From NCBI RefSeq assembly GCF_900115205.1, contig NZ_FOYQ01000002.1, positions 124,001 through 188,000 on the forward strand: a DNA stretch of 64,000 bases, read 5' to 3'. Positions 1 to 64,000 of the stretch are shown here, one piece after another. The stretch comes from Robiginitalea myxolifaciens (GTDB taxonomy: Bacteria > Bacteroidota > Bacteroidia > Flavobacteriales > Flavobacteriaceae). How positions within the stretch are numbered: position 1 is the stretch's first letter; each line of letters opens with the position of its first letter. The position numbers and the translations under genes are program-made. The notes below the pieces were generated by a model. The model saw nothing but the letters and a program-made list of their open reading frames with translations, had not been told where the DNA came from and did no database searches.

Positions 1-671
1 CTCGATGGCGATTTCTTGTACAGTCTGCGCATCATATCGTAAGATTCGGCACATTTGAGCAGCGTAGTCCATTCGTAACTGTTGCGAAACCTATCGCCAT
101 AACTGCCTGGGGCAAGCCGGGCATCATTATACTTGGCGTTTATCATTCGCGTAATCTGTAAGGCCCTTTCCATGTTCACCCCCATCATAATAATGGCGTA
201 GATCTCATCATGGAGTAACGTACCGCGGATTTTTGCGCGAAGAATCGCAGTGAGCTCGGTAACCTGGGATGTGTACTCAAACAGTCCAGTTTTTACAAAA
301 CGCTCCTTGGGGTAGGAGGTCGCGAAATGATAAAACTTATTGACCGACTCGTAGAGTTCTGTTGAAATTAAGTCCCTTGCCGAATGCGCGTTTTCCCGGG
401 CATAACAGATCGAATTACAAACCGATGAAGGGAAATCCTGATCCAGGCCAACCTTATAGAGCACCTCCTGCTCATTTACTTTATCGTTTTTACCGACAGG
501 ATCTCCAGCCATAAAGAGTATGGAGCGCAAGACAAAATTCCGCTTTTGGGATTTGGCATTCGGGGCGTCGAGGCTGGAAAAATAATTCACATTCATGAAC
601 CGGGCCATGTGTTCGGTCCGCTCGATGTATCTTCCCATCCAATAGAGGTTGTCTGCAGCCCTAGCCAGCAT
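1..671 (-). CDS. alpha-E domain protein (DUF403), 3' end cut by window edge
   Basis: At least 223 codons read without a stop from an ATG at 669-671 to the window edge, so the C-terminus is missing. The start reads MLARAADNLYWMGRYIERTE, the typical opening of the all-alpha 'alpha-E' family (DUF403). These proteins are nearly always encoded beside circularly permuted ATP-grasp ligases and are predicted to take part in forming or modifying small peptides; no reaction is firmly established. The start lies inside the end of the upstream ATP-grasp gene (11-base overlap in another frame), which shows tight translational coupling. Too short a span to pass length and stop filters, but the family match is clear. 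Confidence 0.9.
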   Translation of the reverse strand, partial: MLARAADNLYWMGRYIERTEHMARFMNVNYFSSLDAPNAKSQKRNFVLRSILFMAGDPVGKNDKVNEQEVLYKVGLDQDFPSSVCNSICYARENAHSARDLISTELYESVNKFYHFATSYPKERFVKTGLFEYTSQVTELTAILRAKIRGTLLHDEIYAIIMMGVNMERALQITRMINAKYNDARLAPGSYGDRFRNSYEWTTLLKCAESYDMMRRLYKKSPS

Positions 672-2142
672 TTTTCTTCGATTTTTTGAGTACCCAGGTA
701 TCTTTAGAACCACCACCCTGGGAGGAGTTAACGATGAGGTTTCCCCGGCGCAGCGCTACCCGGGTAAGGCCGCCTTTCAAGACAAATTCCCGGTCGCTCC
801 CCATTAGCGCGAAAGAGCGCAAATCTACATGGCGTTGCTCGAAGCTCTGTGTTTCTTCGATGTAGGTGGGATGAACGGAAAGGCTCATGATCGGTTGGGC
901 CACGTATTTTCGGGGATGGGCCCGAACGGTGTTCCGCACTTCTTCTATTTCTTCAGGCGACAGGGTATTGCCTATGGAAATCCCGTAACCCCCGGCTTCA
1001 TCGACCGGTTTTATCACCAGCTCGGCAATGTTGTCTAAAACGTATTCCAATTCTTCCTTCCGGCTGCAATGATAGGTTGGGACATTGTGCAGAATAGCTT
1101 CCTCGCCAAAATAATATTGAATAATCTCGGGCATATAGGTGTAAACCGCCTTATCATCTGCCACTCCGGTTCCGGGGGCATTGGCCAGGGTCACATTGCC
1201 CTTGCGATATGCCGCGAACAAACCGGGTACGCCAAGGGTGGAATCCTTTCTGAATTCCAGCGGGTCCAGGAACTGATCGTCAATCCTGCGGTAAATAATG
1301 TCTACCCGTTCCCGGCCATGGATGGTTTTCATGTAAACAAAGTCATTTTCCACATACAAATCCCGGCCCTCTACCAATTCAACCCCCATAGTCTTGGCCA
1401 GGTAACTGTGCTCATAAAATGCCGAATTATACATCCCCGGCGTAAGGACCACCGTGTTGGGTTTGTCTACACCGGCTGGTTTTACGGTTTCCAGGAGATC
1501 CAGCAGGTTTTCCGCATAGTTGGTTACCGTGTGGGCATTATAATGGTTGAACACCCCAAAAAGCGCCCTTTTAAGGGCAGTTCGGTTACTCAATACATAG
1601 CTCACCCCGGAAGGACATCGGATGTTATCTTCCAAAACATAGAATTTCCCATCGGTATGCCTGATCAGGTCGGTTCCCGAGATATGGTTGTAGATTCCTC
1701 CCGGAGGATCAAAGCCTACCATCTGTTCCAGGAAATTCTCGGAACTTCCCACCAATTCCATGGGTACCACCCCGTCCTTGAGGATGTTTTGTTCGTGGTA
1801 CAGATCCCATAAGAATGCATTCAGGGCCTTGCAGCGTTGCACAACACCGCGTTCCAGCTCGGCCCATTCGTCTGCTCCGATTATCCTGGGAAATAAATCA
1901 AAGGGAAATATTTTCTCATTGGTCTTCTCATCGCTGTAGACCCGAAAGGTTATTCCCTGGTTAAAAAATGAGGCTTTGGCGCGACCGTTCAGCTCGGCAT
2001 AATCTTCGATACTGTGCTGCCCATATAACTTAAAGAGTTTTTTATAGACATCGTTTACTTCCCCCTGTTGATCATAGAGCTCGTCGAACAGCTTGGGGTT
2101 CCGATCGTACTTGGAAAATATACCTTTTTGCTTTTTGGCCAT
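661..2142 (-). CDS. circularly permuted ATP-grasp type 2 protein
   Basis: 493 residues from the ATG at 2140-2142, beginning MAKKQKGIFSKYDRNPKLFD. I prefer this to an in-frame upstream start (2211) because the extra residues are not family-like and would run into the divergent gene's promoter region. The sequence matches the circularly permuted ATP-grasp family (DUF404/DUF407, CP_ATPgrasp), which is predicted to join carboxylates to amines with ATP. Glycine-rich nucleotide-binding segments occur around PVDEAGGYGISIG in the C-terminal third. It overlaps and precedes the alpha-E gene; in many bacteria the pair is joined by a transglutaminase-like protein, which must lie outside the window if present. 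The substrate is unknown. Confidence 0.88.
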   Translation of the reverse strand: MAKKQKGIFSKYDRNPKLFDELYDQQGEVNDVYKKLFKLYGQHSIEDYAELNGRAKASFFNQGITFRVYSDEKTNEKIFPFDLFPRIIGADEWAELERGVVQRCKALNAFLWDLYHEQNILKDGVVPMELVGSSENFLEQMVGFDPPGGIYNHISGTDLIRHTDGKFYVLEDNIRCPSGVSYVLSNRTALKRALFGVFNHYNAHTVTNYAENLLDLLETVKPAGVDKPNTVVLTPGMYNSAFYEHSYLAKTMGVELVEGRDLYVENDFVYMKTIHGRERVDIIYRRIDDQFLDPLEFRKDSTLGVPGLFAAYRKGNVTLANAPGTGVADDKAVYTYMPEIIQYYFGEEAILHNVPTYHCSRKEELEYVLDNIAELVIKPVDEAGGYGISIGNTLSPEEIEEVRNTVRAHPRKYVAQPIMSLSVHPTYIEETQSFEQRHVDLRSFALMGSDREFVLKGGLTRVALRRGNLIVNSSQGGGSKDTWVLKKSKKNAG

Positions 2143-2324
2143 CTGTGTCAGAAAGCAAAGAAAATACGAGGAATTCAGCAGAAATGAAAGGAGACAGCCG
2201 CTTTTTGCCATTTAGGGCTGAGGGACTACCTGAATTATCGAAATTCTTAAAATCGCACAGACTAAATTGCCAGGATCGCATGAGAGAAATTTCGATTTTA
2301 CCTACTTTAGCTCAAAACCAAAGC

Positions 2325-4757
2325 ATGAAAAACTACCGAATTCTCCTGAGCCTGATCTGGCTCCCGTTTTTGCTACAAGGCCAATTTTCAGAGAAGGTCG
2401 AGAAATGCCAGAAGTTTGAGGGATATTTTAATATGTATTGGGATGAAGATTCCGGTAAATTATTCCTTGAAATCGACAAACTGAACCAGGAGTTCCTCTA
2501 TGTATATGCGCTTAGCAGTGGCATTGGAAGTAACGACATTGGATTGGATCGCGGCCAATTAGGCGGGGAACAGGTTGTGGTTTTTAAGAAAATCGGTAAT
2601 AAAATTCTGATGATTCAGCCCAACCTGGACTATCGTGCACTTACCGACAATGAATTGGAAAAGAAATCGGTAGAGCAGGCTTTTGCAAAATCTGTTCGCT
2701 TTGGTTTCCCCATAGTCGAGAGCGATGGGGCTAGTCATTTAGTTGACCTTACCCCATACCTTATGCAGGACGCGCACGGCGTTTCTCAGCGCCTCAAACG
2801 AACAGGGCAGGGGAGCTACAGTCTGGACGCTTCCAGAAGCGCCGTTAATCTGGAACGCACCAAGGCATTTCCAAAAAATTCTGAAGTTGATGTTTGGCTG
2901 ACCTTTAAAGGAACTCCGCAAGGGGGGAATATTCGTTCGGTAACCCCGGATCCCGGGGCAGTAACGGTTGCACAGCATCATTCATTTATCGAATTGCCGG
3001 AACCTGGATTTCAGCAGCGGGCTTTTGATCCCCGAAGCGGTTCCTACCCCTTTGCGTATTACGACTACGCCACCCCGGTAGAGGCCTCGTTGATTAAACG
3101 ATATGTTCCCAGGCATCGCCTTGAAAAGAAGGATCCGGGAGCTGCTGTAAGTGAAGCCGTGGAACCGATAATTTATTACCTGGATAATGGAACCCCGGAG
3201 CCGGTTCGTTCGGCTTTATTGGAAGGTGGACGCTGGTGGAATCAAGCCTTTGAGGCTATTGGCTATAAGGATGCCTTCCAGGTGAAAATGCTCCCCGATG
3301 ATGCCGACCCTTTGGATGTCCGTTACAATGTAATTCAGTGGGTGCATCGCTCTACAAGGGGATGGAGTTATGGGAGTAGTGTCCGGGATCCCCGAACCGG
3401 AGAGATTATCAAAGGTCATGTTAGTTTGGGAAGCCTGCGTATCCGGCAGGATTTTATGATAGCTCAGGTCTTATCCAATAAACCTTATGCGGAATCCGAT
3501 GAAAACCACGGTCCCATGCTGGAACTAGCCCTGGCGCGAATCCGGCAACTATCGGCGCATGAAATCGGGCATACCCTCGGTTTTGCACACAATTTTGCAG
3601 CCAGCACCAACGATCGTGCTTCGGTAATGGACTACCCGCATCCCTTGATCCTGCTGAATGATGAAGAAATCGATTTTTCCCAGGCCTATGATACGGGTAT
3701 CGGGGAATGGGATAAGGTATCTGTAGCGTACTCCTATTCGGATTTTCCGGAAGGGACCGATGAATCCCTTGCCCTGAATAAAATCCTCAATGATGCGGCA
3801 CAGCAAGGACTGCGGTATCTAAGCGATCAGGACGCGCGTGCCCAGGGGGGTGCAAATGCTCAGGCTCATTTATGGGATAACGGTGCTGGGGCTGCCGAAG
3901 AATTGAATCGGGTTCTGGAGGTCCGCAGGCAGGCCATAACCAATTTTTCCGCAGACAATGTTCCTGAAGGCACCCCGTATTCCGTACTGGAGGACGTATT
4001 TGTCCCGCTTTACTTCTTCCACCGCTATCAGACCGAGGCAGCTGTTAAGCTCGTAGGTGGAATGGAATATAGTTATGCAGTTAAAGGCGATGGGTCGCAG
4101 CCCTGGAACTTGCTACCTGAAAAACAACAGGTTCAGGCACTGGAATCGGTGCTGGCAACGCTGGATCCACAGGTGCTGCGAATTCCACAGGAAGTCCTGC
4201 GATATTTTCCGCCCAGGGCCATTGGATATGGTGCAGGCCGGGAATCCTTTAAAGGTCGTACTGGGGTTAGTTTTGATGCCCTTGGGGCCGCCGAAACCGC
4301 AGCAGATATGACCCTTGGCTTGTTGATGCATCCCCAGCGGGCCTCCCGGCTGGTACATCAGAAGGCCATGTTCCCAGCGCAACTCGGCCTGGAAGAAGTA
4401 CTGGATAAGCTGCTTGACCAAACCTTTTCGGCAAAGACCTCGGATTCTATGGAAGAAGCCATAGCCGGCGTGGTCCGATTCCGGGTATTGCATCACTTGA
4501 TGTTACTGGCAGCGAATCAATCGGTTCACCCTCAGGTAAATGCAATGGCCCAAGAGCAACTTGATGCCCTGGGAAAATGGGCGCTTGACCGCAAAGATGC
4601 TCAGGCTGCGGAGTTGTACCGCCGCATCCGTTCATTCCGGGAACATCCGGAGTTACACAAGGTGCCCGATGTACCGAAAATTCCGGATGGATCGCCAATC
4701 GGAAGTACAGATCCCGGTGCAGCCTGTAGTTACCAGGAATTCAACCCATGGAAGTAA
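2325..4757 (+). CDS. secreted zinc-dependent metalloprotease (DUF5117/DUF4953 family)
   Basis: 810 residues from the ATG at 2325. The reading frame is open upstream to 2145, but the N-terminus MKNYRILLSLIWLPFLLQGQ is a clear signal peptide, so I start here. HEIGHTLGFAHN at residues 412-423 is an extended zinc site (HExxHxxGxxH) as in metzincin-like peptidases, with the catalytic Glu at 413. Length and flanking sequence match the large Bacteroidota family annotated DUF5117 plus DUF4953. It probably works in the periplasm or outside the cell as an endopeptidase. A TACTTTAG box at 2303-2310 could be a near-consensus -7 element. The 3' end overlaps the threonine aldolase gene by 10 bases, so the two are likely co-transcribed. 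Confidence 0.88.
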   Translation: MKNYRILLSLIWLPFLLQGQFSEKVEKCQKFEGYFNMYWDEDSGKLFLEIDKLNQEFLYVYALSSGIGSNDIGLDRGQLGGEQVVVFKKIGNKILMIQPNLDYRALTDNELEKKSVEQAFAKSVRFGFPIVESDGASHLVDLTPYLMQDAHGVSQRLKRTGQGSYSLDASRSAVNLERTKAFPKNSEVDVWLTFKGTPQGGNIRSVTPDPGAVTVAQHHSFIELPEPGFQQRAFDPRSGSYPFAYYDYATPVEASLIKRYVPRHRLEKKDPGAAVSEAVEPIIYYLDNGTPEPVRSALLEGGRWWNQAFEAIGYKDAFQVKMLPDDADPLDVRYNVIQWVHRSTRGWSYGSSVRDPRTGEIIKGHVSLGSLRIRQDFMIAQVLSNKPYAESDENHGPMLELALARIRQLSAHEIGHTLGFAHNFAASTNDRASVMDYPHPLILLNDEEIDFSQAYDTGIGEWDKVSVAYSYSDFPEGTDESLALNKILNDAAQQGLRYLSDQDARAQGGANAQAHLWDNGAGAAEELNRVLEVRRQAITNFSADNVPEGTPYSVLEDVFVPLYFFHRYQTEAAVKLVGGMEYSYAVKGDGSQPWNLLPEKQQVQALESVLATLDPQVLRIPQEVLRYFPPRAIGYGAGRESFKGRTGVSFDALGAAETAADMTLGLLMHPQRASRLVHQKAMFPAQLGLEEVLDKLLDQTFSAKTSDSMEEAIAGVVRFRVLHHLMLLAANQSVHPQVNAMAQEQLDALGKWALDRKDAQAAELYRRIRSFREHPELHKVPDVPKIPDGSPIGSTDPGAACSYQEFNPWK

Positions 4758-5776
4758 ACCTGATCAGTGATACGGTTACCCGGCCCACACCGGGCATGAT
4801 GGAAGCCATGATGCAAGCTGAGGTCGGTGATGATGTCTTCAAGGAAGATCCGACCATCAACGCACTTGAAGCTAAGGCCGCTGCAATGTTCGGCAAGGAG
4901 GCTGCCTTATTTTTTCCAAGCGGAACCATGGCGAACCAGACCGGGATCAAATTGCACACCCGTCCCGGAGATCAGCTAATTTGCGATAAGTACGCCCACG
5001 TATACAATTACGAAGGAGGAGGGGTCAGTTTCAATAGTGGTGTCTCCTGTAAACTCGTGGATGGTACCCGTGGAATGATGGAAGCCGACCAGGTGGCCGC
5101 TGCTGTGAATCCCCCTGATTTTTACCACAGTCCGCGAACCTCTTTAGTTTGCGTTGAGAATACCACCAATAAAGGGGGTGGCGCCTGCTGGGACCTGAAG
5201 GCTCTTCAAGAAATACGTGAGGTATGCGATGCACACGGATTGAAATACCACCTGGACGGAGCGCGTATCTGGAATGCTGCGGTCGCTAAACAACAAGACT
5301 TTAAGGACTTTGGGAGCTTGTTCGATACCTTAAGCGTGTGTCTCAGCAAAGGATTGGGATGTCCTGTTGGATCGTTGCTAATCGGATCTAAATCCGATAT
5401 GGAAGAAGCCCTCAGAATTCGAAAGGTTCTGGGTGGTGGAATGCGACAAAGCGGATATCTGGCTGCAGCCGGGATTTATGCCCTTGATAACCATATTGAA
5501 CGCCTGGTAGCCGATCACCAGAAGGCCAGTGAACTTGGAGCCTCGCTGGAGTCACTGCCCTTTATCAAAAAGGTAGAACCTGTTTCGACCAATATTGTAA
5601 TCTTTGAGTTGAACACGGATTTACTCAGTGAGGCAAGCTTTATGCAAAAAATGGATGCCGCAAAAATTCGCCTTATTGGAATGGGCCAGGGGAAGTTACG
5701 ACTGGTCACCCATTTGGATTACACCGCAGCCATGCACCAGTACGTCCTGGAGACGTTTTCAGCAATTGCAATTTAG
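4748..5776 (+). CDS. ltaE: low-specificity L-threonine aldolase
   Basis: 342 residues, a PLP enzyme of the beta-eliminating lyase/threonine aldolase family that splits L-threonine or allo-threonine to glycine and acetaldehyde. The Schiff-base lysine is K201 in SVCLSKGLGCPVGS, the aspartate that contacts the pyridine nitrogen is D170 in YHLDGAR, and H84 stacks on the cofactor. FFPSGTMANQ at 56-64 is the usual phosphate-binding stretch. The length is normal for the family. The gene overlaps the end of the metalloprotease gene by 10 bases and converges on the YegP-like gene with a one-base gap. Confidence 0.93.
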   Translation: MEVNLISDTVTRPTPGMMEAMMQAEVGDDVFKEDPTINALEAKAAAMFGKEAALFFPSGTMANQTGIKLHTRPGDQLICDKYAHVYNYEGGGVSFNSGVSCKLVDGTRGMMEADQVAAAVNPPDFYHSPRTSLVCVENTTNKGGGACWDLKALQEIREVCDAHGLKYHLDGARIWNAAVAKQQDFKDFGSLFDTLSVCLSKGLGCPVGSLLIGSKSDMEEALRIRKVLGGGMRQSGYLAAAGIYALDNHIERLVADHQKASELGASLESLPFIKKVEPVSTNIVIFELNTDLLSEASFMQKMDAAKIRLIGMGQGKLRLVTHLDYTAAMHQYVLETFSAIAI

Positions 5777-5777
5777 A

Positions 5778-6092
5778 TTAGCCGAGGCTACTGTCAAGGA
5801 TCCCCGCCTGGGTATTCCGTATCCCATTTTCCATACCCGCCTCGGAACCATAAGGTTTACTGCGCCCCAGTGTTTTCCCCTGCGGATCTTTCAGGGCAAA
5901 CCGGAAATGCCCTTCATGGTCGGTTAGTCTTTCAAAACTGCCCGGATGTTTTATCCGCGGCTTTATTGCGGTAATGGCTTCCCTGACGGCTTCCTGATTC
6001 TCAAAAGGCTCGCTTTCAAAGAGAGGGTTGCCCTGGGCACTTTGCACCACAAAGAAGTAGTGGGAATCTCCTTTATTTTCAATTTTCAGCAT
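5778..6092 (-). CDS. YegP-like DUF1508 protein
   Basis: 104 residues made of two tandem copies of the about 48-residue DUF1508 unit; compare HYFFVVQSAQGNPLFESE near residue 11 with HFRFALKDPQGKTLGRSK near residue 62. Proteins of this family (E. coli YegP) are small, cytosolic and of unknown function. It follows the YbaB gene with a 2-base gap and is surely in the same transcript. Confidence 0.88.
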   Translation of the reverse strand: MLKIENKGDSHYFFVVQSAQGNPLFESEPFENQEAVREAITAIKPRIKHPGSFERLTDHEGHFRFALKDPQGKTLGRSKPYGSEAGMENGIRNTQAGILDSSLG

Positions 6093-6094
6093 AG

Positions 6095-6421
6095 CTACTT
6101 CATAAATTGATCCATGCCTGGGATGTTTGGCATACCTTCCCGGGCAACGGCTGCCATTTCGGTATTATGTACTTCCTCAGCTTTTTTAAGGGCCCGGTTC
6201 AGGGTAAGCAGTAAGTAGTCTTCCAGGGCATCCTTGTCCCCGAGGAGTTCTTTATCGATCTGAATCTCCCGGATTTCGCGGTTGGCGGTTACTTCTACCT
6301 TCAACATGCCTTCGGCACCTTCCTCCTGCAACAGCACACCGTCTAATCTTTTCTTAGTCTCCTCAGCTTTCTGGCGGGCTTCTTTGAGTTTGCCCATCAT
6401 TCCCATTAAATCTCCAAACAT
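6095..6421 (-). CDS. YbaB/EbfC family nucleoid-associated protein
   Basis: 108 residues of the YbaB/EbfC family, which form tweezer-like dimers that bind DNA without strong sequence preference. The N-terminal FGDLMGMMGKLKEARQKAEE helix and central EVTANREIREIQID strand are typical. In many bacteria the gene follows dnaX and recR, but here it leads a two-gene operon with the YegP-like gene. The methionine-rich C-terminus (NIPGMDQFMK) is also usual for the family. Confidence 0.9.
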   Translation of the reverse strand: MFGDLMGMMGKLKEARQKAEETKKRLDGVLLQEEGAEGMLKVEVTANREIREIQIDKELLGDKDALEDYLLLTLNRALKKAEEVHNTEMAAVAREGMPNIPGMDQFMK

Positions 6422-6484
6422 CGGTAAGCGATTTTATTTTAGCTTAAAGGTAAGGCCTTCGCTTTACTATTCCATGGGAAAGGC

Positions 6485-6492
6485 TATTTTTG
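6485..6492 (+). promoter_or_regulatory. -7 promoter box (TATTTTTG) of oligopeptidase B
   Basis: Perfect TAnnTTTG box, with TTTA at 6463-6466 eighteen bases upstream as a possible -33 element. Transcription should start near 6497. This places the first in-frame TTG (6490) inside the promoter and leaves TTG 6517 as the start codon. Confidence 0.6.
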
Positions 6493-6516
6493 CGTCCGCA
6501 AAATATCCACAAAACC

Positions 6517-8565
6517 TTGTCTGCACCCCGCGCCAAACAAATTGAATTTACACATCGCAATCACGGCGATGAGCGTTCCGATCCCTATTACTGGTTGCGG
6601 GAACGGGAAAATCCCGAGGTGATTTCCTATCTGGAGCAGGAGAATTCATTTTTCAAGAAACAGACCGGGCATACCGAGGAATTCCAGAAGCAGCTATTTG
6701 AGGAGATGAAAGGGCGGATAGTGGAAGACGATACTTCGGTACCCTATAAGCGAAACGGCTATTGGTATGTAACCCGATTTGTAAAGGGAGGTCAATATCC
6801 TGTCTACACCCGACGCAAGGAAGTAATGGAAGCGGAGGAAGAATTGCTTTTTGATTGCAATGCTCTGGCAGAAGGGGAGGAGTTCTTTGATATGAAGGGA
6901 ATCTCCATTAGTCCGGATAACAAACTCGCTGCCTTTGGGGTGGATACCTTGGGACGGCGGGAGTATGCCTTGAAAATAAAGAATCTGGAGACCGGAGAAT
7001 TGCTGCCGGTTACTATGGACCGGACTACCGGTAGCTCGGTATGGGCTGCAGATAATCGTACCCTGTATTACGTTCGTAAAGATCCGGTAACGCTCCGGGC
7101 CAATGCCATATACCGCCATATTTTGGGGGAAGACCCGGCTAAAGATGTACTGGTTTATCAGGAAGAAGATGAGACGTTCAATACCTACGTATACAAAACC
7201 AAATCCAGAAAATACATCGTAATAGGCTCGGTAAGCACGCTAACCAGTGAATATCGCATCCTGAACGCCAATGACCCCCTGGGCGAATTTAAAGTATTTG
7301 CACCCCGGCAGCGTGGCCTGGAATATGCGATTTACCACTACGGCGCGCATTTTTATGTCCTGACCAATAAGGACGGAGCTACGAATTTTAAATTGATGAA
7401 AACGCCGGAATCCGACACGGGCTATTCGGCCTGGGAGGAAGTTATACCTCACAGGGAAGACGTATTGCTGGAGGATATGGAGCTTTTCAAAGAATACATG
7501 GTGCGTTCAGAGCGTCACAATGGCCTCACGCGCATCTTTATCGATCGCTGGGACGGTACCGCTTCCTACGAAATCCCCCTGGAGGGAGAGACTTACGTCG
7601 CTTATCCTTACGTTAACCTGGAATTCAATACCCGGGCCTTTCGCTATGTGTTTAACGCCATGACAACGCCTTATCGCATCATGGAGTTCAACATGGACAC
7701 TAAAGAGCAAACCGTACTGAAACAACAGGAGGTCCTGGATCCGTCATTTGATCCGGACAATTACGGATCTACGCGTATTTGGGCAACGGCGCGGGATGGA
7801 TCAGAAGTTCCGATTTCCCTGGTTTACCACAAGGATACCCCCAGGGACGGCAGCAGCCCGCTCTTGCTTTATGGCTATGGTTCTTATGGGAGTACCACCG
7901 ATCCCTATTTTTCATCGGTTCGATTGAGCCTGCTGGATCGCGGATTCATATTTGCTATTGCCCATGTGCGAGGAGGAGAATACCTGGGTCGCCCCTGGTA
8001 TGAATCGGGCAAACTCCTTCAGAAGTGGAATACCTTTAACGACTTTATCGATTGTGCGCATTGTTTGGTCGCTGAAAAATTTACCCGACCAGAAAACCTC
8101 TATGCTGCAGGGGGTTCAGCGGGAGGTTTGCTCATGGGGGTAATTGTTAATGAGGCCCCTGAGCTGTTTCACGGCGTTATAGCAGCAGTTCCGTTTGTGG
8201 ACGTGGTTACCACTATGCTGGACGAAAGCATACCCCTGACTACCGGAGAATACGACGAATGGGGCAACCCTGGCGATCCGGAGTATTATGCTTACATGAA
8301 AAGCTATTCTCCTTACGATAATGTAAAGAAACAGGCATATCCCCATTTGTTGGTTCTGGCCGGATTGCACGATTCCCAGGTGCAGTACTGGGAGCCCGCC
8401 AAGTGGGTAGCGCGCCTTCGGGAGCTGAAAACAGATTCCAACAGGCTTTACCTTCACACCAATATGGATGCCGGGCACGGCGGAGCCTCCGGGCGTTTTG
8501 AAGCACTTCGCGAGACGGCCATAGAATATGCCTTTTTACTGGATTTGGCCAACAGGATGGCTTAG
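6517..8565 (+). CDS. ptrB: oligopeptidase B, S9 prolyl oligopeptidase family
   Basis: 682 residues. There is no ATG near the start of the conserved region. The TTG at 6517 gives MSAPRAKQIEF ahead of the family motif HGDERSDPYYWLRE, and the -7 box at 6485-6492 rules out the TTG at 6490. The protein has an N-terminal beta-propeller and a C-terminal alpha/beta-hydrolase domain with catalytic Ser534 in GGSAGG; the Asp is in LAGLHDSQV and the His in MDAGHGG. These enzymes cut short peptides after basic residues and usually act in the cytoplasm or periplasm. No signal peptide is visible. It is transcribed alone, divergent from YbaB. Confidence 0.92.
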   Translation: MSAPRAKQIEFTHRNHGDERSDPYYWLRERENPEVISYLEQENSFFKKQTGHTEEFQKQLFEEMKGRIVEDDTSVPYKRNGYWYVTRFVKGGQYPVYTRRKEVMEAEEELLFDCNALAEGEEFFDMKGISISPDNKLAAFGVDTLGRREYALKIKNLETGELLPVTMDRTTGSSVWAADNRTLYYVRKDPVTLRANAIYRHILGEDPAKDVLVYQEEDETFNTYVYKTKSRKYIVIGSVSTLTSEYRILNANDPLGEFKVFAPRQRGLEYAIYHYGAHFYVLTNKDGATNFKLMKTPESDTGYSAWEEVIPHREDVLLEDMELFKEYMVRSERHNGLTRIFIDRWDGTASYEIPLEGETYVAYPYVNLEFNTRAFRYVFNAMTTPYRIMEFNMDTKEQTVLKQQEVLDPSFDPDNYGSTRIWATARDGSEVPISLVYHKDTPRDGSSPLLLYGYGSYGSTTDPYFSSVRLSLLDRGFIFAIAHVRGGEYLGRPWYESGKLLQKWNTFNDFIDCAHCLVAEKFTRPENLYAAGGSAGGLLMGVIVNEAPELFHGVIAAVPFVDVVTTMLDESIPLTTGEYDEWGNPGDPEYYAYMKSYSPYDNVKKQAYPHLLVLAGLHDSQVQYWEPAKWVARLRELKTDSNRLYLHTNMDAGHGGASGRFEALRETAIEYAFLLDLANRMA

Positions 8566-8657
8566 AATGAGCCGCTTACAGCTTTAATCAGGCATCTTTT
8601 TGGGTAGGAAAAACCAGACTCTTTTTGCTTAAAAACGGGCTAGTTTAAAAAAAATAC

Positions 8658-8665
8658 TAATTTTG
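8658..8665 (+). promoter_or_regulatory. -7 promoter box (TAATTTTG) of the cysteine/cysteate synthase-like gene
   Basis: Perfect TAnnTTTG match, 44 bases before the ATG at 8710. I see no convincing -33 element at the usual distance. Confidence 0.5.
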
Positions 8666-8709
8666 CCCCTAGTTTTGGTTTATTATAAAGCCATGCCTAA
8701 CCCAAACGT

Positions 8710-9750
8710 ATGAAACAAGAGATTAAGGCCTGCGACAGTATCCTGGAGCTTATTGGCCAAACCCCCTTGGTTCGATTGAAGCAGTTGACCGCCGGGTATT
8801 CCGGCGAATTTTTTGCAAAGTTAGAGGCCTTCAATCCCGGACATTCCTCCAAAGACCGTATTGCCCATTACATAATTGAACAGGCCGAAGCTAGCGGTTT
8901 GCTCAAACCGGGTAGTACCATTATTGAAACTACCTCAGGTAACACAGGTTTTAGCCTGGCTATGGTAAGTATCGTTAAAGGATACGACTGTATTCTCGCT
9001 GTTAGTTCCAAGTCTTCAAAGGACAAAATCGATATGCTCCGCTCAATGGGAGCAAAGGTGTATGTGTGTCCGGCACACGTTAGCGCAGATGATCCCCGTT
9101 CCTACTATCAGGTAGCAAAGCGCCTGCATCAGGAAACTGAAGGGTCTATTTATATCAACCAGTACTTCAATAAGTTCAATATTGAAGCCCATTACCGCAC
9201 TACAGGTCCCGAAATTTGGGAGCAGACGGCTGGTCAAATCACGCATTTGGTAGCTTGTAGTGGAACAGGGGGAACCATTTCCGGTACTGCCCGTTTTCTG
9301 AAGGAGCAGAATCCCAACATCCGAATCCTCGGAGTGGATGCTTACGGTTCCGTGTTAAAGAAATTCCACGAAACAAGGGAACTGGATCGTGATGAGATTT
9401 ATCCGTATCGTATTGAAGGGCTAGGGAAAAACCTGATCCCAGATGCTACCGATTTCGATACCATTGATCGTTTTATCAAGGTTACGGATGAAGAAAGTGC
9501 TCATATGGCTCGTAAATTGGGCCGTACAGAGGGTATTTTCTCCGGATATACCAGTGGCGCTGCTATGCAGGCCGTTCACCAATTACAGGAAGAAGGGGAA
9601 TTCGACGAGAACAGCAAAGTCGTCGTAATCTTCCCGGACCACGGATCGCGCTACATGAGCAAAATCTACAGCGATCACTGGATGGAGGAGCAGGGCTTTT
9701 ACGACAGCAAGCATGTTGGGGAAACCCAGCAGGTGGAAGTGATCAAGTAG
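8710..9750 (+). CDS. PLP-dependent cysteine synthase/cystathionine beta-synthase-like enzyme, candidate cysteate synthase
   Basis: 346 residues of fold-type II PLP enzymes. K48 in NPGHSSKDR is the Schiff-base lysine, TSGNTG at 75-80 binds the substrate carboxylate, and GTGGTISG binds the cofactor phosphate. There is no C-terminal regulatory CBS domain. Family membership alone allows O-acetylserine sulfhydrylase, cystathionine beta-synthase or a related beta-replacement. The alpha-oxoamine synthase gene that follows in the same direction is the arrangement described for sulfonolipid producers, where such an enzyme makes cysteate from O-phosphoserine and sulfite. That specific role is inference. 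Confidence 0.85.
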
Positions 9751-9822
9751 TTCCTGCCTAATTACCGTATTTACACTACAAGCCAGTGGTGGGATTTATT
9801 ATGAATCCTGCCTACTTTTTTT

Positions 9823-9830
9823 TACTTTTG
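9823..9830 (+). promoter_or_regulatory. -7 promoter box (TACTTTTG) of the oxoamine synthase-like gene
   Basis: Perfect TAnnTTTG match, predicting a transcript start near 9835 and a leader of about 75 bases that contains the hairpin at 9854-9881. Confidence 0.55.
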
Positions 9831-9853
9831 CCCCAAAATCAACCCATTAAATC

Positions 9854-9881
9854 GCCGGACCTTCGGGCCGGTTGTTTTTTT
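9854..9881 (+). terminator. intrinsic-terminator-like hairpin in the leader of the oxoamine synthase gene
   Basis: Stem 9854-9861 with 9866-9872, one bulged A at 9859, closed by a C(TTCG)G tetraloop, and followed by T7 at 9875-9881 and a second T8 run at 9885-9892. It lies after the upstream CDS and after the -7 box at 9823-9830, so it could end the upstream transcript, attenuate the downstream one, or both. Confidence 0.7.
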
Positions 9882-9909
9882 GGATTTTTTTTCAACCAAG
9901 CGAAACTGC

Positions 9910-11169
9910 ATGAAAGATTTATTTGATCGGATTATAGAGAATAAGGGACCTTTGGGAAAATGGGCAAGTCAGGCCGAAGGCTATTTTGTGTTCCCAAAAT
10001 TAGAAGGGCCGATTTCGAACCGCATGAAATTCCAGGGCAAGGAAGTGATTACCTGGAGTATCAATGACTATCTGGGTCTGGCCAATTTGCCGGAGATCAG
10101 GAAAGTCGACGGGGATGCGGCTCATGAGCATGGTGCGGCTTATCCTATGGGCGCCCGGATGATGAGCGGTCATACCGATTACCACGAGCAGTTAGAAAAG
10201 GAGCTGGCCGCCTTTGTCAGCAAGGAAGCTGCCTACCTCCTGAATTTTGGTTACCAGGGAATTATGTCCGCCATTGACGCCCTGGTCAGCAAGGACGACA
10301 TCATTGTTTACGACGTGGATTCCCACGCCTGTATTATCGATGGGGTACGCCTGCACATGGGAAAACGCTTTACGTTTAAGCACAACGATATTGCTTCGCT
10401 GGAGAAAAACCTCGAACGCGCTACCAAAATGGCTGAACAAACCGGCGGTGGGATCCTGGTGATCTCCGAAGGTGTTTTTGGGATGCGAGGCGAGCAGGGT
10501 AAGCTCAAGGAAATTGTAGCACTCAAGAATAAATTCAAATTCCGCCTGCTGGTCGATGATGCCCACGGGTTCGGAACACTCGGCAAGACTGGTGCCGGGG
10601 CTGGTGAAGAACAAGGAATACAGGACGATATCGATGTCTATTTCGCCACATTTGCGAAGTCCATGGCCGGAATCGGCGCCTTCCTGGCGGCCGACGCTGA
10701 AATCATCGAATATCTCAAGTACAACCTGCGTTCTCAGATGTTTGCCAAATCCCTGCCAATGGTCTATGTAAAAGGAGCCCTGAAGCGATTGGAAATGCTG
10801 CGCACCATGCCTGAACTCAAGGCAAAGCTTTGGGAAAACGTGAACATGCTTCAAAATGGTCTGAAGGAACGCGGTTTTGATATCGGGTCTACCTCGAGTT
10901 GCGTAACGCCAGTGTACCTGAATGGAAGTATTCCTGAAGCCATGGCGTTGGTGAAAGACTTACGTGAGAATTACGGTATTTTCTGCTCAATTGTAGTGTA
11001 TCCCGTAATACCTAAGGGCTTGATCCTCCTGCGTATGATTCCAACAGCCACGCATACTGCTGCTGATATCGAAGAAACTCTGGAGGCCTTTTCAGCGATC
11101 CGAGAACGTCTGCAAAATGGAACCTACAAGCGGTTGTCTGCTGCAGTAGCCGCAGCAATGGGGGAATAA
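9910..11169 (+). CDS. alpha-oxoamine synthase (serine palmitoyltransferase/KBL-like), candidate cysteate or serine acyltransferase
   Basis: 419 residues from the ATG at 9910; a TTG at 9880 is in frame but lies in the terminator T-tract. Fold-type I PLP enzyme of the alpha-oxoamine synthase family: K250 in TFAKSMAGIGAF forms the Schiff base, D216-D217-A-H219 contacts the cofactor, and H139 in DSHA stacks on it. The family joins an amino acid to an acyl thioester with loss of CO2. In Bacteroidota such enzymes are commonly misnamed 2-amino-3-ketobutyrate CoA ligase but make 3-ketosphinganine (from serine) or 3-ketocapnine (from cysteate). The adjacent fold-type II enzyme favours the cysteate reading. 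It converges on the GNAT gene. Confidence 0.88.
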   Translation: MKDLFDRIIENKGPLGKWASQAEGYFVFPKLEGPISNRMKFQGKEVITWSINDYLGLANLPEIRKVDGDAAHEHGAAYPMGARMMSGHTDYHEQLEKELAAFVSKEAAYLLNFGYQGIMSAIDALVSKDDIIVYDVDSHACIIDGVRLHMGKRFTFKHNDIASLEKNLERATKMAEQTGGGILVISEGVFGMRGEQGKLKEIVALKNKFKFRLLVDDAHGFGTLGKTGAGAGEEQGIQDDIDVYFATFAKSMAGIGAFLAADAEIIEYLKYNLRSQMFAKSLPMVYVKGALKRLEMLRTMPELKAKLWENVNMLQNGLKERGFDIGSTSSCVTPVYLNGSIPEAMALVKDLRENYGIFCSIVVYPVIPKGLILLRMIPTATHTAADIEETLEAFSAIRERLQNGTYKRLSAAVAAAMGE

Positions 11170-11197
11170 GCAATTTACTTTTTTACTTACCTGATTT

Positions 11198-12322
11198 TCA
11201 GGACGCTATTTCCTTTCGGAATGTAGCTCGTCGTCTGTATACCTCGGGCTGAAAATTCTTCCAAATCTTTTGGATAGCAAGATTGTCGGCCAATTCCGGA
11301 GTGCGGTAGCACATCTCGACATTTTTCCGCTGGAATATCTTGTAATATTCGTTAAAGATTATGGCAGTAACCCCTTTGTTCTGGTATTCCGGGAGGATTC
11401 CGATCAGATAGAATACAGCGTCGCGGTTGTAGCGCTTAGCCCGTAATAAATGGATGAATCCGAAGGGAAATAGCTTGCCCCAGGCTTTCCGCAATGCTGT
11501 AGAGTAGGAAGGCATTACGATAGCGAAGGCGATTATCTTATCATTCTTGTCTACAATGAACTTGATGTATTCCGGGTTTATAAAACTCAGGTACTTTTTC
11601 TTGAAATATTCCCGTTGTGCGGGACTTATGGGAACGAAAGAAGCCAATGAGGAATAGGAGCTGTTAAAGAGATCAAACATCTGGTCGGCCAGGGGCATGA
11701 TCTCTGCCGTATTCGTAAAATTTAAAGGTCTCAGGCCGTAGCGTTTCCTGATGATTTCCTGAATTCTCACGAAGTTCGCCGGATCTGCATTTGAGGCGGG
11801 AAACCGACTTTCGATATATTCTTTTTCCTTGGCAAAACCAAGGTTTTTCAGGTGTGTTGCATAATAGGGGTAATTGTACCAGGTAATCATGCTTCCCATA
11901 TGCTCGAAGCCTTCGGTTACAACACCTACCTTGTCTAAATTAGAAAACCCCATGGGACCTTCCATGTAGCTGAGGCCTCGCGCTTCACCATAGCTTCTGA
12001 CGGCCTCCATCAGGGCCCTGGAAATTTCCGGATCGTCTTCGAAGTCGAGCCATCCAAACCGGATTTTAGAGAGCCCTTGCTGCTCAATTTCAATACGGTT
12101 TACAATGGCAGCAACTCTTCCTACAATCTTGTTTTCGCGATAGGCAAGGAAAAACCGGGCTTCGGCTTGTTGAAATACGGGATTGTGGTCTGAGGAAAGA
12201 CTTTCGAGTTCTTCTGAAATAATGGGGGGGACCCAATAGGGAGAATCCTTGTATAACCGGAAAGGAAATTTTACAAAGGCCTTTAATTCCTGTCTTGTCC
12301 GGGCCTCTTCAATGCGAATCAT
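11198..12322 (-). CDS. GNAT-fold acyltransferase, candidate sphingolipid/sulfonolipid N-acyltransferase
   Basis: 374 residues, much longer than a typical acetyltransferase. Acyl-CoA-binding GNAT features are visible at YLIGILPEYQNKGVTAIIFN near residue 311, which resembles the beta4-alpha3 pyrophosphate loop. An N-terminal conserved block around YMEGPMGFSNLDKVG (near residue 119) and ITWYNYPYY suggests a large acyl group or lipid acceptor. It lies convergent to the oxoamine synthase gene with a 28-base gap. The ceramide synthase described in Caulobacter is also, as I recall, a GNAT-like protein, so N-acylation of the long-chain base is a reasonable hypothesis, not a demonstrated role. Confidence 0.7.
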   Translation of the reverse strand: MIRIEEARTRQELKAFVKFPFRLYKDSPYWVPPIISEELESLSSDHNPVFQQAEARFFLAYRENKIVGRVAAIVNRIEIEQQGLSKIRFGWLDFEDDPEISRALMEAVRSYGEARGLSYMEGPMGFSNLDKVGVVTEGFEHMGSMITWYNYPYYATHLKNLGFAKEKEYIESRFPASNADPANFVRIQEIIRKRYGLRPLNFTNTAEIMPLADQMFDLFNSSYSSLASFVPISPAQREYFKKKYLSFINPEYIKFIVDKNDKIIAFAIVMPSYSTALRKAWGKLFPFGFIHLLRAKRYNRDAVFYLIGILPEYQNKGVTAIIFNEYYKIFQRKNVEMCYRTPELADNLAIQKIWKNFQPEVYRRRATFRKEIAS

Positions 12323-12384
12323 AGTCTGCTCTTGCCAGTCTCCAATATTAGGAAACTTCTGGCAGAGCGTAAAACCCTTTTGCG

Positions 12385-13443
12385 TTAATCCTGGAAATCG
12401 TAATCGTCTTCTTCCTCCTCGTTCCCCTTGGAGCGTTTCTTATTGCGTTTTTCGGCTTTACGGCGGGCTTTGCGTTCTGCTTTGGATCCACTACCACTTT
12501 TCTTCATGGCATTGCGGCTAATTTTATCCTGATCCTCGATGGGAATTAATTTGTCCTTGTGGTAATCGAGGCGGTAGGATACCCCGCTGGCTATAAAGAT
12601 GCGACTTGGGGTATTTTTAAAACTCGCTCCCAGATTTAGGTCGGCCTGGAAGTTTTTATTGAAGAGATAGGCAATCCCTCCACGGAGTAAAACATCGGAG
12701 TAACGGTCGCTCTGAATCCCCTGGTTTTCGGCGAAAATACTCCATCGGGGATTTCGGAAAGCGTGGGATATGGAGACGAGATAACTCCATTCGGGAAAAT
12801 CGGATCCGATCCGGTCGTAAGCGATATTGGTAACCAGCACAAAACGCGGACTCAGTCGGCTTTGAGTGGCAACCATAACACGAGGCGATACCGTTGGTTC
12901 GTCTACGGGATAGAAGGGATTATCCCCCAGTACAAAATTTGCCCCGGCATAAACCGCAACAGAAGGGATAAGGTTTTTCCATTGAAAGACATTATTAGCA
13001 CGCCAGCTCCGAATATTGGGTTTATTGCGCTCCGGATTTTTGTATCGGTCATAGATCAGATACTTAAGTCCGACGCGATTTCTGAAGAAATCGGTGTAGT
13101 TATCGGACCGTCCGATATTTATAAAATCAATAGACTGGTTCTGGTAGATCCCTTCCCAAATAATTTCCAGGGGTTCAAATAACAGCCCGTATCTCAGGGC
13201 AACATCGACCCCAAAGATGCCCGATTCCGTATTGAGCAAATCGTGATCCTGTTGCTCAAAGAATAATCCGGACTCCAACTGCACAACGCCACGGCCCACC
13301 GCGTAGGCGCTTTGCGCTTTACCCGGGCGGTTGGAATTGATTACATCGGTGTACTGGGAGGTTACCAGCATCGGAAAAAGTCCGAAAACACTGCCGATTA
13401 TAAGGGCTCGAAAGCGCAGGCTGATCGTTCGGAAGACTGCCAT
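12385..13443 (-). CDS. outer-membrane beta-barrel protein, transporter-like (PF13557 type)
   Basis: 352 residues from the ATG at 13441-13443, chosen because MAVFRTISLRFRALIIG opens a signal peptide ending near LVTSQ. The body has alternating aromatic/polar strands (SPRVMVATQSRLSPRFVLV, SYLVSISHAFRNPRWSIFAE), as in the putative meta-pathway/phenol degradation outer-membrane family. The last 40 or so residues are odd: a Lys/Arg-rich helix followed by an acidic run EEEEDDYD, unlike a barrel protein's normal aromatic end. It probably shares a transcript with the downstream GNAT gene (62-base gap). The substrate is unknown. Confidence 0.7.
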   Translation of the reverse strand: MAVFRTISLRFRALIIGSVFGLFPMLVTSQYTDVINSNRPGKAQSAYAVGRGVVQLESGLFFEQQDHDLLNTESGIFGVDVALRYGLLFEPLEIIWEGIYQNQSIDFINIGRSDNYTDFFRNRVGLKYLIYDRYKNPERNKPNIRSWRANNVFQWKNLIPSVAVYAGANFVLGDNPFYPVDEPTVSPRVMVATQSRLSPRFVLVTNIAYDRIGSDFPEWSYLVSISHAFRNPRWSIFAENQGIQSDRYSDVLLRGGIAYLFNKNFQADLNLGASFKNTPSRIFIASGVSYRLDYHKDKLIPIEDQDKISRNAMKKSGSGSKAERKARRKAEKRNKKRSKGNEEEEDDYDFQD

Positions 13444-13493
13444 TTTTGGAATTATTTTAGGACATTTGTACTGCTTATACAACGCGGGAATTG

Positions 13494-13501
13494 TACTTTT
13501 G
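13494..13501 (+). promoter_or_regulatory. -7 promoter box (TACTTTTG) of the DUF4834-YfhO operon
   Basis: Perfect TAnnTTTG match 20 bases before the ATG at 13521. It predicts a leader of about 15 bases. Confidence 0.55.
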
Positions 13502-13520
13502 ATATATCACAAGTCTTTTT

Positions 13521-13796
13521 ATGGGGTTTTTAACGACCATTCTTATTATCCTCCTTGCGTATTATGGCCTGGTGCTTCTGGGTCGCTTGTTATTTCCCTG
13601 GATACGCGCCTATGCGGTACGACGTACTGAGAAACACTTCGAGGAATTCTTCAATAGATCCGGGATGCGACAGGAGCCCCGACAACCTGAAGGCTCCGTA
13701 ACCGTTGAAAAACCCAATCCCGATATGGCTTCCGAAAGGAATAAAACTTCGAAAAAACGGGTAGGGGAGTATATCGAATTTGAAGAGATCGAATAA
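13521..13796 (+). CDS. DUF4834 family single-pass membrane protein
   Basis: 91 residues. One membrane helix at about 4-27 (FLTTILIILLAYYGLVLLG) is followed by a basic, then acidic cytosolic tail ending GEYIEFEEIE, the conserved end of DUF4834. The function is unknown. The gene sits directly before YfhO (3-base gap), a pairing that recurs in Flavobacteriaceae in my memory, so it may help the membrane glycan machinery downstream. Confidence 0.8.
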   Translation: MGFLTTILIILLAYYGLVLLGRLLFPWIRAYAVRRTEKHFEEFFNRSGMRQEPRQPEGSVTVEKPNPDMASERNKTSKKRVGEYIEFEEIE

Positions 13797-13799
13797 GTT

Positions 13800-16253
13800 A
13801 TGCCGGAAATGAAATCTGGATTCAAGCATCTGTTCACGCATTTTTTCGTGCTTACTTTCTTTGCCCTGGCTGCCCTGGCCTATTTTTACCCGGTACTTCA
13901 GGGTCAGGCACTCTACCAGTCCGACATTGTGCAGTATCGCGGGATGGCTCAGGAGCAGGAGGAATTCCGCAGGGAATTTAAAGAGGAGCCTTACTGGACC
14001 AATAGCGCATTCGGGGGAATGCCCACCTACCAGCTGGGAGCCCGTTACCCTCATGACTATATCAAACAGCTGGATCACCTGATCCGATTCCTGCCGCGCC
14101 CGGCCGATTATCTCTTCTTGTATTTCCTCAGTTTTTACATCCTGATGTGTTGCATGAAGGTGGGCTGGCGCATGGCCGTTTTCGGCGCTCTTGCCTTTGG
14201 TTTTTCGGCCTATCTCATAATTATTTTCGGAGCTGGACATAACGCCAAAGCCCATGCCCTGGGCTACTTGCCTATGGTTATGGCGGGAATTATCCTGGTT
14301 TTCAGGAAAAAGTATATCTGGGGCTTTTTACTCACTGCCCTGGCCATGGCCCTGGAGATTCAGGCCAACCACTATCAGATGACTTATTATTTTGGTCTGT
14401 TGGTGGTTATTTTGGGAGTGGCCTACCTTATAGATGCGATCCGCAAAGGAGTATTAAAGCATTATTTTGTTTCTGTTGGCCTCCTGATTCTCGCTGTGGC
14501 ACTCGGTGTTGTTACCAATGCGACAGCGCTATTAGCTACTCAGGAATATGCAGCCTGGAGTACGCGCGGACCATCGGCCTTAACTTTGGATCCGGAAGGT
14601 AACCCCAAGGAGGCTACCACCGGTCTGGATTTCGACTACATTACGCAATACAGCTACGGTATCACAGAATCGCTGAATATCTGGGCGGCGCGATTGTTTG
14701 GCGGAGGATCTATCGAATCCCTTGGGGAAGACTCCCATACTTATGAATACCTCATTGATCAGGGCGTACCCCGATCACAGGCGCTTGAATTCTCAAATAA
14801 CCTTCAATTATACTGGGGAGAGCAGCCGGGTGTTGCCGGGCCTGCCTATGTAGGGGCAATAGTCTTGTTACTCTTTGTCATGGGCTTCTTTCTGGTAAGA
14901 GGAAGACCCAAATGGTGGCTCGTGGGTGGTTTTGTGCTTTCCTTGCTGCTATCCTGGGGGAAAAACCTCGGATGGTTTACCCAGCTCATGATCGATTACG
15001 TGCCACTTTACGACAAATTCAGGGCGGTTTCGTCTGCGCAGGTGATCCTGGAGTTTTGCGCCCCGGTTCTTGCCGTCTTGGCGCTCTGGCATTTCTTTTC
15101 CCCTAATGTATCCGACCGCCGTAAGCAAAAAGCCCTGTTGATTTCTGCTGGATCATTCCTTGCCCTGGGGCTTGTATTGTTGCTATTTAAATCAGCATTT
15201 TCATTTGAAGGAACCAGCGATGGTCTGCTAAAACAATACTACCCTGAAGACCTGGTAGCGATGATAGTCCGCGACCGCGAAGCGGTATATGTGGCGGATA
15301 TCCTGAGGTCCATGCTTTTTACCTTGCTAACGACGGGGGTACTGTGGTTTCACCTGAAAGGTAAGCTCAGGGAGAATCTGGCACTTATTGCCCTGGGAAC
15401 TTTATTAGTTTTTGACCTGGTAGGTATCGATCGTCGCTATATTAATGCCGACGATTTTGTGCCCGAAAGACGTATGAATGCACCGATTGTTCGTTCTGCG
15501 GCGGATCAGGCAATACTTCGGGATAGTAGTGTGTATCGGGTGTTCAATATTGAGGAAGGCCCGAATGGCGCGCGTACTTCTTATTTCCATCAATCCCTGG
15601 GGGGATACCACGCCGCCAAGCCTGGCAGAATGCAGGATCTTTTCCAGTATCATATCTATCGCAATAACCGGCAGGTTCTGAGCATGCTCAATACGAAATA
15701 CCTTATCCGAAGCGATGAGAATGGTTCGCCTACGGTTTCCATGAATCCGGACGCCATGGGCAATGCGTGGTTTGTGAGATCACTACAGGCTGTTCCTGAT
15801 GCCGATGCTGCTATTCTGGCCTTGGATACCCTGGCAGTGGCGCAAAGTGCAATCTTCAATTCAAGCGATTTTCCGGATGTCCAACCAAGGAAATTTGAAT
15901 TGGATTCCCTGGCCGAAATTGAATTGGAAGTCTATCAGCCCAACCGCTTACGCTACCAGTTAAAAAACAATAATGAGGGCCTCGCTGTGTTCTCGGAAAT
16001 GTATTATCCTAATGGGTGGAATGCCTACCTCGACGGGGAAAAGGTTCCTCATTTCAGGGTAAATTACGCATTGCGCGCCATGGAGGTACCCGCCGGGATA
16101 CACTGGGTCGAATTCCGGTTTGAGCCTGAGGTAATTACCCAGGGCAGTAAATATGTATTAGCCGGTTCGGTAGCTTTACTACTGCTATTTTTAACCGCGA
16201 TTGGCCGGGAATTCCTGCTATGGAGGCGGGGGAAGCTTAAAGCTGAGCAGTAG
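13800..16253 (+). CDS. YfhO family integral membrane protein (GT-C-like)
   Basis: 817 residues with about a dozen predicted membrane helices, beginning with one at 13-35 (FFVLTFFALAALAYFYP), and a soluble C-terminal part of about 230 residues before a final helix. The family is related to GT-C glycosyltransferases that use polyprenyl-linked sugars, and YfhO of Bacillus is implicated in glycosylation of lipoteichoic acid. The loop after helix 1 carries SDIVQYRGM and the NSAFGGMPTYQ motif typical of the Bacteroidota branch. It is followed by a GT4 enzyme and a flippase in one operon, so surface glycan modification is likely; the acceptor is not known. Confidence 0.88.
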   Translation: MPEMKSGFKHLFTHFFVLTFFALAALAYFYPVLQGQALYQSDIVQYRGMAQEQEEFRREFKEEPYWTNSAFGGMPTYQLGARYPHDYIKQLDHLIRFLPRPADYLFLYFLSFYILMCCMKVGWRMAVFGALAFGFSAYLIIIFGAGHNAKAHALGYLPMVMAGIILVFRKKYIWGFLLTALAMALEIQANHYQMTYYFGLLVVILGVAYLIDAIRKGVLKHYFVSVGLLILAVALGVVTNATALLATQEYAAWSTRGPSALTLDPEGNPKEATTGLDFDYITQYSYGITESLNIWAARLFGGGSIESLGEDSHTYEYLIDQGVPRSQALEFSNNLQLYWGEQPGVAGPAYVGAIVLLLFVMGFFLVRGRPKWWLVGGFVLSLLLSWGKNLGWFTQLMIDYVPLYDKFRAVSSAQVILEFCAPVLAVLALWHFFSPNVSDRRKQKALLISAGSFLALGLVLLLFKSAFSFEGTSDGLLKQYYPEDLVAMIVRDREAVYVADILRSMLFTLLTTGVLWFHLKGKLRENLALIALGTLLVFDLVGIDRRYINADDFVPERRMNAPIVRSAADQAILRDSSVYRVFNIEEGPNGARTSYFHQSLGGYHAAKPGRMQDLFQYHIYRNNRQVLSMLNTKYLIRSDENGSPTVSMNPDAMGNAWFVRSLQAVPDADAAILALDTLAVAQSAIFNSSDFPDVQPRKFELDSLAEIELEVYQPNRLRYQLKNNNEGLAVFSEMYYPNGWNAYLDGEKVPHFRVNYALRAMEVPAGIHWVEFRFEPEVITQGSKYVLAGSVALLLLFLTAIGREFLLWRRGKLKAEQ

Positions 16254-16265
16254 GAATCCTGCGCT

Positions 16266-17582
16266 ATGAAACGCAACACTGACAAGGAAGCGGATACCGA
16301 GAGGAGCAACAAGGTACTGATAATCACCTATTATTGGCCCCCAGCCGGCGGACCCGGTGTCCAGCGTTGGTTATACTTCACGAAATACCTTCAGGAATTG
16401 GGTGTTTCCCCCGTATTGTATATTCCGGCAAGGCCGAATTACCCTTTGCAAGACAAGGGACTGGGGCAGGAGGCTCCTGAGAATCTGAAAATTTACCGCG
16501 CTACATTCTGGGAGCCGTATCGGTTGGCATCCCTTTTTGGAAAGAAAAGAACTCAACGCATAAGCGCGGGCATCATTAAACGGGAACGACCAGGCTTCCT
16601 GGAGCGGTTACTGCTTTGGATTCGCGGCAATCTGTTTATACCGGATGCGCGAAAATTTTGGGTGTCCAAAGCGCTGAAGGAGGTGCCGGGAATCCTTGAA
16701 GGCGAAGGAATTGACACCGTTATAACGACCGGCCCGCCTCACAGCCTGCACCTGATCGGGAAGGCGCTGAAATCCCGGCATGGAATCCGGTGGCTTGCAG
16801 ATTTCAGGGACCCGTGGACTACCATAGGCTATCAGGACACTTTGCAACTGGGCAGGCGGGCACGTAGGCTACACACCAAACTCGAGTTAGCAGTATTGCA
16901 AGCTGCAGATGTTGTGATCGCAACCAGTGGCCATACCGCTGCGGATTTCGAGGCCATATCACAGCGGCCGATACATGTAATAACCAACGGGTATGCTGGG
17001 GATTTGGGGAGCGGTAAACAGCCAAAGGGTTTCTTTACCCTGGCACATATTGGATCATTGCTCAGTGGCAGGAATCCTGAAGTGCTATGGGAGGTTCTGG
17101 CAGAATTGTGTTCAGAAATTCCCGGATTTGAAGAGGAGCTGCGTTTGGAACTTACCGGAATTGTGAGCCCCGAAGTTAAGGCTTCGATATCTCAGGCTGG
17201 TTTGGACCCCTATGTGGTTTACAAACAATACCTGCCCCATGCCGAGGCCCTGGAGGCCCAGCGACAGGCTCAGATCCTGCTGCTTTTGGAAATAAACAGC
17301 GCAAAAACCAAGGGGATAGTTCCTGGTAAACTTTTCGAATACATGGCTGCGGCCCGCCCTATTTTGGCTATAGGTCCTGAGCAGTGGGAGGCGGCTAACC
17401 TCTTGAACCAGGCCGGTTGCGGGAAAGGTTTTACCTACCGGCAAACTGCGGAAATCCGCGAGCAGATCGTACATTGGTATCAGGCTTATAGCCGGGGAGA
17501 ACTCCATCAGGATCCTTCAGGCGCGGAGCAATTCCACCGTAAGAAATTGACCCGGGATTTAAAGTCACTCCTATGGGAATAG
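16266..17582 (+). CDS. glycosyltransferase, GT4/GT-B type
   Basis: 438 residues of GT-B fold. The N-terminal domain starts with ITYYWPPAGGPGVQRW at about 21-36, the glycine-rich acceptor/nucleotide loop. The C-terminal domain carries the sugar-nucleotide loop PGKLFEYMAAARPILAIG with the usual Glu spacing. Likely cytosolic and membrane-associated, adding a sugar to a lipid-linked or surface polysaccharide. It lies 12 bases after YfhO and overlaps the flippase gene by 10 bases. The donor and acceptor cannot be read from sequence. Confidence 0.88.
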   Translation: MKRNTDKEADTERSNKVLIITYYWPPAGGPGVQRWLYFTKYLQELGVSPVLYIPARPNYPLQDKGLGQEAPENLKIYRATFWEPYRLASLFGKKRTQRISAGIIKRERPGFLERLLLWIRGNLFIPDARKFWVSKALKEVPGILEGEGIDTVITTGPPHSLHLIGKALKSRHGIRWLADFRDPWTTIGYQDTLQLGRRARRLHTKLELAVLQAADVVIATSGHTAADFEAISQRPIHVITNGYAGDLGSGKQPKGFFTLAHIGSLLSGRNPEVLWEVLAELCSEIPGFEEELRLELTGIVSPEVKASISQAGLDPYVVYKQYLPHAEALEAQRQAQILLLLEINSAKTKGIVPGKLFEYMAAARPILAIGPEQWEAANLLNQAGCGKGFTYRQTAEIREQIVHWYQAYSRGELHQDPSGAEQFHRKKLTRDLKSLLWE

Positions 17583-19033
17583 TTCAGCGACAGACCGCAA
17601 TTAATACCGTGCTCACCTATACGGGCTTTATCCTCGGAGGGATTAATTACCTGTTCCTTTTTACACGCTTCCTCAGCGAGGACTACTACGGCCTGGTAGG
17701 TGTGATCCTCTCTACGGCAGCGTTGCTCATGCCGTTGCTGGCCCTTGGTGTCCCGAATACCCTGGTCCGGTATTTCAGTAAGTATCAGGATAAATCCACC
17801 CTCAACGGATTCCTGACATATAATCTGTTTTTACCGCTCCTCGCCATCTTGCCTTTGGCGGGATTCAGCTACCTGGCCAATGAAGCGATTGCAGCCTTCA
17901 TGTCCCGGGAAAATACCCTGGTTGCCGACTATACGGGGCACATTTTTGCCATTGCCATGGCCATGGCGTATTTCGAGGTATTCTTTGCCTGGAGCCGGGT
18001 GCGCTTAAAGACCGCTTTTGGAACGTTTTTGAAGGAAGTGTTTGTACGGTTGGGTGTCTTGCTCTTATTGATTCTTCTAGGGATGGAGATAATACAGGTG
18101 GAATTCTTTTTATATGCCCTGATCGTGTTGTACCTGGTCCGGATGCTCTTGATGGCATTTTATGCGCTGAAGTTGCAACCCCTGAAGATAAACTTCAAGT
18201 TTCCGAGTGAAAGCCGGGAACTGCTGGGATACAGTCTTTTGATCGTACTCGGGGGCTCTGTTTCCGTGTTGCTCCTGGAACTCGATCGTTTTATGATCAA
18301 TCAATATATCCCCATTGAAAATGTCGCTTATTACACTGTGGCAGTTTTTATTGCTACAGTGATTATTGTCCCGTTTCGGGCGATGCAACAGATTACCAGT
18401 CCGCTCACAGCTACCTATCTCAATTCCGGGGATACAAAAGCGTTGTCGGAATTATACCAAAAGAGCAGCTTAAACCTCTTTTTACTGGCTTCGGGGATAT
18501 TTCTGCTGATCCTTGGGAATATAAACACCCTCGATGAACTTTTACCTGAAGCCTATCGCGGTGGATTTTATGTAGTCTTGCTCATAGGCCTGGCGAAGGT
18601 TTACGATTCTGTTTCCGGGATCAATAATGCTATCCTTTATAATTCCGTCTATTATCGTCAGCTATTGGTAATGGGAGTAGGACTGGCAGCGGGGATGATC
18701 GGACTTAACGCCTGGTTAATTCCGGAGATGGGAATTGAGGGAGCCGCGCTTGCCACCCTCCTGGCGGTTACCGCGTACAACACCATCAAGATTGTATTTG
18801 TCTATAAGAAATTCGGACTTAGCCCATTTGTCGGGGGGCACCTGAAGGTGTTGCTGTTGTCGCTGCTGTGCTGGGTCCTGTTTTTACCCCTGGATTTTGA
18901 AATGCATCCGGTATTGAGCATTGCGTTAAAATCGGTATTGATGGCGCTGTTTTTTGGTGGCCTTTCCTACCGGTTGCGACTTAGTCCTGAACTCAATGGC
19001 CTACTGGACAGTTGGATGCGCAGGTTTCGATAG
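17573..19033 (+). CDS. polysaccharide flippase (Wzx/MATE-like oligosaccharide transporter)
   Basis: 486 residues with about 12-14 hydrophobic helices and short loops, starting MGIVQRQTAINTVLTYTGF, a typical opening of Bacteroidota lipopolysaccharide flippases of the MOP superfamily. It should move lipid-linked oligosaccharides across the inner membrane. It is the last gene of the DUF4834-YfhO-GT4 operon and overlaps the GT4 gene by 10 bases. Confidence 0.88.
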   Translation: MGIVQRQTAINTVLTYTGFILGGINYLFLFTRFLSEDYYGLVGVILSTAALLMPLLALGVPNTLVRYFSKYQDKSTLNGFLTYNLFLPLLAILPLAGFSYLANEAIAAFMSRENTLVADYTGHIFAIAMAMAYFEVFFAWSRVRLKTAFGTFLKEVFVRLGVLLLLILLGMEIIQVEFFLYALIVLYLVRMLLMAFYALKLQPLKINFKFPSESRELLGYSLLIVLGGSVSVLLLELDRFMINQYIPIENVAYYTVAVFIATVIIVPFRAMQQITSPLTATYLNSGDTKALSELYQKSSLNLFLLASGIFLLILGNINTLDELLPEAYRGGFYVVLLIGLAKVYDSVSGINNAILYNSVYYRQLLVMGVGLAAGMIGLNAWLIPEMGIEGAALATLLAVTAYNTIKIVFVYKKFGLSPFVGGHLKVLLLSLLCWVLFLPLDFEMHPVLSIALKSVLMALFFGGLSYRLRLSPELNGLLDSWMRRFR

Positions 19034-19048
19034 GCCATTATAAAAGAA

Positions 19049-19079
19049 GGCCCCGAGACAGATAATCTGCCCCGGGGCC
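19049..19079 (-). terminator. intrinsic terminator of the Arg/Ser-rich secreted protein gene
   Basis: GGCCCCG at 19049-19055 pairs with CGGGGCC at 19073-19079; the loop has a further small stem (CAGAT/ATCTG). Read on the minus strand it is followed by TTCTTTTAT. It lies between two converging genes and may also slow transcripts from the plus strand, but there is no T-run on that side. Confidence 0.75.
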
Positions 19080-19108
19080 CCAACAACTAACCAACCTAAA
19101 AACAATCT

Positions 19109-20419
19109 TTATTTATTCCCAGAGCGACTGGATCTTCCTCGGCTCGAAGCGGATCGGGCTTTACTGCTGCCGCTGCTTCGGCCTGATCGGACGCTGCTCG
19201 ATCGCTGGGCTTTTGAGCCCCGGTCCGAACGAACCGTTGAGCTGCGTCGTGCAGGACTTACCTGCCGCTGGGTACTAGCCTTCTTTACCGTTCGTCCTTG
19301 CGGACTGCGACTCACCTGTTTAGTGGTTCGCTGCACGGTACGTCCCTGAGGACTCCGGCTTACTTCTCGTGTCGATCGGGTTACCGTAGTACGTGCAGGA
19401 GTTTTACGGGTTGTACGCACCTCTTGCTTTCGTACTGGCTGGCGATCCCGAACCACGGCGCTTTCACTTCTTCGAACATCTGCACTTCGAACAGAATTAC
19501 TTCTGCGAACTGCGGTGTTGCGGTTACCACGAACTTCCTGGCTGCGATTTACGTTAGCACTTCTGTTAGCTCGGGCATTCTGATTCCTTACTGCACTTCG
19601 CTGAGCAGAGCGATTACCGTCTCGTTGAACCACAGATCGGTTGCTTCGCGTTAATCCACGTTCCTGTACGGAAGGGGTTCGTCGTGCTGCACCCCGACTT
19701 TCGTATCGGAAATCTCCCTGACGGGCCACAACACGTCGATCGTTGCGATAGATTCGGTTGCGATCTCTTCGGGCCTGGTAACGGAACTCCCTTCCAATTC
19801 GCGCATAGGTTCTGCGGAAATTGTTTCGGTAAGGACCGTAGTAGGTATAGCGCACCGGATTGTAAAAGCGTCTGTAAGGACGGTTATACACCAGGCAGAA
19901 TCCTGCTGCAGGCCTTACAAACCATCGGTGGAATGGACGAAATACGTAGCCTCGGTTCCATACATTAATAAAACCGGTATGGTAGTTATAGAATCCTCCG
20001 CGATTATAGAATATACGCATGCCACCAATCCTGTGGGCCAAACCATTGCGGTACCAGATGTTAATACCACCAATGCGTCGCACCCTGCCGTAGAAGTCGT
20101 ACCAAACCGGTACATTTTCTACCTGGACTACAGCACCGTAATCATCGTATTGTACATACGGGTTATAGTCGAATCCGGAGTTAAAGGTAAATCCAACGGG
20201 TCCAACGGCTAATCCGGCATTTACACCAGCGTAATTGTCGATGTAAAAATCAAATTCACCATCGGGATAAACGGAGAAGGTGATCCCGTTTTCCACGAAA
20301 ATAAAGGAATTACCATAGGTAAAAGCCCTTGTCGGGACAACCTTATCTGTAGTACTTGCTTTGATAGAACTACCAGTTCCCATCAAGACTGCTGCTAAAA
20401 GTAGTACGAGCTTTTTCAT
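19109..20419 (-). CDS. secreted, highly basic Arg/Ser-rich protein of unknown function
   Basis: 436 residues. There is a signal peptide at 1-22, then a tyrosine- and glycine-rich domain at about 30-200 with conserved-looking pieces (FSVYPDGEFDFYIDNYAG at 48-65, repeated RRIGGINIWY/HRIGGMRIFY at 114-138), then a 230-residue tail made almost only of Arg, Ser, Asn, Thr and Val. The tail holds the exact repeat VSRSPQGRTV at 353-362 and 369-378. The isoelectric point must be extremely high. Similar N-terminal domains occur in other flavobacteria. The tail resembles RS domains or protamines by composition only; binding to anionic surface polymer or extracellular DNA is a guess. Confidence 0.8.
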   Translation of the reverse strand: MKKLVLLLAAVLMGTGSSIKASTTDKVVPTRAFTYGNSFIFVENGITFSVYPDGEFDFYIDNYAGVNAGLAVGPVGFTFNSGFDYNPYVQYDDYGAVVQVENVPVWYDFYGRVRRIGGINIWYRNGLAHRIGGMRIFYNRGGFYNYHTGFINVWNRGYVFRPFHRWFVRPAAGFCLVYNRPYRRFYNPVRYTYYGPYRNNFRRTYARIGREFRYQARRDRNRIYRNDRRVVARQGDFRYESRGAARRTPSVQERGLTRSNRSVVQRDGNRSAQRSAVRNQNARANRSANVNRSQEVRGNRNTAVRRSNSVRSADVRRSESAVVRDRQPVRKQEVRTTRKTPARTTVTRSTREVSRSPQGRTVQRTTKQVSRSPQGRTVKKASTQRQVSPARRSSTVRSDRGSKAQRSSSVRSGRSSGSSKARSASSRGRSSRSGNK

Positions 20420-20438
20420 AGTATAAGGTTTTAAATTC

Positions 20439-20460
20439 CGGAGTCAACTATTTAACTCCG
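20439..20460 (-). promoter_or_regulatory. leader hairpin of the Arg/Ser-rich protein gene
   Basis: CGGAGT at 20439-20444 pairs with ACTCCG at 20455-20460 around a 10-base loop, 19 bases before the start codon and inside the transcript predicted from the -7 box at 20485-20492. It may be an mRNA-stabilising 5' hairpin. Confidence 0.4.
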
Positions 20461-20484
20461 CCCTCATACAAACAATTAGCGTGC

Positions 20485-20492
20485 CAAAAATA
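20485..20492 (-). promoter_or_regulatory. -7 promoter box (TATTTTTG) of the Arg/Ser-rich protein gene
   Basis: Perfect TAnnTTTG on the minus strand, giving a leader of about 60 bases before the ATG at 20417-20419. Confidence 0.5.
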
Positions 20493-20547
20493 TTTAAAAG
20501 AGTATAACTACCTGTAATACAGATTATTAACAGGTATGCGAAAGGTC

Positions 20548-23325
20548 TTAAAGTTTTTCTTTAAGGTAGCTACCGGTTATGGATTCTGCAGTTTTTACGA
20601 TTTCTTCAGGTGTACCTGCGGCCAGTAAATTACCCCCTTTTTCGCCTCCTTCAGGCCCCAGATCAATGATGTGATCGGCGCATTTTATCAGGTCCAGATT
20701 GTGTTCGATGACCAGGATGCTGTGTCCTTTGTCTATGAGCGCATCAAAAGAGACGAGTAGCTTTTTGATGTCGTGGAAATGAAGCCCGGTAGTGGGTTCG
20801 TCAAAGATGAAAAGTCCTTTGTCGCGACTATGGCTTTTGCCCAGAAAGCTAGCTAGTTTAATTCGCTGGGCTTCTCCACCCGATAGGGTAGACGAGGATT
20901 GTCCTAGGGTTACATAACCCAGGCCAACATCTTGCAACGGCTGTAGCTTTTGTGCGATCTTTTCTGCGCCGGAATTCCGGAAGAACGCGATGGCATCGTC
21001 CAGGGTCATTTCGAGGATATCACTGATGGATGCGCCATTATAACGCACCTCAAGGACTTCCTTCTGAAACCTTTTACCCCGGCAAACATCGCATTCCAGG
21101 TGTACATCGGCCATGAACTGCATTTCCACGGTAACTTCGCCTTCCCCTTTGCACTTATCACAGCGACCTCCGTCTACATTAAATGAAAAGTGTTTGGCCT
21201 TGTATCCCCTTACCTTACTCAACTTCTGGTCTGCGAACAGGCTTCGGATCTCGTCATAGGCTTTGATGTAGGTTACCGGGTTGGAACGCGAGGACCTTCC
21301 TATTGGATTCTGGTCTACAAATTCTACATACTTGAGGAATTTGAAATCGCCTTCGAGCCGGCTGAACTGGCCGGGCTTTTCACCATAACCACCGAGCGCC
21401 TTTAGCAGGGAAGGGTAGAGGATGCGGCCAATCAAGGTGCTCTTACCACTCCCGGAAATCCCGGTGACTACCGTAAGGGCCTGCAAGGGAATCCGGATGT
21501 CCAGGTTTTTCAGATTGTGCTCCCGGGCACCAATTATGTCGATATGCCCCTTAGGACTTCTCCGCTTCTGGGGTATTGGAATTTGTAATTTGGAATTTAA
21601 ATATTGAGCCGTAAGGCTATCGGCCTTCAGGATTTCGGAATAGCTGCCTTCCGCAACGATTTCTCCGCCATGAGTCCCGGCCTCCGGTCCAATATCGATG
21701 ATATGATCGGCTGCCTTCATCATATCTTCATCGTGTTCAACTACGATCACCGTGTTGCCGAGGTCCCGAAGCGCTTTCAGCACATCGATCAGGTTCTCAG
21801 TATCTCTGGGATGCAAGCCAATACTGGGCTCGTCCAGAATATACATGGAGCCTACCAGGCTACTACCCAAACTAGTCGAGAGATTGATCCGCTGACTCTC
21901 CCCGCCCGAAAGCGAATTGGATTTCCGGTTTAATGTCAAATAACCCAGTCCAACTTTCTGTAAGTATCCAACCCGGTTCCGGATTTCAGTAAGGAGCCGC
22001 CTTCCGATATGCAGGTCGTGTTCCCCTAATTCGAGATCTTCGAAGAAGGTGGCGAGTTCGTAAATGGGTAATTCTACCAGGTCGGAAATGGACTTTCCGT
22101 AGATTTTCACGTATTCCGTCTCGGGTCTTAACCGGCGTCCTTTACATTGCGAACAGCGCGTTTTTCCGCGATAACGCGAAAGCATGACCCTGTTTTGGAT
22201 CTTATAACTCTTCTCCTCTAACTTGGAGAAAAAGGCGCTGAGACCCGTAAAAGATGCGTTTCCATCCCAAACCAGATCTTTTTGCGCTTCAGTGAGCTCA
22301 AACCAGGGCTTGTGAATGGGGAAATCGAATTTATAAGCATTGTTTACCAGTTTATCCCGGTATTTACTCATGCGCTCTCCCCGCCAGGGAAAGACGGCAT
22401 TATCATATATAGAGAGCGAGGTATCGGGAACCACTAACTCCGGATCGATTCCAATGACATCCCCATACCCTTCACATTTCGGACAAGCCCCGTAAGGGTT
22501 GTTGAAACTGAACAAATGCACATTTGGCTCGGGAAAACTCATCCCGTCTAACTCAAATTTGTTGCTGAATTCCTGGACTTTGCCCGTGCCAACTTCCTCC
22601 AGGGCACATATTCCCTTACCTTCAAAAAAGGCAGTGTCCACAGCATCGGCCAGTCGATTAAAAAAGTCCTCATCGTGGCGCACCACAATCCGGTCGACCA
22701 CTAAATCGAAGGTCCGGCCGGCCAATTCCATATCGGGTTCGATCCGCTGAACGCCCTGAGGAGTCTTTATTCGGGCATAGCCTTGTTTGGAAAGCAGCTC
22801 CAGAGACTTTTTGGTTTCCCGGTCTTCCGGGATCACCACCGGCGCCAGCAGGAGTAACTTTTCCCCTTCTTCATACTCCCTTACTGCATCTACCACATCA
22901 CTAACGGTATGCTTTCGGACTTCTTCCCCCGAAACCGGCGAGTAAGTCTTTCCAATGCGGGCATAAAGCAATTTGAGGTAATCGTAGATTTCTGTTGACG
23001 TGCCAACCGTTGAACGCGGATTGGTAGAATTTACCTTCTGTTCAATGGCAATCGCCGGGGCGATACCCTGAATGTTGTCTACCTTGGGTTTGTCGAGTTT
23101 ACCGAGGAATTGACGGGCGTAGGAGGAAAGGCTCTCCACGTAGCGTCGCTGCCCTTCGGCGTAGAGGGTATCGAAAGCCAAAGAGGATTTACCCGATCCG
23201 GACATCCCGGTTATCACTACCAACTGATTCCTGGGAATGGCGACATCGATATTCTTGAGATTGTGGAGGCGAGCCCCTTTAATCAAGATCTCTTTTCGCT
23301 TCGCGCTAGCCGGAATTTCATTCAT
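20548..23325 (-). CDS. uvrA: excinuclease ABC subunit A
   Basis: 925 residues from the ATG at 23323-23325. A longer in-frame start exists at 23361, but the -7 box at 23330-23337 puts it upstream of the transcript. UvrA is the damage-recognition ATPase of nucleotide excision repair. Two ABC ATPase modules are visible: Walker A GMSGSGKSS in the first and GISGSGKST in the second, each with an LSGGE signature. Zinc-binding Cys pairs occur (CPKCEGYG and, in the second half, CDKCKGEG with CDVCRGKR). It diverges from the sigma factor gene. Confidence 0.97.
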   Translation of the reverse strand: MNEIPASAKRKEILIKGARLHNLKNIDVAIPRNQLVVITGMSGSGKSSLAFDTLYAEGQRRYVESLSSYARQFLGKLDKPKVDNIQGIAPAIAIEQKVNSTNPRSTVGTSTEIYDYLKLLYARIGKTYSPVSGEEVRKHTVSDVVDAVREYEEGEKLLLLAPVVIPEDRETKKSLELLSKQGYARIKTPQGVQRIEPDMELAGRTFDLVVDRIVVRHDEDFFNRLADAVDTAFFEGKGICALEEVGTGKVQEFSNKFELDGMSFPEPNVHLFSFNNPYGACPKCEGYGDVIGIDPELVVPDTSLSIYDNAVFPWRGERMSKYRDKLVNNAYKFDFPIHKPWFELTEAQKDLVWDGNASFTGLSAFFSKLEEKSYKIQNRVMLSRYRGKTRCSQCKGRRLRPETEYVKIYGKSISDLVELPIYELATFFEDLELGEHDLHIGRRLLTEIRNRVGYLQKVGLGYLTLNRKSNSLSGGESQRINLSTSLGSSLVGSMYILDEPSIGLHPRDTENLIDVLKALRDLGNTVIVVEHDEDMMKAADHIIDIGPEAGTHGGEIVAEGSYSEILKADSLTAQYLNSKLQIPIPQKRRSPKGHIDIIGAREHNLKNLDIRIPLQALTVVTGISGSGKSTLIGRILYPSLLKALGGYGEKPGQFSRLEGDFKFLKYVEFVDQNPIGRSSRSNPVTYIKAYDEIRSLFADQKLSKVRGYKAKHFSFNVDGGRCDKCKGEGEVTVEMQFMADVHLECDVCRGKRFQKEVLEVRYNGASISDILEMTLDDAIAFFRNSGAEKIAQKLQPLQDVGLGYVTLGQSSSTLSGGEAQRIKLASFLGKSHSRDKGLFIFDEPTTGLHFHDIKKLLVSFDALIDKGHSILVIEHNLDLIKCADHIIDLGPEGGEKGGNLLAAGTPEEIVKTAESITGSYLKEKL

Positions 23326-23329
23326 GGTG

Positions 23330-23337
23330 CAAAGATA
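23330..23337 (-). promoter_or_regulatory. -7 promoter box (TATCTTTG) of uvrA
   Basis: Perfect TAnnTTTG ending 4 bases before the uvrA ATG, with a TTG 21 bases upstream as a possible -33. The predicted transcript start falls on or next to the A of the ATG, implying a leaderless mRNA. Confidence 0.6.
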
Positions 23338-23398
23338 CGATGCTGCTGGTGTTAAATACAATCCAGTCGATACTCATGCCAGACAATTTATTAAGGGA

Positions 23399-23429
23399 TT
23401 TTGAAGGGAATATTTTTTTTCTATCTTTG
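23399..23429 (+). promoter_or_regulatory. promoter of the first sigma factor gene
   Basis: TTTTG at 23399-23403, an 18-base spacer and a perfect TATCTTTG at 23422-23429. This is the best -33/-7 pair in the window. It leaves a leader of about 115 bases before the ATG at 23552. Confidence 0.65.
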
Positions 23430-23551
23430 GAAAGCTTTAACGTATTTAAACTCAAGGCCTATATAGCAATATTACTTTTTTGAATTAACCCAAATCCCTG
23501 ATCCTTTCCGGTCGCCCGGTGGGCTCAGAATCACCAAAAAAGTAAATTGTT

Positions 23552-24136
23552 ATGGAATTGCTTCAGGCTGAGGACTCCACACTTGTAAGAAATTATATGA
23601 ATGGCGATGAAGCCTCATTAGAGGTCTTAATCAATCGCCACAATCAACGCATCTCTTCCTTTATATACTCCAAAGTCTTTGACAAGGAGATCACCGAGGA
23701 TATTTTTCAGGATACCTTTATTAAGGTAATACGAACGCTGAAACGCGGGAAGTATAACGAAGAAGGTAAGTTCCTGCCCTGGGTAATCCGGATTGCACAT
23801 AACCTGGTTATTGATCATTATCGCAAAAGCAATCGCATGCCGCGTTATGAAAGCGGACCCGATTATTCGATATTCGCGATTTTGCAGGACGATAACCTCA
23901 ATGCGGAAAAGCAATTGATCCAGGAACAGATCCAAAGCGATATCGGAAGTATGATCCGGGAACTCCCCGAAGAACAACAGGTGGTTATACAGATGCGCAT
24001 GTTTCGGGATATGAGCTTCAAGGAAATTGCCGACAGTACGGGAGTCAGTATTAATACGGCCCTGGGGCGCATGCGTTATGCCCTGATCAATCTGCGTAAG
24101 ATGATTGAGGAGAATCAAATAGTTTTAACGAACTAA
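23552..24136 (+). CDS. ECF-type RNA polymerase sigma factor, copy 1
   Basis: 194 residues with the two-domain layout of group 4 (ECF) sigma factors. Region 2 spans about 25-95 (LINRHNQRISSFIYSKV, TEDIFQDTFIKVIRTL, FLPWVIRIAHNLVIDHYRK) and region 4 about 135-190 (RELPEEQQVVIQMRMF, MSFKEIADSTGVSINTALGR, the promoter-contacting helix-turn-helix). No anti-sigma gene with a membrane helix follows; instead a 47-residue gene lies 111 bases downstream. By eye about 70% of residues match the second copy at 24715-25299, including an identical stretch at VSINTALGRMRYALINLRK. It diverges from uvrA. Confidence 0.93.
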   Translation: MELLQAEDSTLVRNYMNGDEASLEVLINRHNQRISSFIYSKVFDKEITEDIFQDTFIKVIRTLKRGKYNEEGKFLPWVIRIAHNLVIDHYRKSNRMPRYESGPDYSIFAILQDDNLNAEKQLIQEQIQSDIGSMIRELPEEQQVVIQMRMFRDMSFKEIADSTGVSINTALGRMRYALINLRKMIEENQIVLTN

Positions 24137-24247
24137 TCATACCATAGGTCGGGAAGCGGTTTCTTTAGACGAATTATTTCGCCCTAGAACGAACCAAAAC
24201 ATAGTTATTCCATTGCTTGGCGTTATTTTGATATACAACCCGAAGCG

Positions 24248-24391
24248 ATGGAAGACAATTACTACTGTACACAAGGCCAACAAGAATTAGTTAGCGCCAA
24301 ACCAGAGACCATCAGATTCCTAATGGATTTCTCCCGCTCTTATAAAGTAGAGCGAATTGGAGGAATGGAATTTGAGCAGAACCTCAATTAA
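24248..24391 (+). CDS. 47-residue protein paired with sigma factor copy 1
   Basis: ATG at 24248, TAA at 24389-24391, 47 residues starting MEDNYYCTQGQQELVSAK. It is too short for usual gene calling, but the protein after the second sigma gene has exactly the same length and matching positions: ME and Tyr at the start, FL..FS.S..V in the middle (residues 24-33) and FE..LN at the end. No membrane helix, signal or Cys pair. Small proteins with an (R/D)FLL.(Y/F)SKSL core are, as I recall, common and undescribed in flavobacteria. An anti-sigma or co-regulator role is only a hypothesis from context. Confidence 0.7.
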   Translation: MEDNYYCTQGQQELVSAKPETIRFLMDFSRSYKVERIGGMEFEQNLN

Positions 24392-24714
24392 TCGGACGGC
24401 ACTTCAAGGAATATGAAGGGCATTGCGATACGTAAGTCTTATTCTTTACACTTTGTAGGTTAGCGCCTACACCTCCCATTTTTATCCCCGGGCCACTTCG
24501 GGGGCAATCCTGGAAATTATCGGGATTTTGGACAATAAATTCCAAAACTGACGTTTGACATCAGGATTCCGTGCTTTTACAACATACTTTTTACGACGGT
24601 AGGGCCATTGGCTACTTTTAGGATGTGTTTGAATCGCAGGCACACGCATCGTTACAAAAAGTATTACGCTAAACCGCGCTTAAGGCGCACAAAGGCAACC
24701 TAAAGCACCGCCAA
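24392..24714 (+). other. 323-base intergenic region between the two sigma modules
   Basis: No reading frame of note. It holds a hairpin at 24454-24471 (TGTAGG/CCTACA, followed by a weak T-run), a CCCCG/CGGGG hairpin just after it (from about 24486), and a near-consensus -7 box TACTTTTA at 24613-24620 that may drive sigma factor copy 2. I see no remnant of a third copy of the module. Confidence 0.5.
24454..24471 (+). terminator. possible terminator after the first sigma module
   Basis: Six-base stem TGTAGG (24454-24459) with CCTACA (24466-24471), loop of 6, followed by CCTCCCATTTTTAT. The T-run is displaced, so this is a weak candidate. Confidence 0.35.
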
Positions 24715-25299
24715 ATGGAACTACAAATTGAAGACTCAATTCTGGTCAGAGATTACATCAGCGGGGACGAAAGAGCCCTGGAAATCCTGATCAACCGCCA
24801 CAACCAGCGGATCACAAGTTTTATTTATTCCAAAGTCCTGGATCGGGACACCACAGAAGACATTTTTCAAGACACTTTTATCAAGGTTATCAAAACCCTG
24901 AAAAAAGGCAATTACAGCGAAGAAGGTAAATTCCTTCCCTGGGTAATGCGAATTGCCCACAACCTGATCATTGATCATTTTCGCAAGAACAAGCGCATGC
25001 CTAAATTCGAAGGCAGCGATGATTTCAACATCTTTTCCGTAATCGGAGATGACCGTCCCAACGCGGAAAAACAATTGATTAAAGAGCAGATAGACAGTGA
25101 CTTAACTGTCCTTATCGACGAGCTTCCAGATGATCAGCGCGATGTGCTTATCATGAGAATTTACAAGGATATGAGTTTCAAAGAAATCTCAGAATGCACT
25201 GGAGTTAGCATCAACACTGCGCTGGGACGCATGCGATACGCGCTTATTAACCTTCGCAAAATTATCCAGAAGAATAAGATCGTCCTGACCAGCCAGTAA
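24715..25299 (+). CDS. ECF-type RNA polymerase sigma factor, copy 2
   Basis: 194 residues and the same length as copy 1. Region 2 (TEDIFQDTFIKVIKTLKKG, FLPWVMRIAHNLIIDHFRKN) and region 4 (MSFKEISECTGVSINTALGR) align without gaps apart from one residue near the N-terminus. Most differences are conservative or lie in the linker (MPKFEGSDDFNIFSVIGDD). It is again followed by a 47-residue gene. The tandem arrangement shows duplication of a two-gene module; the differing linkers and region 4.1 suggest the two may have separated in control. Confidence 0.93.
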   Translation: MELQIEDSILVRDYISGDERALEILINRHNQRITSFIYSKVLDRDTTEDIFQDTFIKVIKTLKKGNYSEEGKFLPWVMRIAHNLIIDHFRKNKRMPKFEGSDDFNIFSVIGDDRPNAEKQLIKEQIDSDLTVLIDELPDDQRDVLIMRIYKDMSFKEISECTGVSINTALGRMRYALINLRKIIQKNKIVLTSQ

Positions 25300-25369
25300 T
25301 ACGATCAAAAAGCACTGAGCAATATTTCCATTTGGGTTGCGTTATACCTATGTAACGAACTCTAAGCAC

Positions 25370-25513
25370 ATGGAAAAAATTTACTCCGAACACGCCAGTG
25401 CCTGCGAATTTAGAAAGGTTAGTAAGGAAAAGGTTGATTTCTTACTGGCATTCTCCAAGTCTCTGAGCGTAGTATCTTTTAAAAATTTCCGGTTTGAAGC
25501 AACATTGAATTAA
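25370..25513 (+). CDS. 47-residue protein paired with sigma factor copy 2
   Basis: ATG at 25370, TAA at 25511-25513, 47 residues starting MEKIYSEHASACEFRKVSKE. Same length as the protein at 24248-24391, with the shared core LLAFSKSLSVV (residues 24-34) and the shared ending FE.TLN. An intercistronic element (TTCCATT, then GCGTTAT 12-13 bases later) is conserved before both genes. A strong intrinsic terminator follows, so this gene ends the transcript. Function unknown. Confidence 0.72.
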   Translation: MEKIYSEHASACEFRKVSKEKVDFLLAFSKSLSVVSFKNFRFEATLN

Positions 25514-25537
25514 GCCGGGTACCGTAATACTTTGAAG

Positions 25538-25564
25538 CCCTCACAGTTATGTGGGGGTTTTTTT
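25538..25564 (+). terminator. intrinsic terminator after the second sigma module
   Basis: CCCTCAC (25538-25544) pairs with GTGGGGG (25551-25557, one G-T pair), 6-base loop, then T7 at 25558-25564. Confidence 0.85.
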
Positions 25565-25579
25565 ATGGGATAGCGGCAC

Positions 25580-26230
25580 CTATTTTTTCATAGCCTTCCG
25601 CAAAACTGCTTTGCGACCTATTTTTTGGGTGATCTTATCCTTGCTCAGATCCCAGCCCCGTGCCGGGCAATATTCCCTTCCGTACCAGATTATTTGCAGA
25701 TGCAGTTTGTTCCACAAATGTTCCGGGAATAGTCTTTTGGCATCTTTTTCGGTTTGAACCACATTCTTTCCCGTAGAAAGCCCCCAGCGATACATAAGCC
25801 GATGAATATGTGTATCGACCGGAAAAGCCGGTATTCCAAAAGCCTGGGAAATCACAACGCTGGCGGTTTTATGCCCCACGCCAGGGAGTTCCTCCAGTGC
25901 CTCCAAATCCCGCGGGACTTCCCCCTGGTATTTTTCAAGCAGAATTTCGGAAAGCCTGTGTATCGCTTTAGCCTTGGTGGGTGAAAGCCCAACCGGGCGG
26001 ATAATGGCGCGGATTTCGTCTACGCTAAGCCGAATCATGGCTGCCGGATTATCGGCGCGATCGAAGAGCAGGGGAGTGGTCTGGTTCACGCGGACGTCCG
26101 TACTCTGGGCGGAAAGCAGTACAGCAATTAGTAAGGTATATGGATCTGTATGTTCAAGGGGAATGGGAACTTTGGGATAAATTTCTTCAAGGGTCTGAAT
26201 GACAAAGTTTGCTTTTTCCTTTTTGGTCAT
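25580..26230 (-). CDS. nth: endonuclease III without the iron-sulfur cluster
   Basis: 216 residues from the ATG at 26228-26230; 23 further upstream codons are open but overlap the divergent promoter. It is a DNA glycosylase/AP lyase for oxidised pyrimidines. The helix-hairpin-helix LPGVGHKTASVV carries catalytic K121, and D139 follows in FPVDTHIHR. The C-terminal [4Fe-4S] loop of the E. coli enzyme needs four cysteines; here only C188 (YGREYCPARGWD) remains and the rest of the loop is replaced by a short basic tail. The same ending is familiar to me from other Flavobacteriaceae. It diverges from bcp. Confidence 0.93.
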   Translation of the reverse strand: MTKKEKANFVIQTLEEIYPKVPIPLEHTDPYTLLIAVLLSAQSTDVRVNQTTPLLFDRADNPAAMIRLSVDEIRAIIRPVGLSPTKAKAIHRLSEILLEKYQGEVPRDLEALEELPGVGHKTASVVISQAFGIPAFPVDTHIHRLMYRWGLSTGKNVVQTEKDAKRLFPEHLWNKLHLQIIWYGREYCPARGWDLSKDKITQKIGRKAVLRKAMKK

Positions 26231-26238
26231 TTTTTGTT

Positions 26239-26246
26239 TAACTTTG
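26239..26246 (+). promoter_or_regulatory. -7 promoter box (TAACTTTG) of bcp
   Basis: Perfect TAnnTTTG, 22 bases before the bcp ATG at 26269. Confidence 0.5.
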
Positions 26247-26268
26247 AAACTAAAATAATAAACAAAAC

Positions 26269-26721
26269 ATGAAGACATTACAGGCTGGCGATCCGGCACC
26301 TCAGTTTACAGTAAAAGATCAGGATGGAAACACTGTTTCTGCTTCGGATTTTAAAGGTAAGAAATGGGTTGTATTTTTCTATCCCCGTGCTAATACCCCC
26401 GGATGCACTGCCGAGGCTTGTAATTTGAGGGATCACTACGCCGAACTGCAGGCAGCGGGTTACAGCTTACTGGGAGTAAGCGCAGATTCTCAGAAAAAAC
26501 AAGCCAATTTTCGGGATAAATATGACTTTCCGTTCCCGCTACTGGCCGATCAGGATCGTGAGGTTATTGAGGCTTTTGGCGTTTGGGGCCCCAAGAAATT
26601 TATGGGCAGGGAATTCGACGGTATCCATCGCAAGACCTTTATTATCGACGAAAGCGGCACTATAAGCCGGGTAATTGAGAAGGTAAATACCAAGGACCAC
26701 GCTGCTCAAATCCTTGAGTAA
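26269..26721 (+). CDS. bcp: thioredoxin-dependent thiol peroxidase, Bcp/PrxQ type
   Basis: 150 residues, a peroxiredoxin that reduces hydrogen peroxide and organic peroxides in the cytosol. The peroxidatic cysteine C46 lies in NTPGCTAEAC and the resolving C51 five residues later, the PrxQ atypical 2-Cys pattern. The TPGCT active-site motif and full length are intact. It diverges from nth, so two oxidative-damage defence genes share one control region. Confidence 0.95.
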   Translation: MKTLQAGDPAPQFTVKDQDGNTVSASDFKGKKWVVFFYPRANTPGCTAEACNLRDHYAELQAAGYSLLGVSADSQKKQANFRDKYDFPFPLLADQDREVIEAFGVWGPKKFMGREFDGIHRKTFIIDESGTISRVIEKVNTKDHAAQILE

Positions 26722-26791
26722 CGCCCAGGATTACCATTTTTTGTAGAAAATCTTAACGGCAGTCTTTATTTCCCGGAATTGAGGCCAATCC

Positions 26792-28258
26792 TTATTTCCC
26801 GGACTTAAGGACTGCCTTTTCTTTATCGGACTTCTGGAAAAGTTTCTTTTTCTGGATAATCTCGGCAATACCTTCGGGAAGCATCTCGGCCCAACCCTCC
26901 TCGCCGCTGGTCAGGCGTTTGAGGACATCTCGCGAGAAAATGTGTAGGATATCCGTATCGTAGTCTATTATATCCATGACCTTCCCATTGTATTTGAAGA
27001 ACTTATATAATTCCTTCATGCGCGGGTGCACCTTGATGTTGTTGCTGGTCATAATCTGACCCGTTTCCGGATTCTTCATCGGATAGAGATAGACCTTGAG
27101 ATCCTTGAAGAACAGTTTACCAAAGGCTTCCAGGATACCTCCACTTAAATGACGGTAGTACTTCTCGTCGAATATGTCTACCAGGTTGTTTACCCCCATG
27201 GTCAGACCGATGCGATTCTTGGTGTAATTATTAAAATATTCCACCAGTTTATAGTACTCGGAAAACTTCGAAATCATCACAGTATGTCCCAGAGAACTCA
27301 ACAGTTCGGCCCGGTCCATGAAGTCCTGCTCGTCGATTTCACCCGAAGAACGCAGGTTAGCCAGGGTAATCTCAAAAACTACGATCGTATTTTCCTCGTC
27401 AACGGTAGATTCCCGGATAAATATATCATAGGATTTCTGAAACATATCCATATTAACCTTGGTCACCGGACGGAAACTTCCGCGTAAGGCAAGGATATTC
27501 TTTTTATAGAGCACTGCAGCGGGCAAGAGGTTATTCCCATCCTTATCGAACATCACCGCATCGGTCATGTCGTTTTTGATCAGCTGCAGGCTAATCAGGC
27601 GATTATCGATATGTTCAAAATGAGGTCCCGAAAAATTAATCATGTCAATTTCTAGGGTATCCTTATCGATATGGTCGTAGAGGTATTTGAGGAGTTTTCG
27701 GGGCTTGTGGTGCTTATAAAAAGCACCGTAAATAAGGTTCACGCCAACAATCCCAAGGGTTTCCTGCTGCAGGCGGGCTTCGTTCTGTTTGAAGCGCACA
27801 TGGAAAACAATCTCGTCGAATTCCTTCTGTTTGGGATCTAATTGGAAACGAATTCCAACCCAACCGTGCCCCTTGTATCGCTTAGAAAAATCAATGGTAG
27901 CCACCGTGTTGGCGTAGGAAAAGAACAAGCGATCCGGGTGTTGTTCCCGGCTAATTCGCTCCTCCATAAGCCGCATCTCGTGGGCGAGCATTTTTTTCAG
28001 ACGACTCTGAGTAACATAGCGTCCGTCTTCCTCCAGCCCGTAGATTGCATCACTGAAGGCCTTGTCGTAGGCGCTCATGGCCTTGGCAATGGTTCCGGAA
28101 GCTCCCCCGGCCCGGAAAAATTGGCGGGCGGTTTCCTGCCCTGCGCCAATTTCTGCGAAGGTCCCGTAGATGTCAGGATTCAGATTGATTCGAAGGGTTT
28201 TGGCTTTGATAGAAGGGACATTCTCAAAGGCGAACTCATTCTTTTCAACGTCGGGCAT
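26792..28258 (-). CDS. conserved cytosolic protein of unknown function
   Basis: 488 residues, no signal peptide or membrane helix. Conserved-looking blocks include FAEIGAGQETARQFFRAGG near residue 34, a motif I recognise from a widespread but uncharacterised family in Bacteroidota and other phyla, and FSYANTVATIDFSKRYKGHG near 108. I do not recognise a catalytic motif. Names found in databases for this family are inconsistent and I would not carry them over. It is a single-gene transcript with its own -7 box (28279-28286). Confidence 0.75.
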   Translation of the reverse strand: MPDVEKNEFAFENVPSIKAKTLRINLNPDIYGTFAEIGAGQETARQFFRAGGASGTIAKAMSAYDKAFSDAIYGLEEDGRYVTQSRLKKMLAHEMRLMEERISREQHPDRLFFSYANTVATIDFSKRYKGHGWVGIRFQLDPKQKEFDEIVFHVRFKQNEARLQQETLGIVGVNLIYGAFYKHHKPRKLLKYLYDHIDKDTLEIDMINFSGPHFEHIDNRLISLQLIKNDMTDAVMFDKDGNNLLPAAVLYKKNILALRGSFRPVTKVNMDMFQKSYDIFIRESTVDEENTIVVFEITLANLRSSGEIDEQDFMDRAELLSSLGHTVMISKFSEYYKLVEYFNNYTKNRIGLTMGVNNLVDIFDEKYYRHLSGGILEAFGKLFFKDLKVYLYPMKNPETGQIMTSNNIKVHPRMKELYKFFKYNGKVMDIIDYDTDILHIFSRDVLKRLTSGEEGWAEMLPEGIAEIIQKKKLFQKSDKEKAVLKSGK

Positions 28259-28278
28259 ATCAGGACTTTTGCGTTAAA

Positions 28279-28286
28279 CAAAGATA
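28279..28286 (-). promoter_or_regulatory. -7 promoter box (TATCTTTG) of the 488-residue protein gene
   Basis: Perfect TAnnTTTG on the minus strand with a TTG 16 bases upstream; leader about 15 bases. Confidence 0.55.
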
Positions 28287-28320
28287 AAAAGATGAGGCAT
28301 TTCAAGTAATAAATAAGTTA

Positions 28321-28328
28321 TAAATTTG
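28321..28328 (+). promoter_or_regulatory. -7 promoter box (TAAATTTG) of the MBL-fold hydrolase gene
   Basis: Perfect TAnnTTTG, 18 bases before the TTG start at 28347; leader about 13 bases. Confidence 0.55.
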
Positions 28329-28346
28329 GGTAAAACGGATTAGCGG

Positions 28347-29114
28347 TTGAAAATCACATTTCTCGGCACGGGCACATCTCAGGGTATCCCGGTTATCGGT
28401 AGCAATCACCCGGTTTGTCTCAGTAAGGATCCCAGAGATTCCCGATTGCGTGTATCCGTCCTCATTCAAACCGATCACAATCAGAATATTGTTATAGACT
28501 GTGGCCCGGATTTCCGCCAACAAATGCTTCGCAATCCGATCGGTAAACTCGAAGCCATTCTCTTTACGCATGAACACGCCGATCATACCGCGGGGATAGA
28601 CGATATTCGCCCATTTTTCTTCCGTCAGGGAGATATTCCTATTTATGCCCACAAACGGGTTGCTGAGGCGCTCCAGCAGCGCTTTGGTTATATATTTTCA
28701 GACGCGGACCGATATCCGGGTGCTCCTTCTGTTGCCGTTAACTATGTGGAAAAAGGAGTGCCGTTCCATATTGGCCAGCAGACCATTATCCCGGTTGAGG
28801 CCCGGCATAACCGCTTACAGGTATTTGGCTACCGCCTGGAAAATTTTGCCTATCTGACCGATGTCAAATCCATGGATCCGGATGAAATGCTCCGATTGAA
28901 GGGCCTGGATGTTCTTGTGATTAATGCCCTGCGCGAAGAAGCACATCATTCGCATTTTAACCTGCAGGAGGCGCTTGAATTTATAGAGAAAATCCAACCG
29001 AAGAAAGCCTATTTAACGCACATCAGCCACCTGCTCGGGTTCCATGCGGAAGTGGAGGAGAAACTGCCTGATCACGTGTCTTTGGCCTATGATAATCTGA
29101 CTATAACTATTTGA
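28347..29114 (+). CDS. MBL-fold metallohydrolase (PhnP-like)
   Basis: 255 residues starting with a TTG codon. MKITFLGTGTSQG is the exact canonical start of the family, so TTG is used. The metal-binding motif HEHADH lies at 75-80 (H75, H77, D79, H80), with later ligands expected at EARHNR, LTDVKS and LTHISH. PhnP-type members are phosphodiesterases (for example acting on cyclic phosphates); some relatives are misnamed lipoate synthesis proteins. The substrate here is unknown. It is followed after 11 bases by a small anchored protein. Confidence 0.9.
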   Translation: MKITFLGTGTSQGIPVIGSNHPVCLSKDPRDSRLRVSVLIQTDHNQNIVIDCGPDFRQQMLRNPIGKLEAILFTHEHADHTAGIDDIRPFFFRQGDIPIYAHKRVAEALQQRFGYIFSDADRYPGAPSVAVNYVEKGVPFHIGQQTIIPVEARHNRLQVFGYRLENFAYLTDVKSMDPDEMLRLKGLDVLVINALREEAHHSHFNLQEALEFIEKIQPKKAYLTHISHLLGFHAEVEEKLPDHVSLAYDNLTITI

Positions 29115-29125
29115 TTTAAAACATA

Positions 29126-29614
29126 ATGCAAAAGAATCTCTTTCTATATCTCTTTGTCTTTTCTGCCTTGATCGCGCTTTATCTGGCGGTAAGTGGAAAC
29201 AAATCCCTCGAGAAAGCCAATGCTTCGAACACCCGTTTGAGCGAACAGGTGGAAACCTACAAAGATTCGCTCAAGGAGGCACGGCTCGAAGTGCTCGACA
29301 TGCAGTATTTTAACCTGGAAAACAACGACGAAGCCCTGGCATATCTGGAGCATCTGGATTTAGAAAACCCACAACGCTACATTGAGGATAAACTGTTAGA
29401 GACCAATGAGCAACGAGGAAATAATGTGCTGGTCCCCTATGAAGGGATGAATGGCGATTTTAAGATCAACAAAATAAAGGTCCTGAATCATCGGTGGATC
29501 CTCTGCGATTTTTCAGACGGGAAATATTGGGGGGAACTGCTTGTTGCGTATGAAATTGGGGAAGACTTAACTGTGAAGTTCACCACCATGGATCATCTGC
29601 TTTACGCCAGATAA
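29126..29614 (+). CDS. membrane-anchored coiled-coil protein, unknown function
   Basis: 162 residues. An N-terminal helix at about 4-24 (NLFLYLFVFSALIALYLAV) anchors it, a short coiled coil follows (NTRLSEQVETYKDSLKEARLE, near 36-56), then a compact C-terminal domain with YEGMNGDFKINKIKVLNHRW. It is probably periplasmic. The family recurs in Flavobacteriaceae in my memory and is often labelled 'hydrolase', but no catalytic motif is visible. It is co-transcribed with the MBL-fold gene. Confidence 0.72.
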   Translation: MQKNLFLYLFVFSALIALYLAVSGNKSLEKANASNTRLSEQVETYKDSLKEARLEVLDMQYFNLENNDEALAYLEHLDLENPQRYIEDKLLETNEQRGNNVLVPYEGMNGDFKINKIKVLNHRWILCDFSDGKYWGELLVAYEIGEDLTVKFTTMDHLLYAR

Positions 29615-29627
29615 ACCTTCATACTGG

Positions 29628-30287
29628 TTAGTACCGCTCCTGTAGCCACTTCTTGAAGGATTCGAAGTTGGCTGGGGACACCCCGTGGCCAACCGGATAT
29701 TCCTCATAGCGGTGAGGGATTCCCAACTCGTCCAGAAAGGGAGGCGTTTGTTGTGCCCACGCCGGGGGAATGACCATATCCATTTGCCCATGCGAAGCGT
29801 AAATTTCCAGAGAACTATGGTCTTTTTCCCGATATCCTTCAACCAGAATCTGCGCATTGATATAACCGCTTAAGGCAACTACGGACTTAATCTTTTCAGG
29901 GTAGGAGAGTGCCAGCGCGTAACTGAGTATACTCCCCTGACTAAACCCCAACAAACTGATTCTTGTGGCATCCAGGTCGTAAGCGGCAATAGCCTCTTCA
30001 AGAAATTCCCGGATCAGTTCCCGTGACTTGGAGGCCTGCTCCAAATCGCTCCATTTCCCCTTTTCTGCCTCAAAGTTTATCGCGTACCAGGCGTAACCAA
30101 AGGGCTCAAGGGTAAAAGGTGCCTGAAGCGAGATAATGAAGAGATCCCCGGGGAGTTCGGATGCAAATGAGAAGAGGTCCTCCTCATTGCTGCCATAGCC
30201 ATGCAGCATAATCAAAGCAGGTGGTTTTGCCTGATTTTCTGAATTGGGTCGAATAATGTGAGTAAGGCTTAAATTACGGGCTTGCAT
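29628..30287 (-). CDS. carboxylesterase/phospholipase, alpha/beta-hydrolase (PF02230)
   Basis: 219 residues from the ATG at 30285-30287; an upstream in-frame extension would overlap the previous gene and lacks family sequence. HGYGSNEEDL near 29 forms the oxyanion region, the nucleophile Ser lies in LLGFSQGS, the Asp in GQMDMVIP and the His in VGHGVSP. This is the small esterase/acyl-protein thioesterase-like family. It is the last gene of a long minus-strand operon; the start lies 2 bases after the stop of the small membrane protein. Confidence 0.9.
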   Translation of the reverse strand: MQARNLSLTHIIRPNSENQAKPPALIMLHGYGSNEEDLFSFASELPGDLFIISLQAPFTLEPFGYAWYAINFEAEKGKWSDLEQASKSRELIREFLEEAIAAYDLDATRISLLGFSQGSILSYALALSYPEKIKSVVALSGYINAQILVEGYREKDHSSLEIYASHGQMDMVIPPAWAQQTPPFLDELGIPHRYEEYPVGHGVSPANFESFKKWLQERY

Positions 30288-30289
30288 CA

Positions 30290-30613
30290 CTATCCAATAA
30301 AGGCAAACCACTTTTGGAAAGCGGCTCCAACGAGTGGAACTTCCCGTTTTTTCCCTTGCAGGGCGCCTGAAAATCCATACAGCCAAAGGCTGATGTAGGC
30401 AACATACAGGCCAATCCAGGCATATTCATTGAACCAAACGCTCAAAAACAAAGCAAAACCAAGGAACCCCAGGTGCAGACCAAAGGCCTGTCGGGTGTGA
30501 AAGCGCCCAAAATCATGTTTGGGTTCAGCATTCATACTCATGGCAATGAGGGCACCAACCATGGTCAGGTAGGCAACAATTGCAATCGTTTTGGCTTCAG
30601 AAGGGGTAGACAT
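30290..30613 (-). CDS. small Tic20/DUF4870-like membrane protein
   Basis: 107 residues with three membrane helices (about 10-28, 45-60, 65-85). The segment KHDFGRFHTRQAFGLHL is the conserved loop of this group, which Bacteroidota annotations sometimes call 'import component protein'. The function is unknown. It begins directly after the stop codon of the dihydroorotase-like gene, with no spacer, indicating translational coupling. Confidence 0.75.
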   Translation of the reverse strand: MSTPSEAKTIAIVAYLTMVGALIAMSMNAEPKHDFGRFHTRQAFGLHLGFLGFALFLSVWFNEYAWIGLYVAYISLWLYGFSGALQGKKREVPLVGAAFQKWFAFIG

Positions 30614-31867
30614 CTATAAGTTGGATTTTGCTCCGCGGATTACACCATAAACCTTTCCTTTAAGCGTTGCCCCCTGAAACATGCTGTTTTTGGAAGTAGA
30701 TTCCAGGGATTCAGATTCCAGGACAAATTCAGGCTCAGGATTGAATAAAGTAAGATTAGCAGTTTCACCCTCATTGAGCTGTACCTCTTGCAAGCCATAC
30801 CGCTTTCGGCCGCGACAAAGGATGGCAGTACTTTCCTCAGCTCCGAGAAGCTTATTCAGGGCACCAAAAGCTGATTCCAACCCAAGGCTACCAAAGGCGG
30901 CCCTGTCGAACTCCAATCGTTTTTCTTCGATGTCAAGTGGGCTGTGATCCGAACAAGCGAAATCAATGATCCCTGTCTTCAGGCCTTTGATCAGCGTTTT
31001 TCTGTCCGCTTCGCTTCTGAGGGGAGGCTGCGTCTTGAAATTGGTGTCGAAGTCCTCCAAATTCTTTTCTGTAAATAGTAAATGCGAGATGGCTACGCTG
31101 CAAGTCACATCGAGCCCTTTCTTTTTGGCCTCCGCAATCCTGGATACCGATTCGGCACTCGAGATTGTCGGAATATGCAAGCTTCCTCCGGTGTACTCGA
31201 GAATGTCCAGGTCCCGGGCGATCCTCAAGTGCTCAGCCAAGGGAGCGACTCCCTTCAGTCCAAGCCGTACTGCTACAGTACCTTCGTGTACCTGCCCGCC
31301 TTTGGCTACCTGGTTATCCAGGGGGTGGGAATAAACCAAACCTTTAAAGGATTGGGTGTATAGCAAAGCCAGCTTCAGGAGGTTGGGATTTTCAATAGGT
31401 GCCTTGTAGTCGCTAAAGCCAATAGCTCCGGCCCCTTGCATATCCAGCAGCTCTGCCAGATCTTCTCCTTTAGACCCCATACTCAAACTTCCCAGAGGGA
31501 AGAGTTCCGTGAGTGCATTGCGTCCCTGATCTTTCAGAAATACGATGTCGCCGCTGGTATCCGGAACGGGCTTGGAATTGGAATTCAGGACAATGCCGGT
31601 AAACCCGCTCAAAGCTGCTACGCGCAGCCCGTTTTCGATGGTTTCTCGCTCTTCGTATCCGGGTTCTCCAAAACTAACACTGCTGTCGAACCAGCCAGGG
31701 GAAACGTGGAGGTTGGGGAGGGAGATGGTCTTTACCTTTCCGGAGGGATTGAGTCGGGAACCGATGCGGATCAATTTGCCCCCTTCGATAAGAATATCTC
31801 GCTTTTTTCCGTGCAAATCGGCTTGCCCGGGTGTCAGCAGGGTAGCACCTTTGATCAATAAGGTCAT
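30614..31867 (-). CDS. dihydroorotase homologue with degraded metal site
   Basis: 417 residues, a full-length amidohydrolase of the dihydroorotase (multifunctional complex) branch. In active enzymes the first strand carries D-x-H-x-H; here it is WFDSSVSFGEPG, so both metal-binding histidines are serines (S63, S65). The later H-x-x-H is also altered: H231 stays but the partner is T234 (LHIPTIS). H181 and the Asp in ACSDHSP remain. It probably cannot bind the usual binuclear zinc site and may be a structural partner of aspartate transcarbamoylase, as inactive PyrC-like proteins are in Pseudomonas. I recall the same change in other flavobacteria. It overlaps the BatA-type gene by ATGA. Confidence 0.85.
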   Translation of the reverse strand: MTLLIKGATLLTPGQADLHGKKRDILIEGGKLIRIGSRLNPSGKVKTISLPNLHVSPGWFDSSVSFGEPGYEERETIENGLRVAALSGFTGIVLNSNSKPVPDTSGDIVFLKDQGRNALTELFPLGSLSMGSKGEDLAELLDMQGAGAIGFSDYKAPIENPNLLKLALLYTQSFKGLVYSHPLDNQVAKGGQVHEGTVAVRLGLKGVAPLAEHLRIARDLDILEYTGGSLHIPTISSAESVSRIAEAKKKGLDVTCSVAISHLLFTEKNLEDFDTNFKTQPPLRSEADRKTLIKGLKTGIIDFACSDHSPLDIEEKRLEFDRAAFGSLGLESAFGALNKLLGAEESTAILCRGRKRYGLQEVQLNEGETANLTLFNPEPEFVLESESLESTSKNSMFQGATLKGKVYGVIRGAKSNL

Positions 31868-33783
31868 CGGATGGTTTTTTGCAGGATCAATTCAGTCAGG
31901 GCAAATAACAGAGCAAAAATAACAAACCATTTCCAAAGCGCCTTGATTCGGGTCGAATTTTGATATTCAGAAAGCAGGGAATCCAAGGCAGTATACCGCT
32001 GGATATACTCAGGAAATTCGAGATCTCCAGGTTGTTTCCGCCCTTCCTTACGGGCATAATTGAAACTCAGCACCCCTCGATTTTGGTCTTCTGCGATTAA
32101 TCGGTAGTGCCCATCCTGCAAAGGTTCATCCCGAAAACTGAGGCGTGTTTTGCGCGCCAGGTTCTCTTGCCTGGGGATAAATCCATAGGAATCGCTTTCC
32201 AGGCGGAATATACGGTCTTCGGGTAATGAAAAATCCAGTGCCAACTCACCAGGTTCCCCCAGGGTAAAGTACAAATCCGGGAAAGGAAGGCTTTGTTTGG
32301 CCAGGTTATAAAAGGTGGGGACAATCAGGGGGGATTGCACAAAGTTGCTGTTTTCCGGGTTTAAGGCCGAGGTAAAAAGCGCCAATTCCCCAAAGGTCGA
32401 CAAGAACGATGCACTATTTTGATAGCCTATTGCGATGTTCCCCTGACGCTCTAATTGAAGGGATGCCAGTGTAGATGGAAAATCGAAGGATTCCACAGCT
32501 CCCTCAAAGACATTGCGATACAGGGGGTGGCCCTGACGTATTTCAGTAATTTGAATGCTGCCCGGGTTGCTTCCCGTAATACGCGGTCCCCCCAGTGTTC
32601 TGAGCAGGGTATTGTATGAGTCCACATCTGGCTGTACAGCAGGGATGATTACGACATTCCCCCCGCCGGTATGGAATTCACTGAGTTCCCGTATAAGCGC
32701 TTCCGGGAACGTCTTTACTTCATTGAGGATAACGAGATGCTGTTCTGGAAGCCTCGAGTAATCTACTGCAGCCAGCGCATCATAACTGAATTGAAATTCG
32801 CTTTCGGGATACAGCCGGGTCAAATACTCCCAGGGACCTTCTCCAATGCCGTAAACCCGGATAAGCGGAGGACTGCTCAGGGTAAAGTACAGGTTGTTGT
32901 CGTAGGTTAATCCATTGTCCGTAAGGCGTATGGAGCCTTCAATAGCTTCATTGGCTGGTAGGCTAAAAACTGCAATACCCTTGCCCTGATCGTCCATTAC
33001 CGGGGCGCTTTTCGCTATAAGCGTGTCCCGGTTATACAAAGAAAGTGCGCTGTTGGAAACGTCTCCAAGATCAGAAATCTCAACTTGCAATTCGAGGTAA
33101 TCGGACCGTTGGGCTGCAATAAACGCGGTATCTAAGGATCGATTGGGAGGAAAGCTTTCAGTAAGCCCAACGGCGCTGATCTTCCCCAGGTCTGTGGTAT
33201 CGAGATCGGCGAAGTTGAAATCCTCAAAATCGGATAGCATCCAGAATTCCTTTGCGTATCCAGGTGTCTCACTAAACGCGCTGGCAGCCCGAATACTCAG
33301 GCCGTTCGCATCCAGGGTTTCCGAAGAGAAATCCAGGCTCAATAGGGTCTCTTTCAATTCTTCAAATTGTTGCACAGCATAACGATTCGAATTCGTAATC
33401 AATCCTACCCGGGTGGTGCCCGGCAGGGTTTGAACGAGTTCCTGAACCGTGGTTTCCAGTAGGGATCCCGACTGACCGGGAGCCTGCATACTAAAGGAGT
33501 TGTCGAGGTATATCAGAATTTCCCTGGGGGTTGTGGCGTCCGGATTTGATTGAAAGGGCTGGGCAAAAGCCAGAACAAGCGCTGCAAGAAGTCCCAGTCG
33601 GGTGAAGAGCAGCAACCATTTTTTTAGCGTACTGGATTTATTAGACTCCAGCACCAATTGCTGTAGCATACGCACATTAGTGAATTCCGTTTTACGGAAT
33701 CGACGCAGGCGCAATAAATGGACCAGGATGGGAATCAGGAGCAGGGACAGGCCCCAGAGAACATTTGGATTCGCGAAGTTCAT
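31864..33783 (-). CDS. BatA/vWA domain membrane protein
   Basis: 639 residues. The N-terminal double-helix domain of aerotolerance regulators (PF07584) spans about 1-80: FANPNVLWGLSLLLIPILVH, a cytosolic loop, then LLLFTRLGLLAALVLAFAQP. A von Willebrand A-like domain follows with the metal-site motif DNSFS near residue 94 (DxSxS). A last membrane helix lies close to the C-terminus (WFVIFALLFALTELIL). Other BatB-BatE genes are absent here. A -7 box (33792-33799) gives it its own start site inside the larger operon. Function unknown beyond membrane-bound protein interaction. Confidence 0.88.
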   Translation of the reverse strand: MNFANPNVLWGLSLLLIPILVHLLRLRRFRKTEFTNVRMLQQLVLESNKSSTLKKWLLLFTRLGLLAALVLAFAQPFQSNPDATTPREILIYLDNSFSMQAPGQSGSLLETTVQELVQTLPGTTRVGLITNSNRYAVQQFEELKETLLSLDFSSETLDANGLSIRAASAFSETPGYAKEFWMLSDFEDFNFADLDTTDLGKISAVGLTESFPPNRSLDTAFIAAQRSDYLELQVEISDLGDVSNSALSLYNRDTLIAKSAPVMDDQGKGIAVFSLPANEAIEGSIRLTDNGLTYDNNLYFTLSSPPLIRVYGIGEGPWEYLTRLYPESEFQFSYDALAAVDYSRLPEQHLVILNEVKTFPEALIRELSEFHTGGGNVVIIPAVQPDVDSYNTLLRTLGGPRITGSNPGSIQITEIRQGHPLYRNVFEGAVESFDFPSTLASLQLERQGNIAIGYQNSASFLSTFGELALFTSALNPENSNFVQSPLIVPTFYNLAKQSLPFPDLYFTLGEPGELALDFSLPEDRIFRLESDSYGFIPRQENLARKTRLSFRDEPLQDGHYRLIAEDQNRGVLSFNYARKEGRKQPGDLEFPEYIQRYTALDSLLSEYQNSTRIKALWKWFVIFALLFALTELILQKTIR

Positions 33784-33791
33784 AGCTTTAG

Positions 33792-33799
33792 CAAAGATA
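33792..33799 (-). promoter_or_regulatory. -7 promoter box (TATCTTTG) of the BatA-type gene
   Basis: Perfect TAnnTTTG on the minus strand, 8 bases before the ATG at 33781-33783. It predicts a leader of only a few bases and makes this an internal promoter of the eight-gene run. Confidence 0.5.
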
Positions 33800-33831
33800 G
33801 CACTTTGCCATACCTAATGCCGGGAAATGAA

Positions 33832-34881
33832 TCAACAGAAAAAGAAATAATTCTTCATCGGAGCCCAGCCCTGGGTATGAAGGAAATCGCGAATCTCCCG
33901 CTGCGCCTCCTCATTGGCCACGCTGATGATACTTTGCGGAGTCTTCGACCCGTTCGATGTTTTTACTTGGGTTTCAGGTGTATCAGGCTTAAGAATCCTT
34001 TCATAATGAGATAACTCCACCCCGTAAATCTTCTTACCTATTTTCAAGGGATTATCACAAATCCACTGAAAGGGCTGCCTGTGCTGCTGTAAAATCCGTG
34101 CAATCTTCTTTCCTTTAAATCCTGCACCCCAAAGAAATAATTCCCGATTGGGATCCCGATCCAATTCCAGGAAATAGTGCGTTTTGATTTCCAGAAAATA
34201 GTTCTGCGCATAATGTTCTGAATTTCGAGAAGTACGCGAATCGTAATCCCGCCAAAGGTGCAGGCATTCAGCGTTAGGAATACAGATAAGTCCTTCCCGA
34301 TAAAATCGGAAACAGAGGTCGTAGTCTTCCGGATACCTGTTGGGCTCAAAGGCCTCACAAGCCAGTAAATCCTCACGCCAAAGCATCCAGCAGGGGGAGG
34401 GGATAACGCATTCCTTGTATATCTCCGAGAAATTTGTCCCCGTTGCCGTTAAGCCATTCAACCATTTTTCATAGCGGGCATAACCGTCGGAAATCCCGCG
34501 ATCTGAAAAGTACTTCACCTGACCTACAGCCAAATGTCCTTTTCCCGACTGCTGCAAGTCCCGAACCATGGCACCCAGACGATCGGGCATCATGATATCA
34601 TCCGAATCCATTCGGGTAACCAGCTTGCCCTTGCTTACCGAAAAGGCCGTTCTCAGGGCAGGAATAATCCCTTCGCCATGGGATACCAAATCCTTGACGC
34701 GTGGGTCGCGTGCAGCGAACTCCTGGATAATTCCACGACTGCTATCGGCAGAATTATCATTTACGGCGAGGATTTCGAAATTGGAATAGCCCTGTTGTAA
34801 AATAGATTCCAGGCACTCGGGCAGGAATTCAGCAGTATTCTTATAGGGGATCAGTATACTAACCAGTGGGGTATCGGTCAA
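33832..34881 (-). CDS. glycosyltransferase family 2
   Basis: 349 residues with a GT-A fold: PLVSILIPYKNTAEFLPECL at the N-terminus, metal-binding DSDD in MDSDDIMMPDR near residue 92, and EDYDLCFR near 190 as the catalytic-base region. The start is TTG (34879-34881), because no ATG lies near and the sequence TTGA forms the same stop-start overlap with the SGNH hydrolase gene that ATGA does elsewhere. The C-terminal 120 residues form a separate domain (LFLWGAGFKGKKIARILQQH) with a nucleotide-loop-like GAGFKGKK, typical of some Bacteroidota GT2 proteins. Confidence 0.88.
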   Translation of the reverse strand: MTDTPLVSILIPYKNTAEFLPECLESILQQGYSNFEILAVNDNSADSSRGIIQEFAARDPRVKDLVSHGEGIIPALRTAFSVSKGKLVTRMDSDDIMMPDRLGAMVRDLQQSGKGHLAVGQVKYFSDRGISDGYARYEKWLNGLTATGTNFSEIYKECVIPSPCWMLWREDLLACEAFEPNRYPEDYDLCFRFYREGLICIPNAECLHLWRDYDSRTSRNSEHYAQNYFLEIKTHYFLELDRDPNRELFLWGAGFKGKKIARILQQHRQPFQWICDNPLKIGKKIYGVELSHYERILKPDTPETQVKTSNGSKTPQSIISVANEEAQREIRDFLHTQGWAPMKNYFFFC

Positions 34882-35600
34882 GGCGAGCCTTTTTTGAGCG
34901 CTTTAGCTATAGCAGCTTCGGCCAGAGGAGCCATCATTTGATATCCTTTGGGGGTTGGATGTACCTCGTCGGATGCCAGGGTTTTGTCCAGGCCATTTCT
35001 ATCGTCGGCCATCGCCGAGAAATAATCGAGGTATACAATATCATGTTCCATCGCATACTCCCGGATCATGGCATTGAGCTTGGGAATCTTAACATTGGGC
35101 GCCAAGCCTGGTCGCCAGGGATAATCATAGGCGGGAAGTACTGAAGAAAGTACAGGTTCAACGCCATTAGCCCGGGCAATTTCGGCCATGGATTTTAAGT
35201 TGTCCAGGATTTGTTGCAAGGTCATAGGACCTGTATTACCCGCGATATCATTGGTACCTGCAAGGATTACGACCACCTTGGGTTGCAGGGCAAGCACATC
35301 CTGTCGAAAGCGAAGGAGCATTTGCGGAGTGGTTTGCCCGCTTATTCCACGATTGATATACGGTTTGCCAAAAAAAAACTCCGGCATTCCCTGTAACCAC
35401 CCGATTGTGATGGAATTACCCATGAAAACCACGCGATCCTCACCGGGTTTAGGGGCCCCTATTTCTGCGTTAGCTGCTGCGAAGGCGCTTAGGTCGGGCC
35501 AATCCTGCGCACGTAACGAATTAGGTGCTGAAAACAAAAAAGGAAGCAGTGCCCAGGCAATTCTTTTCAATCCAAACTGAGCCAGATAGGTTGCAGCCAT
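34878..35600 (-). CDS. secreted SGNH/GDSL hydrolase
   Basis: 240 residues from the ATG at 35598-35600; a TTG two codons earlier is also in frame. The signal peptide ends near LRAQD. The four SGNH blocks are intact: FMGNSITIGW (Ser nucleophile), the Gly in RGISGQTT, GTNDIAGN (Asn), and the terminal DEVHPT with the catalytic Asp and His. It is probably a periplasmic or secreted esterase acting on acylated sugars or lipids. Its stop overlaps the GT2 start. Confidence 0.92.
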   Translation of the reverse strand: MAATYLAQFGLKRIAWALLPFLFSAPNSLRAQDWPDLSAFAAANAEIGAPKPGEDRVVFMGNSITIGWLQGMPEFFFGKPYINRGISGQTTPQMLLRFRQDVLALQPKVVVILAGTNDIAGNTGPMTLQQILDNLKSMAEIARANGVEPVLSSVLPAYDYPWRPGLAPNVKIPKLNAMIREYAMEHDIVYLDYFSAMADDRNGLDKTLASDEVHPTPKGYQMMAPLAEAAIAKALKKGSP

Positions 35601-35602
35601 TC

Positions 35603-36178
35603 TCAATTCTTTTTAGGGGGAGTAATCATGATATGGGCGCGATGTGTTCCCGGGTCCATGAGCCAGGCATGGCCTGGTGGCGTAGGGGTAGTCGGTAACC
35701 CTGTTGATTCCCCCGTAGCAAAGGGCATATAAAAGACGTAGCGTACGTAGGGATTTTCGATTTCCCCCGTTTCGGCATTAACTTCCCCGGTAAAAACGCA
35801 TAAGGTAGATTTATCAGGCATTTTCAGGGCTCCTGATTTAACCTCTTCCTCCCGGGTACTAAAGATTTCTTCAAATCCCTTACCCTGGGCTTTTAGCTCG
35901 CGTCCCCGTGCCATAAAGGGCTCCAGATCTTTGTGGTAGGCAGCGGTGGAAAATTTCGGGTTGTTCGGATCGTCGGCCAGAGCAATGTAGGCATTGCTTC
36001 CTTCCCGAAGGGTAACAAATTCCCCCTGGGCATTATACCCATAGACTTTAGCGCCATCCCTGTAATCTTCGGGCACCGCCATCAGGGCGGTTTTAATCTG
36101 CCATTCGGAATCAGGGATGTTCTGAGCAGCGGCGATCAACGGGAACGCCAGTGCGAGGATTGCGATAATTCGTTTCAT
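35603..36178 (-). CDS. secreted protein of unknown function
   Basis: 191 residues from the ATG at 36176-36178, beginning with a clear signal peptide (MKRIIAILALAFPLIAAAQ). The mature part starts IPDSEWQIKTALMAVPEDYRD and has a conserved-looking PGHAWLMDPGTHRAHIMI near the C-terminus, with two histidines that could bind metal or form an active site. I do not recognise a named domain. It lies between the S10 peptidase (4-base gap) and the SGNH hydrolase (2-base gap). Confidence 0.75.
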   Translation of the reverse strand: MKRIIAILALAFPLIAAAQNIPDSEWQIKTALMAVPEDYRDGAKVYGYNAQGEFVTLREGSNAYIALADDPNNPKFSTAAYHKDLEPFMARGRELKAQGKGFEEIFSTREEEVKSGALKMPDKSTLCVFTGEVNAETGEIENPYVRYVFYMPFATGESTGLPTTPTPPGHAWLMDPGTHRAHIMITPPKKN

Positions 36179-36182
36179 AAGT

Positions 36183-37712
36183 TTAGTATTTAGCACTTTG
36201 GCCTTTGGCCTGGGTCCTGAGAATAAAGGCGCGCAGATCGTCATTGGCTTTTTTGAGATCTTCCCGCCTTAAATACATCATATGGCCACTTCTGTAGCCT
36301 TTGAATTCAAATCGGTCCTTCATTTTGCCACTGGGATCGACCTGCCACATGGTGTATTTGGCAGCGAAATAAGTAGTGGCTCCGTCGTAGTATCCACTTT
36401 GGATCAAAACGTTTAAATATGGATTTTCGGCCATGGCCTGGCGCAAATTATCCCGGACATTATCGTCATCGTCATTCCAGGGACGTACCGGGCCAAACAT
36501 GTTGTATTTAATGTCTGTTTTAAAGCCCAGTTCCTCCTGTAAATAATAATTGATAGCCGGGGTAAAACTGTGCAGCCAGGAGGTTAGTTCTGCGGAGTAA
36601 TCCGGACTGGTTCCGGCAAGGGTTTTATCAATGCCCAGATAACGACTGTCCAGACGGCCAATGGTATATCCACTCTTGTCCCGCAAGAGGGCTTTCCAAA
36701 AATACCCTGTGGGAACATCCAGGTTGTGGTCGAGGATTTCTTTAGCCGAAAGCCCGGAATAGTAAGACATGCGTTCGGCAATAGCGTTTCGCTTGGAATC
36801 GGAAATAAAGCCGCCCTTAGCTATTGCAGGAAGGAGCTCATCTATGGTAAAGGCTTCTGACTCCGGCAGGATTTCCAGTAAGTCCTTCTGTTGTAATTCC
36901 GGGGAAAGCGCTTTTTGGTACCAGGCAGCCGCTGTGAAGTATGGAAGGTTGAGGGCGCTGCTCACTGGATCGGCGTCCCGGAAAACCTTATAGTCCGCAG
37001 GAGAAACCATAATCACCCCGTTCAGGTACATCCACTGCCGATTCTGTAAGGCCAGGGAAAGTCCCATCACTCGTGTTCCCCCATAGCTTTCGCCAATGAT
37101 ATATTTGGGGGAGCGCCAGCGATTGTGACGCGTCACAAAGGTGTTGAGCCACTCGGAGAGGTATTCCACATCGGCGTTGATTCCAAAGAATTTCTCGCGA
37201 TCCACTTCTTTACCCATCTCTGGGATAGTTCTGGAATAGCCGGTATTGGCAGGATTTACGTAGACAATATCGGTCACATCCAATACCGAGAAGGGATTCG
37301 CGTCTACGCCATAGGGTTGCACCGGATAGCCTTCATCATCGATTCGCAGCACACGGGGTCCGGTATAAGCCAGGTGCATCCAAACAGAGCCTGACCCGGG
37401 CCCTCCATTAAACGAAATGAGCAAGGGTCGAGAGCCTCGATCCCGAACACCATTTCGGGTGTAATAGGTATAGTGCAAGGAGGCGATTGGCTCCCCCATT
37501 TCGTCCCAAACCGGTTGCGTCCCGGTTTCTGCCGTGTAGTTGATTGCCTGACCGTTTATGGTCACGCTGTGCTGGCTGACAACAGTAGTGTCGATTGGGA
37601 GTTTCCGATTCTGTGCCTGAATTCCTGCGGTGGAAAGGGTCAGGAATAAGATGAGTGCTGATTTCAAAAGAGATTTCAGGGAAAAGGAGAGGGGTTGGTT
37701 ACTGGTTTTCAT
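36183..37712 (-). CDS. secreted serine carboxypeptidase, family S10
   Basis: 509 residues from the ATG at 37710-37712; an ATG at 37739 is also in frame but would lengthen the signal peptide's basic region. The signal sequence ends near GIQAQ. Oxyanion-hole motif NGGPGSGS, nucleophile in IIGESYGG, Asp in SGYYDGAT and His in YRSGHMMYL define the S10 triad. These enzymes remove C-terminal residues at acidic pH. It leads the minus-strand operon. CTAAAATA at 37752-37759 may be a near-consensus -7 box on the minus strand. Confidence 0.92.
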   Translation of the reverse strand: MKTSNQPLSFSLKSLLKSALILFLTLSTAGIQAQNRKLPIDTTVVSQHSVTINGQAINYTAETGTQPVWDEMGEPIASLHYTYYTRNGVRDRGSRPLLISFNGGPGSGSVWMHLAYTGPRVLRIDDEGYPVQPYGVDANPFSVLDVTDIVYVNPANTGYSRTIPEMGKEVDREKFFGINADVEYLSEWLNTFVTRHNRWRSPKYIIGESYGGTRVMGLSLALQNRQWMYLNGVIMVSPADYKVFRDADPVSSALNLPYFTAAAWYQKALSPELQQKDLLEILPESEAFTIDELLPAIAKGGFISDSKRNAIAERMSYYSGLSAKEILDHNLDVPTGYFWKALLRDKSGYTIGRLDSRYLGIDKTLAGTSPDYSAELTSWLHSFTPAINYYLQEELGFKTDIKYNMFGPVRPWNDDDDNVRDNLRQAMAENPYLNVLIQSGYYDGATTYFAAKYTMWQVDPSGKMKDRFEFKGYRSGHMMYLRREDLKKANDDLRAFILRTQAKGQSAKY

Positions 37713-37797
37713 AGAAGTGTTAATCGATTTACGTTCCATTTAAGGGTTCTCCTAAAATAACACTTTTTAATGGAGCCTTTGGCTTTAGATTCTTGCT

Positions 37798-37805
37798 TAT
37801 CTTTA
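37798..37805 (+). promoter_or_regulatory. near-consensus -7 box (TATCTTTA) of the Gfo/Idh/MocA gene
   Basis: Seven of eight positions match, with TTTG at 37778-37781 sixteen bases upstream. The box ends 4 bases before the ATG, predicting a leaderless transcript. Confidence 0.5.
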
Positions 37806-37809
37806 AGAT

Positions 37810-38955
37810 ATGGGAGGAATTACACGCAGAAGTTTTAGTAAAAAAGTTAGCCGCGGCGCTGCTTCGATGGCCCTTCTGGGACATCTTCCGCTTTCTTGTT
37901 CCGGCAGGATTGCAGGTACGGCGGATCAAAAATTAGGGGTAGCCCTAGTGGGCTTGGGATCGTACAGTACCTACCAACTGGCGCCGGCACTGCAGGATAC
38001 CGAACACTGTTATCTGGCGGGAATTGTCACCGGAACCCCGGCCAAAGCTAGAACCTGGCAGGCCAAATACAACCTGGATCCCGAGCACTGTTATTCCTAT
38101 GAAACCTATGATCAGATCGCACAGGACGATGCAATAGCTATTGTCTACGTGGTGCTCCCCAACAGTATGCATGCCGAATTCGCCATTAGGGCGGCTCAGG
38201 CAGGCAAGCACGTAATCTGTGAAAAACCTATGGGGATGAACGTAGCCGAATGCGATGCCATAATAGCTGCGTGTCAGGAGGCTGGTGTAAAGCTGGGCAT
38301 GGGATATCGCCTGCAATCTGAACCCTATACCCAGGAGATTAAAAAATACGTACGCGAGAAGACGTTCGGTGCAGTCCGATTTGTTTCCGCAGATGCTGCC
38401 TATATCTCACGGGGGAATCCCAATCAGTGGCGACTGGACCGATCGCTATCCGGTGGGGGTGCTTTGATGAATATGGGGGTGTATTCCATCCAAAGCTGTA
38501 TTTATTCCTGTGGGATGAATCCCCTTACTGTCTCGGCTCAGGAGTTTTCCACACGACCCGAGTACTTCAGGGATACCGATGAAACCATTACGGCTCAATT
38601 TACTTTTCCAAACGGGGTGGTGGGGCAGATGATGACCTCCCATAACGCCTCCGCTAATAGATTGTATGGCTCTTGCGATTCGGGCTGGTTTGAGTTGCAA
38701 CCGGCCAATAATTACGGACCCTTATCGGGCAGAACGTCTTCGGGTTCCATTTCATTTCCACATGAATCCCAGCAAAAATTGCAAATGGACGATTTTGCCA
38801 GCCACATTTTATATGATACACCCAATCGCGCGCCAGGGGAAATGGGCAAACGCGATATGATTATCGTAGAGGCCATTTACCAGTCCATTAAGGAAGGGGG
38901 AAGGGAAATAACCCTGAATCTTCCCCAGGAATACGGGATTGTGACAGCGCAATAA
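37810..38955 (+). CDS. Gfo/Idh/MocA family oxidoreductase, exported (Tat)
   Basis: 381 residues. The N-terminus has a twin-arginine motif (TRRSFSKK, 5-12), a hydrophobic stretch and a possible lipobox ending at C30 (LPLSCSG), so it is probably folded in the cytoplasm and exported as a lipoprotein. The Rossmann dinucleotide loop VGLGSY follows, then the signature CEKPMGMN, whose Lys is catalytic in this family. The glucose-fructose oxidoreductase type keeps its NADP tightly bound, which fits Tat export. The substrate, presumably a sugar, is unknown. Confidence 0.88.
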   Translation: MGGITRRSFSKKVSRGAASMALLGHLPLSCSGRIAGTADQKLGVALVGLGSYSTYQLAPALQDTEHCYLAGIVTGTPAKARTWQAKYNLDPEHCYSYETYDQIAQDDAIAIVYVVLPNSMHAEFAIRAAQAGKHVICEKPMGMNVAECDAIIAACQEAGVKLGMGYRLQSEPYTQEIKKYVREKTFGAVRFVSADAAYISRGNPNQWRLDRSLSGGGALMNMGVYSIQSCIYSCGMNPLTVSAQEFSTRPEYFRDTDETITAQFTFPNGVVGQMMTSHNASANRLYGSCDSGWFELQPANNYGPLSGRTSSGSISFPHESQQKLQMDDFASHILYDTPNRAPGEMGKRDMIIVEAIYQSIKEGGREITLNLPQEYGIVTAQ

Positions 38956-38961
38956 CTGCAA

Positions 38962-39774
38962 CTATTTGACTTTGTTGGCAAACCCCTCGTATACTCCCAG
39001 TCCAAAGAGGGCAAAATCATAGCGCACCGGATCTGAGGGATCCAGTTGCTTGAGTTTTGCGTCGAGTTCAAAAACCGCGCGGGCATCGTTTTGCTTTCGT
39101 TTTAATAGGCCCAAGCTACGGGCAACATTACCGCTATGGACATCGAGCGGGCAGGAAAGCTGGCTGGGAGAAATTTGCTTCCACAATCCAAAATCCACCC
39201 CTGCATCTGCCGGGCGTACCATCCAGCGTAAATACATGTTCAAACGCTTGGCCGCGGAGCCCCTTATAGGATCTGCGAAGTGTTTCTCGGATCTTTGGGG
39301 ATGATCCGAGTCAAAAAATATGCTTCGGGCATGGGATATCGCCAAAGCGGCAGGCCCCAGCGGTAGTTTAGGTTCGGAAACAATATTATTTGTATTAAAG
39401 CCAGCAGTGAAAAGCGTTTCGAGACCGTTGTGCCGGTTGTAAATCTCCCGTAATGCAAGAACAAAGCAGCTAAGGTCTTCCCCGTTAAAAGTGCGGTGCA
39501 CAAATCCCTTGAGCCCTTCGATTTCTTTCTCACTCGCTTCCAGGCAAAATCGATAAGGGGAATTATCCATGAGCTCCATCATCGCAGTCGCACTGCGGAG
39601 AATACTCTTCCGATTGCCCCAGGCTATTGTTGCGGTGAGTAACCCAGCTATCTCAATATCTTCCTTGAGCTGAAACCGATGGGGAATCTGAATGGGATCC
39701 TCCTCAAGGAATTCAGGTCGCTGGTACTGCGTTACTTTCTCGTTGAGGAATTCGCGAAGTTCTTCGAAAGACAT
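38962..39774 (-). CDS. TIGR02757 family protein
   Basis: 270 residues from the ATG at 39772-39774 (another ATG two codons earlier). It matches the TIGR02757/DUF2400 family: LTATIAWGNRKSIL near residue 47 and PLDVHSGNVARSLGLL near the C-terminus, which resembles the helix-hairpin-helix/Asp region of HhH-GPD DNA glycosylases. A DNA-repair role has been suggested for the family but not shown, to my knowledge. It is co-transcribed with the LolD-type ATPase (gap 14 bases). Confidence 0.82.
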   Translation of the reverse strand: MSFEELREFLNEKVTQYQRPEFLEEDPIQIPHRFQLKEDIEIAGLLTATIAWGNRKSILRSATAMMELMDNSPYRFCLEASEKEIEGLKGFVHRTFNGEDLSCFVLALREIYNRHNGLETLFTAGFNTNNIVSEPKLPLGPAALAISHARSIFFDSDHPQRSEKHFADPIRGSAAKRLNMYLRWMVRPADAGVDFGLWKQISPSQLSCPLDVHSGNVARSLGLLKRKQNDARAVFELDAKLKQLDPSDPVRYDFALFGLGVYEGFANKVK

Positions 39775-39788
39775 GACCATGAACCGGA

Positions 39789-40457
39789 TTAATTGCCAGA
39801 AACGATCAGCCCATCTACCATGGTGAGTTTGCGATCGGCCATATCGGCTAATTCCTCGTTATGCGTTACGATAACGAAGGTTTGACCATACTGATCGCGA
39901 AGGTCAAAGAAGAGGCGATGTAGTTTGTCGGCGCTAGCCGAATCCAGGTTGCCACTGGGTTCATCGGCGAGGACTACCCCTGGCCGATTCATCAGGGCAC
40001 GTGCAACGGCAACCCGCTGTTGCTCTCCGCCCGAAAGGGCTCCGGGTTTGTGGGTAGTTCGGTGATCCAATCCTAGGAAAGCCATTAACTCGGCCGCACG
40101 GGTTTCTGCTTCCTTTTTGTCCACGTCCTTGATAAATGCTGGAATGCAAACATTTTCCAGGGCAGTAAACTCGGGCAGCAACTGGTGGAACTGAAAGATA
40201 AAGCCGATGTGCTCGTTTCGGAATTTTGCCAGCTTTTTTTCGCCCATATTTATGATGGACTGCTCATCGATAACAATTTCCGTATCGTATCCCGGACTTG
40301 GGCGATCCAATGTTCCCAATATTTGCAATAAGGTAGTTTTTCCGGCACCGGAAGCCCCGACAATGGATACGATTTCCCCTTTGGAAATATTCAAGTCTAC
40401 CCCTTTAAGTACTTCGAGTTCCCCGTATTTTTTGTGGATGTTTTTAGCGCGAATCAT
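39789..40457 (-). CDS. ABC transporter ATP-binding protein, LolD type
   Basis: 222 residues. Walker [10 protein letters not shown] near 33-41, Q-loop [12 protein letters not shown], signature [15 protein letters not shown], Walker [12 protein letters not shown] and the switch His in IVTHNEEL are all present. The sequence is closest to the LolD/MacB-type ATPases that drive lipoprotein release from the inner membrane. The partner permease is not in the window. It heads a two-gene operon with TIGR02757. Confidence 0.88.
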
Positions 40458-40533
40458 GCAGGCTTAATTGCGGATGGGAAAGTACGGAAATTTTTAGCAT
40501 CTTTAAGCAATTACAAATCCCTTAAACCACTAT

Positions 40534-41133
40534 ATGTCCCCATTCCGACAACTCGAAGAATACGATATTGAACTCACTCAGGAAATCAAGGAGCGTTATT
40601 TGCGTATTCTGGATGAAATCGGGGAGGATGTGGAGCGCGAAGGCCTGGAAAAAACCCCGGAGCGTGCTGCAAAAGCAATGCTTTTCTTGACACAGGGATA
40701 CCAGCAGGACGCCGTTAAGATTCTTAAGGGGGCAATGTTCAAGGAAGATTACAACGAAATGGTAATCATCAAAGACATTGAGTTGTATTCCCTCTGCGAG
40801 CATCACATGCTTCCTTTTTTTGGTAAGGCTCATGTGGCCTACATTCCAAACGGACAAATCGTGGGCTTGAGTAAAATTCCCCGGGTGGTCGATGTCTTTT
40901 CCAGGCGGCTTCAGGTGCAGGAACGCCTGACCCATGATATTTTGGAATGCATCAATACCACCTTAAAACCCAAGGGAGTGGCTGTGGTCATAGAAGCAGC
41001 CCACATGTGTATGATGATGCGCGGGGTTCAAAAGCAGAATTCCGTGACGACAACCTCAGGTTTCCGGGGACAATTTGAAAAAATCGAAACCCGTAACGAG
41101 TTCCTCAAACTCATTAGTTCAGACCTCTCCTGA
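40534..41133 (+). CDS. folE: GTP cyclohydrolase I
   Basis: 199 residues. Converts GTP to 7,8-dihydroneopterin triphosphate, the first step towards folate and biopterin. The zinc ligands C88 and H91 ([10 protein letters not shown]) and C159 (AHMCMMMRG) are present, as is the QERLT substrate-binding stretch near 129. Length is normal. It ends with a TGATG overlap into the small membrane protein gene, so the two are translated together. Confidence 0.96.
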
Positions 41134-41426
41134 TGGCTTTAGCTCAAGGTAAGTATCGCAAATTGTTGCTGGGCCTGCTCTTCGATGGGATAGGCATGCT
41201 GAGCTACCTGATTCCCGGATTGGGTCCGGCCCTGGATTTGATATGGGCCCCGCTTGCTGCATGGCTCATGACCCGCATGTATCCCGGCAGGAGTGGAAAG
41301 GCCGGGGCGTTTATTACCTTCGTGGAAGAAGTGCTACCCGGGACGGACATTGTGCCTACATTCACCTTAATGTGGATCTATCAGACCTTTATCCGCAAGG
41401 ACCGGGGGCTACCCGCCGAGACATAA
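41133..41426 (+). CDS. small membrane protein of unknown function
   Basis: 97 residues with two or three hydrophobic segments (MLSYLIPGLGPALDLIWAPLA near 21-41, then VEEVLPGTDIVPTFTLMW near 64-81). The start codon overlaps the folE stop by one base. The sequence pattern recurs in Flavobacteriaceae as a conserved hypothetical. No functional clue apart from its link to folE. Confidence 0.75.
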   Translation: MALAQGKYRKLLLGLLFDGIGMLSYLIPGLGPALDLIWAPLAAWLMTRMYPGRSGKAGAFITFVEEVLPGTDIVPTFTLMWIYQTFIRKDRGLPAET

Positions 41427-41431
41427 AAAAA

Positions 41432-41453
41432 CCGCCCGATTCGCATCGGGCGG
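41432..41453. terminator. bidirectional intrinsic terminator
   Basis: Perfect nine-base stem CCGCCCGAT (41432-41440)/ATCGGGCGG (41445-41453) with a TCGC loop. An A-run lies on the left and CTCTTTT on the right, so it can end both the folE transcript and the converging receptor operon. Confidence 0.92.
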
Positions 41454-41474
41454 CTCTTTTAAGCTAATGGTTCT

Positions 41475-42029
41475 TTACTGAATATCCAGCGTAAAGGACT
41501 GGGCAATATCTGTTTCTCCTCCAGCATCACTCAGGGTTCCATCGTTTGGCTTTTTAGGCTCGTGGCGCAGGGTGATGGTGATGGTCGCTGCTCCGGCATC
41601 ACCGGTAGTCAGTACAAAGGATAATCCAACCGGATTCCCATCATCGTCCTGGTCTGCGTACGTAACACTATTTATGTTACCCGTGGTTGCGAAAAAGAAT
41701 TGGTGCTCATCGTCTTCCTCCTCAATTTCCTCGGTAATGTTCTCTGCTGGAGATTCGGTTTCATTGAGTAGCGTGATCGCACCTGCATAAGAGGTATTCG
41801 CTGCAAGCGGTCCTGAAACTGTGATTACAGGAGCGTCTGGTCCATCTCCGTCCAGATCACGGGATTGGAGGGTAATTGTGGACCCGCCAGTTTCCGCGAG
41901 TACCGCTGTTAACGTGGTAATCGTTTCTTCCTCATCAATGGGTGCCGGATCGTCGTCATCACTACAGGACCAAAATCCGAATACTGCGATTAAGGCTAAC
42001 AGTTTAAGGGTAATCTTACCTGAATTCAT
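41475..42029 (-). CDS. acidic lipoprotein linked to the TonB-dependent receptor
   Basis: 184 residues from the ATG at 42027-42029; other in-frame starts lie at 42056 and 42098. The lipobox ends FGFWSC, followed by SDDDD, a flavobacterial export signal to the outer membrane surface. The mature part is rich in Asp/Glu and Thr with beta-sandwich-like strands; RDLDGDGPDAPV and ITEEIEEEDDEHQFFF are calcium- or metal-binding in appearance. I recall this family beside TonB-dependent receptors in many flavobacteria, where it is labelled 'type 1 periplasmic binding fold'; that label is not convincing. It is probably a surface lipoprotein partner of the receptor. Confidence 0.78.
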   Translation of the reverse strand: MNSGKITLKLLALIAVFGFWSCSDDDDPAPIDEEETITTLTAVLAETGGSTITLQSRDLDGDGPDAPVITVSGPLAANTSYAGAITLLNETESPAENITEEIEEEDDEHQFFFATTGNINSVTYADQDDDGNPVGLSFVLTTGDAGAATITITLRHEPKKPNDGTLSDAGGETDIAQSFTLDIQ

Positions 42030-42109
42030 CGTTTTTGTGTTATTCGTGTTATACATAGCAATTGATTTATAAAGTGTTGAAATATTAGGTTTTATCATTT
42101 TAATAATCG

Positions 42110-44512
42110 TTAATAATTTATTCGTAAATCGAGCACCCAGTTGCGTCCCGGGCTGTCGGCGAAATAGCGCAATCGATTCAAATAGTCCCTATAGCTCGTG
42201 TTCCACAGGTTCTGTACCCGTAGGTTAACGGCCAGGGTTGTTTTGCCTGAAAGTTCAAAATCCAAACCTGCGTTAAAATTCATCAGGTGGTAGGCGGGTG
42301 GTGCCGTATTTATTTCCAGTTCCACATCTTGATTTTGTTCTGGTGAGAAAACAATGATATTTTCCGGGGTCTCATTCTGCCGGAAAACATAACGACTCTC
42401 CAGGCCAAACCGAAGGTTATTCAGTTCTTCCAATTCTAACTGCACGGCGTTGCGCGTATTGGCCGCCGGAATATTAATCAGCGGGCCGTCCTGATCCAGG
42501 TCCCGGCCTTTGACTAAGGAAAACTGGTGCTGCGAACTCAGCATGTCCGTCCACTCGTAATTTATATTCACATCCAGGCCAAGTAAGGCCGCATTGGTTT
42601 GCCGGTAATTCCAAACCGGGAAGGCCCCTCTGATGGTAAATTCAACCCCCTCGGGCTCCAACAGGATAAAATCCGAGATATAGTTGTAATAAGGGGTTAC
42701 TTCGGCACTAAGCTTTTGGCTATTGTAATTTGCCGTAATAGCTCCCTTATACGAGGTCTCTTTATCGATCCTCAGGTCTCCCAATTCAATACGGGCAGCG
42801 GAATGGTGCAAACCGTCGCTGAACAATTCGGCAGGATTCGGAGCCCGTTGGGAGGCCGAGAGGTTTACTCCCACCGTCCATTGGGTATCCGGGATCCAAC
42901 TAAGGCCGGAGGCAACTGAAAACGTAGTATAATCCAAAACAGGATTGGTCAACAATTGCGTGCCCAGATCTTCTACAACGATATCCCCGAAATCCTCCTG
43001 ATACCCCCGTTCATTCCATCGGCTGGTACGATAGAATTTGCGGGCATCGATGCGGCTGAAATCCAAACGCATACCCCCATCAAATACCCAGAAGGGGGAA
43101 AGCTCCCACTCCAGCGCACCAAAGGCACCGGCTTCGTAACGATCGTAATCCGGGATGAGGCGGCGAACCCCGGTATCCGGATTGGCGAAGTTATCCTGAT
43201 ACCGTCCGCTTATCCCAAACTCCAGTTTCCGCCCACTGAACTTGTCAATGGTAAGGAAAGACTGCAGGGTATGGGTTGTAAGCGTTAGGTCAATCGCAGG
43301 TCTCCCTATATCCGAGGAGGAACGATTGATATCGAATTCGAACCGGCGATTGCGTTGAAAATCGTATTGGATTTCCCATTTGCCCACACCTTCGATCCGC
43401 CGGAAATATTCCGCCTTACCCAGATGGTGGTTTACCTCTTGACGAGGTTCAGCCAGATCATAGGAAAAGGGTTCGATAAACTCAGGCTCCCCTGAATTTA
43501 TACTTCGAATCAGGTCATCTACGTTGCCGATATGGGAGGATCTCAAAACAGCGATATCCGTATCGAAATAGGAATAATACACATTCCATCCGGAGGTGAA
43601 ACTGCGTTTACCCACCTCCAGACTCAGACCCAGCTGCTGGGTACCTGTGTTGGTAAGCAGGTAATCCGGAGCCTCGAGATCGCCACTGCGGCGATAGCTG
43701 CCTTGCACACTGGCGTACATCCCGGAATCCCAGGTGCGGTTAACTTCAGAACCGATGGTTCCACCGCGCCCATTGGTATTTCCTGTAATCTGGGTGGCTC
43801 CCCAAATACTGTCCCGGGCGGGGAATAGGGATCCTTCCATAAGAATTATTCCTCCCACAGCATCGCTTCCGTATCGCAGGGCAGATGAACCTTTCAGAAC
43901 ACGTACGCGATCCGCAGCATTGATATCAACGGTTGGGGCATGTTCTTCTCCCCATTCCATATCCTGCATGCGAACCTCATTGTTCATCACGATCACCCGG
44001 GATCCATACAACCCTTGAATTACCGGTTTTACGATGTTTGATCCGGTGTTGATGCTATTAACCCCACTGATTCGCTTTAATGCGTCCCCGAGACTGGCCC
44101 CGCTAAACTCGCGCAGGGTTTCGGTATTCAGTACGGCTTCGGCCTGGGATGCCACTTCATTAGGATCGGATTCCCCGGTCACAAGTACTTCCTCCAATTC
44201 CTCAATGTGGTGTTCCAGCGAGATTTTGATTTCAGAATCTTCAGAAATCTCAACGACGCGGAAAATTGTACTGCATTCCGGGTGGGAAACTTGTAATTCA
44301 TAGACACCGGGACACAATCCTTTGAGCGTAAAACTGCCCAGGGGATCGGTCTGTGCATAGAGATCTCGTGCGGTAACCTCGATCACTGCTCCGGATAAGG
44401 GAGACTGATCGTGGAAATCCAAAACTTTACCGGAAAGCACGAGGTCGCACTGTTGCGCTGAGACAACATTGGCGCTAAGAAGAACTAAAAGGTGCACCCA
44501 GAGGGTTCGCAT
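42110..44512 (-). CDS. TonB-dependent receptor with CarboxypepD_reg-like domain
   Basis: 800 residues. Signal peptide to about residue 19, then a beta-sandwich carboxypeptidase regulatory-like domain (about 22-100), a TonB-box-like EEVLVTG near 107, a plug domain (NTETLREFSG, LYGSRVIVMNNEVR, KGSSALRYGSDAVGG) and a 22-strand barrel ending in NWVLDLRINY. The plug loop MQDMEWGEEHAP resembles the WGEEH loops of ZnuD-like zinc receptors. Together with the Cys/His-rich protein before it and the acidic lipoprotein after it, I infer metal uptake, zinc or copper, rather than a siderophore or glycan. Confidence 0.9.
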   Translation of the reverse strand: MRTLWVHLLVLLSANVVSAQQCDLVLSGKVLDFHDQSPLSGAVIEVTARDLYAQTDPLGSFTLKGLCPGVYELQVSHPECSTIFRVVEISEDSEIKISLEHHIEELEEVLVTGESDPNEVASQAEAVLNTETLREFSGASLGDALKRISGVNSINTGSNIVKPVIQGLYGSRVIVMNNEVRMQDMEWGEEHAPTVDINAADRVRVLKGSSALRYGSDAVGGIILMEGSLFPARDSIWGATQITGNTNGRGGTIGSEVNRTWDSGMYASVQGSYRRSGDLEAPDYLLTNTGTQQLGLSLEVGKRSFTSGWNVYYSYFDTDIAVLRSSHIGNVDDLIRSINSGEPEFIEPFSYDLAEPRQEVNHHLGKAEYFRRIEGVGKWEIQYDFQRNRRFEFDINRSSSDIGRPAIDLTLTTHTLQSFLTIDKFSGRKLEFGISGRYQDNFANPDTGVRRLIPDYDRYEAGAFGALEWELSPFWVFDGGMRLDFSRIDARKFYRTSRWNERGYQEDFGDIVVEDLGTQLLTNPVLDYTTFSVASGLSWIPDTQWTVGVNLSASQRAPNPAELFSDGLHHSAARIELGDLRIDKETSYKGAITANYNSQKLSAEVTPYYNYISDFILLEPEGVEFTIRGAFPVWNYRQTNAALLGLDVNINYEWTDMLSSQHQFSLVKGRDLDQDGPLINIPAANTRNAVQLELEELNNLRFGLESRYVFRQNETPENIIVFSPEQNQDVELEINTAPPAYHLMNFNAGLDFELSGKTTLAVNLRVQNLWNTSYRDYLNRLRYFADSPGRNWVLDLRINY

Positions 44513-44543
44513 AATTTTCGAGGAATTGAAAAAATAAAGCAGC

Positions 44544-44576
44544 GGTGTGTTTTGATCCCTAAGTCAGGATCACACC
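44544..44576 (-). other. intercistronic hairpin before the TonB-dependent receptor
   Basis: GGTGTG (44544-44549) pairs with CACACC (44571-44576), with an inner ATCC/GGAT stem and a bulge. It sits in the 94-base gap between the small Cys/His protein and the receptor, so it could set their relative mRNA levels. Confidence 0.35.
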
Positions 44577-44606
44577 CAATACAGCCATTTCAAGGGCTAA
44601 ATAGCA

Positions 44607-44936
44607 TTAGGAAGATACAGGTGGAGCCCGAAGCATTTTTCCACCCGGAAGGTGGAACACATAGGAGTTATCTTGAAGGGGCTCAAGCTTGAAAAAGGCA
44701 ATCAGTGGTTCGGTTGCCGTAAATTCCAGAAAACTTATCTGAAAAGGGGAGAGGACAAAGTGATCAAAGCTACAGTGAAACTCCCGCTCGTGCAGGTGTG
44801 TGGATAAATCGCTTTGGCATTGGGCGTCACAGCTGCTCTCCAGGTGATCTGCAAGGGCGTGATATGCCTTAAAGCCAGAAGGGGCTAACAGGGCAAAAGC
44901 AAGGCAACTAACTACTATGGTACGTAACAAGGCCAT
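44607..44936 (-). CDS. small secreted or anchored Cys/His-rich protein
   Basis: 109 residues from the ATG at 44934-44936; a further in-frame start lies at 44972. The hydrophobic N-terminus (MALLRTIVVSCLAFALLAPS) is a signal peptide or anchor. The next 50 residues hold many possible metal ligands: YHALADHLESSCDAQCQSD, then THLHEREFHCSFDHF. The rest is non-polar beta sequence. I recall similar short proteins ahead of metal-related TonB receptors in flavobacteria. A metal-binding or sensing role is inferred from composition and position only. Confidence 0.7.
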   Translation of the reverse strand: MALLRTIVVSCLAFALLAPSGFKAYHALADHLESSCDAQCQSDLSTHLHEREFHCSFDHFVLSPFQISFLEFTATEPLIAFFKLEPLQDNSYVFHLPGGKMLRAPPVSS

Positions 44937-44989
44937 TGAGATTGCCACAAAGAACGGTAATGCAAGGCGCAAAGAACGTTAATGAAATC

Positions 44990-45313
44990 TTAATTTGCCC
45001 GAAATAGGAAGCCTAACCCCATACGTTGAAGCATTTTTTTTTCAAAGTTCCAAAAGAATCGGAATTGGCCAAAAAGCCACCCAAATGCAACCAAAAGCAC
45101 CTGATAAATGGGGAAAATCAATAAGATGCGCAGCGTCCAGTACAACCAGCTTCCCCACCATTGCTCCAATTCCCGGAGGCTGTCCAGTCCAATCCAGTCT
45201 AAAACCGGGCGGGCTACCCAAACCGAAGAGGAGCCTGTAATTGCAAAAACAATAAGAATGACTATTATCTGCCAGTTAGAATGAATGCCCCAGCGCTCCT
45301 TTAATCTTTGCAT
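44990..45313 (-). CDS. DUF6787 family membrane protein
   Basis: 107 residues with two membrane helices (about 15-35 and 60-85) and the conserved ends of DUF6787: LKERWGIHSNWQIIVI at the start and FRFFWNFEKKMLQRMG near the C-terminus. The function is unknown. It follows the DUF6146 lipoprotein gene by 29 bases. Confidence 0.8.
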   Translation of the reverse strand: MQRLKERWGIHSNWQIIVILIVFAITGSSSVWVARPVLDWIGLDSLRELEQWWGSWLYWTLRILLIFPIYQVLLVAFGWLFGQFRFFWNFEKKMLQRMGLGFLFRAN

Positions 45314-45342
45314 GCTAAAGAATTAGGGCGCAAAGATAGTCA

Positions 45343-45789
45343 TTAGAGCCGGGGAACCCATGGCCCCAGACGCTGATTGTAGCGCCGCTGAAAGTATATG
45401 AAATAATTGTACAGCTTGTAGTTTACCTCATAGCCGTAGTCTTCCTTTGGGTCGTAATCTATAGGCAGCACATAAAGTCGGGAATCGTATTGGGCCGGCA
45501 GTAATACCCGATTATTCCAATTTGTCACGAATACCTGATTTCGGTTTTCAAGGAAGGTCTGAGAATAGTATCCTTCCGGTCTGGCAATGGTGATTAGCCA
45601 GTTGTAAAAACCAGGTTCAATAATTACGATTTCGTACTCCGATTCCTTATTGGCGATAAGGACACTGTCCAGTTCATTTTCGGCAAAAACAGAGCGCTCC
45701 TCCTCACCGATTGCAAGCGGTTGTTTGGCAACACAACCCAGCAATAGTACTACTCCAAAAATTCCAACAACAAACCTTCCCACATTCAT
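45343..45789 (-). CDS. DUF6146 family lipoprotein
   Basis: 148 residues. The signal peptide ends in a lipobox LLLGCVAK (Cys19). The mature domain has the DUF6146 core, ESEYEIVIIEPGFYNWL and YSQTFLENRNQVFVTNWN, and a C-terminal YELNYKLYNYFIYFQ-like stretch (here YEVNYKLYNYFIYFQRRYN). Probably periplasmic, function unknown. It is transcribed from a perfect -7 box at 45810-45817 together with DUF6787. Confidence 0.82.
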   Translation of the reverse strand: MNVGRFVVGIFGVVLLLGCVAKQPLAIGEEERSVFAENELDSVLIANKESEYEIVIIEPGFYNWLITIARPEGYYSQTFLENRNQVFVTNWNNRVLLPAQYDSRLYVLPIDYDPKEDYGYEVNYKLYNYFIYFQRRYNQRLGPWVPRL

Positions 45790-45809
45790 AACTTTTTGAT
45801 TTTAAGTTA

Positions 45810-45817
45810 CAAAAATA
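45810..45817 (-). promoter_or_regulatory. -7 promoter box (TATTTTTG) of the DUF6146 gene
   Basis: Perfect TAnnTTTG on the minus strand, 20 bases before the ATG at 45787-45789. Confidence 0.5.
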
Positions 45818-45849
45818 GGAGGAAAACCTCGTAAAAGTGAGCTGTGAAC

Positions 45850-45872
45850 AGCCCCGATTAGTAAACGGGGCT
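45850..45872 (-). terminator. hairpin after the DUF937 gene, likely terminator
   Basis: Perfect AGCCCCG (45850-45856)/CGGGGCT (45866-45872) stem with a 9-base loop, 18 bases beyond the DUF937 stop. The T-rich stretch on the minus strand is displaced (CTTTTACG), so termination may be partial. Confidence 0.5.
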
Positions 45873-45890
45873 TATCGGCTAGGGAACGAA

Positions 45891-46523
45891 CTATTTTCCG
45901 AATAAACCACCCAGGAGTCCACCCAGGCCGCCTTGTTTTTTCTTGCTTCCAAGGACCATATCCGCAACATCGTCGAGAACGCTTCCATCTCCGTCGGAAT
46001 CTATCAGCGAATGAATAAGGCTTTGGTTACCCTGGGGTTGCCCGCCAAGCATACTGCCGAGTAATGCGTTCATTCCACTTCCATCAGAAATGCCACTTTG
46101 TGCTTTTTGGCGCCCCAGGAATCCCATGAGGATTGGGGCAGCAATTTTGAGGATCTGCGCAATGGAACCCGGATCCATCCCCGACTTCTGACTGAGTGCG
46201 TTTTCTACTGCGGGTTGTCGCCCTCCCAAAACGTGTCCCAGAATTCCAGCACCATCTTGTTTAACGGCATCGTCGACACCACCTCCAAAGAGTCCGCCAA
46301 GATCATCCAGAATGCTTCCGTTGTGTTTGTTGCTCAAGGCACTCATCAGGCCTTCTGCGCCTCCGGAAGTGGAGACATTTTTTTTCATGGCTCCCATAAG
46401 CACGGGCAATGCCATACTCAGGACATCAGCAGTTTTATCTTCGGCCTGACCAGTTTCCTGAGCCACGCCCTGAATCATTTGGCGCCCCATAGGGCTGTTT
46501 AATAAATCGAGTAATCCAGACAT
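45891..46523 (-). CDS. DUF937 domain protein
   Basis: 210 residues from the ATG at 46521-46523. It has the DUF937 pattern: MSGLLDLLNSPMGRQMIQG, then glycine-rich helical repeats (LGGLFGGGVDDAVKQDGAGILGH without a break, then DPGSIAQILKIAAPILMG) and a Gly-rich C-terminus (GGLGGLLGGLFGK). An acidic DSDGDGSVLDD loop at about 176-186 looks like a calcium-binding site. The family relates to E. coli YidB; the molecular function is unknown. Confidence 0.82.
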   Translation of the reverse strand: MSGLLDLLNSPMGRQMIQGVAQETGQAEDKTADVLSMALPVLMGAMKKNVSTSGGAEGLMSALSNKHNGSILDDLGGLFGGGVDDAVKQDGAGILGHVLGGRQPAVENALSQKSGMDPGSIAQILKIAAPILMGFLGRQKAQSGISDGSGMNALLGSMLGGQPQGNQSLIHSLIDSDGDGSVLDDVADMVLGSKKKQGGLGGLLGGLFGK

Positions 46524-46608
46524 TATAGTTAGTGTTTTATAGTGAGGTGGGAAGATACCAAAAATTGGCACATTTCCGAGTACTAAGCGGTTGGGTTACT
46601 CCCTTAGT

Positions 46609-47562
46609 CTAGGACTTTAACAGTGCAATTGTTTTTTCGGCAAGCTCCAGGCCAATTCTGGCCTGTGCCTCTTCGGTTGCAGCACCGATGTGGGGGGAAA
46701 GCGAAAGTTTTGGATGCATAAGGAGTTGAACGGCCGGAGCGGGCTCCTGTTCAAAAACATCCAGGGCAGCAAAGTCGAGGATTTCTTCATCCAGGGCATC
46801 GAGCAAGGCCGCTTCATCTACCAAACCACCGCGCGCCGTATTGATCAGCACGGCTCCTGGCTTCATGAGTTTAAATTCCTTTGACCCCAAGAGATAACCC
46901 GACTGGGCCGGAGTGTGCAGGCTAATGACATCGGCCACGGCAAGGACTTCTTCCAGGGAATGGTGCTGTAGTTCAAACGCGATGGAATGTCCGCCTGCAA
47001 ACTGAAGTTCCAGCCGTACCTGCTCCTGCTTGGGGTCACAGTAAACCACCTGCATACCTAAAGCCAATGCCCTGCGTGCCACAGCCTGACCAATGAGGCC
47101 AAAACCGATAATTCCCAGGGTCCTTCCTTTGAGTTCTTTGCCTTTGGAGTAGGCCTTTTTGAGGGTTTTGAACCGCGATTCCCCTTCGAGGGGCATGTCC
47201 CGGTTGGCCTGGTGTAAAAACCGGTATCCTCCCAGCAAATGGGCAAAGACCAAATCAGCTACGGATTCCGAAGATGCTTCCGGGGTATTGATAACCGGTA
47301 TTCCCTTCTGTTTGGCATAAGCTACATCAATATTGTCCAGCCCAACGCCACCCCGGCCAATCAAGCGCAGATCGGGACAGGCATCCAGCAATTCCTTGCG
47401 AACCTTGGTTGCAGAACGAACAAAAAGCACGCGAATACTTTGGTCATTTATAAAGTTGGCCAGTTGCTCCTGAGCTACATTAACAGTAAGTACTTCAAAG
47501 CCTGCAGCTTCCAGGGCCTCTTTTCCTGCAGGATCTATCCCGTCGTTGGCAAGTATTCTCAT
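46609..47562 (-). CDS. serA: D-3-phosphoglycerate dehydrogenase, short form
   Basis: 317 residues of the D-2-hydroxyacid dehydrogenase family. The NAD-binding loop GFGLIG lies near 158, with catalytic Arg in INTARGG, Glu in LDVFEQEP and His in SPHIGAAT. It lacks the ACT regulatory domain of the E. coli enzyme, so serine feedback is not expected through that route. It oxidises 3-phosphoglycerate to 3-phosphohydroxypyruvate for the adjacent SerC; the genes lie 29 bases apart in the same direction, so the assignment is well supported. Confidence 0.9.
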   Translation of the reverse strand: MRILANDGIDPAGKEALEAAGFEVLTVNVAQEQLANFINDQSIRVLFVRSATKVRKELLDACPDLRLIGRGGVGLDNIDVAYAKQKGIPVINTPEASSESVADLVFAHLLGGYRFLHQANRDMPLEGESRFKTLKKAYSKGKELKGRTLGIIGFGLIGQAVARRALALGMQVVYCDPKQEQVRLELQFAGGHSIAFELQHHSLEEVLAVADVISLHTPAQSGYLLGSKEFKLMKPGAVLINTARGGLVDEAALLDALDEEILDFAALDVFEQEPAPAVQLLMHPKLSLSPHIGAATEEAQARIGLELAEKTIALLKS

Positions 47563-47591
47563 AGGTTCAGTTCCTCAATTCGCGTTTACGA

Positions 47592-48659
47592 TCAGGCGTT
47601 GCGTTCCAGATCGCTCATGACGTCTACCAGTACCCCAACACTTTCCAGGCTCAGGGCATTGTACATCGAAGCCCGGTATCCACCAACAGAGCGGTGTCCG
47701 TTCAGACCATTAATTCCAGCAGCCCGCCACATGCTATCGAATTTCTCTTTCAGCTCGGGTTTGGTGAGGGTAAAGGTGGCATTCATGGAAGATCGGTCCT
47801 CCTTGGCCGCAAATCCTTCGAAGAGCGGATTTAAATCAATTTCCGAATACAGCAGCTTGGCTTTTTTCTCGTTAACTTCTTCGATAGCCCCAATTCCGCC
47901 CTGTTCTTTCAGCCACTCCAGATTGAGCATGGAGGTATAAACTGCAAAGACCGGCGGGGTATTGAACATGCTGTCTTTAGAAAGGTGCACGCTGTAATCC
48001 AGCATCGATGGAATTTTACGGCTAACTTTTCCCAGTAATTCCCCCTTAACAATGACTACGGTAGTTCCGGCCGGTCCCATATTTTTCTGCGCACCGGCAT
48101 AGATCAGGTCAAAGGCGTCGTAGGCGAAGTTGCGCGAGAAGATATCCGAGCTCATGTCGGCCACAAGGGGAGCATCCGTTTGCGGAATTGCCTTGAACTG
48201 GGTTCCGAAAATAGTGTTGTTCGTGGTCAGGTGGAGGTAATCCAGCCCTTCCGGTATCGTATAGCCTTTCGGGACGGAACGAAAACCGTCGGCCTCAGAG
48301 GAGGCCACTTCGGCTACCTTTCCAAACAACCTGGCTTCCTTAATAGCTTTGGTACTCCAGGTACCTGTATTGATGTAACCCGCTTCGTTTTCTAAGAGGT
48401 TATAGGCTACGCGAAGAAATTCCATACTGGCGCCACCCTGCATAAAAAGAACTTCATAGCCTTTACCCTTGAGATCCATCAATTCCAGTACCAGACTACG
48501 CGCCTTCTCCATGATGGCGACAAACTCAACACTTCTGTGAGAAATTTCGATGAGAGAAAGGCCGGAGCCATCGAGTTCTACCACAGCCTGGGCTGCTTTT
48601 TTCATGACTTCAGCTGGCAGGATACAAGGGCCAGCACTAAAATTGTGCATTTTCATCAT
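47592..48659 (-). CDS. serC: phosphoserine aminotransferase
   Basis: 355 residues; ATG codons at 48659, 48656 and 48650 are all possible starts before the conserved HNFSAGPCILP. PLP lysine K192 lies in YAGAQKNMGPAG, and the phosphate-binding GGASMEF is near 75-81. It converts 3-phosphohydroxypyruvate and glutamate to O-phospho-L-serine and 2-oxoglutarate. First gene of the serCA pair. O-phosphoserine is also the presumed substrate of the cysteate synthase-like enzyme at 8710-9750. Confidence 0.95.
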   Translation of the reverse strand: MMKMHNFSAGPCILPAEVMKKAAQAVVELDGSGLSLIEISHRSVEFVAIMEKARSLVLELMDLKGKGYEVLFMQGGASMEFLRVAYNLLENEAGYINTGTWSTKAIKEARLFGKVAEVASSEADGFRSVPKGYTIPEGLDYLHLTTNNTIFGTQFKAIPQTDAPLVADMSSDIFSRNFAYDAFDLIYAGAQKNMGPAGTTVVIVKGELLGKVSRKIPSMLDYSVHLSKDSMFNTPPVFAVYTSMLNLEWLKEQGGIGAIEEVNEKKAKLLYSEIDLNPLFEGFAAKEDRSSMNATFTLTKPELKEKFDSMWRAAGINGLNGHRSVGGYRASMYNALSLESVGVLVDVMSDLERNA

Positions 48660-48716
48660 AGCGGGTTTAAGATGGGCAAAGGTCTGAAATAAGTTTGAAA
48701 TTCAAAGTTTGGGGAA

Positions 48717-49784
48717 TTAATTTAAGCGTAAATCCAGGAGGAATTTCAGGGTATCTACGCCATCGGCATAATCCGACAGGCCGGGTAGCTGGCTTTGGCC
48801 AAAAGGAATCGCATTTGAAGTTGAAGCGCCGTTGATCACGCACTGAATGGAATCAGCCTCACCCTCCAATCGATTTGTAAGGGCGTCCCGATCTGAGTAG
48901 GTTTCATAAAACAGCGTCCCAATAGGAGAGCCCATACCTGGGTCTTCTTTAAGCAGGAGGAAACCATTGTCCAGCATTTTAGAACCACTCATTAAATAGA
49001 CCGCCTTGTTGTAATCGTAGTTATTGGCGTATTTCGGATGGTTTATATAATCCTTAAAGCGGTAAAAAGCCTCAAATAATGAATCAAAATCGTAACCCTC
49101 CGGAACATAGATCTTGGAAACACTTCGGCACCCCATCCCGAAATACCGGAAAATGTCCTCTGCGACGCCTTGCAGGTCCGCGCTGGACTCAGCTCCTTCC
49201 AGTACTGCCAGGCTGTTGCGATTCTTGCGAATAATATTCGGCTGCTTCCCGAAATAGTAATCGAAATAACGGCTGGTGTTATTACTGCCTGTGGCGATCA
49301 CTGCATCTTGCCCTTCCAGGGTGCCAGATACGAATTCAATAGTCGAGGCAAACTCAGGATCCCAGCTTATTAGTTTATCTGCCAGGAAGGGGAGGAGCAC
49401 CTGGTCGTTCGAGGCGCAGCGCACCAGGGCGCGATGTCCACTGCACAATACGCACAACAAATCGTGAAAGCCCACAAGTGGAATATTCCCGGCCAGAACC
49501 AGGGCAATGGATTTCTGATCTTCGGGCTTATTCTCGCCAATGGCATATGGGGCAAGCCATGCATTCAGCTTTTCTTCGGTCAATAAGGAAGCCCACGAAC
49601 CAAACGCATAAAGGAGTTGTTCGCGGGTAAACCAGGGATTCGCGATTTCCGCCCGGTCCATCATTGCGATAAACTCGGGATCTCCTGCTGAATGGGACGC
49701 TTCGGCCGTTATCATCGCCACCTGCTCCCGCAAGTAATCGCCAAGTGAGACCAGGGAATTTAAAGGATATTTTAACGCTGACAT
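48717..49784 (-). CDS. LuxC-like acyl-CoA reductase
   Basis: 355 residues of the LuxC/acyl-CoA reductase family (PF05893), an aldehyde-dehydrogenase-like fold that reduces acyl thioesters to aldehydes with NADPH. The active-site cysteine is probably C219 in YFGMGCRSVSK; ALVLAGNIPLVGFHD near 94 is the typical cofactor-binding stretch. There is no luxD, luxE or luciferase gene nearby. It diverges from a ferredoxin gene and lies upstream of serC in the same direction. The physiological substrate is unknown. Confidence 0.88.
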   Translation of the reverse strand: MSALKYPLNSLVSLGDYLREQVAMITAEASHSAGDPEFIAMMDRAEIANPWFTREQLLYAFGSWASLLTEEKLNAWLAPYAIGENKPEDQKSIALVLAGNIPLVGFHDLLCVLCSGHRALVRCASNDQVLLPFLADKLISWDPEFASTIEFVSGTLEGQDAVIATGSNNTSRYFDYYFGKQPNIIRKNRNSLAVLEGAESSADLQGVAEDIFRYFGMGCRSVSKIYVPEGYDFDSLFEAFYRFKDYINHPKYANNYDYNKAVYLMSGSKMLDNGFLLLKEDPGMGSPIGTLFYETYSDRDALTNRLEGEADSIQCVINGASTSNAIPFGQSQLPGLSDYADGVDTLKFLLDLRLN

Positions 49785-49786
49785 GA

Positions 49787-49818
49787 TTTGCTATGCTTTG
49801 GCTTTGCACTTACCTTTG
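49787..49818 (+). promoter_or_regulatory. promoter of the ferredoxin gene
   Basis: TTTG at 49787-49790, a 20-base spacer and a perfect TACCTTTG at 49811-49818. The transcript should start near 49823, leaving a leader of about 10 bases. Confidence 0.6.
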
Positions 49819-49824
49819 TGCAAA
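49803..49824. promoter_or_regulatory. perfect inverted repeat over overlapping divergent promoters
   Basis: TTTGCAC (49803-49809) and GTGCAAA (49818-49824) form a perfect 7-base inverted repeat with an 8-base centre. It covers the -7 box of the ferredoxin gene and touches that of the acyl-CoA reductase gene, so it is a likely operator for a dimeric regulator. Confidence 0.45.
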
Positions 49825-49828
49825 AATA
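49821..49828 (-). promoter_or_regulatory. -7 promoter box (TATTTTTG) of the acyl-CoA reductase gene
   Basis: Perfect TAnnTTTG on the minus strand, 36 bases before the ATG at 49782-49784 and only 2 bases from the oppositely directed ferredoxin -7 box. Confidence 0.55.
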
Positions 49829-49832
49829 GCTC

Positions 49833-50186
49833 ATGGCGATCATAATTACAGACGAGTGTATCAATTGTGGGGCTTGTGAACCAGAATGCCCCAATACGGC
49901 CATCTATGAAGGTGCCGATGAATGGCGATACAGCGATGGGACCTCTTTGAAAGGCGATGTGGTTTTGCCCAACGGCAACCAGGTTAATGCCGATGAAGTA
50001 CAGGAGCCCATTAGCGATGAAGTCTATTATATTGCCCCGGACAAGTGTACCGAATGCATGGGCTTCCATGAAGAGCCTCAATGTGCAGCTGTATGCCCGG
50101 TCGACTGTTGCGTACCCGATGAAGACCATGTAGAGGACGAAGAAACGCTGCTCGGAAAACAGCGTTTTATGCATCCTGAAGGCTAA
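49833..50186 (+). CDS. 4Fe-4S dicluster ferredoxin
   Basis: 117 residues. The first cluster is bound by [12 protein letters not shown] (CxxCxxCxxxCP, Cys at about 9-19); the second by [18 protein letters not shown] (CxxCx8CxxxCP) near 72-88. The middle insertion of about 50 residues, rich in acidic residues, is normal for this long ferredoxin type. It is a low-potential electron carrier in the cytosol. It diverges from the acyl-CoA reductase gene and converges on the next gene with a 4-base gap. Confidence 0.93.
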
Positions 50187-50190
50187 GTCT

Positions 50191-51675
50191 TCAGCGCTTT
50201 TTCTTAGTACTTACCTTAAAGTTTTTCATTTCTTCAAGCGGCTCGATGATCTCTGAGTCCTGCCATACCGTGGGTTCGTAGCGATCCAAACGGATCAGGG
50301 GGATTTTTTCCGGCTCCGATTCCGGCATGCTACTCAAGGCTCCTGGTGTTGCTGGTTTAACCAGCAGGGCAGCCTTTTCACGGCTCCGCCCTTCCAGTAA
50401 GAAATCAAAGCGTACCTTTTTCTTTTTCGGGCTGTTCTCTATGAATTTAAGGTCGCGATGGAGATATACATAACTCCCATATTCTTGCTCCAGGAAGTAA
50501 GGCACCAATTGCAGATTCTGATCCCTTTTATAAATGACCGTTCCGCGACTGAGGTCTTCGCTGTATTTGACCCCAAGCAATAATCTCAGATTCATCTTGG
50601 AGCCGTGTTTTCCCTTAGCGTAATTCCAATCGGCCTTTAATATGCCATAAGACTGGGATTCTACATAGAGGACTCCAGTGTATTTAGACTTCCTGCGATC
50701 GGGTTGGAAGCGGATTGCGTAAACATAGTAGCCATCGAAATAGGTCGCTTCCAGAAAGGTGTATTTATAAGCATCAGGATCCAGGAACCGGCGTATAAAC
50801 GTCCCCTCTTGAAGGCTGGCCACTTTCATCATCCGGCTTATCTTAGGTTTTAGGTATCCCATGCTAATGCTATCGGCCTCTGCTTCGCTTTCTTCGAATT
50901 CCATGGCCGGGGAAATGCTGTCCTCAATTTTGAACATACCAGACTTGACTTTGTAAGTTTGGTCCGGGTCCAGATGGTCCATGATTATTCCTTTCGCACG
51001 TTCTTCAATATTATCCATGGAAAAGTCCTGGCTCATGTCGATCAATTCCGTAACCCGGGCCACCTGAATCGCAGTAGTGGTGTCCGAAGTCTTCTTCCAG
51101 GATGCTTTAAGGTCCATGTAATTCCGGGGATTGGATTTTACGATATCGGTCCCCAGTTGGCGCAGCCGGGCGTCGGCAGTTCGTAAATCCTTTTTATTCA
51201 GATCGGATGCCTTTTCCAGTTCCAGCAGCAATTCGTTGAATTTCATGTGTTCCGATTCCCGGAGAAATACTTCATAGCCCTCATCGCCAGGGGCATAGTT
51301 TTTATCCAGATTGGCTACGACATTACGGATAATTTCATCTGCCGAAGGTATGCGTTCGCCAACACGAACCTCATTCAGGTTTATGGCGGCAGGAACCAAG
51401 CGCAGCGCTGTCGCATCCTCAGAAAGTTCTGTTTTAGGGATTTCCAGGGTGCGGTATCCCATACAGCTGATTTTCAGTATTTCATCGACGCGTTGCAGCT
51501 CTACGGTAAAATAGCCTTCGCCATTGCTAATGGTCCCGGTTTGGGCCCCGGTAACTACCGAAGCGTATGGAACGGGATTTCCTGTTTCCGAATCTTTTAA
51601 TTGAAGGGTCAGGGATTGGGCTAAAATACAGGGGGAAATAAGGAGGAATAAGAGTGCGAGCCTTATCGATCTCAT
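50191..51675 (-). CDS. CarboxypepD_reg-like domain protein, exported
   Basis: 494 residues. Signal peptide to about residue 19 (LISPCILAQ), then a carboxypeptidase regulatory-like beta-sandwich at about 21-100 (GNPVPYASVVTGAQTGTISN, GYFTVEL, ISCMGYRTLEI). The remainder is a DUF5686-like outer-membrane-associated region without a full barrel, closing with a strongly basic STKKKR tail. Such proteins are usual in Bacteroidota and probably sit in the outer membrane or periplasm. Function unknown. Confidence 0.82.
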   Translation of the reverse strand: MRSIRLALLFLLISPCILAQSLTLQLKDSETGNPVPYASVVTGAQTGTISNGEGYFTVELQRVDEILKISCMGYRTLEIPKTELSEDATALRLVPAAINLNEVRVGERIPSADEIIRNVVANLDKNYAPGDEGYEVFLRESEHMKFNELLLELEKASDLNKKDLRTADARLRQLGTDIVKSNPRNYMDLKASWKKTSDTTTAIQVARVTELIDMSQDFSMDNIEERAKGIIMDHLDPDQTYKVKSGMFKIEDSISPAMEFEESEAEADSISMGYLKPKISRMMKVASLQEGTFIRRFLDPDAYKYTFLEATYFDGYYVYAIRFQPDRRKSKYTGVLYVESQSYGILKADWNYAKGKHGSKMNLRLLLGVKYSEDLSRGTVIYKRDQNLQLVPYFLEQEYGSYVYLHRDLKFIENSPKKKKVRFDFLLEGRSREKAALLVKPATPGALSSMPESEPEKIPLIRLDRYEPTVWQDSEIIEPLEEMKNFKVSTKKKR

Positions 51676-51783
51676 GGAGTTGGATTTTGATTGATAATTG
51701 CGAATATAAAGTGGTAAGACGAGTGAGCCAGTGGTTTGTTACCGAAGGTTTTGTTAAAGGTGGATAACTGCATTAATTCGTCT

Positions 51784-51791
51784 TATATTTG
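51784..51791 (+). promoter_or_regulatory. -7 promoter box (TATATTTG) of ychF
   Basis: Perfect TAnnTTTG, 19 bases before the ATG at 51811; it excludes the upstream in-frame start at 51736. Confidence 0.55.
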
Positions 51792-51810
51792 CCGGCGAAT
51801 TCAAATGCCT

Positions 51811-52905
51811 ATGAAAGCTGGTATCGTCGGACTGCCCAACGTTGGGAAATCCACCCTTTTTAATTGCCTTTCCAATGCAAAGGCCCAAAGTGCAAACTTC
51901 CCGTTCTGCACCATTGAACCCAATATTGGGGTAGTCAACGTCCCCGACCAGCGCCTGGAGAAGCTGGAGTCCCTTGTAAATCCGCAACGGGTAATTCCCG
52001 CTACGGTAGAAATCGTCGATATTGCCGGTTTGGTCAAAGGGGCCAGCAAGGGGGAGGGCCTGGGTAACCAATTTCTCGGGAATATCCGGGAAACTGATGC
52101 CATCCTGCACGTATTGCGTTGCTTTGATAACGACAACGTGGTTCACGTAGACGGTTCCGTGGATCCCATACGGGATAAGGAGACCATCGACATGGAACTG
52201 CAGCTAAAAGATCTGGAATCCGTGGGGAAACGCCTGGACCGGGTTGGGCGTACAGCGCGTACAGGAAATAAGGAAGCCCAGAAAGAAGTTGAGGTATTGC
52301 AACAGGTCAAGAATGGCCTGGAAGCCGGATCCTCCGTTCGCGCCTTAGAACTTAAAGAGGACGATTACAAAGAATACATCAAACACTTGCAGCTCATTAC
52401 GGATAAACCCGTCCTCTACGTCTGCAACGTCGACGAAGGTGCTGCAGTTTCAGGCAATGCTTATGTAGACCAGGTACGCGAGGAGGTTGCCGCAGAGCAG
52501 GCCGAGGTACTGGTGCTGGCGGTAGGAACCGAAGCCGATATTGCCGAGTTGGAGAGTTTTGAAGAACGCCAGCTTTTCCTGGAGGATATTGGGTTGGACG
52601 AGCCTGGAGCTTCAAAGATGATTCGCGCTGCCTACTCACTCTTGAACCTCCAAACCTACTTTACAGCAGGGGAAAAGGAAGTCCGTGCCTGGACGATCCC
52701 TGTGGGAGCTACCGCACCTCAGGCAGCCGGGGTTATCCATACTGATTTTGAGAAAGGCTTTATTCGGGCAGAGGTAATTGCCTATGACGATTACGTCGGA
52801 TACGGTAGTGAGGCCAAGGTTCGCGAAGCAGGCAAAATGCGGGTGGAAGGAAAGGAGTACATCGTAAAAGATGGCGATGTCATGCACTTCCGATTTAACG
52901 TCTAG
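51811..52905 (+). CDS. ychF: redox-regulated ATPase/GTPase YchF
   Basis: 364 residues from the ATG at 51811 ([15 protein letters not shown]; another ATG lies two codons earlier), matching the universal Obg-family YchF/Ola1 length. The P-loop GLPNVGKST, the [17 protein letters not shown] switch region and the C-terminal TGS domain ending MHFRFNV are all present. The G4 motif CNVDE replaces NKxD, which explains why these proteins prefer ATP. It acts with ribosomes and stress responses. An inverted repeat begins right after its stop. Confidence 0.95.
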
Positions 52906-52947
52906 CAAAGTAATCAACACATACTTTCCCCATTGTTAATTACTTTG
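52906..52947. repeat. long imperfect inverted repeat between ychF and parE
   Basis: CAAAGTAAT (52906-52914) pairs with ATTACTTTG (52939-52947), then after one mismatch AAC (52916-52918) with GTT (52935-52937). It starts on the base after the ychF stop codon. No T-run follows, so a simple intrinsic terminator is unlikely. Confidence 0.5.
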
Positions 52948-53007
52948 GGACCGCCTGATTTTGTTTTGTCTGCCATAATTTTATATTAGCAGGTCAAACC
53001 CCTGAAC

Positions 53008-54867
53008 ATGGCGGAAACGCAATATACCGAGGACAATATCCGGTCGCTGGACTGGAAGGAGCATATCCGTATGCGTCCCGGGATGTATATCGGAAAACTC
53101 GGGGATGGTTCTTCAGCAGACGACGGTATCTATATCCTGCTAAAAGAGGTAATCGATAACTGTATCGACGAATTCGTAATGGGGGCGGGTAAAACCATCG
53201 AGATCTCAATACGCGAAGACAAGGTTACTGTCCGCGACTACGGTCGTGGCATTCCGCTGGGCAAGGTGGTCGACGTGGTATCCAAGATGAATACAGGAGG
53301 AAAGTACGACACCCGCGCCTTCAAGAAATCCGTAGGGCTCAATGGGGTAGGGACCAAGGCGGTCAATGCACTTTCTTCATATTTCAGGGTCGAATCCAAC
53401 AGGGACGGGCAGTCGCATGCTGCGGAATTCACGCAAGGGAACCTGGAGCAGGAGGAACATCTGGATGAAACCTCACGCAAGAGAGGCACCAAGGTTAGCT
53501 TCACCCCGGACGAAACCATCTTTAAGAAATTCAAGTACCGCAACGAGTATGTGGAGAAGATGCTCCGCAACTATGTGTACCTCAACCCGGGACTTACCAT
53601 TGTTTTTAATGGCGAGAAATTCCATTCAGAAAACGGGCTAAAGGACCTGTTGGAAGATTACAACAGTCCGGACGACTTACTTTATCCGATAATCCATCTC
53701 AAAGGGAATGATATTGAGGTAGCCCTCACGCATTCCAAAACCCAATACAGCGAGGAATACCACTCCTTTGTAAACGGACAGCACACCACGCAGGGGGGTA
53801 CGCACCAGGCTGCCTTTCGGGAAGCTCTCGTAAAAACACTGCGCGAGTTTTACAACAAGAACTACGATGCCTCGGATATCCGAAAATCAGTGATATCGGC
53901 CATCTCCATTAAAGTAATGGAACCGGTCTTTGAAAGCCAGACCAAAACCAAACTGGGTTCCACGGATATGGGCGGGGACTTACCCACAGTGCGCACGTAC
54001 ATCAATGATTTCCTGAAAAGGGAGCTCGATAATTACCTGCACAAAAACCCGGAAACCGCCGAGAAGATCCAAAGAAAGATTGTCCAGGCCGAGAAAGAGC
54101 GCAAAGAGCTTTCCGGAATTCGAAAGCTGGCTCGGGAACGTGCCAAGAAGGCCAGCCTGCACAACAAAAAACTACGGGACTGCCGGGTGCATCTGGGCGA
54201 TATGAAAAACGACCGCCGATTAGAATCGACCCTGTTTATTACCGAGGGGGATTCCGCGTCCGGATCCATAACGAAGTCCCGGGATGTCAACACGCAGGCC
54301 GTATTCAGCCTGAGGGGGAAGCCCTTGAATTCCTACGGGATGTCCAAGAAGATCGTGTACGAAAACGAAGAGTTCAACCTCTTGCAGGCAGCCCTGAATA
54401 TCGAGGAATCCATGGAGGACCTCCGATATAACAACATTGTAATTGCCACAGATGCCGACGTGGATGGTATGCACATTCGCCTGTTGCTCATTACCTTCTT
54501 CCTGCAGTTCTTCCCGGAATTGATCAAGGAAGGACACCTCTATATTTTGCAAACCCCGCTCTTTAGGGTTCGCGATAAAAAGCAGACCATTTACTGCTAC
54601 AGCGAAGAAGAAAAAAGGGATGCAATCGGTGCTTTGAAAGGGAAACCCGAAATCACCCGCTTTAAGGGGTTGGGGGAAATCTCCCCGGACGAATTCAAGC
54701 ACTTTATTGGCGACGATATCCGCCTGGAACCGGTAATGCTGGACAAGGCCATGTCAATAGAAGAATTACTTAAATTTTATATGGGGAAAAATACCCCGGA
54801 CCGACAGGAATTCATAATCGAAAACCTCAAGGTAGAAGTAGATCTGGTCGAAGAAAATCAAGTATAA
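53008..54867 (+). CDS. parE: DNA topoisomerase IV subunit B
   Basis: 619 residues, a GyrB/ParE protein: GHKL ATPase (DNCIDEF near 51-57, YGRGIPLG), the QTKTKLG loop near 312, and the TOPRIM domain with TEGDSASGS and DADVDGMHI. It lacks the long insert of many GyrB proteins. It is followed after 21 bases by the matching A subunit, the usual parE-parC layout of Bacteroidota, while gyrA and gyrB normally lie elsewhere. Decatenates replicated chromosomes. Confidence 0.93.
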
Positions 54868-54888
54868 AGCCCTGAGCCTGCGGAGCGC

Positions 54889-57579
54889 ATGGAAGAGAAC
54901 GAAAAGGAGCTAAATCCCGAACAACATCCCGAAAGCGAAGGTGAGGAACAGACCCATGAAGGGGAAGTCCAAAACCAGGAAAGCGAGGCTTTGACCCGGG
55001 TAACCGGTATGTACAAAGACTGGTTCCTGGACTATGCATCCTATGTTATCCTGGAGCGGGCGGTTCCTGCCATTGAAGATGGTTTCAAGCCCGTGCAGCG
55101 CCGGATCATGCATTCCCTCAAGGAAATGGATGACGGCCGGTACAACAAGGTGGCCAACGTTGTCGGGAATACCATGCAATACCACCCCCATGGCGATGCG
55201 AGTATTGCCGATGCCATGGTACAAATAGGGCAGAAGGACCTCCTGATAGATACTCAGGGAAACTGGGGGAATATCCTGACTGGCGATGGGGCGGCTGCTT
55301 CGCGGTATATCGAAGCACGCCTATCTAAGTTTGCCCTGGAAGTTGTCTTCAGCCCGAAAATTACGGAGTGGCAGCTCAGTTATGACGGCCGAAAAAAGGA
55401 GCCGGTAAACCTTCCTGTAAAATTTCCACTGCTTTTGGCCCAGGGTGCTGAAGGTATTGCCGTGGGGCTTTCCACCAAAATAATGCCGCACAATTTTAAG
55501 GAGCTTATCGATGCCTCGGTAAAACATCTCAAAGGCAAGCGATTTACCTTGTACCCTGACTTTCCTACCGGCGGGATTATCGATATCGGGAATTACAACG
55601 ATGGCATGCGCGGGGGTAAAATCCGGGTGCGCGCCCGTATTTCGCAACGCGATAAGAATACGCTGGTTATCAATGAAATTCCTTTTGGCAGCAATACCTC
55701 AAGCCTCATTGATTCCATCCTCAAAGCCAATGATAAAGGCAAAATCAAAATCAAGCGAATCGAGGACAATACGGCGGCCGAGGTAGAAATCCTCATCCAC
55801 CTTCCTTCCGGAATTTCCCCGGATAAAACTATTGATGCGCTGTACGCCTTTACTTCCTGCGAGTCGTCTATTTCGCCTCTGGCATGTATTATCGAAGATA
55901 ACAAGCCAGTGTTTATGGGCGTCAGCGAGATGCTCCGCCGATCTACAGACCATACTGTGGAAATGCTCAAAGCCGAATTGGAAATCCGATTGGGCGAATT
56001 AGAAGATCAATGGCATTTTGCTTCCCTCGAGCGAATCTTTATCGAAAATCGAATCTACAGGGATATCGAGGAGGAGGAAACCTGGGAAGGAGTCCTCTCT
56101 GCAATTGACAAAGGGCTGAAACCCCATATCAAGAACCTGAAACGCCCGGTAGTAGAAGCCGACATTACCAGGCTTACCGAGATTCGAATCAAGCGAATCT
56201 CCCGTTTTGACCTGGATAAGGCGCAGCAGCATCTGGATAATCTGGAAAAAGATATCGCGGAAACCCAGCATAACCTCGACAACCTTACCGATTTTGCCAT
56301 CGCCTATTTCCAGGATCTCAAAAAGAAATACGGCCAGGGACGGGAGCGAAAATCCGAGATTCGGGTATTCGACGAAATCGAGGCCACCAAGGTTGTAATC
56401 CGAAACACCAAGCTTTATGTAAACCGTGAGGAAGGTTTTGTGGGAACCTCCCTGCGCCGCGACGAATACGTTACCGATTGCAGCGATATTGACGATATCA
56501 TCGTTTTCACCGAAGAGGGTCAAATGATGGTCACCAAAGTGGATACCAAGACGTTTATCGGTAAGAATATCATTCACGTAGCGGTGTTTAAGAAAAAGGA
56601 TAAGCGCACCACCTACAACATGATCTATCGCGATGGGCGGGGAGGAGCGAGCTATGTTAAGCGCTTCAACGTCACCTCGGTGACCCGGGATCGTTCCTAC
56701 GATCTTACCAACGGTAAAGCCGCTTCCAAGGTCCTTTATTTCAGTGCAAACCCCAATGGGGAGGCGGAGGTTGTAACCATTAACCTGCGTAAAGCCGGCA
56801 GTGTCAAAAAATTAAAGTGGGACCTCGACTTTGCCGACGTGCTTATCAAAGGACGGAATGCCAAGGGTAATGTCGTGACCAAATACTCCATTAAGCGCGT
56901 AGAACTCAAAGAGAAAGGGCTCTCTACCCTGAAGCCTCGTAAAATTTGGTTCGACGAAACGGTACAACGACTCAATGTAGACGGGAGGGGAGAATTACTC
57001 GGGGAATTCACCTCTGAGGATCGCTTGCTGATCGTAAACCAAAAGGGAGTGGTGAAAACCGTAATCCCGGAGCTTACCATGCACTTTGATCCGGAAATGA
57101 TCGTATTGGAAAAGTGGAATCCGAAAAAGCCTTTGTCTGCGATTTATTGGGAAGGCGCCCGGGAACTCTTTTATGTCAAGCGATTTTTGATTGAACAGCC
57201 GGATAAGGAGGAAAATATCCTGACTGACCACCCCAAATCGTATCTCGAAAAAATCTTTACGGATTACCGGCCCGTTGCTGAGGTAGTCTACGCCAAAGCG
57301 CGGGGGCAAGAGCGCAAACCTAACTGGGAAATAGATCTGGAAGAATTTATTGCAGTAAAGGGGATTGCTGCTATGGGGAATCAGCTTACCAAGGATAAAG
57401 TTCTGGAAATCAACGCGCTGGACCCATTGCCTTATGAAGAACCAGATCCGCCAAAGGCCGAAGACATGGAAGTTGTAGACGAAGAAGATGTTCCGGCCAG
57501 CGCTTCAAGAGAAAAGGATACGAAGACTCCGAATTCCGATACGAAACCCGGCGAAGAGCAACAAGGCTCCTTATTTTAA
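54889..57579 (+). CDS. parC: DNA topoisomerase IV subunit A
   Basis: 896 residues of GyrA/ParC type. Catalytic tyrosine Y140 lies in GAAASRYIEARL; the winged-helix and tower regions follow (FKPVQRRIMHSL, QYHPHGDASIADAMVQ). The C-terminal part after about 500 is a beta-pinwheel-like domain without a GyrA box that I can identify, consistent with ParC. Both ends are acidic: an N-terminal run of Glu (2-33) and a C-terminal tail EDMEVVDEEDVPASASREK. It is co-transcribed with parE. Confidence 0.93.
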   Translation: MEENEKELNPEQHPESEGEEQTHEGEVQNQESEALTRVTGMYKDWFLDYASYVILERAVPAIEDGFKPVQRRIMHSLKEMDDGRYNKVANVVGNTMQYHPHGDASIADAMVQIGQKDLLIDTQGNWGNILTGDGAAASRYIEARLSKFALEVVFSPKITEWQLSYDGRKKEPVNLPVKFPLLLAQGAEGIAVGLSTKIMPHNFKELIDASVKHLKGKRFTLYPDFPTGGIIDIGNYNDGMRGGKIRVRARISQRDKNTLVINEIPFGSNTSSLIDSILKANDKGKIKIKRIEDNTAAEVEILIHLPSGISPDKTIDALYAFTSCESSISPLACIIEDNKPVFMGVSEMLRRSTDHTVEMLKAELEIRLGELEDQWHFASLERIFIENRIYRDIEEEETWEGVLSAIDKGLKPHIKNLKRPVVEADITRLTEIRIKRISRFDLDKAQQHLDNLEKDIAETQHNLDNLTDFAIAYFQDLKKKYGQGRERKSEIRVFDEIEATKVVIRNTKLYVNREEGFVGTSLRRDEYVTDCSDIDDIIVFTEEGQMMVTKVDTKTFIGKNIIHVAVFKKKDKRTTYNMIYRDGRGGASYVKRFNVTSVTRDRSYDLTNGKAASKVLYFSANPNGEAEVVTINLRKAGSVKKLKWDLDFADVLIKGRNAKGNVVTKYSIKRVELKEKGLSTLKPRKIWFDETVQRLNVDGRGELLGEFTSEDRLLIVNQKGVVKTVIPELTMHFDPEMIVLEKWNPKKPLSAIYWEGARELFYVKRFLIEQPDKEENILTDHPKSYLEKIFTDYRPVAEVVYAKARGQERKPNWEIDLEEFIAVKGIAAMGNQLTKDKVLEINALDPLPYEEPDPPKAEDMEVVDEEDVPASASREKDTKTPNSDTKPGEEQQGSLF

Positions 57580-57604
57580 GAATAATGAGTCCGTCTACAG
57601 CTTT

Positions 57605-57652
57605 GGGTATTGTAAAAAAGATCGTTTCATACCCGCAAACTGCCTTTTTTTT
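57605..57652 (+). terminator. weak terminator candidate after parC
   Basis: GGGTAT (57605-57610) pairs with ATACCC (57629-57634) around an 18-base loop; a T8 run follows only at about 57645. The long loop and displaced T-run make this a weak candidate. Confidence 0.3.
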
Positions 57653-57697
57653 AGTATCATCGGGACCGCAACCTAATCCCAAAACTTAAAAATAAGA

Positions 57698-58648
57698 ATG
57701 GATTTATCCGATCCGCTGGTATACGGCGTTCCCTGTTTCATTGCCTTTATCATTTTAGAGCTTACCTACAGCAAAGTCAATGGAGACCATCATATTTATC
57801 ACTGGAAGGATTTATTTGCCAGTGGATTCATGGGCGTAGGCTCAGCCATCCTTGGGTCGCTTCTGAAGGTTGTTTTTTCCATAGCCCTTTTCACTGCGGT
57901 CTATGAGCTCTGTAATCCTGAAAACGCCGCAGGCATTAGGGAAAACCTGTTGGGATATGAATCCTTTGGTTATGCCTGGTACGTTTGGTTGCTGTGCATG
58001 CTAGGCGATGATTTCACCTATTACTGGTTTCACCGGGCCAATCACGAGATCCGCATCCTCTGGGCAGCACACATCGTGCACCACTCTTCCGACAATTTCA
58101 ATTTGGGTACAGCTATTCGAAATGGATGGTTTACCCTGATTTATAAGCCTTTATTCTACATGTGGATGCCAGCCCTTGGCTTCCCGCCAGAAATGGTGTT
58201 GGTTTGTCTGGGAATAGAGGCCTTGTGGCAATTTCAATTGCATTCCACCTATGTTCCCAAGCTGGGAATTTTCGAGCGATTCATCAATACGCATACCATG
58301 CATCAGGTGCACCATGCCCGAAATATCGAGTACATGGATAAGAATCACGGGGGAATCCTCAATATTTTTGACCGCCTTTTCGGGACATGGAAACCGCTTA
58401 ATGATGAAATCGATATCGAATACGGAGTAACCCATCCGCCGAACTCCTATAATCCCATGGTTATCCTAACCCATGAGTTCAGCGATATCTGGAAGGATGT
58501 CAAAAGCGCAAAGAAGTTTTCGCACGCCCTGATGTACATTTTCGGACCTCCTGGCTGGAGTCCCGACGGCAGCACCCTCAGTGTTAGGCAGCAACAGCGT
58601 TTGCTGCGCAAAGGCATGGAAATAAAGGCGCCTGTGCAGGCTTCTTAA
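57698..58648 (+). CDS. sterol desaturase/fatty acid hydroxylase family protein
   Basis: 316 residues with about four membrane helices and the three histidine clusters of the superfamily: HRANH at 112-116, HIVHH at 125-129 and HQVHH at 202-206, which hold a di-iron centre for O2-dependent hydroxylation or desaturation. The Bacteroidota members act on lipids or carotenoids, but the substrate is not known here. It converges on terC with a 4-base overlap of the coding ends. Confidence 0.9.
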   Translation: MDLSDPLVYGVPCFIAFIILELTYSKVNGDHHIYHWKDLFASGFMGVGSAILGSLLKVVFSIALFTAVYELCNPENAAGIRENLLGYESFGYAWYVWLLCMLGDDFTYYWFHRANHEIRILWAAHIVHHSSDNFNLGTAIRNGWFTLIYKPLFYMWMPALGFPPEMVLVCLGIEALWQFQLHSTYVPKLGIFERFINTHTMHQVHHARNIEYMDKNHGGILNIFDRLFGTWKPLNDEIDIEYGVTHPPNSYNPMVILTHEFSDIWKDVKSAKKFSHALMYIFGPPGWSPDGSTLSVRQQQRLLRKGMEIKAPVQAS

Positions 58649-59457
58649 CTATCAGCGGTCTCTTCCTCCGGAGTTTTATTTTTCACCCTGCGTAAATCCA
58701 GGAATTCTACCATTAGCGAAAAGGCAATCGCAAAGTAGAGGTATCCTTTAGGTATCGCTCCGATTTCATTGTCGAATACCACCAGGTGGGAGAGGTGGGC
58801 GGCTTCCGCGATAAGCATAAATCCGATTAGGATAAGGAAGGAAAGCCCCAGGATTTGGATAGAGGGGTGCCGGTTGACAAAATTCCCAACCGGGTTCGCA
58901 AACAGCATCATAATAATTACCGAAATCACCACGGCAACAATCATCAGGATCAGTGCATCGTTGGGATTGGGGGAAATTCCGTTGGTCATCCCAATTGCGG
59001 TTAGTATGGAATCAAAGGAGAAAACAATATTAATCACCGTAATCTGAAGGATTGCATTGGTCATGGTCGAGGATCGCGCTTTACGCACCTCGCGTTCGTC
59101 ATGGCCCCGGTCTTCTACCTTTTCATGGATTTCCTTGGTAGCCTTAAACAGGAGGAATAATCCACCGAAGAACAAAATCAGTGCTTGTCCGCTGATAGCT
59201 CCGTGAAGCCAGGGCTCATCGAAAACATGTAATGGTTTTTTCAGGGCAGTAAGCCAGGTGATTCCAAATAATAAAAGGATTCGCATGGCCATGGCCAGTA
59301 CCAAACCAATATTGGTAGCCCTTTTTCGCTGAGAAGGTTCCAGCTTGCCAGCGGCAATGGTGATAAAGATAATGTTGTCGATCCCCAGGATTATTTCCAG
59401 GAACGTAAGGGTTAACAGGGCGAACCAGGCATCAGGGCTGGCAAAAATTTCGAACAT
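58645..59457 (-). CDS. TerC family integral membrane protein
   Basis: 270 residues with seven or so membrane helices. LEIILGIDNIIFI near 20-32 is the signature acidic/asparagine helix, and FSFDSILTAIGMT near 145 the second copy, both suited to bind divalent metal; the family includes manganese exporters (MntP-linked Alx/YkoY) and tellurite resistance TerC. The cytosolic loop with RGHDEREVRKAR is typical. Manganese export is a reasonable guess. It follows the lipoprotein gene by one base. Confidence 0.9.
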   Translation of the reverse strand: MFEIFASPDAWFALLTLTFLEIILGIDNIIFITIAAGKLEPSQRKRATNIGLVLAMAMRILLLFGITWLTALKKPLHVFDEPWLHGAISGQALILFFGGLFLLFKATKEIHEKVEDRGHDEREVRKARSSTMTNAILQITVINIVFSFDSILTAIGMTNGISPNPNDALILMIVAVVISVIIMMLFANPVGNFVNRHPSIQILGLSFLILIGFMLIAEAAHLSHLVVFDNEIGAIPKGYLYFAIAFSLMVEFLDLRRVKNKTPEEETADS

Positions 59458-59458
59458 T

Positions 59459-59857
59459 TCAATCGATCTTTACAGCGGTTCCCCTCGAAATGTTCTGGGT
59501 TCCCACAAATTTGTACTCAAATGTATAGGAATCTTCCGTGGTGGACAAAATCTTCATATGGATGGGCTTGTCGCCTCCAATAGTAGTATCTGTAAGGCTT
59601 GTGAGTACGTATTCGCAGTCGTTAATCCAGCGGATGCGGGCGCTGTCTGTTTGGCCATTAAACTCCGACACTTCCAATTCCCCATATCGGGTAAACTCCG
59701 TGGTGAGGGTTTCTCCATTCTCTTCGACTGAAAATTGAAAAGTCCCTTCCTTAAATTTTGAGCAGTCGCGCTCTGGCTGATAGCAGGAGGTAAAAAGCAG
59801 GGGGATAAAAAGTAATGCGAATTTCAAGGGTGCGGGTTTTTGAAAGGAACTCATCAT
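59459..59857 (-). CDS. lipoprotein of unknown function
   Basis: 132 residues from the ATG at 59855-59857; the in-frame start further upstream is TTG and unneeded. A lipobox (LLFTSC) is followed by YQPERDCSKFKEGTF, then a small beta-rich domain with RWINDCEYVLTSL and a C-terminal GTAVKID. I recall this family as conserved next to topoisomerase genes in flavobacteria and, for that reason, mislabelled 'DNA topoisomerase IV' in some databases. It has no topoisomerase sequence. It is co-transcribed with terC. Confidence 0.8.
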   Translation of the reverse strand: MMSSFQKPAPLKFALLFIPLLFTSCYQPERDCSKFKEGTFQFSVEENGETLTTEFTRYGELEVSEFNGQTDSARIRWINDCEYVLTSLTDTTIGGDKPIHMKILSTTEDSYTFEYKFVGTQNISRGTAVKID

Positions 59858-59870
59858 AATCAAGGTGATC

Positions 59871-60653
59871 TTATTCTTTGATCTCAGCAGTTATAACTTC
59901 GAGAATATAATCGATTCGCTTTAAAAGGGTTTGGCTTTCTTGATTGGTAAAGGAATTTAAATTTAAGCTCCAGGTAATGATACCTTCAAGTCTCGCATCA
60001 GATAGTAATGCTTCCTTACTGACCTCAGCGATGGTGGATTTACCCGGAATAGGATTTCGGATTTCTGTTACCTCCAACATGCTTGAAGTTGCTTTTTGCC
60101 AAAAACTGTATCCGAAATCCCGTTGAATGCCTATTTCATTGGTGTAATTCGAAAATTGTGTTTCCCAGTATCTTAAAAACATTTGCTCAACCTCTCTGAG
60201 TTGCACAACATCCGTACTCCAATTAATCAGTAGTTGTTTGAGCTCTTCGCTTTTGACGATTTCGATATTTCCTGAACGGACCAGGTCGTTTTGAATCGGA
60301 TCAAAGGTTGTTGGAATAATGCTCCCGAAGTATAAAATAATACTGTCTAATTCGGCTTTTTCTGGTTCATTGTACAAAGTGAGTAATCGAACGCATTTCT
60401 TATTGATATCATTTCTACTCTCAATCTTTTCCAGGAGTTGTTCCTTGTTGGCTATGAACTCCTTTTTTAGTCTTTTGAGAATCGCCTGCTCTTTTGCGTT
60501 GTCTTTTCGCTGTTCATTCCAATTATTGATCTGAAGTGCAATCAAAATCCCTATAACAACCAGGATAATTTCTCCGACAGCGTATTTGAGATACTGAACT
60601 GCTTTGCCTTTTGCAAGCAGGTTTTGTCTGATTTTCCTGAAGAATTTGATCAT
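59871..60653 (-). CDS. DUF6090 family membrane-anchored protein
   Basis: 260 residues. The start (MIKFFRKIRQNLLAKGKAVQ), the membrane helix YAVGEIILVVIGILIALQI and the following NNWNEQRK at about 42-49 define DUF6090. The rest is largely helical and probably periplasmic. The function is unknown; flavobacterial genomes often carry several copies. Codons are visibly richer in A and T than in neighbouring genes, which hints at a different history. A near-consensus minus-strand -7 box (TATCTTTA) lies at 60692-60699. Confidence 0.85.
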   Translation of the reverse strand: MIKFFRKIRQNLLAKGKAVQYLKYAVGEIILVVIGILIALQINNWNEQRKDNAKEQAILKRLKKEFIANKEQLLEKIESRNDINKKCVRLLTLYNEPEKAELDSIILYFGSIIPTTFDPIQNDLVRSGNIEIVKSEELKQLLINWSTDVVQLREVEQMFLRYWETQFSNYTNEIGIQRDFGYSFWQKATSSMLEVTEIRNPIPGKSTIAEVSKEALLSDARLEGIITWSLNLNSFTNQESQTLLKRIDYILEVITAEIKE

Positions 60654-60767
60654 TGGTTACAGGTAGCTCTTAGTGAAACCCAAGCGCGAAGTAAAGATAA
60701 GCCCTGGCGGTTTGCTGCAGAAAGGAATACGCTCACTATTTATGAATTTGTCTTGGAAGTTATTCAA

Positions 60768-61205
60768 TTACGCCAAATCTTGGTGCAGCATCTCAAAAGT
60801 GCCATCGGTATAGCAGATAATAATCCTACTAACGCTTTTTGAGATTACCGAGGCTGCTTTTGCGCTTGAAGTTTTGGTAGGCTGCTCGCTTTGGATACGA
60901 GCTTCGGCAAGGGCAGTCTCAACTAAATTATCCTTGACCGGGGTAGGGGCAACCGATTTTACATCGGTATCTGCTTTAGTCGAAGGAAACGATCCCTTTC
61001 CGTAAAGCAGCCATTCCAAACTCACTTCCTGGTAAACCGAATTCACCTTCATCACAAAGTCGAGGCTAGGCTTGTTTCTCCCACTGATTAAGTGTGAAAT
61101 ACCCGAAGGCTGAATGCCAATTGCCCGGGCAAAAGCCGAAGCACTTAGCTCGTAAAAATCTAGCATTTTCTCTAGTCTTGCGGCGAATTCTTTACTGTTG
61201 ACCAT
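60768..61205 (-). CDS. XRE-type helix-turn-helix regulator
   Basis: 145 residues. An N-terminal HTH_3 domain (LDFYELSASAFARAIGIQPS, GISHLISGRNKPSLDFVMKV) at about 15-54 binds DNA; residues 55-115 are a flexible linker rich in Ser, Thr and Ala, and the end carries SRIIICYTDGTFEML, a conserved C-terminal piece in flavobacterial relatives. It probably controls its own gene: AAAACACT occurs twice, 10 bases apart, upstream at 61293-61310. It diverges from the M14 peptidase across a repeat-rich control region. Confidence 0.85.
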   Translation of the reverse strand: MVNSKEFAARLEKMLDFYELSASAFARAIGIQPSGISHLISGRNKPSLDFVMKVNSVYQEVSLEWLLYGKGSFPSTKADTDVKSVAPTPVKDNLVETALAEARIQSEQPTKTSSAKAASVISKSVSRIIICYTDGTFEMLHQDLA

Positions 61206-61459
61206 AGGTTACGATTTGAGCGGTGTTATCAGCATAAAAAGGGTGTAATCCGGTACTTTAGGGGATAAAAAATTTCAAGTATTAAAATATTTAAAACACT
61301 ATAAAACACTGAAAACAAATTATATAGCACGTAGACATAACTTGTAGTTACAGAATTAAAAAATAACCCGGTTTCCCCTGCTAATTTTAGTTACAAATGT
61401 AAAAAATAAGCTTAGTTCTGTAACAATGTAACCACTTAACTTTGTAACAAAATGAAAGG
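61206..61459. promoter_or_regulatory. repeat-rich divergent control region
   Basis: 254 bases without a gene, strongly AT-rich. It holds two AAAACACT repeats (61293-61300, 61303-61310), a palindrome TTAAA-ATA-TTTAA (61282-61294), a TTACA-AA-TGTAA inverted repeat (61391-61402) and an octamer array (61419-61450) in front of the M14 gene. Confidence 0.6.
61419..61450 (+). repeat. TGTAACAA octamer array with promoter box
   Basis: Four contiguous octamers: TGTAACAA (61419), TGTAACCA (61427), a degenerate CTTAACTT (61435), TGTAACAA (61443). The perfect -7 box TAACTTTG (61437-61444) is embedded between the second and fourth. Start codon at 61460. Confidence 0.6.
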
Positions 61460-62557
61460 ATGACCCGGGAGGCATTTAATGATTTTCGACTACCCGATCT
61501 GGATGGCAGGTACCTTCCCCCTCAAACCTTAAAAGAAGCTTTGAATGCTTTGAACCTGGCTGGGGATTTAAGGCAAATCGGTTCATCGGTTTCGGGACAA
61601 TCCATTTCATTTTTGGAATTGGGAACCGGGCCTATTCGCGTTTTGTTGTGGTCACAGATGCATGGAAACGAGTCCACCACCACAAGGGCATTACTGGATA
61701 CAATAAAGTATGTCCGGGAGGAAAAGCCTGTAATTCTCAAAAAACTCACGTTGGGGATAGTCCCCATGCTAAATCCCGATGGGGCTTTTGCCTACACCCG
61801 TGAAAATGCGAACGGGATTGACCTGAACCGGGATGCCGTAGATCAAACCCAGCCCGAGAGCCAGGCCTTGAGCCAGATATACCAATCCTTTGCGCCACAG
61901 TTCTGTTTTAACCTGCACGACCAACGCACTATTTATAATGTAGGAGGAAGCCGAAAGCCTGCAACCCTTTCTTTTCTTGCGCCGGCTTTTAACGAGGAAC
62001 GTTCAGCAGGAGGTAACCGCTCCCAGGCCATGCAGTTAATTGCCGCGATCCACAACGAGTTGTCTGAAGCATTACCAGGGGCTATAGGATTGTACGATGA
62101 TAGTTTTAATCCCAATTGCGTGGGAGATAGTTTTCAGAAGAAGGGGAGTGCTACCCTGTTATTTGAGGCGGGCCACTTTCCCGGAGATTACCATCGGCAT
62201 ACCACCCGCTATTTTGTTTTCTGTGCACTAGTAGCGGCTTTGGAAAGTTTGTCGGGAGGAAGCCATCAAAAGTATTCCACTGAGCAGTACCGGGCGATCC
62301 CGGAAAACACCAAGGACTTTGTAGATATCCTGATCCATAATCCATCGGTTTTGGGGTATGCAGGCGATGAGGACCCCATAGCCATTCAATATGCAGAAGA
62401 GTTGAAAGCTGATGCGATTAGCTGGGCTCCACAATGGGCAGATCCAGCGCTCTCCACAGCAACTTATGGCCATCGCGAATTAGACGCTAAGAATCCCGAT
62501 GACCGCATTTACATCGAAAACAAGCCCGACCTCTTGTCTTTATTGCAGCGCCATTAA
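61460..62557 (+). CDS. M14 family zinc carboxypeptidase
   Basis: 365 residues, no signal peptide. The zinc ligands are H68 and E71 (QMHGNES) and H153 (FNLHDQR); the substrate-binding Arg lies in NLNRD (here DLNRD near 121-125) and the general-base Glu is E236 in LLFEAGHFPGD. It should cleave C-terminal residues or amide-linked groups from small peptides, for example peptidoglycan fragments. It is divergent from the XRE regulator, whose gene shares its control region, and is followed by an Lrp-type regulator. Confidence 0.88.
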   Translation: MTREAFNDFRLPDLDGRYLPPQTLKEALNALNLAGDLRQIGSSVSGQSISFLELGTGPIRVLLWSQMHGNESTTTRALLDTIKYVREEKPVILKKLTLGIVPMLNPDGAFAYTRENANGIDLNRDAVDQTQPESQALSQIYQSFAPQFCFNLHDQRTIYNVGGSRKPATLSFLAPAFNEERSAGGNRSQAMQLIAAIHNELSEALPGAIGLYDDSFNPNCVGDSFQKKGSATLLFEAGHFPGDYHRHTTRYFVFCALVAALESLSGGSHQKYSTEQYRAIPENTKDFVDILIHNPSVLGYAGDEDPIAIQYAEELKADAISWAPQWADPALSTATYGHRELDAKNPDDRIYIENKPDLLSLLQRH

Positions 62558-62611
62558 TTGCAGTATATTCAAAAAAACGAGGTTTTTGTTAGCGTTTATT
62601 CCTTAATTCTT

Positions 62612-62619
62612 TATTTTTG
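62612..62619 (+). promoter_or_regulatory. -7 promoter box (TATTTTTG) of the Lrp/AsnC gene
   Basis: Perfect TAnnTTTG, 17 bases before the ATG at 62637; leader about 12 bases. Confidence 0.55.
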
Positions 62620-62636
62620 TCAAAAATTATTTAAGC

Positions 62637-63116
62637 ATGGGCAAAGTCAAGCTAGACGAGATTGACCACCAGATTCTGGACATGTTAATCGACAATACCC
62701 GGACTCCTTTCACAGATATTGCCAAGAAGTTGCTTATTTCTGCGGGGACGGTTCATGTGCGTGTGAAAAAGATGGAAGAGGCCGGCATCATAAAGGGGAG
62801 TTCCCTGACGCTGGATTATGTTAAGCTGGGATATTCCTTTATCGCATATGTAGGGATTTTTCTGGAAAAGACACATCAGACCAAATTTGTTTTGGAGCGC
62901 CTCACGGAGATCCCATACGTTACTGTAGCGCACATCACCACTGGTAAGTTTAATATTTTCTGCAAAATACGGGCAAGGGATACCAATCACGCCAAAAACA
63001 TCATTTTCCGTATCGATGATATTGAAGGAATATCCCGAACGGAGACCATGATTTCCCTGGAGGAAAGCATCAACGACAAGAAACGTTTGATGCACACCAT
63101 CTTCAACGAACTGTAA
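62637..63116 (+). CDS. Lrp/AsnC family transcriptional regulator
   Basis: 159 residues. N-terminal winged helix-turn-helix (LDEIDHQILDMLIDNTRTPF, ISAGTVHVRVKKMEEAGII), then the RAM/AsnC ligand-binding domain (SFIAYVGIFLEK, VAHITTGKFNIFCKI). It should bind an amino acid and regulate amino-acid or peptide genes. It follows the M14 peptidase gene in the same direction but has its own -7 box. The stop overlaps the DinB start (TAATG). Confidence 0.92.
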   Translation: MGKVKLDEIDHQILDMLIDNTRTPFTDIAKKLLISAGTVHVRVKKMEEAGIIKGSSLTLDYVKLGYSFIAYVGIFLEKTHQTKFVLERLTEIPYVTVAHITTGKFNIFCKIRARDTNHAKNIIFRIDDIEGISRTETMISLEESINDKKRLMHTIFNEL

Positions 63117-63634
63117 TGAAGCGGTCGGAAGTCAAAGATTCGGATTGTCCGGAATTCTATAGAGGCTATCTAAATGTTATCCCGGAGGATATGGAATTGG
63201 TTCAGTTCCTGGAGAACCAATTGAATAATTTCCCGCAGTTTATCCGGAGTATTCCTGAAGAGAAGTGGAATTATAGTTACGCTCCCGGAAAGTGGACAGT
63301 AGCTCAGGTGTTTTTACATCTGTTAGATACAGAGCGGGTTTTTCAGTATCGCGCTTTGCGATTTGGCCGGAAGGATACAACGCCTCTGGCTGGTTTTGAT
63401 CAGGACGAGTGGGCAGCCCAAAATCCCGAAGCGGATTATTCCCGGGCCGAAATCGTTGAGAGTTTCCAGACCGTAAGAAAAGCATCTATTGAGCTCTTCA
63501 GCAGGTTTTCAAGGGAAGACCTCGACTTTAAAGGACGTGCAAGTGACCAGTTTATAAGCCTTGGAGCCCTTGGCTTTATAATGTGCGGGCACATTCGCTA
63601 CCACCGTGGCATCTTGCGAGAACGCTACCTTTAA
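63116..63634 (+). CDS. DinB superfamily protein
   Basis: 172 residues of the DinB/YfiT four-helix bundle. The metal triad is probably H67 (FLHLLDTERV) with the two late histidines in CGHIRYHRGI; W-containing helices EEKWNYSYAPGKWTVAQV are typical. Members are metal-dependent thiol transferases or of unknown function. It is translationally coupled to the Lrp gene (one-base overlap) and its end overlaps the converging next gene by 4 bases. Confidence 0.88.
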   Translation: MKRSEVKDSDCPEFYRGYLNVIPEDMELVQFLENQLNNFPQFIRSIPEEKWNYSYAPGKWTVAQVFLHLLDTERVFQYRALRFGRKDTTPLAGFDQDEWAAQNPEADYSRAEIVESFQTVRKASIELFSRFSREDLDFKGRASDQFISLGALGFIMCGHIRYHRGILRERYL

Positions 63635-63936
63635 TCTTCAAGCGCCAGGTCGCTCTCGAGCGATCCGTCATACTCATTTTCCAGTGCAGCTGGTTTGGCC
63701 TCAGCAGTTTCCTCGCTAAAGTCATCGAAGTGCGACATGAGGTAGCTCAGATTCTGGCTGATTTTTACCAGGTAGAGTACATCCCCTGCGGGAAGTTCTA
63801 CAGCTTCGACCCATTCTCCTTTGGCATTCTTAAATGAGATAATGTCTTCATCTCCATAACCTTGAGGATACTGTTGCAGGAGCGCAGCAGCCATTTCCTG
63901 GGTCAGTTTTTTGTAATCGATAATGATACGCTTCAT
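63631..63936 (-). CDS. conserved protein of unknown function
   Basis: 101 residues starting MKRIIIDYKKLTQEMAAALLQ, with GYGDEDIISFKNAKGEWVEA in the middle and an acidic C-terminal tail (FDDFSEETAEAKP). It is cytosolic, without known motif. I recall it as a widespread small flavobacterial protein that some databases wrongly call 'DNA primase'. It converges on the DinB-fold gene. A pair of interleaved inverted repeats lies directly before its start. Confidence 0.72.
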   Translation of the reverse strand: MKRIIIDYKKLTQEMAAALLQQYPQGYGDEDIISFKNAKGEWVEAVELPAGDVLYLVKISQNLSYLMSHFDDFSEETAEAKPAALENEYDGSLESDLALED

Positions 63937-64000
63937 GATTCGGTTGCTTGGTTGAATAACTTAGTTGCATTACCCTTCCGAATCTAAACCAATAATAATT

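Follow-up and report, generated by a model that had tools for sequence, protein, structure and literature searches.

Tandem ECF sigma factor genes with 47-residue partner proteins in Robiginitalea myxolifaciens: a candidate reduced anti-sigma factor, a promoter-like element and a predicted RNA leader

The sigma genes and their small partners

The window analysed here is a stretch of 64,000 nucleotides from the 3.2 Mb genome of Robiginitalea myxolifaciens (contig NZ_FOYQ01000002.1, positions 124,001 to 188,000). It contains two ECF sigma factor genes in tandem, each followed by a short open reading frame (Table 1). A sequence-only reading of the same DNA had described two sigma genes of exactly 194 codons, about 70% alike, with 47-residue frames 111 and 70 bases behind them. 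Both sigma genes were found at the positions given there, the alignment yielded 69% identity (132/191), and the distances from the sigma stop codon to the small frame, 111 nt in copy 1 and 70 nt in copy 2, agreed exactly. Membership in the ECF group was assigned from the Sigma70 region 2 and region 4 domains, which scored above the Pfam cut-offs in both proteins. When the model of a fused sigma-linker-small construct was compared with known structures by VIA-align, ECF sigma chains or domains were found at Z 12–14 (top ten rows; mainly model residues 3–195). The nearest named relatives of the sigma factor belong to the Flavobacteriaceae.

Upstream of the unit lies uvrA, pointing away from it, and downstream lies nth, pointing toward it. 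Among 80 named loci, the best 80 of at least 586 relatives, uvrA was present on 76 and nth on 74 in either orientation, and both were on the fetched stretch in 71. With these neighbours, a setting in DNA damage or oxidative stress is conceivable for the unit.

Table 1. Features of the two sigma/small-protein units, in window positions.
Feature	Position	Strand	Basis or remark
TATCTTTG, match to the primary-sigma TAnnTTTG -7 box	23422..23429	+	TTG 18 nt upstream (23401-23403)
Predicted structured leader of sigma1, with GCCTATA, a long hairpin and a stem that takes in the start codon	23453..23554	+	Covariance model, folding, covariation
5' arm of inner stem (TTACTTTTTTG)	23472..23482	+	Predicted fold
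Leader element	23535..23545	+	Same basis as the 5' arm 23472..23482
sigma1, ECF sigma factor, 194 aa	23552..24136	+	Sigma70_r2 1e-13, Sigma70_r4_2 3.5e-9, above Pfam cut-offs
CGTTAT, candidate -10 element of small1	24221..24226	+	-35 site 24201-24205 is ATAGT, not CAATW
small1, 47-aa partner (stop included)	24248..24391	+	HMM match, pN/pS
sigma2, ECF sigma factor, 194 aa	24715..25299	+	Pfam; no leader motif in front
CAATA-N15-CGTTAT, candidate ECF-type promoter of small2	25320..25345	+	Same pattern in 23/23 second copies
small2, 47-aa partner (stop included)	25370..25513	+	HMM match, pN/pS

The two small proteins are identical at 15 of 47 positions (BLASTP E = 2e-6 for the single comparison), and the ME start, FL..FS.S..V core and FE..LN end that had been pointed out as common to both were present in our alignment. 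The absence of a membrane helix and of a zinc motif was likewise supported. Neither protein matched any Pfam, NCBIfam, PHROGs or PADLOC model; because PADLOC, Pfam and NCBIfam gave nothing, the toxin-like effector suggested earlier was dropped, as was a toxin or defence identity altogether.

In a search with the sigma factor, 51 of 60 relatives had a sigma at E <= 1e-30, and loci were fetched from 50 of them (G053 was left out). By eye, a partner frame was seen behind 58 of the 63 sigma genes in these loci, and no recognisable partner was seen at L043, L044, L047, L050 and L051. An HMM was then built from 48 aligned small frames of the window and its relatives (alignment A2; the rows of A2, A6 and A8 were chosen by eye); outside A2 are, among the small or longer frames, those of L009, the second copy of L012, L025, L037, L038, L040, L042, L046 and L049. 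In the 80 named loci, which as the best 80 of at least 586 confirmed relatives lean toward near relatives, the HMM matched on the same strand behind 90 of 90 sigma genes, and five mononucleotide shuffles of every downstream stretch gave no match. As to overlap with the training set, L110, which contributes one of the 90, duplicates the training locus L026, and 4/90 small proteins share 90% identity or more with some HMM row; the two window copies, themselves HMM rows, matched at E 2.8e-19 and 1.5e-17. The likeness of the small frames, which had been judged to exceed chance, and their fixed position after this sigma family, which had been put forward as a check, were both borne out in these loci.

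The co-occurrence of the two genes was followed in 149 genomes, one per genus, apparently Flavobacteriaceae as judged by named relatives. The small protein was found in 139 and the sigma factor in 143; 138 genomes had both, five had neither, five had the sigma alone and one had the small protein alone (Fisher p = 2.6e-6, comparing presence per genome and not adjacency). The single genome with the small protein alone, G292, rests on a match at E 1.2e-4, and G013, scored sigma-less at E <= 1e-50, holds a sigma at 4.8e-48. In G025, G260, G277, G350 and G360 the sigma was present and no small gene was detected; four of these five genomes are 1.6–2.2 Mb in size and the fifth is 3.1 Mb. Two small genes were present in 18 genomes, all of which also carry two sigmas, as expected from the earlier proposal that the pair was duplicated as a unit; in G319 a single small gene accompanies two sigmas.

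Pooled pN/pS values in frame were 0.43 and 0.33 for the two small frames in the window's genome and eight genomes of the same genus, and 0.9–1.4 in the two shifted frames, with synonymous sites near saturation. The comparison of rates, proposed earlier as a test of the frames, thus indicates purifying selection. Short frames that lack a family model could be untranslated and owe their conservation to a regulatory RNA or an overlapping signal. The difference between in-frame and shifted values, a protein profile present across 139 of 149 genera and homology to a longer protein (see below) make this highly improbable. Spurious frames were ruled out by the HMM matches, the presence in 139 of 149 genera and pN/pS. 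We concluded that the small frames are real protein-coding genes at a fixed place behind the sigma gene.

Longer homologues and class I anti-sigma factors

In part of the class, a protein of 73–90 residues, here called the long form, was found behind the same kind of sigma factor. Within the order, some other families have a partner frame of 60–90 residues (L037, L038, L040, L042, L046, L049) and others a short one. Long-form matches were obtained in 45 of 149 class genomes. Among 41 class loci (38 distinct), the long form lay at most 160 nt from a sigma gene of the same profile, or overlapped it, in 29, and 710 nt away in one; on the fetched stretches of the other 11 (L143, L144, L147, L162, L167, L169, L170, L176, L179, L182, L184) no such sigma was found beside it. 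At L144 and L147 the long-form gene was flanked by nth on one side and, on the other, by an enolase gene that is itself followed by a small gene.

The short and the long form are homologous, with residues 13–47 of the former aligned by hhalign to residues 53–88 of the latter (probability 95.6, E 1.1e-8 for the single comparison). Four of the proteins without a sigma on the stretch (L167, L169, L170, L176) combine the full long N-terminal part with the ...LN tail of the short form. In L166, L171 and L172 the long form, directly after a sigma of the same profile, runs on into a hydrophobic stretch (KD19 1.6–1.9). More distant proteins, L151, L153 and L156, were found via the N-terminal part and follow another ECF sigma.

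For seven of eight proteins, comprising long forms, membrane forms and distant ones, the best NCBIfam match was an anti-sigma model, below the cut-off save for L156; values were 0.0068 for L148, 0.0033 for L037 and 4.7e-5 for L171, all below curated cut-offs. Pfam gave no anti-sigma match for the ten long forms of alignment A6, nor for L166, L171, L185, L151 and L153, and among the proteins given to it only L156 had one. When long-form profiles were searched against the PDB, MucA and RseA ranked first, weakly, with the smaller profile (E 0.49 and 0.61), and no anti-sigma was found with the larger one.

In known class I anti-sigma factors (ASDI: RseA, MucA, RskA, RsiW, ChrR), helices 1–3 bind sigma4 and helix 4 binds sigma2, as described in the available part of PMC7406223. 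Like these, the 47-mer is encoded directly behind an ECF sigma gene: a place beside the ECF gene was found for 90/90 sigma genes of the named loci (best 80 of at least 586) and was missing by eye at 5/63 elsewhere. It also keeps a segment in the putative place of ASDI helix 4, homologous to the long form and predicted to be helical, and its longer homologues match anti-sigma models, mostly weakly. In contrast to ASDI proteins, it has neither the part with helices 1–3 nor a membrane anchor or zinc motif, and it carries a C-terminal tail with a predicted beta hairpin. Since the three-helix N-terminal bundle is absent from the 47-residue form, in alignment A2 as well as in the AlphaFold model, we do not class it as ASDI and regard it as a likely descendant. 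Our best reading is that the 47-mer is probably derived from a class I anti-sigma factor, having lost helices 1–3 and kept the sigma2-binding helix 4 and the tail; the assignment of its segments to particular helices is putative and comes from sequence comparison. The earlier statement that the protein is not a classical anti-sigma therefore holds for its build and not for its descent, as its homologues suggest an anti-sigma ancestry.

A further small regulator to compare is CnrY, which is membrane-anchored. It is the class II anti-sigma of CnrH; as described in PMC7406223, its cytosolic portion is very small and ends in a helix that binds sigma2 in the manner of ASDI helix 4. Unlike the 47-mer, it keeps a first helix, which binds sigma4.

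AlphaFold predicted for the small protein alone a helix at residues 19–31 followed by strands at 32–37 and 40–45 that form a beta hairpin (pLDDT 81.7), and this model had no PDB match at E <= 0.001. In the fused sigma-linker-small run the pTM was 0.46 and the secondary structure of the small protein was the same as alone, so that neither result argues for docking. Covariation between sigma and small protein was weak (mutual information, Neff 37, with phylogeny still in the signal), and the contrast with sigma4 gave p = 0.067 for sigma2 plus linker and p = 0.23 for sigma2 alone.

Promoter-like element, leader and their division between copies

The intergenic regions between sigma and small gene contain a promoter-like element. 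CGTT was present in 146 of 147 regions (about 0.12 expected from shuffles), mostly 27–41 nt before the ATG, and CAATW stood exactly 15 nt upstream of CGTT in 100 of the 147. In Flavobacterium psychrophilum, probable ECF promoters are recognised by a CGT box (PMC9723704, where the sigma that reads the SM6 promoters is not assigned). The pattern suggests that the sigma factor of the locus reads CAATW-N15-CGTT. Genome-wide, the exact pattern was not enriched in 31 genomes (23 matches against 22 for the reversed control), and a looser pattern gave 7 matches and 7 control matches in the window's own genome. The small gene was the target of an exact match in 4 of the 31 genomes and was the only gene that recurred downstream of such matches (first frame, by eye).

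Just past the sigma stop codon, at 24146–24200 and in the first-copy intergenic regions of L003–L014, we noted AGGTCGA-like words, twice in some loci and in several first-copy loci about 33–35 nt before CGTT (by eye); they are a possible alternative -35 or activator site. At 25340–25360 and in many other intergenic regions, ATAAC or TAACG often follows CGTTAT after a few nucleotides and forms a small inverted repeat (by eye).

That the small gene is a target of the sigma had been one suggestion of the sequence-only reading, and it gains support from the ECF-type promoter in front of it. This promoter, together with the recurrence of the small gene alone behind exact matches, would also fit a small protein that is solely the main target of the sigma, an effector or stress protein whose anti-sigma likeness is a leftover. 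Longer homologues that adjoin a sigma of the same profile in 29/41 loci and resemble anti-sigmas, and the agreement in copy number between sigma and small gene, render this decidedly unlikely.

A second element precedes the sigma gene. In most regions the order was primary-sigma box, GCCTATA, ATTACTTTT, about 25–65 nt, AAAAGTAAT and ATG. The box, with the consensus TAnnTTTG taken from the accessible part of PMC9723704, occurred in 87 of 120 leader-motif upstream regions (shuffled mean 18.7), and together with an upstream TTG in 61 of the 120 (shuffled 1.9). The 120 leaders had passed a regular expression that covers the 5' half only; eight mis-anchored loci were dropped to give 112, removal of near-identical leaders left 102, and 16 more, several with irregular arms, were taken out by hand to give the 86 rows of alignment A5. 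All 112 were used for folding and the 86 rows for the covariation counts.

The window leader (23436–23566) folded with an MFE of -30.6 kcal/mol (z -2.96) and a predicted stem that takes in the start codon. Over the 112 leaders the mean z was -2.95, with 106 below -1, and at least two start-codon bases were predicted to be paired in 73 (shuffled mean fraction 0.27). The two arms covary: the observed values were reached by 0 of 500 shuffles of the 86 hand-chosen leaders, and most of the signal was lost when partner positions were slid. On the aligned leaders RNAalifold found no consensus fold.

A covariance model of the leader was matched by 25 of 40 genomes, always in front of the same sigma gene, many of these loci having trained the model; at most 111 candidates were scored per genome, so further places may have been missed. 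The match in the window (1.2e-4), a training locus, was the only one listed for its genome, with 111 of 1005 candidates scored. One extra match was noted elsewhere in the 40 genomes (G017:C53:638-754, E 3.4e-4). Comparison of 22800–26400 with 4227 Rfam families gave no match at the leader and one sub-threshold match elsewhere (RF00512, 25483–25564, E 0.24), and a known Rfam cis-regulatory family was ruled out by this absence of a covariance-model match.

The conserved arms could instead form a DNA-level inverted repeat for a regulator, or belong to a promoter, and not be an RNA hairpin. In favour of this, the sequences ATTACTTTT and AAAAGTAAT are themselves highly conserved, and no structure is predicted by RNAalifold. 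The TAnnTTTG box, where present, mostly lies 25–40 nt ahead of GCCTAT, which should place the element inside the transcript, and the compensatory changes in the arms, the folding z, the start-codon pairing above shuffles and the position of the 3' arm just before the ATG all speak for RNA. We consider a DNA-level element unlikely.

An RNA leader of this kind would block translation of the sigma. In F. johnsoniae, translation is tuned by mRNA structure, and messages that are structured around the start codon tend to be translated less (PMC6847099). In the model the window hairpin stayed mostly closed up to 60 °C, which makes heat alone an unlikely opener there. The GCCTATA motif at the leader's 5' end was strongly conserved and mostly unpaired in the folds of the A5 loci; it is a candidate binding site for a ligand, a protein or a small RNA. 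Neither the promoter-like element nor the leader figured in the sequence-only reading.

In 23 distinct tandem loci the two elements were distributed strictly between the copies. The leader motif preceded 23/23 first sigma copies and 0/23 second copies, and the full CAATW-N15-CGTT preceded the small gene in 23/23 second and 0/23 first copies; single-copy loci had the leader motif in 84/91 and the full promoter in 73/91. This distribution looks as if a single ancestral unit had shared out its cis elements between two copies, the 23 loci being related by kinship and not 23 independent events. In the sigma tree, first and second copies did not form two clean clades (at least three label changes for first and at least two for second copies), so the tree does not fix the number of duplications.

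A possible self-limiting switch

We propose that leader, ECF promoter and reduced class I anti-sigma factor together make the locus an ECF sigma switch that limits itself, a reading that we regard as marginally probable. Transcription of the sigma gene would start at a primary-sigma promoter and yield a leader with a hairpin that masks the bases ahead of the start codon and in many cases the codon too; little sigma should be translated until the hairpin opens. The sigma would then fire the CAATW-N15-CGTT promoter ahead of the small gene, the product of which would be a class I descendant of 45–50 residues. In this product the part matching the sigma4-binding helices 1–3 would be gone, and the helix-4 part, which would bind sigma2 at the RNA polymerase docking site, would be kept together with the tail (a beta hairpin in the model). 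By binding sigma2 the small protein would shut the sigma off. In the clade of the window the unit would be doubled, with the leader on copy 1 and the full promoter on copy 2.

That the small protein binds and inhibits its sigma is suggested by its descent and position. It might bind without inhibiting and act as a chaperone, as a co-activator or as an adaptor for delivery of the sigma to a protease: all that is left in the 47-mer is the helix-4 region and a conserved C-terminal tail with LN as its last residues, and class I inhibitors use both interfaces (PMC7406223). The promoter ahead of the small gene suits negative feedback equally well and no adaptor family was matched, and we find such a role unlikely. 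For the inhibitory switch, a wider claim would be that a stand-alone anti-sigma of helix 4 and tail, an ECF promoter and a leader hiding the start codon control this sigma in the Flavobacteriaceae and, with longer forms, in part of the Bacteroidia, the leader being nearly confined to this gene; this is tentative, and we would not quite call it probable. To our knowledge, a 47-residue anti-sigma would be among the smallest ECF anti-sigmas known.

Among known systems of the Bacteroidota, EcfO/Reo of Bacteroides/Phocaeicola is likewise a sigma and anti-sigma pair. Its Reo crosses the envelope as far as the surface (PMC13114119), in contrast to a partner of 45–50 residues without a membrane helix. 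Bacteroidetes are not named in the consulted portion of a review of non-canonical ECFs (PMC8999054). In open-access PMC titles and the starts of abstracts nothing was found on these small proteins or on the leader; structured 5' regions of F. psychrophilum, given in a supplement, may include the leader. A sigma/anti-sigma-like unit with a partner cut to about 47 residues and an RNA leader was not found described in these titles and abstract starts.

The small protein is a concrete and widespread candidate regulator for one sigma family, small enough to have escaped notice. Class I anti-sigmas stand beside only 6% of Bacteroidetes ECFs compared with 32% overall, and the control of the rest is left open in the accessible part of PMC7406223; if the proposed role is true, the small protein would account for some of the anti-sigmas that are reportedly absent there. 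Should helix 4 be inhibitory by itself, the minimal requirements of an anti-sigma would prove very small. In a phylum without Shine-Dalgarno sites (PMC6847099), the leader would be a cis-regulatory RNA. With a defined promoter-like element and an RNA leader, every link of the locus is open to test.
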